DNA from: a virus
Virus record (IMG/VR): IMGVR_UViG_3300008116_000161
Location: 1 to 31,943 of that record
Strand: one strand, 5' to 3'
DNA: 31,943 bases
Part shown: in pieces, positions 1-31,943 of the stretch
How positions within the stretch are numbered: position 1 is the stretch's first letter
How the letters are laid out: the number at the start of each line of letters is the position of its first letter
The notes under the pieces: model-generated
What the model was told of the DNA's origin: nothing
Database searches by the model: none
The model's input: only the letters and a program-made list of their open reading frames with translations
Translations under genes and position numbers: made by a program

Positions 1-228
1 ACCCTCTGAGAGAGGTATGATGTGATCGGTGGTCAAGTCTTTTGTTGTGCCACACATTTCGCAATAGGGATGGGCTTGTCTAACTGCGCGAGATAACTTC
101 TGCCACGCTGACCCATAACCTCTTTGACTTGATGATGGACGATTGCGTTCTTTGATTCGCTGGCAAGCTGCGCATCGTGTTGATCGTGTGAGCGTTTGGC
201 AATCCACACATGGACGATTCAACTTCAT
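1..228 (-). CDS. HNH endonuclease, C-terminus cut off by the window edge
   Basis: Starting from the ATG at 228 (ATGA overlap with the stop of the upstream nuclease), 76 codons are open to the window edge. Two zinc-binding CxxC pairs occur early (C7/C10 and C19/C22), a third pair CEMC at residues 56-59, and TTDHIIPL with the DH dyad at 68-69, the first half of the HNH active site. The second half (usually an N-L-x-x-L-C-x-x-C-N segment) would lie beyond position 1. Phage HNH proteins of this size usually sit just before the small terminase and assist packaging or cleavage at cos/pac sites, which suggests that the left and right window ends adjoin on the genome. Confidence 0.85.
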   Translation of the reverse strand, partial: MKLNRPCVDCQTLTRSTRCAACQRIKERNRPSSSQRGYGSAWQKLSRAVRQAHPYCEMCGTTKDLTTDHIIPLSEG

Positions 229-584
229 TGCTTGTGGATGTGTAGGTACTGGATGGCTTTGGTCATTGTGTTCGGATTATCTTTGAAATATCCAATTCCA
301 AAGTTGCATCGAACACAAAGAAGTCCACGATACTTTCCAGTGTTGTGGTCATGGTCAATGCTGAATCTTCTGCCATGTTCTACTTCATCAACACCACAGA
401 TTGCGCACAATCCATTTTGTTCTGCAATCTTTTGTTCGTAATAATCAAGCGACTTCTTGCGGTAACTCTTTCGACATTCCAGGCACATTCGCATTCTGTT
501 TGTGCCGTTGTTGCCTTTGGTCGTGTAGAAGTTATCTGATGACTTTATTTCCTGACAATGTGAACACTTATGTTCAGAGGTCAT
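225..584 (-). CDS. Recombination endonuclease VII-like protein
   Basis: A 119-residue protein with an N-terminal zinc knuckle (C7, C10, C34, C37) followed by an endonuclease VII core: C60/C63, the DHDH motif at 78-81 with the NTGKYRGLLC stretch, and C90/C93. Endonuclease VII proteins cut branched DNA such as Holliday junctions and clear replication intermediates before packaging. A longer upstream reading exists, but the ATG at 584 is preferred: it has AAGGA just upstream, overlaps the end of the previous gene by 11 bases and begins right at the zinc knuckle. It is followed by the HNH gene through an ATGA overlap. Confidence 0.88.
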   Translation of the reverse strand: MTSEHKCSHCQEIKSSDNFYTTKGNNGTNRMRMCLECRKSYRKKSLDYYEQKIAEQNGLCAICGVDEVEHGRRFSIDHDHNTGKYRGLLCVRCNFGIGYFKDNPNTMTKAIQYLHIHKQ

Positions 585-762
585 TTTCCTTGTCAATGAT
601 GTCTTCATCATCATCGTCTTTGTCATCTGGCATTGCTGAATAGGCAGCCAGTGTGGATTGAACTGCGCGTGATAGCAAACTTTCAATTGCATCAAAGGAA
701 AGAACATTGTCTGTTTCAAGTTCTGTTGTGACATCACCGATTGTCACTGCGATAGAAATCAT
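574..762 (-). CDS. Small acidic hypothetical protein (62 aa)
   Basis: Unrecognised. The N-terminal half looks like a short beta strand and helix (ITIGD, SFDAIESLLSRA); the C-terminus, from about residue 45, is a run of Asp/Glu with Lys (DDKDDDDEDI). ATG overlaps the upstream stop as ATGA (759-762), so it is translationally coupled within the early operon. A DNA mimic or a partner of a basic protein would fit the acidic tail, but nothing in the sequence shows a function. Confidence 0.7.
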   Translation of the reverse strand: MISIAVTIGDVTTELETDNVLSFDAIESLLSRAVQSTLAAYSAMPDDKDDDDEDIIDKENDL

Positions 763-1016
763 TTGCCAACCAACTCCAATCGTGCATCCAATAATCCATC
801 AATGAATTGATTGATGATTTCCTTTTCTCGCTCTGTGAAGTCAAGAAAAAGTTTCGCTGTGATTGCGTGGTTCAATGCTTCATCCACTTCTTCAATGGAG
901 ATTGGATGTGATTGCTGAAGCATGAGAAACCCCAAAAAATGTTTCGGTGATAGGTACACCCTAAGCGCTGCAATTGTAGCACCAAGGTGTGACATCACTT
1001 GATTTGGTGACATCAT
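759..1016 (-). CDS. Hypothetical protein (85 aa)
   Basis: Unrecognised, largely helical, soluble protein. No cysteine clusters or membrane segments. Two ATG codons are adjacent at 1016 and 1013; the first overlaps the stop of the upstream HTH gene as ATGA. The middle region SIEEVDEALNHA and the FTEREKEIINQFIDGLL stretch suggest a compact helical bundle. Function unknown; it belongs to the early operon. Confidence 0.7.
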   Translation of the reverse strand: MMSPNQVMSHLGATIAALRVYLSPKHFLGFLMLQQSHPISIEEVDEALNHAITAKLFLDFTEREKEIINQFIDGLLDARLELVGK

Positions 1017-1786
1017 GAGGAAACGAACTCTTGCCTTCTGGCATCCATGATTTCATGAACATTGAACTTGCCATTGACTTTTGCAATCTGATGCTTGCGG
1101 ATGATGCGATACACCTGGCGCTTGCTCACTCCTAACCAAACACAGATGGCCTGGATGTCGAGCATGAATGGCTTGCTCCTATCGCTGGCGACCACCGCAA
1201 TCAAACGGATCACCGACCAGTAGGTTCCGCACCTTCGGCATTCGATGTCGGCTTCAAGGTCTTGCGCTTCCACCAACAATGGCGTTCCGCAGGGAACATC
1301 CTCATCTATCTCCGCAGGGCAGGGGATTCTCCTTGGGGTTTCCACATATCTTCGAGCTGCGACCATCCCACGATTGTGAATGGTTTTCACTTCATCAAAG
1401 AAGTCACCAATCCAATCCTGCTTGATTCCGAAGGTCAGATGCATCAGGTGGAAATTGCAGGTCTTCTCCACTTCCCGTTCAACCTTATCGGGTGGAAGCA
1501 ATCCAGGTTTGGTCAGATGCAGTTCATCCCGAATCAAGGATTCCCATGACCAAAGGATTCTCAGCATTTCGGTGGCCATACTGAAATCCAACGCGGTCAC
1601 ATTGATGCCAATGGATCGCTCACTGGGTCTGCCACCTTTGCCAGTTCTCACGGGTTCAATGAAGAATCCCGCTTCATGATGTAATCCTGGAAGGTCGCGC
1701 AGATAGACCCGAAGTCTAGATTCACATTTCCTGCAAAGATAGGTTTCTTCTTGGTTGGTGTTGTGCTGGCACTTTTGACATTCCAT
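1013..1786 (-). CDS. Zinc-ribbon / helix-turn-helix DNA-binding protein
   Basis: 257 residues. N-terminal zinc ribbon with C3, C6, C18 and C21; a second set of cysteines near residues 155-187 (IPCPAE, VPCGTP, ECRRCG); and a C-terminal helix-turn-helix at about 210-235 (AICVWLGVSKRQVYRIIRKH) of the kind that reads a sequence and sets a scaffold for DNA binding. Proteins with this two-zinc-site plus HTH layout are common in actinophage early regions, where their exact role is not settled; a transcription or replication regulator is likely. It lies just beyond the iteron cluster (2192-2304), so it is a reasonable candidate for the factor that binds there. Start by TGATG coupling at 1786. Confidence 0.75.
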   Translation of the reverse strand: MECQKCQHNTNQEETYLCRKCESRLRVYLRDLPGLHHEAGFFIEPVRTGKGGRPSERSIGINVTALDFSMATEMLRILWSWESLIRDELHLTKPGLLPPDKVEREVEKTCNFHLMHLTFGIKQDWIGDFFDEVKTIHNRGMVAARRYVETPRRIPCPAEIDEDVPCGTPLLVEAQDLEADIECRRCGTYWSVIRLIAVVASDRSKPFMLDIQAICVWLGVSKRQVYRIIRKHQIAKVNGKFNVHEIMDARRQEFVSS

Positions 1787-2163
1787 CAGAACGGAATCCT
1801 TCCATCATCCCCGCCATCGCCGGTTGGCTTCTGGCGCTTGCCAAAAAAGTATTCATGCGATGCCAGCGCCCGAAGGCTGTGGCACGAATGAGCTGCGAGA
1901 ACCACGAATGATCCGGCGGTGTTATTGACGACCTTCTTGTGCCACCAGTTCACTCCATAAGCATCGCGAGCCGAAACCCAAAATTGTCCATTCGATTCCG
2001 GTTGGCACAGGTAGGTGGTCAGCCCTTCATCAATCGCTTTGGCTTCCTCAAAATAGTTGAGCGACTTGGCATCAAGTTCAATCAAAATCTTTCCGCGATA
2101 GTAACCAGACCAAACTGCTGCGCGGCAACTTTTACACCAAGAAGGTTGGAAAACATCATCCAT
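1786..2163 (-). CDS. Hypothetical protein with CxxC (125 aa)
   Basis: Unrecognised. A single CKSC pair at residues 10-13, an AVWSGYYRGKILIELD strand-rich section with the look of a cytosolic phage protein that replaces the common opening 'cysteine pair then beta' fold, and a glycine-rich end (GDGGDDGRIPF). First gene after the 141-base iteron region; no clear Shine-Dalgarno sequence is visible before the ATG at 2163, so it may be translated from a leader that starts inside the repeats. Confidence 0.65.
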   Translation of the reverse strand: MDDVFQPSWCKSCRAAVWSGYYRGKILIELDAKSLNYFEEAKAIDEGLTTYLCQPESNGQFWVSARDAYGVNWWHKKVVNNTAGSFVVLAAHSCHSLRALASHEYFFGKRQKPTGDGGDDGRIPF

Positions 2164-2191
2164 GAGTATCGGCCAAATTCACCGCTTCGGG

Positions 2192-2304
2192 TATTGACCC
2201 CATTCCCCCCCATAGGGGGGGGAATGATGGGTCAATAGAAACCCCTACGCCTTGCCACTTTATTGACCCGCTATTGACCCATTGACCCACACTGCGGGTC
2301 AATA
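2192..2304. repeat. Six-copy iteron cluster (TATTGACCC), candidate replication origin
   Basis: Seen directly: copies of TATTGACCC at 2192-2200, 2261-2269 and 2272-2280, ATTGACCC at 2281-2288, and inverted copies GGGTCAATA at 2229-2237 and 2296-2304, within 113 bases. The first and second copies form the arms of a long imperfect palindrome; copies three and four are 11 bases apart (one helical turn). It fills nearly all of the non-coding gap between the primase-helicase gene and the next early gene. Iterons beside a replication protein are a hallmark of theta-type origins; a multi-site operator for the adjacent HTH protein or a promoter region (TTGACC resembles a -35 box) is the alternative. 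Confidence 0.75.
2201..2226. other. C7/G8 hairpin palindrome inside the iteron region
   Basis: CATTCCCCCCC, an ATA loop, then GGGGGGGGAATG, giving an 11-base-pair stem with one extra G. The flanking iterons extend the pairing with a small bulge to 2192-2237. No T tract follows on either strand, so it is not a standard terminator. It may extrude as a cruciform at an origin or act as a strand-switch signal. Confidence 0.7.
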
Positions 2305-4368
2305 CTAAATCGAGAGAGAATTCAATGGTTGCCAAGGCTCATCACCTTCTTCATCTTTGATCCAAACGAACATTTTCGCCCGACCTTTTTCCCGATAGCC
2401 AAGCAATCCATCGTTGGCCAAACTCATCAGCGCGGTCTTCACTGCATCGGTTCGGTGCGGGATTTCTTCGCTCATCAAGATTTGATGTTGGCTCATCTCT
2501 GTTCGATGACCTCTCATGAACTTCATGACCGCTGACCGCACGATGTCACGCTTGTCAGGCATCGCTTCCGGGGTCGCACCGGCGAAGTGAATGCCCACGC
2601 CATCGCCATTGGAAGCAAGATGAACTGTTCCCAATTGAGTGGCTTCAAGGCAGATGGCACGCACAAAGCCAGGGCGGTCTTTCGTCACCTTCAATCGCAG
2701 CTCACCAGAACCACCACGACCAAAGGGCATCACCATCTCCACTGCTATCGCACATCCATCAATGTCAGCGCGCTTGGCCTGTGCGCCGATGGCGTAGTTC
2801 CCGCGTGAATCTTTGGATTTGGTCACATGATCAATCGTTACCACTGCCGCGCCGAAGTTGCGAAGCGGGCGCAATACCATCTGCGAGAAGTAGGTGGCAT
2901 CCTTGTTCTTCTCCAAATCAAGACCCATCAGATTCATAGCCGCATTGACACCATCCACCACCACAAGCGTAGGGTGATGTTCTTCCAGAGATACCTGAAG
3001 GAAATCCCTCACTGCCACATCAAAGGCATCATCGGGGTTGGCGTAATGGAAGAACAGGAAATTCGTTTGCTCCACTCCTAGCGCCTTCAGTCGGCTTCTA
3101 ATGCCATGCCGGGAATCTTCAAAATCTAAATAGAAGACCTTATGGCCTTCCATCAATTGTTCGACTACCGCAGCGAGCGCAACCCATGTCTTGCCGGATT
3201 CACTCTCACCAAAAAGGGCGTTTATTTTTCCAGGATAGAAAACTGCATTGCCATCTTCACGCCGAAAGATGGTGGGCTTTATGTCTTCGCCATCATCTTC
3301 CCAATCCACCAAATGCGGAATCCAACTGGATTCAGGTTTGGGCTGACCTTCTTCATCTAGCGGTGTGATCAAAGCAGGTGAGGAAAGGGTGGGGGTGGCA
3401 ACCGCAATCCCGCCGTAGCCCATCTTGCGAAGTTCTCTGGCAGCAGCCCGGAAATCTCCTTGATGTTCTAAATGGGTGAAGGCGGCAAATTTGGAATAAG
3501 GTCGCTCTGCTTCGAAGGTGGTGCTGGTGGTGAAGACAAACAAATTGTCACCGCCGTTGCGACCTGTGGTGGCGCTGATGCCCGTTTCTTTGCCAGGTCT
3601 GCGCCAGTAAGTTGTTCCCTTTGCGGTGAAGACTTTCTTCCAGCCAAGTGGTTCCAAGATTTGTTCCCATTGCACCCGTTGGTTGTAATCATCGCCAGGG
3701 GTGAGATTGCCATCTGCGCTTGGGGTGATTTCATGCTTGATGGCTTCCACCTGGGGCATCGAATCAAAGGCGTGGAAGATGGCGTGCAGTGCTTCGCGCT
3801 CTGCCATCGTCAAGGTAGGAATTGTTTCTGGTGATCCATGAAGGATTTTCCACGCACCGCCTGATGGATGCACAGTGCCGGCGCTAGGGGCAACAATCAC
3901 AAATCCACCTTCGCCGCGTGTTTCCACCAGAACTTCCACGCCGCCGTTCTCACCTGGTCGGCGGGCGATTTTGGTGTTGCCCGGAACTTCTCCATCGCTA
4001 ATCCGATAAAGCCAATGAAGACCGCCCGATGGTGTCACTTCGATGTATCCGGCATTGATGGTCTTCCAGATGTCGCCCAAACCGCTGGCGGCGGCGATGT
4101 CGGCGGCTTGTTCGTGGATTCCTTCTGCCACTGCGCGACCTTCAAGTTCGAGCATTTCCAGATTGCCACTGACCTTGCCACAGATAAGCCCTAGGCCATC
4201 TTGCGGTTTGGCAAACCATCGCATCAACTCACTGGCTTCAGGCTGGCGTTCTTGATATTTCTTCCAACTATCAATGCCGGGTCTTTTACTGCCATCGGTG
4301 GCAACTGGTACAACAGAAATACCCGCCGTTGCAAACTTCAGTGCTTGGGTCAGAATTTCTTGGCTCAT
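2305..4368 (-). CDS. Primase-polymerase / helicase fusion
   Basis: 687 residues. N-terminal bifunctional primase-polymerase domain (about 5-200): AGISVVPV opening, acidic pair E74/E76 in LELEG at the metal site, GGLHWLYR with H118, and ETRGEGGFVIVAPS at 149-162. Middle linker, then a RepA/DnaB-like ATPase (AAA_25 type): Walker A GESESGKT 387-394, VFYLDFED 411-418, Walker B LVVVDG 468-473, and TIDHVTKS after it. The C-terminus (about 615-680) looks like a winged helix. It should prime and unwind phage DNA at the fork. The metal-site motif reads E-x-E rather than the more usual D-x-D. ATGA overlap with the methyltransferase upstream; its end abuts the iteron cluster. Confidence 0.9.
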   Translation of the reverse strand: MSQEILTQALKFATAGISVVPVATDGSKRPGIDSWKKYQERQPEASELMRWFAKPQDGLGLICGKVSGNLEMLELEGRAVAEGIHEQAADIAAASGLGDIWKTINAGYIEVTPSGGLHWLYRISDGEVPGNTKIARRPGENGGVEVLVETRGEGGFVIVAPSAGTVHPSGGAWKILHGSPETIPTLTMAEREALHAIFHAFDSMPQVEAIKHEITPSADGNLTPGDDYNQRVQWEQILEPLGWKKVFTAKGTTYWRRPGKETGISATTGRNGGDNLFVFTTSTTFEAERPYSKFAAFTHLEHQGDFRAAARELRKMGYGGIAVATPTLSSPALITPLDEEGQPKPESSWIPHLVDWEDDGEDIKPTIFRREDGNAVFYPGKINALFGESESGKTWVALAAVVEQLMEGHKVFYLDFEDSRHGIRSRLKALGVEQTNFLFFHYANPDDAFDVAVRDFLQVSLEEHHPTLVVVDGVNAAMNLMGLDLEKNKDATYFSQMVLRPLRNFGAAVVTIDHVTKSKDSRGNYAIGAQAKRADIDGCAIAVEMVMPFGRGGSGELRLKVTKDRPGFVRAICLEATQLGTVHLASNGDGVGIHFAGATPEAMPDKRDIVRSAVMKFMRGHRTEMSQHQILMSEEIPHRTDAVKTALMSLANDGLLGYREKGRAKMFVWIKDEEGDEPWQPLNSLSI

Positions 4369-4967
4369 ACAGTTTCCCCCATTGCGACATCCAAGATGTA
4401 TTTGCCAACCGGATGATGCACACAGTTGCGCAAGATTTGGCGCTTTTCGCTGATTTTGTATTTGCTCAGATCATAGCCATGCAATTCTTGAAGGTCAGGA
4501 ATTTGTGCGGTTCGTATCCTGTCGGCTTCGAATTTCTTTTCTGGAATGTGAAAGTTCGACCAAAAGAAATGGCGTTGTAGTTCCACATTGGGTTCAATGA
4601 GTGGCCGATAGTAGGGCTTTACATTTTCGACAACCCATTGACCATCATGATGATTGTTGAGGAAAATGATTTCCTGATACAACCGCATGTCGGGATAGAC
4701 CGGCTCCACACCCCGATACCTCACGCCGATATTGAACCGGAAGCTGCTGTGTGATTGACAAGGCGGGGAAGACCAAATGAAATCAAATTCCCGATAATGC
4801 TCCAAAAGAAATTGATGCGCATCACCAACAATTACTTCATCGTGTGGGAAATGGTCTGCATAAATTTCCGCAATCTTTTCGTCATATTCAACGGCGGTGA
4901 TGTGGTGTTCGTTGCCCCAACTTTTCCGATTGCCACCAATGCCGGCATACAAATTCAGGATTTTCAT
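4365..4967 (-). CDS. C5-cytosine DNA methyltransferase (short)
   Basis: 200 residues. SAM-binding LYAGIGG (6-12), EYDE at 27-30, SSPPCQSHSS with the catalytic Cys at 70, and VVENV at 113-117 are the motifs I, II, IV and VI of C5 methyltransferases. The domain is short, with little room for a target-recognition domain, as in many phage orphan methylases. No restriction partner is near, so its role is probably self-protection against host restriction. Coupled to the upstream gene by TGATG and to the primase gene by ATGA. Confidence 0.88.
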   Translation of the reverse strand: MKILNLYAGIGGNRKSWGNEHHITAVEYDEKIAEIYADHFPHDEVIVGDAHQFLLEHYREFDFIWSSPPCQSHSSFRFNIGVRYRGVEPVYPDMRLYQEIIFLNNHHDGQWVVENVKPYYRPLIEPNVELQRHFFWSNFHIPEKKFEADRIRTAQIPDLQELHGYDLSKYKISEKRQILRNCVHHPVGKYILDVAMGETV

Positions 4968-5179
4968 CAGTCATTTCTCCCTTTGTAGTCACTCTCTCTT
5001 GCCACCGCACCATTTGGATTGTCATCCTTGAATTGGTGATCAATCAAACTGAACCCACGCGCACGCAGATTCTTCAACAATCTTTGTGTCATCCTTCCTG
5101 GCGAATCAGGAAGTTCATCGCGATATTCATCCCACAGCGCCAGTGCAAGTGCGCCATAATCATCTAGTTCTTTCCCCAT
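4967..5179 (-). CDS. Hypothetical protein (70 aa)
   Basis: Unrecognised, charged helical protein (DYGALALALWDEYRDELPD near the start, RMTQRLLKNLRARGF in the middle). The ATG at 5179, with AAGGGAACGGG before it, is preferred over an upstream start, and it overlaps the end of the FmdB gene by 16 bases. Hypothetical proteins with this shape occur next to replication genes of other phages, but no function is known to me. Confidence 0.7.
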   Translation of the reverse strand: MGKELDDYGALALALWDEYRDELPDSPGRMTQRLLKNLRARGFSLIDHQFKDDNPNGAVARESDYKGRND

Positions 5180-5331
5180 CCCGTTCCCTTCAAAATAATG
5201 TCTGGCGCAGTGAAAACTTTCTCCATCAGGCATTTGCATGCATCACACAATGAGCGATGTTTTTCTGTCATGGAAAAAATCAGTTCCTTCTGTTGCTGAC
5301 ACTTCGGACAGCGAAATTGATATGCCGGCAT
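5164..5331 (-). CDS. FmdB-like zinc ribbon protein
   Basis: 55 residues. MPAYQFRCPKC opening, CPKC (8-11) and CDAC zinc ligands about 23 residues later, then a short KVFTAPDI segment: the layout of the FmdB/CxxC_CxxC_SSSS putative regulatory family. AAAGGAGCAAGG precedes the ATG at 5331. A longer reading upstream runs through the tRNA-like element and is not believed. Its role is unknown; FmdB proteins are thought to bind zinc and perhaps nucleic acid. Confidence 0.8.
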   Translation of the reverse strand: MPAYQFRCPKCQQQKELIFSMTEKHRSLCDACKCLMEKVFTAPDIILKGTGWGKN

Positions 5332-5348
5332 CCTTGCTCCTTTCGCGT

Positions 5349-5406
5349 GCGGTGGCAGGAATCGAACCTGCGCAAGAAAAGGGAATAACTTGCGACCACC
5401 CACCGC
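5349..5406 (-). other. tRNA-like element lacking a D arm (tRNA relic or attP core)
   Basis: On the minus strand a 7-base-pair closing stem (GCGGTGG with CCACCGC) encloses a hairpin CGCAAG...CTTGCG with a 12-base loop and a T-arm-like hairpin carrying GGTTCGATTCC, a perfect tRNA B-box/T-loop. Only about 29 bases lie between acceptor and T arm, against 41 in a normal tRNA, the 12-base loop has no proper anticodon context, and no D arm forms, so it is not a standard tRNA. It may be a degenerate tRNA, or the 3' half of a host tRNA kept as an integration site, though no integrase is seen in the window. Confidence 0.5.
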
Positions 5407-5413
5407 CAAGGCC

Positions 5414-5437
5414 GCCAGCACAATCCCCTGCGCCGGC
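5414..5437 (-). other. Hairpin after the SSB-like gene
   Basis: Minus-strand stem GCCGGCGCA / TGTGCTGGC (nine pairs, two of them G-U) with loop GGGGAT, eight bases after the SSB-like stop codon. No T tract follows, so it is unlikely to be an intrinsic terminator; together with the tRNA-like element it makes this 114-base gap the most structured RNA region of the early block. Confidence 0.5.
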
Positions 5438-5445
5438 GGTTGTTG

Positions 5446-5907
5446 TTATTTGATAGGCGTTGCGCCCAACTTTTTCAGCAGCTCAGCAATCTCTGGGCTG
5501 TTGATGTCCGGCGTGGCCGCCGGCGCTGGCGTTGGCGCTGCGGATGCGATGCCAAGGGCTGCTTGCGCTCTGGCAATTGCACCTTCTTCGCCTGATGCAT
5601 CATTGAGAATCCAGGGTGCGCTCTTTCCTGGTTTTGCCACGCCCTTGCCAATCCTGGCAAGAACCTTCTGGCCGATTTTCGGCTTCAGCGCATTCTTCAA
5701 CGCAACATTGAAGAACAGCACATCATTGTGGCGTTCGCCAGAATCCACATCGAGCAGATTCACAGAAATCGCATCTGCGATCCCATGAACAGTTTGGATT
5801 CCTTCTTTGAAAGCGGTGGGTTCGATGACCAGAAGTTTGCCTTCAAGGTCAGCGACTTTGACACCGCTTGATTGGGTGCTTGGTGCTGAGAACATTTCGA
5901 ATGTCAT
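5446..5907 (-). CDS. SSB-like actinophage protein
   Basis: 153 residues. An OB-fold-like core at about 15-105 (LEGKLLVIEP, IADAISVNLLDVDSGE, DVLFFNVALKNAL, IGQKVLARIGKG, KSAPWILNDAS) followed by an Ala/Pro-rich flexible tail (APTPAPAATPDI). This fold plus a disordered tail is the plan of single-strand DNA-binding proteins, and this particular family is widespread in actinophages beside the exonuclease. AAAGGAAC lies before the ATG at 5907. The annotation as SSB is by family resemblance; DNA binding has not been shown here. Confidence 0.65.
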   Translation of the reverse strand: MTFEMFSAPSTQSSGVKVADLEGKLLVIEPTAFKEGIQTVHGIADAISVNLLDVDSGERHNDVLFFNVALKNALKPKIGQKVLARIGKGVAKPGKSAPWILNDASGEEGAIARAQAALGIASAAPTPAPAATPDINSPEIAELLKKLGATPIK

Positions 5908-5928
5908 GTTCAGCGTTCCTTTCTTTGT

Positions 5929-6678
5929 TTATGGTTTGGGATTTCCAAATTTCGTGTCGCCGGGGCATCCGGCTTGATAGTCCTCTGAATAGGGTTTGAA
6001 GTAAGGGCAATACATGCACAACCTGTCTGGGTTGGCTGGTATGGCTTCCCACATTTGCGGATTGTTTTCCACATCGAGGGTGGAAAGCATCGTTTGGATG
6101 TCATCTATTCGGGCGAGCGCCTTTTCCGCTTCTTCGCGGTTATATGGATGCAAATCAACCACCATGTCAGCCAAAGAACCCGAAGTGGGTAAATAAACCA
6201 ATCCCACAAAAGAAACAGGCGCTCCCTGATTTTCTTTGCCGTAGCCGTAGAGTTGAACTTGCGTGATGTGTTGTGCGGTTCCACCGCTTCTTTTTCTCTT
6301 TTCTAGGCCAGAAGTTCCTGTTGTTTTCCAATCAAGAACAATGCCTTTTCGTTTGTCGTATAGATCAATGGTTCCGTAAATGCCACCACGAATCTGCACG
6401 CGCTGTTCGACTTCATAGTTTTCATCTTTGGCGAAGATGTCAGCAAGATGCGCATGGATCGCAGTGCCAACCGCAGCTGGCCAAACTTCGCTGCTGTCAT
6501 TGACCTTCTCCCAGTTGAGCATCTTGTAGGAAAGACGGCGAACGCATTCCACGCCAATCTCACTTGCGCCGATGGCAACCTGTTGGCTACGCGGCGCAAA
6601 GGTGGAAGCCTTGCGGATTGTTTCAATGAGTTCCAAATAGATTTCCTGCTTTGGCGTTTCATGCAGTCGTTCGAACAT
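5929..6678 (-). CDS. Cas4/RecB-like PD-(D/E)XK exonuclease
   Basis: 249 residues. The nuclease core has GTAIHAHL (H75), GTIDLYD (D105), and LDWKTT (D116, K118). Four cysteines, C45 (in VECVRRLSYK) and C221, C224, C238 near the C-terminus, match the iron-sulfur cluster ligands of Cas4 and AddB nucleases. Such phage enzymes resect DNA ends for recombination, usually together with an SSB or annealase; the SSB-like gene follows. Start at 6678 is chosen because TGATG couples it to the 34-codon gene and GGGAG is well spaced; a start at 6690 is possible. Confidence 0.87.
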   Translation of the reverse strand: MFERLHETPKQEIYLELIETIRKASTFAPRSQQVAIGASEIGVECVRRLSYKMLNWEKVNDSSEVWPAAVGTAIHAHLADIFAKDENYEVEQRVQIRGGIYGTIDLYDKRKGIVLDWKTTGTSGLEKRKRSGGTAQHITQVQLYGYGKENQGAPVSFVGLVYLPTSGSLADMVVDLHPYNREEAEKALARIDDIQTMLSTLDVENNPQMWEAIPANPDRLCMYCPYFKPYSEDYQAGCPGDTKFGNPKP

Positions 6679-6782
6679 CACATCTCCCATTCCTCATCTT
6701 CAAAGTCATCATCATCAGGTTCGATGGTCGGTGGCACAAATAGCGGTGTCACCGAAGGTTCCCATTCTGGAATGATGGTCAT
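6678..6782 (-). CDS. Very small acidic protein (34 aa)
   Basis: An intact frame that begins with an ATGA overlap to the gene upstream and ends with a TGATG overlap to the exonuclease. The first half is proline-rich (TIIPEWEP, FVPPTIEP), the second a string of Asp/Glu (DDDDFEDEEWEM). It exactly fills the space between two genes with coupled starts on both sides, which favours real translation. Function unknown; an acidic peptide binding the nuclease or DNA-binding proteins is only a guess. Confidence 0.6.
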   Translation of the reverse strand: MTIIPEWEPSVTPLFVPPTIEPDDDDFEDEEWEM

Positions 6783-7093
6783 TGGTCATCCACCACTGTG
6801 AATCTGCGAACTGTGCTTTTGACATTCAAGACATCAAGAATCTGTGGTGGCAGAATTTCTTTTGCGTGTTTTACATCAAAGCGGGTTTGTTCAAAGTGTG
6901 TCCACCGAACAACCGGCCTGTTTTTGTACATCGCGGTTTCATTTTCACCAAGCGCGGATTCCAGATGGCTTCGGGCGACATCTGCCACCTCTTGCCATTC
7001 TTTTATCCGCGCAAGGGCGTTCTTGTACTGATCCAACCAAGCTGCGGTGTTGTCATCTAAATCAACCACACCAACCGCTGTTTGTTGTGTCAT
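6779..7093 (-). CDS. Exonuclease-associated hypothetical protein (104 aa)
   Basis: A helical first part (DQYKNALARIKEWQEVADVARSHLESAL cut into helices at about 20-50) followed by a C-terminal pattern YKNRPVVRW, FEQTRFDVKHAKEILP and STVRRFTV. This W / R-x-D / P / R-R-F pattern is the one seen at the end of some phage YqaJ-type recombination proteins or beside them, so it may be a detached companion domain of the Cas4-like nuclease downstream. Start at 7093 is set by AAAGGAGCCGGGGG before the ATG; an earlier start is disfavoured. Confidence 0.65.
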   Translation of the reverse strand: MTQQTAVGVVDLDDNTAAWLDQYKNALARIKEWQEVADVARSHLESALGENETAMYKNRPVVRWTHFEQTRFDVKHAKEILPPQILDVLNVKSTVRRFTVVDDQ

Positions 7094-7107
7094 CCCCCGG
7101 CTCCTTT

Positions 7108-7482
7108 CTAGTAGTAGCGATTTTTGGAGAAAAATCTCCAAGCATTGCAAGGATTGACATGTCTTCTGTGAATATAGGAGAGAGTGGCAACAAGTTGCGC
7201 CGTTCCATCCTTCTTCGATGGTTCCATTCCAAGATTCTTCCGTGTTCCATCAAGCAATTGCCCGATGCCTTTGGCCGTACTCTTGGGATTCTTGCTCAGC
7301 ACATTCCACCGACTTTCTGCGGTCAGTAGTTTGTTCAAGCATTGAAATTGCTTTTTGGTCAGCAATCTCTTTGCCAGCACTTTCGGGTGCGGTTCATCCA
7401 CGCGAACAATCTGCGTGATGACCTTCACTTCCTGCGGGGTCGCAGGTTTTGCATTCATCGTATCCACCAGCACTGACATCAT
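7108..7482 (-). CDS. Lytic transglycosylase (SLT)-like protein in the early region
   Basis: 124 residues. Residues 45-115 carry an SLT-like pattern: QCLNKLLTAESRWN with the would-be catalytic E56, KNPKSTAKGIGQLL (GIGQ 72-75), AQLVATLSYIHRR (97-107), and PCNAW (111-115), as in actinobacterial muralytic domains that read ESGWNP...GIPQ...YI..RYG.PC.AW. No signal peptide or membrane segment is visible. It sits in the early replication operon, not in the tail or lysis block, so its role is unclear: it may be a muralytic enzyme released by the holin, or a repurposed fold. Start by ATGA overlap with WhiB. Confidence 0.65.
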   Translation of the reverse strand: MMSVLVDTMNAKPATPQEVKVITQIVRVDEPHPKVLAKRLLTKKQFQCLNKLLTAESRWNVLSKNPKSTAKGIGQLLDGTRKNLGMEPSKKDGTAQLVATLSYIHRRHVNPCNAWRFFSKNRYY

Positions 7483-7946
7483 TGATCCGATGGCAATGAG
7501 GGCGAGGAAACGATTGATGAAGATTTTTCTGTCTTTGATGATGCTTCCTTTCTTCCAGCAAGGGTCAGGATTGTGGCGATTTCTAGTTCACTGAATCCCA
7601 TCCGGCTTGCAATTTGGTGATGCATCAATCCCTGGTTTTCTAGCCGTTCAATCTGTGTGGCCAAATGATTCAAGTCAGGTTTGTTGGCAGTAAGACCGGC
7701 AAGAAATGCGCGTTCTTCTGGTAACGAACCAGCCCAAACTCCATGATTGATGCCTTCCCGTATGGCGTAGGTGAAGCACTCCTTTCTGTGTACACATTGA
7801 CTGCATATCTTCCGCAATGCATGGATCACTTCGGCAGTTTCCTGCTTGTTATCCGGGAAGAACATGTCGGGGTCAATGTAGTTCTTCGCACATTCCGCGA
7901 ATGGAAATCGCGGCAAGTGCTGAACAAAGATGGCAATGTTGTTCAT
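7479..7946 (-). CDS. WhiB-family transcriptional regulator
   Basis: 155 residues. The four cluster cysteines are C19, C48, C51 and C57 (C-x28-CxxC-x5-C), followed by GVWAGS at 69-74, the counterpart of the WhiB G[VI]WGG turn. WhiB proteins bind a 4Fe-4S cluster and act with the principal sigma factor. After the domain, residues about 95-130 form a second helix-turn-helix-like unit (HHQIASRMGFSELEIATIL), an extension beyond the usual 80-100 residues. WhiB is confined to actinobacteria and their phages, so it identifies the host phylum. Coupled on both sides by ATGA. Confidence 0.92.
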   Translation of the reverse strand: MNNIAIFVQHLPRFPFAECAKNYIDPDMFFPDNKQETAEVIHALRKICSQCVHRKECFTYAIREGINHGVWAGSLPEERAFLAGLTANKPDLNHLATQIERLENQGLMHHQIASRMGFSELEIATILTLAGRKEASSKTEKSSSIVSSPSLPSDQ

Positions 7947-8278
7947 CGGTAGCCTGCCTTTTTGAGCAGCTCAACCAATGCCCCAAGTGTGAGGATGGCC
8001 GGCCAGGATTCGATGGTTTTCGAACCTGTGCCATCCAATCGAAGAACAGCCACCGCAAGGTGGTCTTCCTTCGAACGCTCTTTCAGTTGTTTCATCGCTT
8101 CAGCAATCGGAAATCCCCTGCGGGCTTTGACTTCAAAATCAACATTCTTGATGTTGATGATGTCAGTGCCTTGGGAACCTGCACCGGCGCTGGTGGCGTA
8201 TTCGTATCCATTCTCTTTCAAGAAGTCAGCCACCATTCGTTGTGATGCATATCCCCGATGCTTGCGATGATTTGTCAC
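7943..8278 (-). CDS. PD-(D/E)XK endonuclease, Holliday-junction-resolvase-like
   Basis: 111 residues. RGYASQRMVADFLKENGY helix, SQGTDIINIK with D39, then FEVKAR with E49 and K51: the D...ExK core of small resolvase-type nucleases such as Hjc. A likely role is cutting branched intermediates or nicks during recombination-dependent replication. It starts with GTG at 8278 (GTGA overlap with the methyltransferase stop) and overlaps WhiB by ATGA. Confidence 0.78.
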   Translation of the reverse strand: MTNHRKHRGYASQRMVADFLKENGYEYATSAGAGSQGTDIINIKNVDFEVKARRGFPIAEAMKQLKERSKEDHLAVAVLRLDGTGSKTIESWPAILTLGALVELLKKAGYR

Positions 8279-8883
8279 CCAATCACATCCAAAATTTCTT
8301 GCCCTACTTCATAGGGAATCATGGATTTGATTTTCGCATTCTTCAATCCTTGCGTGCCAGTTTGTGATCCTCTGGGCGCAGCTTCATGGCAAGTTGCCTT
8401 TGGCTTACACATCGGGCGTGGTTGCCAGTGCTGGATGTTTGTCCACAAATCGGTGGGCTTCATACGAGTGTCACCATATTGGCAATACGCAATCGTGTGA
8501 CGAATGCCAGGAATCAAATCCAGTTTCCTGAGCATTCCTCTGGGATTTTCGATGACCCACCATGATGGCGAAATGGCTTGAATGAGTTCGACAGTTTTTT
8601 GAACCATCCGCATGCCAGCCAGCGCCTTCTCATTTTTTGGCGTGCGATCAAGATTCCAATGGCGACCAATACTGGCCACGCTGAAGGTTGTGCAGGGCGG
8701 GGAAGCCCAAATGAAGTCTGGCTTGCCGTACTTGCCAACCATGTATTCGGCAGTCAAACCCATCACATCCCTCTCATGAGCCGGAAAGAATTCATCCAGT
8801 TCGACCTTGATGACTGTGTGGCCGGCATCTTCGAAGGCGCGGGTTGCGCTTCCTGTTCCGGCAAAGAAATCATAAATCAGCAC
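8275..8883 (-). CDS. C5-cytosine DNA methyltransferase (second, short)
   Basis: 202 residues. YDFFAGTGSATRAF (motif I, 4-17), VELDEFF (27-33), ASPPCTTFS with catalytic C64, and IENPRG (111-116, replacing ENV) mark a C5 methylase. The remaining length leaves little for a target-recognition domain. GTG at 8883 is preferred over a reading from further upstream because the upstream part overlaps another coding frame. No restriction endonuclease is nearby. It is clearly distinct from the methylase at 4365-4967. Confidence 0.83.
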   Translation of the reverse strand: MLIYDFFAGTGSATRAFEDAGHTVIKVELDEFFPAHERDVMGLTAEYMVGKYGKPDFIWASPPCTTFSVASIGRHWNLDRTPKNEKALAGMRMVQKTVELIQAISPSWWVIENPRGMLRKLDLIPGIRHTIAYCQYGDTRMKPTDLWTNIQHWQPRPMCKPKATCHEAAPRGSQTGTQGLKNAKIKSMIPYEVGQEILDVIG

Positions 8884-9079
8884 GAAGGAATTCCATCCAG
8901 AGTTCTTCACGCTCACGAAGATATGAGCGATTTTTGGTGATGGCAAAAAGAATCTGCCGGGTGATTTCGCATTCTGGATGCTTCCACCAAATCGAGCATT
9001 TGCCATCCTCAATGTTGGTGCAGGTGTAGAACTCACCTTCAATGAGCGCGACCACCTGCACGATTGTGTCTGGATTCAT
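8870..9079 (-). CDS. Hypothetical protein (69 aa)
   Basis: Unrecognised. Beta-rich N-terminal part (TIVQVVALIEGEFYTC) with three cysteines (TCTN, GKCSIW, PECEI) then a helix (NRSYLREREELWMEFLRADL). Starts in an ATGA overlap with the upstream membrane gene and overlaps the methyltransferase by 14 bases. The cysteines could bind a metal, but no known family is recognised. Confidence 0.65.
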   Translation of the reverse strand: MNPDTIVQVVALIEGEFYTCTNIEDGKCSIWWKHPECEITRQILFAITKNRSYLREREELWMEFLRADL

Positions 9080-9309
9080 GATACCGGCTTCAAATAGTCC
9101 GGGCGGGAACCTGACGGATGAGCAGCCCCCGCGCTGCCGATTCCCGCCCGAAAGTTATGGATCACCGAATACAAGTCTTCAATTTCTTCATAGGCTTGGC
9201 GTAGCTGCGTTTCATATCGCACTTCGGCAACCGCGTGACCATACATGCCGGCCAAAATGCACAAGACGATGATGCCAAGGCCTAGCGCCATGATGTGTTC
9301 GCCAATCAT
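9076..9309 (-). CDS. Small membrane protein (77 aa)
   Basis: One hydrophobic segment near the N-terminus (ALGLGIIVLCILAGMYG, residues 8-24) followed by a helical cytoplasmic part (YETQLRQAYEEIEDLYSVIHNF) and a flexible Gly/Ala/Ser end. This is one of three short membrane proteins in the early block. Early membrane proteins of this kind are often superinfection-exclusion or host-take-over factors, but no specific role can be read here. ATGA coupled on both sides. Confidence 0.65.
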   Translation of the reverse strand: MIGEHIMALGLGIIVLCILAGMYGHAVAEVRYETQLRQAYEEIEDLYSVIHNFRAGIGSAGAAHPSGSRPDYLKPVS

Positions 9310-9506
9310 GGTTTTGCCCTTTCAATCACGCTGATGGCAACGCTCTGATCCGCTGGCCAAAAGGTGTTCCGGCATTTGCTCTCACCTTCACCTGATTCAA
9401 TGGTGATGATGTCAATCCCGAAAACACTGGTGAAAATTGCTGAAACTTTGCCGGTGAGTGAAATCAACACTTCATCCCCGACCTGTGGAAATGCCCCCTT
9501 GCTCAT
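9306..9506 (-). CDS. Hypothetical beta-rich protein (66 aa)
   Basis: Unrecognised. VGDEVLISLTGKVSAIF, then IDIITIES, then VAISVIERAKP: alternating strands suggestive of a small SH3- or KOW-like barrel. Single cysteine, no membrane segment. ATGA overlaps at both ends. Confidence 0.62.
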   Translation of the reverse strand: MSKGAFPQVGDEVLISLTGKVSAIFTSVFGIDIITIESGEGESKCRNTFWPADQSVAISVIERAKP

Positions 9507-9661
9507 TTGCTCACCGCTTTCTTCAGCGCCTTCATGTGTCGCTGATGTTCGTTGATTTCCTGATTCATTTCTTCTGCGATGCGGTCATTGGGTTGATACA
9601 CAGCAAGCCAACCGATTGTGACTGCCATCATCACCCACCCCGCGATATACCATCCTGTCAT
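9503..9661 (-). CDS. Small membrane protein (52 aa)
   Basis: The frame MTGWYIAGWVMMAVTIGWLA gives one transmembrane segment at about 3-20, followed by a charged helical tail (DRIAEEMNQEINEHQ, HMKALKKAVSK). The start (ATGA with the ribbon-helix-helix stop) and end (ATGA with the next gene) are both coupled, which supports real expression. Function unknown. Confidence 0.6.
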   Translation of the reverse strand: MTGWYIAGWVMMAVTIGWLAVYQPNDRIAEEMNQEINEHQRHMKALKKAVSK

Positions 9662-9849
9662 TTTTTCTCCCTTTTCGTATCTACAAGGTTAGAGCCACCC
9701 CTGATTTTCCCCTTCTTCGACACGCCGACATATTCCAATAAAGAATCCCGCAGAATCTCGCTGACAGTTACGCCATCCCGCTGGCTTTTCCTGACTGCGC
9801 GATTCCATAGGTCATCTTCAATTCTGAAGGCGCGAAGATTTTTTGGCAT
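9658..9849 (-). CDS. Ribbon-helix-helix DNA-binding protein
   Basis: 63 residues. RAFRIEDDLWNRAV (strand and first helix), DGVTVSEILRDSLLEYV (second and third helix) match the CopG/Arc/MetJ fold, in which paired strands from a dimer read the major groove. The basic tail (KKGKIRGG, DTKREKK) adds non-specific DNA contact. It is a candidate regulator of the early operon. No spacer separates it from the gene upstream (stop TAA at 9850). Confidence 0.78.
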   Translation of the reverse strand: MPKNLRAFRIEDDLWNRAVRKSQRDGVTVSEILRDSLLEYVGVSKKGKIRGGSNLVDTKREKK

Positions 9850-9984
9850 TTATTTTTTCCCCTCATTGAGTATTTGCTGGATGGCCTGATCTAGTTCCAC
9901 CCGTTGCTTTCCGCTTTTGTAGGCGTACCGGAATAAATGAACCGATAGCGCCCACAGCAAGCCAGCGATGAAAAATTCTTTCAT
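9850..9984 (-). CDS. Small membrane protein (44 aa)
   Basis: An intact frame of 44 codons. MKEFFIAGLLWALSVHLF is a membrane segment; the rest (YAYKSGKQRVELDQAI) is basic then helical. The ATG is in an ATGA overlap with the upstream gene (9981-9984) and its stop abuts the ribbon-helix-helix ATG. Function unknown. Confidence 0.58.
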   Translation of the reverse strand: MKEFFIAGLLWALSVHLFRYAYKSGKQRVELDQAIQQILNEGKK

Positions 9985-10181
9985 AATGATTCAGCATTTT
10001 CATGCCATGTAAGTTCTTGCAATCTTTCAAGCCAGGAAGGAAGCATCGCGATGGTGTTCACCAGTACCGCTTCCCAAAGTTCAGTGTCAGGAATTTCACC
10101 AGCCATCTTGAAGTTTTCAGCAACTTGATTGAACATCTGTTGATATTCGATGGCAATGTTTTTGTATGCGCCCATAATCAT
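9981..10181 (-). CDS. Hypothetical helical protein (66 aa)
   Basis: Unrecognised. Helical throughout (AIEYQQMFNQVAENFKMA, TELWEAVLVNTIAM, WLERLQELTWH). The ATG at 10181 overlaps the stop of the zinc-finger gene as ATGA and has AAGG seven bases before it; ATG at 10175 is an alternative. A longer reading upstream covers the zinc-finger gene and is rejected. Confidence 0.65.
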   Translation of the reverse strand: MIMGAYKNIAIEYQQMFNQVAENFKMAGEIPDTELWEAVLVNTIAMLPSWLERLQELTWHENAESL

Positions 10182-10333
10182 GCACTGACCTTTGTATAGC
10201 AGTCGTAGCAAATGAATGAATGTTTGCAATAGCAACAATTCATCACACGATTGATTGAACCACATTTCGAACATTCTGCATCACAATATGGCAATTTATG
10301 AGGTAGTGGATTGTCAATGTTTTTGCTTGCCAT
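10178..10333 (-). CDS. Small zinc-finger protein (51 aa)
   Basis: An intact 51-codon frame with eight cysteines and one histidine in the C-terminal two thirds: YCDAECSKCG, NCCYCKH, ICYDCY. The CxxxCxxC and CxxC spacings suggest two zinc sites in a cross-brace or treble-clef-like fold. It lies between two genes with matching start contexts and ends in an ATGA overlap. Probably binds nucleic acid or a host protein; no named family is recognised. Confidence 0.68.
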   Translation of the reverse strand: MASKNIDNPLPHKLPYCDAECSKCGSINRVMNCCYCKHSFICYDCYTKVSA

Positions 10334-10335
10334 GA

Positions 10336-10530
10336 TTATGCACCGACCCTTGCTACTTGGCGCATGATGAATGCGCGGGCTTGGCGGTATGTGCGGAAAT
10401 CATCAATGTGCGAACTTCCACCCACAGGAAGATTGACCCCAACAGTCCATCCATAATCGCGTTTCACTGCGTAATACTCCAAACCATCAATGATTTGCGT
10501 GTAACATCCAGCGCTGTTTCTTTTCATCAT
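10336..10530 (-). CDS. Hypothetical protein (64 aa)
   Basis: Unrecognised. GLEYYAVKRDYGWTVGVNL is strand-rich; SSHIDDFRTYRQARAFIMRQVARVGA is helical. Starts in a TGATG overlap with the upstream gene (ATG at 10530; a second ATG at 10527). The alternation of beta hairpin and helix resembles a small domain-swapped DNA-binding fold, but no motif confirms it. Confidence 0.65.
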   Translation of the reverse strand: MMKRNSAGCYTQIIDGLEYYAVKRDYGWTVGVNLPVGGSSHIDDFRTYRQARAFIMRQVARVGA

Positions 10531-10781
10531 CAATTCCCTTCTAGAACTAGAGATGACCAATCAACGCACACTTCGCATGGAAGTCCACCAGGTCGGTTGA
10601 GTGAATATGCAGTCCAAGTGTCCAATGGTGTGTGATGCGCAATTGCTTTTGGTTTTGCTTGAATTGAAGCACGAAGATATGTGCCGGCATGATTGTCGCA
10701 AAGCACATCGCCATTGTCGGAAACCCATAAGCGCTCATTGCTTTTTGGTAGTTGAGCCTGAACTTGTTGTGATGTTGTCAT
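10530..10781 (-). CDS. Hypothetical protein (83 aa)
   Basis: Unrecognised. Strand-rich middle (ERLWVSDNGDVLCDNHAGTYLRAS), two cysteines with one nearby histidine (LCDNH) and another pair in LPCEVCVDW, possibly a metal site. The ATG is two bases after the stop codon of the upstream gene and shares the AAGG...GTGCATAA context with its neighbours. Confidence 0.65.
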   Translation of the reverse strand: MTTSQQVQAQLPKSNERLWVSDNGDVLCDNHAGTYLRASIQAKPKAIAHHTPLDTWTAYSLNRPGGLPCEVCVDWSSLVLEGN

Positions 10782-10783
10782 TG

Positions 10784-11062
10784 TTATGCACCAGCCTTCT
10801 CAATGGAAATCAATCGAGAATCAACAGTGAGAATTTCAGATTTGTAGAGTGAACGCATGTTTGCTTCTGGGCGAATGCGCCAAACAATTCCGCTTTCTGA
10901 TGTATTGATGAATCCTTCATAAACATCAACAATTTCAGTTTTGTCGCCAGTGCGAAAATCTTGGCGATACATGGTCACGCGAGCGAAATAAAAACCTTGT
11001 TCTTCAACCATGTGTTGCTGAATTGCGCTGAGTTTTTTTGGTGTTGTGATTGTTGTTGTCAT
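10784..11062 (-). CDS. First early-operon gene, hypothetical protein (92 aa)
   Basis: Unrecognised. Repetitive start MTTTITT, then an alternating strand pattern (FYFARVTMYRQDFRTG, TEIVDVYEGFINT, GIVWRIRP) suggestive of a small beta barrel. It follows the 13-codon leader peptide with ATGA overlap (ATG at 11062, GGGAG before it). Being first after the terminator and promoter it may be the most highly expressed early gene; the function is unknown. Confidence 0.65.
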   Translation of the reverse strand: MTTTITTPKKLSAIQQHMVEEQGFYFARVTMYRQDFRTGDKTEIVDVYEGFINTSESGIVWRIRPEANMRSLYKSEILTVDSRLISIEKAGA

Positions 11063-11100
11063 TTCCTGCTCCCTTTTTCTTTGAAGCCCCTTGGCTTCAT
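11059..11100 (-). CDS. Putative leader peptide (13 aa)
   Basis: ATG at 11100 opens a 13-codon basic peptide (MKPRGFKEKGSRK) whose TGA overlaps the ATG of the first early gene (ATGA). The ATG lies seven bases below a TATTGT box, so the transcript could be leaderless. It spans the hairpin at 11082-11099, so ribosome movement could open that hairpin. Evidence is positional only; a basic peptide this short can arise by chance. Confidence 0.4.
   Translation of the reverse strand: MKPRGFKEKGSRK
11082..11099 (-). promoter_or_regulatory. Hairpin in the early-operon leader
   Basis: Perfect 7-base-pair inverted repeat TGAAGCC / GGCTTCA with a four-base loop, 20 bases before the start of the first early gene. 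No T tract follows. It may be an operator or a translation-controlling stem inside the leader peptide frame. Confidence 0.5.
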
Positions 11101-11106
11101 GTATAT

Positions 11107-11136
11107 ACAATAAAGCCGGAAGGCCATCCTGCGCAA
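11107..11136 (-). promoter_or_regulatory. Putative early promoter
   Basis: Minus strand: TTGCGC (11131-11136), an 18-base spacer, then TATTGT (11107-11112). The -10 box fits the actinobacterial TANNNT consensus, but TTGCGC is a weak -35. It lies between the terminator and the first early gene, the only place where a strong early promoter is expected. The predicted start of transcription falls near 11100. Confidence 0.35.
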
Positions 11137-11156
11137 CCCCAAAGGGGTGTGTCGGC

Positions 11157-11192
11157 AAAAAAAATTTGCCCCCGCCGGCAAGGGCAGGGGCA
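11157..11192 (-). terminator. Intrinsic terminator after the sugar-gene block
   Basis: Minus strand: stem TGCCCCTGCC / GGCGGGGGCA (ten pairs, one of them U-G), loop CTTGCC, then AA and eight T residues. This is a textbook rho-independent terminator 20 bases below the epimerase stop. It separates late (structural, lysis, sugar) from early genes. Confidence 0.88.
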
Positions 11193-11212
11193 GTGGCAAA
11201 TGTCGGGTTGGA

Positions 11213-12094
11213 TCAGATGACCCCCGCCAGCGCCCTGGCAATTCCTTCTTCTAGGGCGATTTTGGGCGTATAGAAAGTGTTCATGTAGGTCGGGTCACCC
11301 ACCCGGTAAGAAACGCCCCTAGGGGCTTCCTGAAGCCGTCTGAAGGCTGGTTGATAGCCGGCTTCTTCGGCCACCATTGCGGCCAGCGTGTTGAAGTCGG
11401 TTGCCCGACCAGTGCAAAGGTTGGCAACTTCCACATCGGCTTCGATGCCAGCCATCACCGCCCGCACCACATCCTCAATGTGAATGAAATCGCGGGTCTG
11501 TGATCCATCGCCCCAAATGTCGAACGGGTTGGCAAAATCCTTCCCACGCTCAATGAAAGCGCGGAACGGGTAGGCCGGGTCTTGATCGGTTCCATATCCG
11601 CTGAATGGTCGAAACACCGAAACCTTCAATCCTTCTTTGCGCACATAATTTGCGAGCATCTCGCCAGTGAGTTTCACCCATCCGTAGGTGAGGTCAGGAT
11701 TCTTGATGTTCTCCAAATCAATGTCGCGTTCTTGCAATTGCGTTCCCGGTTGCTCCTGCAAAAATGTCGGATAAGCAGCTGATGATGAGAAATATACAAT
11801 GCGCTTGGGTTTGGTTTTGAGCGCCCACTGGAAGAAGTCGCTATCAATGGCAAGGTCAGATGCAACCGCCATTGGTTGTCCTTCGATGGTGGCGCGGCCG
11901 CCGACTATCGCCGCGAGATGGATCACAAGGTCGTATTGAACTTTATTGAAAGAAAAGAAATGTCTGGCATCCATTGAATGATATGTCTTGCTGATGTCAA
12001 TGCGCAGAACTTCATTGCGCTTGTCTTGCGCGAAGTAGCGCTGAAAAGCGCGACCCACAAAACCTTCGCTTCCAGTGATGAGGATTCTCATCAT
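11213..12094 (-). CDS. NDP-sugar epimerase/dehydratase (extended SDR)
   Basis: 293 residues. Rossmann start RILITGSEGFVG (GxxGxxG type), HLAAIVGG at about 59-66, a serine-rich SSSAAYP, and the catalytic YGWVK (Y-x3-K). SGYGTDQDPAYP and IWGDGSQTRDFIHIEDV are typical of NDP-hexose epimerases and dehydratases. It should make or modify a nucleotide sugar for the two glycosyltransferases immediately upstream. Two ATGs are adjacent at 12094 and 12091; the first forms the ATGA overlap. Confidence 0.88.
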   Translation of the reverse strand: MMRILITGSEGFVGRAFQRYFAQDKRNEVLRIDISKTYHSMDARHFFSFNKVQYDLVIHLAAIVGGRATIEGQPMAVASDLAIDSDFFQWALKTKPKRIVYFSSSAAYPTFLQEQPGTQLQERDIDLENIKNPDLTYGWVKLTGEMLANYVRKEGLKVSVFRPFSGYGTDQDPAYPFRAFIERGKDFANPFDIWGDGSQTRDFIHIEDVVRAVMAGIEADVEVANLCTGRATDFNTLAAMVAEEAGYQPAFRRLQEAPRGVSYRVGDPTYMNTFYTPKIALEEGIARALAGVI

Positions 12095-12813
12095 TCCCCC
12101 GTTTCGTAATATGGCGAACCAGTTTCGGCCAAATGAATGTTCGCATCGTCAGGAAAAACAAAGGTGTCATCAGCATTGAGCGCAGCTCCGATGTGATGCA
12201 TCGTGTTCAATCGCGATGTGGGGAAGTTGCGCCGTTCGCTTTTTCCTTCCACTGTGCTGTTGTAATAGTCATCATGGATCAGCACTTTGTCTTTGATGCG
12301 CGGATAAATGATGGATGCCAGGAAGTCCTGGTCTGTCATGTAGTAATCACGGGCGCTCTGGCGATAGGAAGCAATCAGTTCTTTCATATCACGTAGGTTC
12401 TTGGTGTAGGCCGAAAACATCCCGGCGCTGATCAGATAGTTGTGACCTTTCGGGTGGTCTTTCATGATGTGCGCATCAAAGAGTGATTTCTTGAACTGGG
12501 CGTGTGCCACCGCTTCGCGCTGGCCAAGCCGAGCATCCACATCGCGACACAAAACCAATGCTGCCCTTGGGCTGCTGAAGGCGTAATACCGCCACAACCG
12601 GGCGAAATTGTCTTCTGGTTCATCCACCTCAATGATGCGAACATTGACCATCAACTGCAAAGTTTGAAGAACTGCCGGTGGAACAGATTGCCCGACATAG
12701 AACCACACCTGGCAGGTGGGGAAGAATTCCTGCGCCAGCAACGCATTCTTGATGGCTCCAATGGTGTATCGCTCATCTTTGCCATATAAGGAAAAAGAAA
12801 TGACTTCGTTCAT
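12091..12813 (-). CDS. Glycosyltransferase-like protein (GT-A fold)
   Basis: 240 residues. Opening ISFSLYGKDERYTIGAI, VRIIEVDE, and ALVLCRDVDARLGQREAVA where RDVDAR supplies the acidic metal motif of GT-A enzymes. The later part (MTDQDFLASIIYP, DDYYNSTVEG) matches a phage/bacterial family of small glycosyltransferases. It belongs with the neighbouring glycosyltransferase and epimerase, likely adding a sugar to a virion or cell-wall target. ATGA coupled on both sides. Confidence 0.75.
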   Translation of the reverse strand: MNEVISFSLYGKDERYTIGAIKNALLAQEFFPTCQVWFYVGQSVPPAVLQTLQLMVNVRIIEVDEPEDNFARLWRYYAFSSPRAALVLCRDVDARLGQREAVAHAQFKKSLFDAHIMKDHPKGHNYLISAGMFSAYTKNLRDMKELIASYRQSARDYYMTDQDFLASIIYPRIKDKVLIHDDYYNSTVEGKSERRNFPTSRLNTMHHIGAALNADDTFVFPDDANIHLAETGSPYYETGE

Positions 12814-13478
12814 CGCAGCGCCGCCAGCAGCTCTTGATATTCGGCTGACTTGATGTATTCAACAAAGCGTTGTTGATCGCGACTGGAAAGTTGGATGTCA
12901 TTGACTTCCTGATACAACGCATCCATTTGACCCTTCCCGGCGAAAGGATGCATGTGTTCAATGATGACATCACCCAAATATCGGATGGCCTTCAAATCAG
13001 TTCCTAGTTGTAGCCAGAAATTGTCGAGGAATAAATGCTCAAATCCTGGGGGAACCATCCCGCCCAGTGCATCCACGATATTTGCGGTCATCACAATTTG
13101 GGTGGGAAGGCGATGACCTTGGAGAAGGTCATTCCCATAGATAAGACCAACAGGCATGTCTTCCAATTCGGAAATGAATATCTCATCCCAGTGTTCAGTG
13201 CGTGGCCGGTGGTCATCACCCATAAACCCAAAAAACGAAAATTCGCCCCGCAGGGCTAGGGCAGCGCGGTTCAATGGTCGCGCCATTCCCTTACCTTCGC
13301 GGGGCAGTTGGATCAATAGTGGAACGGAAAGGTTTTTGTATTCATCAAGGCTTGGGTCATCGTCATCAACAACAACCACCAGCGTGCATTTGGCCTTCGT
13401 ATCTTCAAAGGCTTGCATGAGTTCTTGGATGTTCTGCGGTCTGCTTCTGGATGGAACGATGATTGCCAAATCACTCAT
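12810..13478 (-). CDS. Glycosyltransferase, GT2-like
   Basis: 222 residues. LAIIVPSRSRP (4-14) is the GT2 nucleotide-sugar strand; VVVVDDDDPS (34-43) holds the first acidic site; MGDDHRPRTEHWDEIF is the DxD-like metal site. No signal peptide or membrane segment, so it acts in the cytoplasm. Start at 13478 is chosen as the ATG overlapping the end of the DUF6378 gene by eight bases, rather than a longer upstream reading. Confidence 0.82.
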   Translation of the reverse strand: MSDLAIIVPSRSRPQNIQELMQAFEDTKAKCTLVVVVDDDDPSLDEYKNLSVPLLIQLPREGKGMARPLNRAALALRGEFSFFGFMGDDHRPRTEHWDEIFISELEDMPVGLIYGNDLLQGHRLPTQIVMTANIVDALGGMVPPGFEHLFLDNFWLQLGTDLKAIRYLGDVIIEHMHPFAGKGQMDALYQEVNDIQLSSRDQQRFVEYIKSAEYQELLAALR

Positions 13479-13734
13479 GACTGAGTTCACCAGCAATCGC
13501 AAAATATGCAGCGCCGTCAATGTAGGAATCAAGGTGATCTGGTGTTTGAACCAACCTTGCTGCCTTCACCATCGCCATGCACAGCGCAGCTTGTTCTGGG
13601 GTGATTTCTTTTTCCAGAATCACTGACCACAGCGTTGCAATGCGCTGATGATTGATACGCGGATGGCCGTAGTCTTTCTGACGATCCGTATGAATCAGCC
13701 GTTTGGCTTCATCAAGAATGTTCCCCCGGTTCAT
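13471..13734 (-). CDS. DUF6378-like protein
   Basis: 87 residues. The pattern is ILDEAKRLIHTDRQKDYG, then HQRIATLWSVIL, QAALCMAMVKAARLV and HLDSYIDGAAYFAIAGEL, matching the DUF6378 family common in phages. The helical build recalls MazG-type nucleotide pyrophosphohydrolases, but the acidic metal-binding set is not clear, so no enzyme activity is claimed. It lies between the holin and glycosyltransferase genes. Confidence 0.75.
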   Translation of the reverse strand: MNRGNILDEAKRLIHTDRQKDYGHPRINHQRIATLWSVILEKEITPEQAALCMAMVKAARLVQTPDHLDSYIDGAAYFAIAGELSHE

Positions 13735-13737
13735 TTG

Positions 13738-13956
13738 TTACTCCTTTATTTTGCCGTATGTCGCATCTTTTGGATTCAACGCTCTCATGACCACCGGCAA
13801 GAAGGAAGCCCACACTCCGTTGGCAACCATCTTCCAATCATCGGCTGAGAAATCCCAAGGTGACTTGCCAACAGTTGCCATCAAGGTGATGACAAGAACC
13901 AGCAATGCGCGGAAGTAGGTTCCAGCCGCAGCGCTCAACTTTGGATTGATTTTCAT
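13738..13956 (-). CDS. Holin, r1t-like
   Basis: 72 residues with two hydrophobic segments (about 15-30 ALLVLVITLMATVG and 47-60 GVWASFLPVVMRAL) and the ending ALNPKDATYG, as in r1t-type holins that end '...LPVL.R.LNPKD..YG'. It overlaps the endolysin stop (ATGA) and would make the pore that releases it. Confidence 0.75.
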   Translation of the reverse strand: MKINPKLSAAAGTYFRALLVLVITLMATVGKSPWDFSADDWKMVANGVWASFLPVVMRALNPKDATYGKIKE

Positions 13957-14423
13957 TTGTTCTCCAATTTCCCAAGGCCAAGTGCCTTGATGATTTTCTT
14001 CGCTTCCCCAGGAGAAACATTCACTTCAAAATGCATGTCATCGGGTCTGTTCTTGTAGGTATATCCACCGCGCAAAGCATACTTCTTGCAGAGTTCATCC
14101 AGAATTTCTCGTTGCTCTGGCGTAAAGGTGTCGCGCTTTCCAAGCGGATGGCGGCGGGCGTTCAAATCCAGTGCGCTGCCCGATGAATGATTGGAAAGGG
14201 AATCCTCTGATCCTCTGACCATCCGAAAGGCGTATCCCCAATCATCCAGTTCGCCCTTGTCTATCTTTTCCACGCGCTCATTGAATTCTTGCGCGAAATG
14301 GATCAACAGTGGCGCTGCCGCTTCAGCCACCCGAACTTTGATGTCAGTGCTAGGAATCAGATATGACTTGATTTTGATGGCCTTCGGATCAGGTGATGCC
14401 GGCCAGCCGTTCTGTGATTTCAC
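13953..14423 (-). CDS. Endolysin, M15 (VanY-like) peptidase
   Basis: 156 residues. SNHSSGSALDL (H79, D86) and MHFEV (H131) form the zinc triad of peptidase M15; YAFRMVRG and PLGKRDTF are typical of L-alanyl-D-glutamate / D-Ala-D-Ala endopeptidases. No separate cell-wall-binding domain. It starts with GTG at 14423 in a GTGA overlap with the membrane/coiled-coil gene, and is followed by a holin. Confidence 0.88.
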   Translation of the reverse strand: MKSQNGWPASPDPKAIKIKSYLIPSTDIKVRVAEAAAPLLIHFAQEFNERVEKIDKGELDDWGYAFRMVRGSEDSLSNHSSGSALDLNARRHPLGKRDTFTPEQREILDELCKKYALRGGYTYKNRPDDMHFEVNVSPGEAKKIIKALGLGKLENK

Positions 14424-14617
14424 TTCTTTTCCATCAGAATGTTCATAATTTGCTCAACCTGGCGTTCAAGCCGGTCAATGGAATCTTTCATCGAGCTGCC
14501 ACCATTGGGTTTGAGTTCATTCAGATAGTGCTTGACCAACCATCGAACCATCGTCAGGAATGCAGTTGCAATCGCGATGATGCTGACAATCAACCCCGCC
14601 CAGTCTGTTGGTGACAT
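14420..14617 (-). CDS. Membrane / coiled-coil protein, possible second holin
   Basis: 65 residues. One transmembrane segment (WAGLIVSIIAIATAFLTMVRWL, split at about residues 6-27) and a C-terminal coiled coil (DSIDRLERQVEQIMNILMEKK cut at 45-64). This is the plan of many phage holins or accessory lysis proteins. GGAATAAGGG precedes the ATG. Adjacent to the endolysin. Confidence 0.68.
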   Translation of the reverse strand: MSPTDWAGLIVSIIAIATAFLTMVRWLVKHYLNELKPNGGSSMKDSIDRLERQVEQIMNILMEKK

Positions 14618-14627
14618 CCCTTATTCC

Positions 14628-14879
14628 TTACCTGTTTGATACGAAAAACCCGCAGGATGCGCTACCTGACGAAGTGATTCCGTACATTGTGTCCGTTGGT
14701 GTGAGTTCAAAAACAATCTTTTCGCCGTTGTCAATCTTGAATCCGGTGGCATCAGTGACATCACTTCCACCCACGAAGAATGCGCCGGAAGCACCATGAA
14801 CATGAAGAATTCGGTGAGTGGTTCCAGTGCCAACAATCAGCGTTGCTGTTGTGGTGATCGTGACTTGACCTGACTGCAT
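14628..14879 (-). CDS. Small structural protein, beta-rich (83 aa)
   Basis: Alternating strands (VTITTTATLIVG, HRILHVHGASGAFFVGG, EKIVFELTPTDTMYGITSS) with no charge clusters. Proteins of this length and build at the end of tail-fibre blocks are often small virion decoration or tail-tip proteins. AGGAGAAGACAA precedes the ATG at 14879. Function inferred from position. Confidence 0.65.
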   Translation of the reverse strand: MQSGQVTITTTATLIVGTGTTHRILHVHGASGAFFVGGSDVTDATGFKIDNGEKIVFELTPTDTMYGITSSGSASCGFFVSNR

Positions 14880-14958
14880 TTGTCTTCTCCTAGGGGGTCA
14901 GAATAATCTTCCCAAGTTGGGATGGATTCGGTGGTGCAATCCCCGGTGAGAACTGACA

Positions 14959-15201
14959 TCAGTTGGTGATCGCGGCGGCTTCTTCTTCCGTAAGCCCAAG
15001 CGCTGCCAACTTTGCCAGCGCCGATGCCTTCGCTTCGGCTTTGGCGGCGATTTCTGCTTGGTGTGCTGCTTCCATTGCTGCTGCTTGCTTTCTTGATTCT
15101 TCTATCTCAGCAATTTCTTCATCAGAAAGTGGCGTGATGATTTCTTCTCCGGTTTCGCAATTCAATTCGACTTTCACCGGGCGGTCTTCATTTGATGTCA
15201 T
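14959..15201 (-). CDS. Ala/Glu-rich helical protein (80 aa)
   Basis: Opening SNEDRPVKVELN, then LSDEEIAEIEESRKQAAAMEAA and an Ala-rich helix to SALAKLAALGLTEEEAAAI: a long charged helix typical of small tail-associated phage proteins. ATG at 15201 has GAGGG six bases ahead; a TTG six codons earlier is less likely. The TGA at 14959 is followed in frame by 22 further open codons. Confidence 0.65.
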   Translation of the reverse strand: MTSNEDRPVKVELNCETGEEIITPLSDEEIAEIEESRKQAAAMEAAHQAEIAAKAEAKASALAKLAALGLTEEEAAAITN

Positions 15202-15212
15202 TTCATTCCCTC

Positions 15213-15737
15213 TCAACTGTTCTTGATTCCGTATAGATAAAATCCACTATTTGCGCTGAATGTTGCCCCACTAAACAATGCCAAACCGATTGATGTTTTT
15301 GCTACTGAATAATTGTAAATAACAGCACCACCAAGCAAAACATTTTGTCCAGTGTTTCCATTTTCTTCAACAACTGAGTTGTACACAATCGGCATGAAAG
15401 TGCTTGATGATGTATATCTTGGCATATATATTTCACAACCACCTTGTCCGGTATTTACAGTTGATGCAATCCCAGGATATATGTAAAACTCACCAGATGC
15501 GCCAGTGTTTCGGTATCCCTGAATTGATGTTCCGTACCCTGCAAATTCAACACCTTCTGGTGCATTTCCTGTGTATCCGTTGAAACTTACGCGCAACGAA
15601 CTTCTTCCAGAGTTATTGGAAGCAGCAGCAACAACCAGATACAAATCATCATATGTCTGCGGAATCGCGCTGAAAGTGATTGTTGAAGTTGTTGATGTCA
15701 ATTCAGTTTTTTGAATCAATTTGAATGTTGCAGCCAT
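15213..15737 (-). CDS. Tail protein, third member of a tandem paralog family
   Basis: 174 residues. Shares with its two neighbours the opening strand motif TFSAIPQTYDDLYLV and the ending YLYGIKN. Strand-rich throughout (SLRVSFNGYTG, GCEIYMPRY). Most likely a receptor-facing tail or fibre subunit, given its place after the tail hub and fibre genes; the family is common in aquatic phages. AAATTG strand starts the frame two bases after the previous stop. Confidence 0.7.
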   Translation of the reverse strand: MAATFKLIQKTELTSTTSTITFSAIPQTYDDLYLVVAAASNNSGRSSLRVSFNGYTGNAPEGVEFAGYGTSIQGYRNTGASGEFYIYPGIASTVNTGQGGCEIYMPRYTSSSTFMPIVYNSVVEENGNTGQNVLLGGAVIYNYSVAKTSIGLALFSGATFSANSGFYLYGIKNS

Positions 15738-15738
15738 G

Positions 15739-16257
15739 TCATGCCTTCTTTATGCCGAACAAAGTAAGTTGTGAGCCTGATGCAAGATTGTAATTTGCTC
15801 CATTCAACGTCAAAGATGTAATTGCTGAACTAGAAAAAAAGTTCCCACCAGTTCTTGAAGTTTGTCCGTAGGTTCCATTTACAGCATTCCCATGTGAAAT
15901 CAACATTCCTTTGTGAACTGTTGTTGATGTATAGTTGATAATATCTGCAACTACTAAAGCCCACTGACTTGCTCCGCCGGGGTCAACGATATTGCAATAG
16001 ATAGCAGTATCATTGACTGAAGAAAATCCTTGAAATGCAATTGTTCCACCATACGCAGTCATAATTTGGTAGCCATAATTTGCGCCAGTGTTTCCATTGC
16101 AATTCAATGTGACATACCAACCAGAACCAGCAGTTCCTCTTTGCACTGTTGCAACTAATCTCAAATCAGAATATGTTTGAGGAATAGAAGAAAAAGTGTA
16201 TGAAGAAACTGTGCTTCCAAGTGTTGTTGTTGCAATTGGCTCATATGTTGCTGGCAT
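15739..16257 (-). CDS. Tail protein, second member of a tandem paralog family
   Basis: 172 residues. TYTFSSIPQTYSDLRLVATVQ near the start (motif at about 19-36), a strand-rich body (WYVTLNCNGNTG, ALVVADIINYTS) and ending TLFGIKKA, matching the flanking genes. It starts two bases after the stop of the first paralog. Likely a tail-surface or receptor-binding subunit. Confidence 0.7.
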   Translation of the reverse strand: MPATYEPIATTTLGSTVSSYTFSSIPQTYSDLRLVATVQRGTAGSGWYVTLNCNGNTGANYGYQIMTAYGGTIAFQGFSSVNDTAIYCNIVDPGGASQWALVVADIINYTSTTVHKGMLISHGNAVNGTYGQTSRTGGNFFSSSAITSLTLNGANYNLASGSQLTLFGIKKA

Positions 16258-16259
16258 TA

Positions 16260-16829
16260 TTATCCCATCCCGTATAAAGCAATGACAGTTTCACTTGTAT
16301 ATGCATTTGCATCCCAACTGAACGAAGTGATTGCAGTGTTGTTTCTCCAAAGGCCTGATTCATAATGCAAAATGCTTGCACCAGATGATTTGTTTTGATT
16401 GAAGTTGAAATTTTTCACAGTTTTGAATTTGCTTGTGTTTGAATAGTTGTAAATGTCCACAATGCAAACATTTGGCCAACTTGATGTTTGTGTTCCGTTT
16501 GGAAATAGGTTCGCGGCAAAACTTGCATCACCATGAAATGCAGAAATGCTTGACTGATTTGCTCTGATGTATCCCCTATTATAATTCATCGCTGAATCAC
16601 CATTGAATCGCAAAACAGGTGACGAACCGGCGCTTGTTGTTTGGAAAAAGCATCGAATCTGCAAATGTTTATATGTCTGAGGAATAGACGAGAAAGTGAT
16701 TGCCTGTGTTGAACCATTTCCAGAAGTCCATGATGCAATGGAATCAAAACCTGCTTCAGCACCACTCAGCGCACCCCAACCATACGCACCGGCAGACAAG
16801 CCGCCACGCGCTGAAAGTATTGGTGACAT
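16260..16829 (-). CDS. Tail protein, first member of a tandem paralog family
   Basis: 189 residues. A glycine-rich start (ARGGLSAGAYGWGALSG) that may anchor to the fibre, then TFSSIPQTYKHLQIRCFF and an ending VIALYGMG, with the same overall plan as the next two genes. More Asn/Ser/Phe in the middle than the others. Probably a tail-surface subunit. Confidence 0.7.
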   Translation of the reverse strand: MSPILSARGGLSAGAYGWGALSGAEAGFDSIASWTSGNGSTQAITFSSIPQTYKHLQIRCFFQTTSAGSSPVLRFNGDSAMNYNRGYIRANQSSISAFHGDASFAANLFPNGTQTSSWPNVCIVDIYNYSNTSKFKTVKNFNFNQNKSSGASILHYESGLWRNNTAITSFSWDANAYTSETVIALYGMG

Positions 16830-16841
16830 TCTTCCCCCTAA

Positions 16842-17582
16842 TTAGGCAAATTTTGTTTGTGATGCAAAAACTGTGTATGTCGGCGTTGCTGCCGTTTTGA
16901 TCACTGTGTACACATAGGCATCAATGGATGATGCGTTGCCAGCAGCCCACGCAGTTCCACCTTGATATTTTGGTGTGACTGATGATCCATCAATTTGCAC
17001 AACATTGTTGTAATACGCAGTTGCTCCTTGTTGAACAAGGAATGTCACTGTGATGGCATCACCAACAGCAAGAACAGAAGAAAGTGTTGTGGTGGAATTT
17101 CCACGAATGTTCAATGTCCAGTTTGCTGATGCGTTGGTGGTGTAATACAAAACGCCCTGAGTGAGCGCATCGTAGTTGATTGTTCCTGTCGCAGCTGTTG
17201 CCGAAACTGTGGTGCGTTCTTCTGGTGCAACAAGAATCTTGTTTTGAACCGCAACCGCATTGGTCGTGGTCAGGATGGTGGTGTTGTCCACCGATAAAGT
17301 TACAGCGCCAGATGAACCGCCACCTGAAAGGCCAAACCCTGCGGTCACACCAGTGATGTCACCTGATCCATACGCAACCCATGCTGCGCCATCGTAGATT
17401 TCAAATGAATTGGTGTCAGCAAGATAGGAAAGATTTCCTTCGCTTGGTGATGGGTACGCCGAAGTTCTTGCTGCTGAACTTGCGAATGTCATGACGGATT
17501 GCGCCATCAGGTATCCATCCACCTGAGCTGCTGTCAGCGGATCGCCCGCAACAAAGTCCTTGTATCCAAGAGGTGCTGCCAT
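16842..17582 (-). CDS. Tail fibre / structural protein
   Basis: 246 residues. The opening AAPLGYKDFVAGDPLTAAQV and LSYLADTNSFEIYDGAAWV is that of phage tail fibre N-termini; the body has Gly-rich repeats (ITGVTAGFGLSGGGSSG) and the C-terminal domain (TVTFLVQQGATAYYNN, VTPKYQGGTAW, AYVYTVIKTA) is a strand-rich head found on structural proteins of aquatic phages. It sits between the tail hub and the three paralogs. Confidence 0.75.
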   Translation of the reverse strand: MAAPLGYKDFVAGDPLTAAQVDGYLMAQSVMTFASSAARTSAYPSPSEGNLSYLADTNSFEIYDGAAWVAYGSGDITGVTAGFGLSGGGSSGAVTLSVDNTTILTTTNAVAVQNKILVAPEERTTVSATAATGTINYDALTQGVLYYTTNASANWTLNIRGNSTTTLSSVLAVGDAITVTFLVQQGATAYYNNVVQIDGSSVTPKYQGGTAWAAGNASSIDAYVYTVIKTAATPTYTVFASQTKFA

Positions 17583-17620
17583 GTTCCTTCTTCCTTATCC
17601 TGTGGTGAATTGTAGCGGAA

Positions 17621-18868
17621 TCAATATGACAAGGCGTTTTGGTCAAGAACGCCATAGTCAGGAGAATCCAAGATGAAGACATTCGAAATCTGCGGAAGCG
17701 CAGTTTCCAATGTCGTCACCCAAGAAAATTGTGTGATGTTGTGCTGGATTCCTTGCACCAGCAATTTGCGGGTAACTGCCCCGCCGGGAAGTTCGCGGGT
17801 CACGCGGATGGGCGCAAAGAAGTCAATCGAAAGTGCTGCTTCAATGCGTTCTGATTCAGTGTTGTCCGAACAATCCAGCACGATGGCATCAATGCGCATC
17901 TCTGAATCCTTGCGACTGAAAAGGAAGGTGTTGGCCTGATCGTACGCTTCCTCATCGGTTTGCATCAGAAGATTCTGGCGAAGTCTGGTGCGCTGGAAAT
18001 AGGCATCAATGGATGACTGGTCAAACGCGATTTGTGCAGTTCCATTGACCCGTTGTACCGACACATAATTGACCAGCTGCGTGTCATCAAGATTGAACTG
18101 CACATCCTGATAGGAAATATCTGTTCCCAACCCATCATCGGTGAAGATGGTCGGAACGCCAGTGATGGCAGTGGCAAGGTTTGTTCGATTGATGAAAGTT
18201 GCTTGCCCTAATTCGTCAAAATAGAAAGCACCCAGTTCGCTGTCATCCACAGTGAGGATGGCATCCAAGGCGCTCCTGTTCCCGCCAGGGTCGGCTTGCA
18301 GGGTGCTTGCTCCTGTTTGAACGGATCGCATGGAAGATGGCCACGCAATCGCATCAAGGATTGCGTTGATTCGAGCGCCACTATCTTGAACCCCAGAACC
18401 CGGAACTGTGGTGACAGTCGAAAGATTCAAAAGTGCTTGACCATCCACCGCATCAATGAAGACCTTCGCAAGATCAGTTCCATTCGGTGCTTGATACCTA
18501 AATGACTGAATGTATCCGCTGAAAACATAATACTTCACAGAATTGTATGTTCCAGAAATTCTAATTTTTCGAAGCGGCGTGAGAAGTCCGTAGTACGGCG
18601 ATGAAGTGTTGTCGGGATTGAACGCACCCGTTTCATCAACAATGACCACAGTTGCTGTTCCAGTGCTGAAATTGTCAGCAATCCGATTGTATCCGCGCCG
18701 AATCTGCACTGATTGCGTTTGATTGGAAACATCAGCAATGACAGTCGCAGCATCACCAAGAACGCCGGTGTCTAGTGGTGTGGATGGATCATCGAGCAGA
18801 AGAACAGTTCCGAAAGAAGCGCCATTGGAAAAATTGATTTCCACACCAAGGGTTGCTGGTGTTGCCAT
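17621..18868 (-). CDS. Minor tail protein / tail hub
   Basis: 415 residues. VQIRRGYNRIADNFSTG and YYGLLTPLRKIRISGTYN are the conserved opening of actinophage minor tail proteins that follow the tape measure; the later IDAIVLDCSDNTESERIEAAL and VQGIQHNITQFSWVTTLETA resemble a hub fold. Directly coupled to the tape-measure gene by a TAATG overlap. It should cap the tail tube and support the fibre proteins. Confidence 0.82.
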   Translation of the reverse strand: MATPATLGVEINFSNGASFGTVLLLDDPSTPLDTGVLGDAATVIADVSNQTQSVQIRRGYNRIADNFSTGTATVVIVDETGAFNPDNTSSPYYGLLTPLRKIRISGTYNSVKYYVFSGYIQSFRYQAPNGTDLAKVFIDAVDGQALLNLSTVTTVPGSGVQDSGARINAILDAIAWPSSMRSVQTGASTLQADPGGNRSALDAILTVDDSELGAFYFDELGQATFINRTNLATAITGVPTIFTDDGLGTDISYQDVQFNLDDTQLVNYVSVQRVNGTAQIAFDQSSIDAYFQRTRLRQNLLMQTDEEAYDQANTFLFSRKDSEMRIDAIVLDCSDNTESERIEAALSIDFFAPIRVTRELPGGAVTRKLLVQGIQHNITQFSWVTTLETALPQISNVFILDSPDYGVLDQNALSY

Positions 18869-20997
18869 TAGCGGCCACCATTAGGAAGGGTGGTTGTTGT
18901 TCCATTCTTTTGCGCTTGATTGATTGAATCAACAATCAGCCGTTGCAAATCTCCTACACCATAAACCGGCGCATTGATGTTGATGGTTGGTTGCGCTTGC
19001 GGAATCATAGTGATGGAACCATAACCAGATGGAAGGTACGCAGAAGGAAGTGGTGGTGATGCTGATGGAACTGTTCCATATTTTCCACCAGTAACAGTTG
19101 CAAGAACATTGCGAGCAGTATCCAATACACCTTGCATCGCTTTGTCGGCATTTTGTAAGCCAACCCCAAGGGCTTCTGTTGTTGCTTTGATGTCTGATTT
19201 TGAACCAGTGGTGAGTGATGGAACTGGTGCGCCATAAACAGTGGCAGCGATTTGATTGGCTGCCTGTTGTGCGGCGAGTGCTTGCTGAAGTGCTGTTGGT
19301 GCGGATTGTGGTGCGCCAGTCTTGGTCAGTTCTGTGTTTTTCGCTGCCGTTAGATTGGCAATATACGCAAGAAGTTCTTTGTTGAGCGAACCAAAGGCTG
19401 TTTGTAGGGTAGCAACATCAGTGATGCCAGCATCCACCATTGCCTTGATTCCGGCTTTGATTGCTTCGTTGTAGGCAGCGGCAGCCATCGCAGCTGTTCC
19501 GAAGTTCCCAACAGTTTGATTGGTGACTTCTCGTATCGCGGAAGCAAGAAGATTGACCGATTCTTGCGCGGTGTTTCCCGCAGTTTGAAGGGCAACAAGG
19601 GCTGCCTTCTTCTGCTCATCTGTCGCATCTGCTCCAACTTTACGAACAGCGGCAGCAAATAGATTGACCGATTCAAGGTCTTTCGTTGGATCAATGCCAA
19701 CGCTTTGTGCGAATTTGAGAACCGCAGCTTGGGTCTTCTGCTCAGCCGTCAGCGCTTTTGCGTTCTTCGCAGTTTTGTCGCTGTTCTTTTCCATCTCAGC
19801 CATGATTTGTTGAAGTGTTCTTGTTGGCTTGATGGTTCCATTTGTTGTGGAAGAAGTGGTCTTGCTGTTCTTGGCGACCTTCGAAGATGCCTTGTCTAAC
19901 TTGTCAAACAATTTGTTGGCAGCGTAAATAGATGCACCCATCGCAGCCACAGCCGCCGCAGCGCCAGCGGCACCGGCAGCAACGCTCACACCGCCAGTTG
20001 CCAGCGCTGTTGCGATGCCAGCGGTGGCGGCGGCAGCGCGAAGTGCTTTCATGACGGCGACAAGTTTTTGAATAGCATTGACGAAGGCAATGACTTTTCC
20101 AGCCACAAATGCTCCGGCAATCAAACTTCCAATGGCGGTGATGACTGGTCGCATCTTGCTGAGCGTAGTGAAAATCTTTTGAATGAATCCAAAGAAGTCT
20201 TTGACGATTGGAATGATGAAGGTGAAGGCTGTTGCGACCATATCACCGAACTTGGCAATGCCTTTTGTCAAGCCTTCAACCTGGTTCTGAGCATTGCCAC
20301 CTTCACCAATGATGGCGGTGATGATTGCTTGACCAATGGATTCCTTGGCTTCATCAGCAGCAATCTTGATTTTGTCTAGTGATCCACCAAAGGATGCTGC
20401 GGCGACAGCTGCTTGACCGCCAAACTTCTTGTTGAGTTCTGCGGTGATGGCAACCAAATCACCAGATTTCAAAAGTGTTTTGTCTAATCCTGCGCCAAGT
20501 CTGGAAAGTCCGGCAGTATTGCCTGAATATGCGCGTGATAATCCCATGACCACTTGATCAAGTGATTTGCCGGTTCCCGCACTGACATCTAGCGCAAGGG
20601 AAAGTTGTTCTTGTGCAAGTCCAGCATCACCAAGAACAGTGACAAGTCGCTGGAATGCTGGCCTGAGTTGATCCTCTGAAACTCCAAGGGCGGCCTGTTG
20701 TGCTGAAATGAATTCATTGACCTGCGGGATGGCAAAGGCTTGTCCAACATTTTGAAGGGTTCGACCTAGTGATGCCAGCGCCTTATCTTCTTCGGCTGCG
20801 GCACGAACGCCTTCTTTGGCAAGTCTTTGTGCGAAATAACCAGCGCCAGCAGCAGCGCCAGCAAAGGCAAGTTTTGCCCGCTTGGAAAAGGTATCGAAAC
20901 TTTTTTCCAGTTTCTTGGCATCCCGTTGGGCGGCCTTGCTTCCTTTGTCGCTGTACTGGGTGATAATTCGTGCGATTACTGCGCCGACATTAGCCAT
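18868..20997 (-). CDS. Tape measure protein
   Basis: 709 residues, the longest gene of the window. N-terminal coiled coil (QRDAKKLEKSFDTFSKRAKLA), a central block with hydrophobic stretches (FTFIIPIVKDFFGF, IGSLIAGAFVAGKVIAFV, a long Ala/Gly segment near 330-360), then Ala/Gln-rich helices. Tape measure length sets tail length at roughly 1.5 angstrom per residue, which would give about 105 nm, consistent with a siphovirus. It overlaps the upstream gene by eight bases (ATGGCTAA). Confidence 0.92.
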   Translation of the reverse strand: MANVGAVIARIITQYSDKGSKAAQRDAKKLEKSFDTFSKRAKLAFAGAAAGAGYFAQRLAKEGVRAAAEEDKALASLGRTLQNVGQAFAIPQVNEFISAQQAALGVSEDQLRPAFQRLVTVLGDAGLAQEQLSLALDVSAGTGKSLDQVVMGLSRAYSGNTAGLSRLGAGLDKTLLKSGDLVAITAELNKKFGGQAAVAAASFGGSLDKIKIAADEAKESIGQAIITAIIGEGGNAQNQVEGLTKGIAKFGDMVATAFTFIIPIVKDFFGFIQKIFTTLSKMRPVITAIGSLIAGAFVAGKVIAFVNAIQKLVAVMKALRAAAATAGIATALATGGVSVAAGAAGAAAAVAAMGASIYAANKLFDKLDKASSKVAKNSKTTSSTTNGTIKPTRTLQQIMAEMEKNSDKTAKNAKALTAEQKTQAAVLKFAQSVGIDPTKDLESVNLFAAAVRKVGADATDEQKKAALVALQTAGNTAQESVNLLASAIREVTNQTVGNFGTAAMAAAAYNEAIKAGIKAMVDAGITDVATLQTAFGSLNKELLAYIANLTAAKNTELTKTGAPQSAPTALQQALAAQQAANQIAATVYGAPVPSLTTGSKSDIKATTEALGVGLQNADKAMQGVLDTARNVLATVTGGKYGTVPSASPPLPSAYLPSGYGSITMIPQAQPTININAPVYGVGDLQRLIVDSINQAQKNGTTTTLPNGGR

Positions 20998-21559
20998 CTA
21001 TTTTGAACCCACGCAATCCTTGGTTTGTTTCTCTGATTGTGTCTTGCATGATTTTGACAATCTTGCGTTGAATGTCGCCACGATCTTCCCAAACAGCGCG
21101 GTACACAATTCGCCTTGCTGGTCGGAACATATTGGCAATCTTGCGATTGAATGGTGAAAGTTTGTTGTTGCGACCCGCTGTTTCAAAGATGACACCAGCT
21201 GCCGATTTGTTTTTCAAGCCATACAAGTTCGTTCGATAGTTCACATCAACGCGACCTTGCGCGGTTGTTCGTGAAATGCCGGCTTTGATTTCGCCTTCAT
21301 TCCATGCTGGCCAGCCAGCACCCCCGCGTGTTCTTCCGTTCTGTGCCGGAACATCGCGCCAACCACTCAGCGGTGTTCCACGCCAACTTCTGCTGGCGTT
21401 AGAAACAAAGCCTTTGGCGGTTTGTTCCAGCACAGCCATTTCTTGCCGGATGGATGAATTCATGCGCCGATACGCTTTTGCATCGAATTTTTTCAGTTCA
21501 GTGATTGTCCTCTGAAAGCCTTCGACTGTGACCCTGGCATGCAAACCATCTGATGCCAT
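20990..21559 (-). CDS. HK97-gp10-like / minor tail protein
   Basis: 189 residues. The opening VTVEGFQRTITELKKFDAKAYRRMNSS-like helix pair (about 10-45) resembles HK97 gp10 tail-completion proteins; the middle is basic with GTPLSGWRDV and the end (FRPARRIVYRAVW, QRKIVKIMQDTIRE) is helical. Its place between the chaperone and the tape measure is not the usual one for gp10, which normally precedes the tail tube, so the assignment is tentative. Confidence 0.55.
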   Translation of the reverse strand: MASDGLHARVTVEGFQRTITELKKFDAKAYRRMNSSIRQEMAVLEQTAKGFVSNASRSWRGTPLSGWRDVPAQNGRTRGGAGWPAWNEGEIKAGISRTTAQGRVDVNYRTNLYGLKNKSAAGVIFETAGRNNKLSPFNRKIANMFRPARRIVYRAVWEDRGDIQRKIVKIMQDTIRETNQGLRGFKIDG

Positions 21560-21567
21560 GTGTCACC

Positions 21568-21977
21568 TTACTTTCGCGCTCTGTCTTTCAAATATGCAAC
21601 GATTGCTTCGAGGATTCCCGGTGGTGCATCCAATAAGGAAACCGGATCAATCCCTGTTTCAGCCGCGATTGCCGCAATCGTAAATGTTAGGCTTTCGCGG
21701 TGGATTCGAAAGAATCGTCAGAAATCAACTCCACAGAAACAAGTGAATCAAGAAATTCGTCACCATAAGGTTTGAGAACTTCACCGCTTCGCTTTACTGC
21801 TTCGTATGCAAGAAAATACAAGATTTCCATGCGCTGACTTTCAAGTGCTTTTCCTATCCCCATGCCGAACTTCTGTTCGCAAGCCACAATGATTCGTGGG
21901 CTTAGGGGATAGGAATCGCTTTTGTCATTCTTTCGATTGACCTGAATTTGTAAGCCATCCATGAGATGACCCCCCAT
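21568..21977 (-). CDS. Tail assembly chaperone, -1 frameshift (gpGT-like) form
   Basis: In the -1 frame the reading continues past 21687 for about 40 codons (IAAIAAETGIDPVSLLDAPP, EAIVAYLKDRARK) to a TAA at 21568. This block has no start codon of its own at a sensible place and fits the C-terminal T segment of gpGT proteins. The slip must happen between the last -1-frame stop (21718-21720) and 21687; within it, the TTC codon (TTC to TTT slip) and GCG-AAA are the best candidates, none being a classic heptamer. +1 reading hits a stop within 11 codons. Confidence 0.7.
21687..21977 (-). CDS. Tail assembly chaperone, short (gpG-like) form
   Basis: 96 residues. LQIQVNRKN then PRIIVACEQKFGMGIGKALES and YFLAYEAVKRSGEVLKPYG: the helical plan of actinophage tail chaperones. 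The C-terminus ends at the TAA at 21687. Tail chaperones bind the tape measure and recruit tail-tube subunits. ATG at 21977 or, with a G-run eight bases ahead, at 21962. Located between tail tube and tape measure, as expected. Confidence 0.78.
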   Translation of the reverse strand: MGGHLMDGLQIQVNRKNDKSDSYPLSPRIIVACEQKFGMGIGKALESQRMEILYFLAYEAVKRSGEVLKPYGDEFLDSLVSVELISDDSFESTAKA

Positions 21978-21986
21978 TTCTTTTTG

Positions 21987-22397
21987 TTATGCAGTGGTTT
22001 TGGTAATTGTTCCGCTGATTGGCCAAGTGACGGAAGCGGTGGAAAGTTCGCCAACTGCTCCGTTGATTGGTGTCCATTCTGAAACAAGCGCAGAAAATAC
22101 ATATTGCGGATTTGCTGTTCCTGTTGCGGATGATGTTGGTTTGACCTTCATTGTGGTGACTGTTCCAATGAGAGGATACACAATTGATTCAATTGAACTG
22201 GTTGCGAAATCCTGGTGGAATTCAAGGGTCACGCTGTTGTCAAGAAGACCACCAACGCGGGTGATTGCGGTGTTGCCCATCGCGGTTGTTTGAACTTCAT
22301 TGACAGTGCTGTTGAGTGTCACTGAAGCAATGTGATCGCTGATGTCTGTTGATGTGTTGATGAGAACCTGCACATCGGTGAGAACGATTCTTGCCAT
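21987..22397 (-). CDS. Major tail tube-like protein
   Basis: 136 residues, almost all strand (IVLTDVQVLINTSTDISDHIASVTLNS broken into strands, DNSVTLEFHQDF, VTMKVKPTSSA, VTWPISGTITKTTA). Length, composition and place just before the chaperone fit a short tail-tube protein. VKPTSS-like loops are typical of actinophage tube proteins. Confidence 0.72.
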   Translation of the reverse strand: MARIVLTDVQVLINTSTDISDHIASVTLNSTVNEVQTTAMGNTAITRVGGLLDNSVTLEFHQDFATSSIESIVYPLIGTVTTMKVKPTSSATGTANPQYVFSALVSEWTPINGAVGELSTASVTWPISGTITKTTA

Positions 22398-22412
22398 TTC
22401 TTTCCTTCCGGC

Positions 22413-22811
22413 TTATCCGTAGATTGTGATTCGGTAGCGGTAACTGAGAAAGTTGCTTCCGTTGGATTCATACGATCCAGATTCCGCTGATGTGACACGC
22501 AAGGTTTGGCAAGCGCCACCCAAAGTCCTGTCACCTTCAATTGCTGCTTTTATCGAACCCGTACCAGAACCGGCAAGATATGCATCCAACCTGTTTTGTC
22601 CGGCACGCTCCGAAAATCGCTGAACAATCACAATGACATCAACATTTGCCTGGTCTAACCCACGCGCATTGTCAATGTCGAATGTGAAATCTAATTGCCC
22701 CACCACCGCAGCTGGTGGGTTCACTTGGTCTGGCACTAGGTCATAGCAACGAAGTCCAGAAATTGTCTGAAGTCTTGTCTTCAATCCATCACGAACCTGT
22801 GAAGGAATCAT
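22413..22811 (-). CDS. Tail terminator / head-tail joining protein
   Basis: 132 residues. The opening IPSQVRDGLKTRLQTISGLRCYD and FTFDIDNARGLDQANVDVIVIVQ followed by RYRITIYG match the family of small tail-terminator or neck proteins located between the connector and the tail tube. It overlaps the connector gene (ATGA). The family name is by position and shape. Confidence 0.65.
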   Translation of the reverse strand: MIPSQVRDGLKTRLQTISGLRCYDLVPDQVNPPAAVVGQLDFTFDIDNARGLDQANVDVIVIVQRFSERAGQNRLDAYLAGSGTGSIKAAIEGDRTLGGACQTLRVTSAESGSYESNGSNFLSYRYRITIYG

Positions 22812-23422
22812 TTGACCATCCCGGCAAATCTGCGCAATGGCTTGATCAGTGCTTCAACATCGGCATCAAGTTTGGCAAGCAATCTGACTGTTCCCAACTC
22901 TGGTGAACCAGCGATTCCAAACGGGGATTGTCGGCGCAAGAACATTCTGGAAGATTGTATCAAGCACGCGGTTTTGATTTCTTTAGGAACCGCTGACCAG
23001 CCCCAGATGCCTTTGACACGAAGACTTTGTGGCAATCCGGCGGTGAAGATGTATGCGCCGACTGCAAGAAGTTTGTTGTATGGCCAACCTTTGCGTGGAT
23101 TGTTGATTGGTTCCACCATGTAGTCGGTAGTAGTCCAAACAGTATCCCATTGAAAGGAAAGGTCTTCATCGGTAGCGATTTCGGTGATGGTTACGATGTC
23201 ATCAATTTGAACATAGTACATGTCAATTGGGCTGTAATATCGAGAAACAGGTGATTGTGATGTTCCGTCTTGATAGAAGAAGCGGTCACAATAATCATCA
23301 ATCATTCGGCTAGAACTTTCAATGGCCAGTTCAAGTGCGGCATCATCAACTGTGTCGCCAGTATCAATTGCTAGTGCTGACTTCAATTCTGCAAGAGTGC
23401 AGTATCCGTTAGTGATTGCCAC
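22808..23422 (-). CDS. Head-tail connector protein (gp6-like)
   Basis: 204 residues. YCTLAELKSALAIDTG then DDAALELAIESSSRMIDDYCDRFFY, with later LPQSLRVKGIWGWSAVP: the standard opening of the HK97 gp6 / SPP1 gp15 adaptor family, which attaches under the portal. It starts with GTG at 23422 with AGAAAGG before it. Expected to form the ring below the portal. Confidence 0.82.
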   Translation of the reverse strand: MAITNGYCTLAELKSALAIDTGDTVDDAALELAIESSSRMIDDYCDRFFYQDGTSQSPVSRYYSPIDMYYVQIDDIVTITEIATDEDLSFQWDTVWTTTDYMVEPINNPRKGWPYNKLLAVGAYIFTAGLPQSLRVKGIWGWSAVPKEIKTACLIQSSRMFLRRQSPFGIAGSPELGTVRLLAKLDADVEALIKPLRRFAGMVK

Positions 23423-23516
23423 GCTTGATGACCTTTCTTTCTTTTTTTCCGGTCATTGCTCTTTCCAATTCCGGCTGAATGCTTGCTGTTTCCTGTGCTT
23501 TTGAAATTTTACGCAT
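23409..23516 (-). CDS. Possible small basic protein (35 aa)
   Basis: An open frame with ATG at 23516, overlapping the glycosyltransferase end by eight bases and the connector start by 14. The product is helical and basic at the end (KISKAQETASIQPELERA, GKKERKVIKRGNH). No clear ribosome-binding site. It fills an otherwise empty 86-base gap, but a short frame can be by chance. Confidence 0.4.
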   Translation of the reverse strand: MRKISKAQETASIQPELERAMTGKKERKVIKRGNH

Positions 23517-24249
23517 CAGGCTGAACATCGAAAGTTTTTTCACTTCTACCTTTCAACGCTGGTGCGACATTATGTTGCCAAAATTCATGGTGCGCTTCTT
23601 GAACCCAATATGTTTTCAAGTGCGGAAGAATCACACCAGTGTGCGCATAAATTGGAAAACCAAGCTGCTTTGCCCTTCGGCAGAACAGCAAATCTTCGCC
23701 CACCCATTCGCCGTTGATGGCTCCATCCCAGAACCAGCACCAATCCTTGCCCTGATGATCCGTTGCGACTTCTCGCATTTTTTCAAGAACTGAGCGATGA
23801 ACCAAAAGACATCCGGTTCCTGCCGCATCAATTTCAAAGACTGCGTTTTTGTCGTACTTGTAAAGCGGAAGGAATCCGTTCTCCTGCTCCATAAAGATGG
23901 CCGGAAGCGGTTGTGGGTAAAGCCAGCCCACATCAAAAGCAGCAAAAACAAGACCGGCAACAATAGGTCTTTCTGTGTGATGAGCTGCTTCAATAAGTTT
24001 GTCGAAATTCTCAATGCTCAACTGTTCATCTGAATCAATCATCAGAAGCCAGTCGGAATCTGTTGTGTCAAGAAAATGTTTGACCACGCGATTGCGCTGT
24101 TTGGAGAGCAACCCGGAACCCTTGATTCGAATGTGAGAACCAAGGCGATTGGATCGTGCGGCACTCAACTGCATCATCGCAAAAGCGAAGGAACCTGAAA
24201 CCATTCCTGGGTCGCAGGTGCCAATGGAAACTTTGTGATTTGATTTCAT
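23509..24249 (-). CDS. Glycosyltransferase (GT-A) behind the capsid gene
   Basis: 246 residues. SIGTCDPGMVSGSFAFAMM opening, then DSDWLLMIDSDEQLS with the D-x-D metal site at about 68-78, and WVGEDLLFCRRAKQLGFPIYA as the acceptor-side motif typical of small phage/bacterial GT-A enzymes. IDAAGTGCLLVHRSV is another conserved block. Its position directly after the major capsid gene suggests virion or capsid glycosylation. It stands alone, far from the other two glycosyltransferases. Confidence 0.8.
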   Translation of the reverse strand: MKSNHKVSIGTCDPGMVSGSFAFAMMQLSAARSNRLGSHIRIKGSGLLSKQRNRVVKHFLDTTDSDWLLMIDSDEQLSIENFDKLIEAAHHTERPIVAGLVFAAFDVGWLYPQPLPAIFMEQENGFLPLYKYDKNAVFEIDAAGTGCLLVHRSVLEKMREVATDHQGKDWCWFWDGAINGEWVGEDLLFCRRAKQLGFPIYAHTGVILPHLKTYWVQEAHHEFWQHNVAPALKGRSEKTFDVQPDA

Positions 24250-24268
24250 AATTCCCCCGAATTATAGG

Positions 24269-24312
24269 GGCAAGAGAAGCAACAGCCGGGGGAATCTGTC
24301 ACTTCTCTTGCC
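24269..24312. other. Long inverted repeat after the capsid gene
   Basis: Perfect 11-base arms GGCAAGAGAAG / CTTCTCTTGCC, with further pairing (ACAG/CTGT) inside. On the plus strand it is followed by GATTTTTTC, a terminator-like T tract; on the minus strand (the coding direction) no T tract follows. It may terminate antisense transcripts or protect the capsid mRNA 3' end. On the minus strand TATAAT occurs at 24261-24266, 12 bases before the glycosyltransferase ATG. Confidence 0.7.
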
Positions 24313-24317
24313 GATTT

Positions 24318-24339
24318 TTTCTGACTAGAAAGCCAGAAA
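24318..24339. other. Second hairpin after the capsid gene
   Basis: TTTCTGACT / AGCCAGAAA, nine pairs with one G-U, loop AGAA. On the minus strand this is the first structure met after the capsid stop codon. Together with the preceding repeat it forms a double hairpin. Confidence 0.55.
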
Positions 24340-24351
24340 TTTATTCAATCA

Positions 24352-25695
24352 CTAGAAGGATGGTGTTGCTAATCCTGAACCAGAAATGATTGAGTTTGCT
24401 AGTGGATAGCGTTCGCCTGTGTAGGCTGCGAATCCATAGACAACAGTCTTGATGGTGAGTGAACCTGCACCAGTTGCATCGAATGTCAATGCGAATGGTG
24501 ATCCTGGTTGCTCCCAGAGGTGGTTCTCACGAGCATCAATGACATAGATTTCATCCTGATTTGTGGTGGTTCCATAAGTGGTTCCAACGTTTGCATCAGT
24601 GATGATTGGAAGGCCAAGAAGTTGGTATCCGCTGTTGCCATAATCGGCAGCGCCAGCGCCAACACCTGCGGCGTTCATTGCGCCATTTGCTGCTGGAACA
24701 ACAAGTGGTCGGCCAGTTGAATCAGTAGCCGCGAGCAAGAATGCAAGACGGCGTGGGTGCATCACAACGTGAGTTGGCTTTGCAAATACGTTGCTCTCAA
24801 TTTGCTGGAATGCATCAGCAAGTTTTGGATAGAGAAGCGCAACTGTTGGTGCGGTGCTTGTGAAGGTGACTGCATTTCCACCGGATGAACGAAGACCCTT
24901 GATGGTTCCGGCTGTGCCAGCGCCATTGAGGATTTGATTGTCGAGGGTGGTGTGCCATGAACGGATGAGGTCATTGACAACGAATTGATCAATGCCGGTT
25001 CCACGCTCAATTGCTTGACGGGAAATATCCTGTTGTCCAGCGATTGTGCGAACGTTGATTGTCAATAGTGTGTCATCAACATCTGTTTCAGAAACAGCAT
25101 CGTTCTGTGTTACCTGAACAGCGGTTGAAGAACCTGTGGTCATGCGGCTGATGTTGAGGGTCATACCAGCAGCAGGAAGTGCGTGCTTGGTGGTTCCGAA
25201 ATCAGCAAATGGGCGACCAGCGCGTGCGTATGTCGCAGCAAGGTCGGTGAGATACTGTGGAACAACTAGACCTTCGAATTGAGCAGTTCCAACATCGCGG
25301 CGCTCAATGGATTCCTCACGCATGTGACGTGCAAGGCGCTCTTGTGCGCCGAAGTCGCTACGGAATTGTGCATTGAATGCATCCTTGACGAAGGAATGTT
25401 CTGCTTGTGCGGTGTAGGTGCGTGCTTCGCGGGTTACGCGAGCAGGGGCGGATGGCATCACTACGGATGCGACAGCGGCGCGAGCCTCAGCAGCTTTTGC
25501 ATCTGCATCTGCTTGTGCCTTCAAGGTTTCAATCTTGGAATCGAGCGAGCGGCTTTCTTCCACCAAAGCATCATACTTGGCGGTTTCGTCAGCGGTGAGG
25601 TCGGTGCGATTCTCAGTTGCAACTGCATCGAGAATTGCATCCATCTCAGCCTTGACAGCATCGCGGCGCTCAATCACTTTGTTGATGTAAGACAT
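24352..25695 (-). CDS. Major capsid protein, HK97 fold
   Basis: 447 residues. An N-terminal coiled-coil delta domain (KVIERRDAVKAEMDAIL to about residue 75), then the mature body from about 110 (SFVKDAF, RHMREES, LVVPQYLTDLAATY, the IDQFVVNDLIRSWHTTLD E-loop region, TFTSTAPTVALLYPKL, THVVMHPRRLAFLL) ending with GERYPLANSII. The delta domain should be removed by the protease upstream. ATG at 25695 with AGGAG spaced seven bases is clearly the start; a frame reading further upstream is not. Confidence 0.93.
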   Translation of the reverse strand: MSYINKVIERRDAVKAEMDAILDAVATENRTDLTADETAKYDALVEESRSLDSKIETLKAQADADAKAAEARAAVASVVMPSAPARVTREARTYTAQAEHSFVKDAFNAQFRSDFGAQERLARHMREESIERRDVGTAQFEGLVVPQYLTDLAATYARAGRPFADFGTTKHALPAAGMTLNISRMTTGSSTAVQVTQNDAVSETDVDDTLLTINVRTIAGQQDISRQAIERGTGIDQFVVNDLIRSWHTTLDNQILNGAGTAGTIKGLRSSGGNAVTFTSTAPTVALLYPKLADAFQQIESNVFAKPTHVVMHPRRLAFLLAATDSTGRPLVVPAANGAMNAAGVGAGAADYGNSGYQLLGLPIITDANVGTTYGTTTNQDEIYVIDARENHLWEQPGSPFALTFDATGAGSLTIKTVVYGFAAYTGERYPLANSIISGSGLATPSF

Positions 25696-25764
25696 TTTTC
25701 TCCTGTGATTGATTGTTTGATGAAGTGGTGGCAACGACAACCTGCGGCGCGTAAAGGGTGCAGG

Positions 25765-25798
25765 GAAGCAACCGGCTTCAATTCGGCTTTTTGCCGAA
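25765..25798 (-). promoter_or_regulatory. Two stem-loops between protease and capsid gene
   Basis: The 105-base gap before the capsid gene holds, on the minus strand, TTCGGC-AAAAA-GCCGAA (25782-25798) right after the protease stop, and GAAGC-CGGTT-GCTTC (25765-25779). No T tract follows either. They could protect a processed capsid mRNA 5' end or mark a promoter region; no clear -35/-10 pair was found. Confidence 0.45.
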
Positions 25799-25800
25799 AA

Positions 25801-27315
25801 CTATTTGACAACATTGCGAAGCGCTTTGGCATATCGCAATGAGATTTTTCTGCCTTCTTCTTCTGTGGCTTCTGGCAGTGGATCAATGAATCGAAGTTCT
25901 GACATCTTGTGACCAACAAGTGTTTCGGTTGGTCGCCATCCATCGCGGAATTCTTCATATACGCGAATGAGAACAGCCGGGTCATCTTCTTCTGCGGTGA
26001 TACTGAAATCTGAATCTGGGATTCCAAGAACCCCTTCTTCCATGATGTGTTCAATTCTTCCGCGAGCAGTTCCACCAGATGAATCCCATTCGACAAAATC
26101 GCCAACTTCTTGACGGGCTTCTTCTTCCATTTCGCCGTTGCCAACAAGAACTGACATGGATTCGACAGCCTTCATGACATATTCGTGACCTTCTGAGAGA
26201 TCATCAAAGATTGCCTGAAGAAGCATCAAGGATTCGCCACTGACTTCCCGGCCTTCCTTGATTGCGCGGATGGCGCTGGCTAATTTCTCGCGGGCTTCCA
26301 CTGATGTGGCAGGGTATGCCGGATAAGTAACCACTGAAACATCGCCATCAGCCAAGGAAACTTCTTTCAATGTTCTTTCGCTGCGGTCTGAGTTCCATGC
26401 CTGACGAATGACCCGGAAGGCAAAACTCATCTGATCCAAATCACCACGCTGAACCAGCGCATATAAATCGCGACCTTCTGTGGTGTTGGCAATAATCGCA
26501 TCAAAGCGAAGACCAACTTCATCTTCAGTCAGGGTGAGAGTTCCATTCTTGGTGCGAGCCAAGGGAAGTCCTTCATGATTGATGAGCAACCGAACATCTG
26601 GCATTTCAGAAAGTGTCTTGCGAAATGCGCCTGGTGCGATTCTCTCAACAAAGGGAAGCGGAACGGATGGGTTGTTGAAAACAGCTGCGTATCCTGACAG
26701 GCGCATTGTTCCATCTTCTGCTGCTCTTGCTTCAATGTTTTGAACCGCGAATGTGCGGCGCTCAATCTTTTTTGCCACTTGTTTGCTCCTTGAATCTGCG
26801 GCTTCTGCATCTAATTCGGCAACCTTGCGTTGCGCCCATTTCATTGCTCTGTCGCTTTCGCTCTTTGGGTAGCCGCCCCAAAGTGCATGCGCAACCATTC
26901 CTGGTGTTGGGTTGGATTCATCTCCAACTTCCGGGGAATCCAAATCAACCATGTGGCGGGCGAACCAGGCTGCCATTCGGCGTGCCTTGCTTTCACTCAC
27001 CGATCCATCTGCCATCTCTCGCGCTTCGCGCTTGGTCTTCTCCGTTAGACCATCGCCCCCAAAACCATTGCGAACCCATTCCAAGCCGCGTTGTGCGTTT
27101 TGTCGAATGTAGGTTGGAACAGTCAAATCAACCTGGCGCTTGTTCACTTCGCCACCTGGTTCCATATCCTCAGCAATGGAAACTGCAACCATCTGGTCAA
27201 TCGCACCCTGCTTGTTGTCATGGCAACCAATTGTGGTGTACGAACCATCAGTTTCTTCTTTTACTGTCGCCCATCCGCTGCAATCACTTTGCTTGTCGCT
27301 GATGAAATATGGCAT
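25801..27315 (-). CDS. Capsid maturation protease, three-module fusion
   Basis: 504 residues. Module 1 (1-50): DCSGWATVKE and TIGCHDNKQGAIDQMVAV, the small domain seen at the start of some phage proteases. Module 2 (60-170): helical, WFARHMVDLDSPEV and HALWGGYPKSESDRAMKWA, a WGG-type domain common in aquatic phages. Module 3 (about 185-365): HK97 prohead protease U35 with LSGYAAVFN, NHEG (H247) and DQMSFAFRV (S297). C-terminal 415-495: GDFVEWDSSGGTARGRIEHI, an SH3-like domain, and TLVGHKMSELRFIDPL. It cleaves the capsid delta domain. Confidence 0.87.
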   Translation of the reverse strand: MPYFISDKQSDCSGWATVKEETDGSYTTIGCHDNKQGAIDQMVAVSIAEDMEPGGEVNKRQVDLTVPTYIRQNAQRGLEWVRNGFGGDGLTEKTKREAREMADGSVSESKARRMAAWFARHMVDLDSPEVGDESNPTPGMVAHALWGGYPKSESDRAMKWAQRKVAELDAEAADSRSKQVAKKIERRTFAVQNIEARAAEDGTMRLSGYAAVFNNPSVPLPFVERIAPGAFRKTLSEMPDVRLLINHEGLPLARTKNGTLTLTEDEVGLRFDAIIANTTEGRDLYALVQRGDLDQMSFAFRVIRQAWNSDRSERTLKEVSLADGDVSVVTYPAYPATSVEAREKLASAIRAIKEGREVSGESLMLLQAIFDDLSEGHEYVMKAVESMSVLVGNGEMEEEARQEVGDFVEWDSSGGTARGRIEHIMEEGVLGIPDSDFSITAEEDDPAVLIRVYEEFRDGWRPTETLVGHKMSELRFIDPLPEATEEEGRKISLRYAKALRNVVK

Positions 27316-27324
27316 TGACCTTCC

Positions 27325-27855
27325 TTACATAAGAAGAAGAAGTTCGTTGTCTTCTTCAAGGATAGAAAATTCAATCACACTTGTTGTTTCAGCATTGAAT
27401 ACATTGAAGGAAAGTGCATTTGCTGTGACAACATTGACCGGCTTTTGAACTTCTTGTTGTGGAACAAATTTGCTTGGCTGGATGAACTGAACCGAACCAG
27501 TCAATGCATCGGTGCTTGGTGCTGGTGGTGGAAGAACATTTGCAGATGCGGTCAGTCCACCAAATTCAGAAGTTGCTGTTCCGGTGATGCTTGTGACAGA
27601 ACTGGCGCTGGCTGACAATCCACCAAGAAGCGCGGTGGCCGAATCAGGGTTGATGATGGTGGCGGTGGCTTCAGCTGCGAAAGTTGCCAACGCTTCGGCA
27701 GTTGCGAAGGTTTGTCTTGTCGCAGTTGCCGTTGCTGTGAGCGCGGAATTGCTAGTGCCAGCGCCTTCTTCGGTGAAGGCAAAGTTTCCGTCTAGCCCGT
27801 AATTTGGGGAATCTAGTGGTGAAACATCAAGCGTGAACCGAAGAAATTCAGTCAT
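27325..27855 (-). CDS. Ala/Thr/Ser-rich structural protein (176 aa)
   Basis: Unrecognised. The opening MTEFLRFTLDVSPLDSPNYG is unique; residues about 38-110 are a low-complexity Ala/Thr/Ser region with partial repeats (LLGGLSASASSV, FGGLTASANVL). The end (FIQPSKFVPQQEVQKPVNVV) is strand-like. Location between portal-side genes and the protease suggests a head accessory or decoration protein. Confidence 0.6.
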   Translation of the reverse strand: MTEFLRFTLDVSPLDSPNYGLDGNFAFTEEGAGTSNSALTATATATRQTFATAEALATFAAEATATIINPDSATALLGGLSASASSVTSITGTATSEFGGLTASANVLPPPAPSTDALTGSVQFIQPSKFVPQQEVQKPVNVVTANALSFNVFNAETTSVIEFSILEEDNELLLLM

Positions 27856-27864
27856 GCTGATGGG

Positions 27865-28248
27865 CTAACTGGCGACAGTAAGTGAAGCGGTCAGTGATCC
27901 AGAAGGAATCGTGAAGGTATCTCCGGCGGTATAGGCATTGCCAGTCATCGTTCCAGAGAACAAGAAATTGCCAGTTGATGCGTTATCCCATGCGGTGAAA
28001 TATGTCGCATCTTGACTACCAGCAATGTTTGTCCAGGAAACATCGGCATCAGACGAAAGTGAACCCCCGGATGCGGCGGCAAAAGTGCAAGCCTTGCGTG
28101 TTGTTTCTGTTGCTGGATTCGCAGTGCCATTTGCACCTGGATCACCAACATGTAGTTTCACATAGACATTCGCAACCGAAAAACTGGTTGCATTCCCAAC
28201 TGAATCAAGAAGCGCGTTTGCAAGGTAGGCGCTCAATCCTGTTGCCAT
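27865..28248 (-). CDS. Fibre-like small virion protein (127 aa)
   Basis: The pattern LSAYLANALLDSVGNA, NVYVKLHVGDPGANGTANPA, RKACTFAAASGGSL, ADVSWTNIAG and TYFTAWDNASTGNFLFSG, ending with TIPSGSLTASL, matches a widespread actinophage family annotated as phage tail fibre protein, yet found next to the portal. Probably a virion surface protein; head decoration is as likely as tail. Confidence 0.7.
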   Translation of the reverse strand: MATGLSAYLANALLDSVGNATSFSVANVYVKLHVGDPGANGTANPATETTRKACTFAAASGGSLSSDADVSWTNIAGSQDATYFTAWDNASTGNFLFSGTMTGNAYTAGDTFTIPSGSLTASLTVAS

Positions 28249-28251
28249 ATT

Positions 28252-29913
28252 TTATCCTTCCACTTCTTCTTCAATGATTCGAACAATTCTGTTGTGTTCA
28301 TCGCGTTCAACTGTGCGAATCACCTTTCTTGGTGATGGCTGTTGAAGAACAATGTTTGGTTCCACCTCAACTGTGAATTGCGGTGCATCCATGTGAACCT
28401 GCGGTGCTTCCATGTTGAGAACTGGGGCATCCACATTGAGAACAGGGGCATCCACGCGAACTTCGGTGTTCGGGATGTTGATGATGGTTTCTGGTGCGTG
28501 AACATCAACATTTGGGGCGCTCTTGACTTCATAGACTGAAGCAGGATCGGCAGGGTCAATCTGCGCAACTTGCTGAAGTTGGGTGGATGGGATTCCGGTG
28601 TGCTTGATTGGCTCAATGCCAACCGCTGAAAGAACTTCGCTTGGTTCATAGCCGACCTGGACAAGTCGAGCTGCGATTTCTGAACGAAGATTGAATCCAA
28701 CATCGCGGGCATCTGCGGCATCAATGTTCTGCAAAGGAACGCGGTATTGGTCGCCGGCTTCACCAATTGGTGAAAGGTCTTCCACTGATCGCACATCATT
28801 GAGCGAAAGGAATCCTTCACGCAAGCCCTTTGTGTAGGCTTCGTAACGCTCCAATGTGGTTCCACGCAACAGCGCATCCAAATTGAACTTCACAAATCCA
28901 TCGGGTTCTGGAAGTAGCGTTGAAAGCGCCTGTTCTAATCTTTCGAGCAATGGGCGCAATGAGTGTTGAACGAAGGAAAGGTTCTGCGCTTCAACGGAAG
29001 CAAATGACATCGCACCAGCGACAGGATGACCAAGAAGTGAAATCGGAACGCGGAACAATCGGGCGATTTCTTCCACACCGAATCGGCGGGCTTCAAGCAT
29101 CTGCGCATCTTGTGCGTTGATGGTCAATGGTCGGAAATCAGCGCCACCAGAGAGAAGGCCAACCTTGCCCGCACGATAGGGCGAAGCATGATCAATTTGC
29201 CAGTTGGTGATGATTTCTTTGGCTTGTTCTTCAGTGAGTTCATTGGGCGAAACAATGACACCACCAGGGTTGGCAGCATTGCCAAAGTATGATGCCGCGT
29301 AAATCTCAGCAGCCATCGCACCGCCAACGCTCATGCGAGCTGCGCCGATTGGTGAAAGACCAAGAAGGTGGCCGGGAAGCCGGAACATCGGGATGTGCAA
29401 GATGTCATTCGGCGTGAGAATTTCAGAAACTTTGGTGTACGAATTTCGAACCACATAAGAAAGCGGGAAGCCTTCAAGGTTGCGGTGAATCGTTACATCA
29501 TCAGGATGAAGAACATAGAGTTCGACTACCTCACCCATATCATCACGCACTGTCAAAATGAAGGCGTTGCCATGAAGGTTCAGTGAAGTGATGATTTGTT
29601 CAATGAATTCCAGGCGGGTGGATTCAGGGTTTGGCTTATTGATCCAAACAGGTTGTTCGCCAAATGCTGCGGCGTAGGAAATGCGATTGCGACCCCGGCG
29701 CACATAAGCACCAAGGGGAAGTGAAGAAATGGTGTCGCCAAGTAAGCGCACGCAAGCATAGACCGCTGACATGCGAAGGGCGGTGTCAGGTGTGACATCC
29801 ACACCAGCCGGTGTGGTGTAAGCAGGGCGACCAGGAATCAGTGGTTCAACATATTGGGTGTTTGCACTTTGCTGGCGCTTTTCTAGTTTGCGCAATGATT
29901 TTGAAATGCTCAT
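28252..29913 (-). CDS. Portal protein, HK97-type with repeat tail
   Basis: 553 residues. SAVYACVRLLGDTISSLPLG, NLHGNAFIL, VLHPDDVTI, ILHIPMFRLPGHLLGLSPIG and RLFRVPISLLG are the phage portal family signatures. The core ends near 420; residues 485-519 form five 7-residue repeats (VRVDAPV, LNVDAPV, LNMEAPQ, VHMDAPQ, FTVEVEP), then a charged end (IVRIIEEEVEG). The portal forms the ring through which DNA enters. Begins with an ATGA overlap with the small membrane gene. Confidence 0.93.
   Translation of the reverse strand: MSISKSLRKLEKRQQSANTQYVEPLIPGRPAYTTPAGVDVTPDTALRMSAVYACVRLLGDTISSLPLGAYVRRGRNRISYAAAFGEQPVWINKPNPESTRLEFIEQIITSLNLHGNAFILTVRDDMGEVVELYVLHPDDVTIHRNLEGFPLSYVVRNSYTKVSEILTPNDILHIPMFRLPGHLLGLSPIGAARMSVGGAMAAEIYAASYFGNAANPGGVIVSPNELTEEQAKEIITNWQIDHASPYRAGKVGLLSGGADFRPLTINAQDAQMLEARRFGVEEIARLFRVPISLLGHPVAGAMSFASVEAQNLSFVQHSLRPLLERLEQALSTLLPEPDGFVKFNLDALLRGTTLERYEAYTKGLREGFLSLNDVRSVEDLSPIGEAGDQYRVPLQNIDAADARDVGFNLRSEIAARLVQVGYEPSEVLSAVGIEPIKHTGIPSTQLQQVAQIDPADPASVYEVKSAPNVDVHAPETIINIPNTEVRVDAPVLNVDAPVLNMEAPQVHMDAPQFTVEVEPNIVLQQPSPRKVIRTVERDEHNRIVRIIEEEVEG
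28357..28461 (-). repeat. Tandem 21-base repeats in the portal C-terminus
   Basis: Five near-tandem units of 21 bases encoding a seven-residue strand repeat V/M-D/E-A-P. Units two and three are the most alike at the DNA level (GAGAACTGGGGCATCCAC and GAGAACAGGGGCATCCAC on the plus strand). In coding frame, so the number of units could vary between relatives. Confidence 0.7.
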
Positions 29914-30053
29914 TCACTTGCTCTTTCTGCAATCCATACGATGAAACCGCCAAGACCAATCAATGCAACGGGAACCGAAACCATCAACAAGCCAGCGCCG
30001 GCGACTGCTAGGCCGACAACTTCAACACCGATGAGAATCCAACCTTTTTTCAT
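29910..30053 (-). CDS. Small two-helix membrane protein (47 aa)
   Basis: An intact 47-codon frame exactly between terminase and portal genes: stop overlaps the portal start (ATGA), start directly after the terminase TAA. The product is almost entirely hydrophobic after MKKGW: ILIGVEVVGLAVAGAGLLMV and VALIGLGGFIVWIA, two membrane segments. Function unknown; a packaging-motor membrane anchor would be speculative. Confidence 0.65.
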   Translation of the reverse strand: MKKGWILIGVEVVGLAVAGAGLLMVSVPVALIGLGGFIVWIAERASE

Positions 30054-31634
30054 TTATGTCCTCACAGAGAAATATCTTGCAACGGGTTTTGCCTTTTCTT
30101 GCGGTTGTGTTGCTCTGTCGTAACCAAAAATTGCTGCGACAGCCGCATCCACTTTTCGCTTGGAAGATGCCTTCGCAACCATTACGCCACGCGAAGATTG
30201 CTTGGTGACACAGTTTCCAATATGCCGCGCAAGTCTTTCATCACCATCATGAGTGAAGGATTGATTCATCACTGCTTCAAAAAACTTCTGTGTGGCCGGA
30301 ACCATGCGTTCTGCGTTGTTGGGGTAACTGACAACCGGCAACCCGTCTTCATCCAGAAGCATCATTGTTCTCTGCCAGCGTGCCGGGTCGAAAACGATTT
30401 CCCGAACATTGAACCTTGAATCTCTGGCGGTGTTGATGATGGTTTGTTCAACTTCTGCGATGGGAACATGCCAGGTGTTGTCGGCATCTTCTGGTCGCTC
30501 CCATAATCCAACAACCATCAAGTGCGGTTTTTCCCCGCCTAGCATCCACGCAACAAGTGCGGTGGAATCGTTGCTGAATGCGCCATCAAAGGCAAGAACC
30601 ACATCTTCGCCAGGAACAGGTTCGCGATAAGGCTGTGCCAGTGCTGACCACGATCCATCAGGAAGCCAAGCAGTTGAAGTGCTGACGAACATGTTCATTC
30701 GCTTGGTCTTGAATTCTGCTTCTGGCGTTCTCAGAACTGCGCTGTGAAAATCTTCTGCATCCACGATGTCATCAAAGCCGGGGTTGGCTTCCGCCCAGGC
30801 CAGTGGGTCTTTGAAATTGGCATCGGCGCTCGCCGGTTCCCACCATGCGAAGAAGAATGACGGATCATCAATTTCACCACTGATGATTCGCTTGCCGTAC
30901 TCATAAAGCGAGAAGCACAATGAATCTTGGCCGTTCGCAGCTGTTTTGACACCGGCAGTTGTGATTCCGAAAAGCAAGGAATCAGCGCGAGCGCCACCGG
31001 CAAGTGACATGACATCCCAAAGTTCTCGCGTGGGTTGTGCGTGAACTTCATCGAAGATGATGACGGGCGAAGGGTTCAAACCTTCTTTGGTATAAGCCTC
31101 AGCGGAAAGAACGCGATAGACCGAACCCTTTTCCTGGAATTCGATGGCATCCCGATACAACTTGAACATCCGCGAAAGTTCAGGATCAAGTTCGACCATC
31201 CTGCGGGCTGTTCCAAAAACAATGCGTGCCTGGTCGCGGTCAGCTGCGCAGGAAAGAATCTCTGATCCATTACCGCCAAGGGTTAGGCCAGCAAGACCAA
31301 CGCCGGCTGCCAATTGCGACTTGCCATTTTTTCGCGCCATCCCAACAAGGGCTGCGCGGTGTTTGAATCTTCCATCAGGTCTGCGTGCGAGCAGATGTGA
31401 AAGCAATTCGGTTTGGAATGGGCGCAGTTGTAGCAGCTCACCTGCCGGTGCTGCGATGGAATCCTTTGTGACCCTACAAACCGCTTCAATGAATTTTGCA
31501 TACAGTTCGCCATCGCCGCGTTTGCGGTCAGCTGCCGAAACTGGCGTGAGCCAGCGCGGTGGCCAGGTTCTAGTTGCGGCTTTCTTTTTGCCGGATGAGG
31601 TCTTCAAGTGCTGTCGCCCGCCGTACTTCTGCAA
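30054..31634 (-). CDS. Terminase large subunit
   Basis: 526 residues. ATPase with Walker A-like GMARKNGKS (98-106) and Walker B VIIFDEVHA (191-199, D195/E196); nuclease beginning at LAFDGAFSNDSTAL (D350), with the later FDPARWQR and the C-terminal KRKVDAAVAAIFGY. This is the packaging motor and headful or cos nuclease. The start is uncertain: TTG at 31634 overlaps the small subunit by 65 bases, TTG at 31607 is another possibility, and no ATG/GTG with a good ribosome site was found. Confidence 0.93.
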   Translation of the reverse strand: MQKYGGRQHLKTSSGKKKAATRTWPPRWLTPVSAADRKRGDGELYAKFIEAVCRVTKDSIAAPAGELLQLRPFQTELLSHLLARRPDGRFKHRAALVGMARKNGKSQLAAGVGLAGLTLGGNGSEILSCAADRDQARIVFGTARRMVELDPELSRMFKLYRDAIEFQEKGSVYRVLSAEAYTKEGLNPSPVIIFDEVHAQPTRELWDVMSLAGGARADSLLFGITTAGVKTAANGQDSLCFSLYEYGKRIISGEIDDPSFFFAWWEPASADANFKDPLAWAEANPGFDDIVDAEDFHSAVLRTPEAEFKTKRMNMFVSTSTAWLPDGSWSALAQPYREPVPGEDVVLAFDGAFSNDSTALVAWMLGGEKPHLMVVGLWERPEDADNTWHVPIAEVEQTIINTARDSRFNVREIVFDPARWQRTMMLLDEDGLPVVSYPNNAERMVPATQKFFEAVMNQSFTHDGDERLARHIGNCVTKQSSRGVMVAKASSKRKVDAAVAAIFGYDRATQPQEKAKPVARYFSVRT

Positions 31635-31917
31635 CCCCCAGTTGCGATCTGCTCACAGGATTGAAGCCCAAAACTGTCAGCGATTTCTGCAATGCATCAG
31701 AGAACGATACCAACAACTTTCCATCTGCGACATCTCGCGTGGTTCGATAAACCTGCCGCGCAAGCGCAACATCGTCAGCCAATCGGCAAGCGCTTTCAAC
31801 CTGCTTCATGTCGCTGATTGGTGAAAGCCAAGTGATTGCGGTGTTCCAAGTTTTTTCCCAAAGGTCGCGACCTTCAAGACCAAGATCGGTTGGCGGTTCA
31901 GGAATCGAAGTCGCCAT
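31570..31917 (-). CDS. Terminase small subunit (P27-like)
   Basis: 115 residues from ATG at 31917 (a TTG two codons earlier is less likely). GLEGRDLWEKTW, DMKQVESACRLADDVALARQV, and FSDALQKSLTVLGFNPVSRSQLG followed by RRATALEDLIRQ are the pattern of P27-family small terminases, which recognise phage DNA and recruit the motor. The gene starts 26 bases from the right edge, so its promoter lies outside the window. Confidence 0.8.
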   Translation of the reverse strand: MATSIPEPPTDLGLEGRDLWEKTWNTAITWLSPISDMKQVESACRLADDVALARQVYRTTRDVADGKLLVSFSDALQKSLTVLGFNPVSRSQLGVAEVRRATALEDLIRQKESRN

Positions 31918-31943
31918 TGGCAAAACTGTGACTGTCGCAATCT

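Follow-up and report, generated by a model that had tools for sequence, protein, structure and literature searches.

An iteron and hairpin array directly 3' of a phage prim-pol/AAA_25 gene as a probable replication origin

Introduction

Which function belongs to six near-identical short repeats crowded into the non-coding gap behind a phage primase-helicase gene, and which protein reads them? The locus lies in a virus record that was analysed at its full length of 31,943 bases, here called the window. The sequence-only reading had suggested an iteron-type origin, considered unusual for such a phage, and had named operator sites for a nearby helix-turn-helix (HTH) protein as the alternative. 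The genome encodes terminase, portal, capsid and tail genes, as well as a Cas4-like exonuclease, a RusA-like resolvase, endonuclease VII and a WhiB-like gene. WhiB-like genes are typical of actinobacterial phages, which makes an actinobacterium the probable host. Neither a DNA polymerase nor an integrase was found among the proteins scanned from this metagenome-assembled contig, the completeness of which is unproven. Two DNA-methyltransferase-like genes (4365-4967 and 8275-9042) were observed in the half of the genome that carries the replication genes.

Results

The repeat array and its neighbouring genes

The intergenic region with the proposed origin comprises 141 nt (2164..2304, no strand assigned), and the array occupies positions 2192-2304. 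It is non-coding, with the prim-pol stop codon (2305-2307) on one side and the start of the next gene (2163) on the other. Six exact copies of ATTGACCC are found here, of which five extend to TATTGACCC and one reads CATTGACCC. Iteron 1 (TATTGACCC, 2192..2200, + strand, ATTGACCC at 2193-2200) and the inverted iteron 2 (2229..2237, - strand, 2229-2236) are the outer left and outer right arms of a palindrome. Iterons 3 and 4 (TATTGACCC, 2261..2269 and 2272..2280, both + strand, with ATTGACCC at 2262-2269 and 2273-2280) are followed by iteron 5 (CATTGACCC, 2280..2288, + strand, 2281-2288), 8 nt from iteron 4, and by the inverted iteron 6 (2296..2304, - strand, 2296-2303), which abuts the prim-pol stop codon. 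In the whole window ATTGACCC occurs 10 times against 1.23 expected from dinucleotide shuffles, and 6 of the 10 lie inside 113 nt (Poisson P about 1e-17 for one stretch of this length). The exact coordinates and the shuffle count confirm the cluster as it was first described, i.e., four direct and two inverted copies in 113 non-coding bases. The distance of one helical turn proposed for copies 3 and 4 was likewise recovered, at 11 nt start to start, and copies 1 and 2, described as palindrome arms, do flank a perfect hairpin. This GC hairpin core (CATTCCCCCCC-ATAG-GGGGGGGAATG, 2201..2226, no strand) has an 11-bp stem (2201-2211/2216-2226) and a loop at 2212-2215.

Folded as single-stranded DNA, the intergenic gap reached z = -7.6 versus shuffles. 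Such a strong hairpin right after a stop codon would also suit a terminator or leader hairpin acting at the RNA level; however, no T-run follows it, a terminator scan gave no entry for it, and dispersed direct iterons that change together with a protein domain (see below) would be left unexplained. We regard an RNA element as highly improbable.

The gene adjoining the array (2305..4368, - strand) encodes the proposed initiator, a protein of 687 aa with a prim-pol domain (PF09250, aa 9-181), a helicase-type ATPase domain (AAA_25, PF13481, aa 379-519) and a C-terminal winged helix. The first two domains were recognized by Pfam and the third by a structural model, all in one chain, and the winged helix is the part that would bind the origin. 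It extends over about aa 606-669 (2362..2553, - strand) and is proposed as the iteron reader on the basis of an AlphaFold model, PDB matches and covariation. In the model, block-mean pLDDT was 72-85 within the domain and low outside, with a fragment mean of 64. The best structural neighbours in the PDB were winged helices of regulators and DNA-binding domains of the Hop2 type. No Pfam family matched the winged helix of the window, and its relatives gave weak winged-helix matches. The predicted recognition helix, at about aa 640-653 (2410-2451, - strand), varies, along with other segments, from one iteron kind to another. Where the iterons have a TTGACC core, as in two kinds, this helix begins with T-D in both, which is suggestive only. 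The next gene past the array encodes a small CxxC protein of 125 aa (1786..2163, - strand, phrog_10480, function unassigned), followed by a zinc-finger/HTH protein of 257 aa (1013..1786, - strand, phrog_908), the synteny of which is common to relatives.

Several near-identical short repeats in non-coding DNA next to an initiator gene are what an iteron origin is recognized by, and this is the arrangement found here. Other origin signatures gave little. An AT-rich unwinding element is absent, a point against the origin: the AT fraction of the window array is 0.46, and arrays are on average 48% AT versus 52% in the flanks. DnaA boxes appeared solely as single matches with one mismatch, none of them near the array. 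Cumulative GC skew, which had been suggested as a check, has its minimum near 16.2 kb and its maximum near 0.3 kb, with no extremum at 2.2 kb; this goes against the origin on its face, although skew says little here because the major genes all share one strand.

Conservation of the array among relatives

A profile search of viral contigs yielded 380 encoded relatives of the initiator, of which the best 80 were fetched, and a further 32 loci were fetched via the HTH gene. In two relatives with prim-pol proteins 92% and 89% identical to that of the window, all six copies are kept in identical order, orientation and spacing (15, 8, 11, 33, 36), so that the conservation expected of a functional site in close relatives was indeed found. 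The intergenic block of the same two relatives is mostly letter-identical and more conserved than the coding flanks. Throughout their whole records the copies cluster at the array only, with scattered single copies elsewhere. Three other records, 21-34 kb long, had the exact motif ACCGATCCG in the array and nowhere else.

Among the best 80 of 380 relatives and the 32 additional loci, which are the highest-scoring ones and not a random sample, the array lies directly 3' of prim-pol in almost every case with enough downstream sequence. Of three apparent exceptions, two (L097, L126) have the array about 500-800 nt further on, and the third (L107) has it inside an extended prim-pol ORF. In L097 and L126 the stop codon and the array are separated by extra sequence with an open frame. 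In L107, as well as in L181 (Dagobah), the repeats are part of the initiator ORF, at its C-terminal end, and are translated into repetitive peptides such as NLTDLTD or EPVGEPV. Five loci (L049, L061, L077, L095, L108) have longer arrays, in which a further set of repeats precedes the usual one and the gap reaches about 230-260 nt. The view that such an array is out of the ordinary in phages of this sort was thus mistaken, as nearly all examined relatives have one at the same place; arrays in some less related primase/AAA_25 replicons, described further below, contradict it too.

The repeat sequence itself is specific to the lineage. We sorted the arrays into about 14 kinds, a sorting of our own in which some borders (ACTGTTCC/ACCGTTCC) are not sharp; the kinds include TATTGACCC, CTGTTTCCC, ACTGTTCC, ACCGTTCC, ACCGAACC, ACCGATCC, ACCGATAC and TTGACCG. 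All copies within one genome change together. The 8/11-nt phasing of direct copies is common to six kinds. A core of C-run, short loop and G-run recurs as a hairpin across many kinds, and it therefore seems to evolve separately from the iterons. Iteron kind changed at least 22 times on the tree of the protein core and at least 16 times on the tree of the C terminus, 13 changes being the minimum for 14 kinds.

Arrays without an initiator gene were considered as possible signs of satellites and rejected as such. In 24 of 26 newly listed contig hits, obtained with exact patterns of two other kinds, a prim-pol gene adjoined the array; of the remaining two, L198 breaks off where its contig ends, and L196, a phage of unrelated type, has repeats lacking the matching hairpin. 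Most other hits of a scan for three copies of GGGTCAAT look like unrelated tandem repeats.

Exchange of the winged helix together with the array

Closely related loci indicate what reads the iterons. In the pairs L084/L088, L049/L052 and L058/L060, identity amounts to 99.3-99.7% over prim-pol residues 1-595 and to 95-98% in the DNA of the next gene, but to 40-63% over the last ~95 prim-pol residues, which comprise the winged helix and are accompanied by iterons of another kind. Identity drops some 300 nt short of the stop codon and returns 150-250 nt past it, at the next gene. The sole difference between otherwise near-identical neighbouring stretches is a block of ~430 nt, made up of the C-terminal winged helix and the array. 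Control pairs of one kind have identity profiles without the dip. The winged helix and the array are exchanged as one block. No exchange pair turned up within the TATTGACCC lineage of the window itself, where exchange is suggested by the homologues. In three pairs the iterons had appeared to differ despite similar winged helices; this was an effect of the distance measure, each pair representing one repeat kind with differing copy number.

The same association was found across the wider set. Among 71 distinct loci, iteron distance correlated with distance in the C-terminal segment after the effect of the core was removed (partial r 0.64; none of 2000 permutations as high), and segments outside the C terminus reached a partial correlation of at most 0.35. 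Among pairs with cores at least 94% identical, iterons and winged helix correlated at 0.95, against values of 0.08 (core), 0.02 (HTH protein) and 0.00 (small protein), all derived from 36 non-independent pairs of few lineages. From these sequence comparisons we strongly infer that the winged helix binds the iterons.

These values also bear on the alternative raised at the outset, that the array consists of operators by which the zinc-finger/HTH protein (1013-1786) controls the downstream operon. The genes for the small CxxC protein and the HTH protein do follow the array, in a synteny that is kept. However, in L058/L059, L058/L061 and L059/L061 the HTH proteins are 96-99% identical, with the HTH the same or nearly so, and the repeat kinds differ; the low correlation among close pairs (r = 0.02) points the same way, and the only promoter-like match within 1700-2700 is on the other strand and at chance frequency. 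As the source of repeat specificity the HTH protein is contradicted, because 96-99% identical HTH proteins go with different repeats, and the domain that does covary is the winged helix of prim-pol. This alternative is accordingly given very little credence. Recombination, packaging and partition sites can have inverted repeats around a central palindrome, and the array resembles them in this respect. Nevertheless, no integrase was found among the proteins scanned, and the array adjoins the primase gene, far from the terminase gene (30057-31634), and covaries with the primase-helicase, so a role of this sort appears scarcely credible.

Discussion

Comparison with known replication systems

The position and the proposed reader of the array can be compared with several characterized systems. 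In plasmid pRN1 a stem-loop 3' of the gene for a prim-pol/helicase/winged-helix protein is required for replication; within the pRN1 family the stem-loop sequence diverges with structure and flanks kept, and stem-loops in a few phages were noted by the authors (PMC4234260). As in pRN1 ORF904, an AEP prim-pol, a helicase and a C-terminal winged helix are here united in one protein, with a stem-loop 3' of the gene. The helicase is of the AAA_25/RecA-like type (PF13481) here and SF3 in pRN1, which moreover has no iterons; covariation between winged helix and origin, as observed here, was not found described for pRN1 (PMC4234260). In phage-inducible chromosomal islands (PICI), plasmids can replicate from an iteron ori that lies 3' of pri-rep (PMC6092414). 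The likeness to the PICI/SaPI pri-rep-ori arrangement, where ori function was shown experimentally, is one of position only, i.e., immediately 3' of the primase/initiator gene. PICI origins have two iteron sets around an AT-rich melting region, whereas the present array has a GC hairpin and no AT-rich region, and the gene is a phage core gene here and a satellite gene there.

These precedents help to decide between an origin and a second regulatory possibility, in which the prim-pol winged helix itself would read the array as operators, serving not at an origin but as autoregulator or switch for downstream genes. Such folds are common in repressors, and all of the covariation evidence would suit a binding site of any function. 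Yet the array lies 3' of its reader's own gene and has no apparent promoter, and both pRN1 prim-pol and PICI pri-rep place the origin at exactly this position. We therefore consider such a switch unlikely, if less so than the other alternatives. Specificity follows the primase-helicase, and the site is where related systems keep their origin; the array is therefore most simply an origin. In our judgement it is probably the replication origin, with the prim-pol/AAA_25 helicase carrying its own reader, the C-terminal winged helix. The iteron-type origin first suggested from proximity to the primase is thereby the best-supported reading, given that the array is conserved in place and its specificity tracks the winged helix.

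Further parallels concern the protein and its exchange. The P4 alpha protein unites primase, helicase and a winged helix that binds short origin repeats (PMC4234260). The same three activities would be combined here, with origin binding by the winged helix presumed; the P4 primase is of the TOPRIM type, unlike the PF09250 prim-pol, and repeat sequence and layout differ. In the PLE of V. cholerae, the RepA_N DNA-binding domain covaries with the iteron ori, both are exchanged as cognate modules, and the pairing is proven (PMC8263062). Covariation and exchange of an initiator DNA-binding domain with its iteron array are common to both cases, whereas PLE is a satellite element with a separate RepA initiator and iterons of about 30 bp, and the exchange unit described here is one contiguous block. 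AAA_25 ATPases and RepA of RSF1010 are related. At the RSF1010 origin, iterons and hairpins are used by a primase and a helicase, within the RepA/RepB'/RepC set (PMC4234260). Unlike the present single chain, these are three separate proteins, and the iterons are read by RepC, not by the helicase. The combination of a phage core gene, an AAA_25 helicase, an iteron-plus-hairpin site and a contiguous exchange unit was not found described in the open-access literature searched.

By analogy with such systems, the origin might be fired as follows. Through their winged helices, several initiator copies would contact both the inverted pair and the phased direct iterons, and a ring of the RecA-like helicase would thereby assemble at the hairpin. 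This ring would then open the DNA, the prim-pol domain would lay primers, and a host polymerase would extend them. That the origin fires, that the hairpin takes part and that a host polymerase is used are all proposed from analogy.

Occurrence beyond the group and significance

Some less related replicons, hand-picked and meant as leads rather than a survey, were inspected directly 3' of their AAA_25/prim-pol genes. Repeat clusters above shuffles were found in Microcystis phage MinS1, Streptomyces plasmid p-XQ-29-C, two Arthrobacter phages and a Streptosporangium locus, and weakly in Streptomyces phage Dagobah and Microbacterium phage Hendrix. The arrays in MinS1, a cultured phage (L182:4158-4380), and in p-XQ-29-C, a small plasmid (L180:3159-3370), are strong and of the iteron-plus-hairpin type, directly 3' of the AAA_25 gene. 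No 3' cluster was seen in RootBeer, Shambre1 or Dulem virus 38, and none clearly in pKRAD02. The Dagobah protein had no relatives among the viral contigs. In an unrelated phage (L020:2455-2629, also L032 and L038), a 774-aa gene seems, as read by eye, to include a RecA/AAA_25-like ATPase segment, and an irregular array of AATTGACCCCT on both strands lies at the gene's stop codon and shortly beyond; this is possibly the same layout in another lineage.

A probable origin and its initiator can thus be assigned, by sequence alone, to a large and mostly uncultured phage group. The natural domain exchanges are ready-made experiments on which winged-helix residues read which bases, and MinS1 and the Streptomyces plasmid, with their similar 3' layout, offer tractable systems. 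The findings also raise a testable question, namely why phage origin specificity changes so frequently. One tentative answer, which we hold to be possible rather than likely, is that winged helix and iterons form a "password" of about 14 kinds that diversifies fast in a widespread environmental phage group and is traded as one block, under selection for escape from whatever reads the origin, be it co-infecting phages, satellites or origin-directed nucleases.
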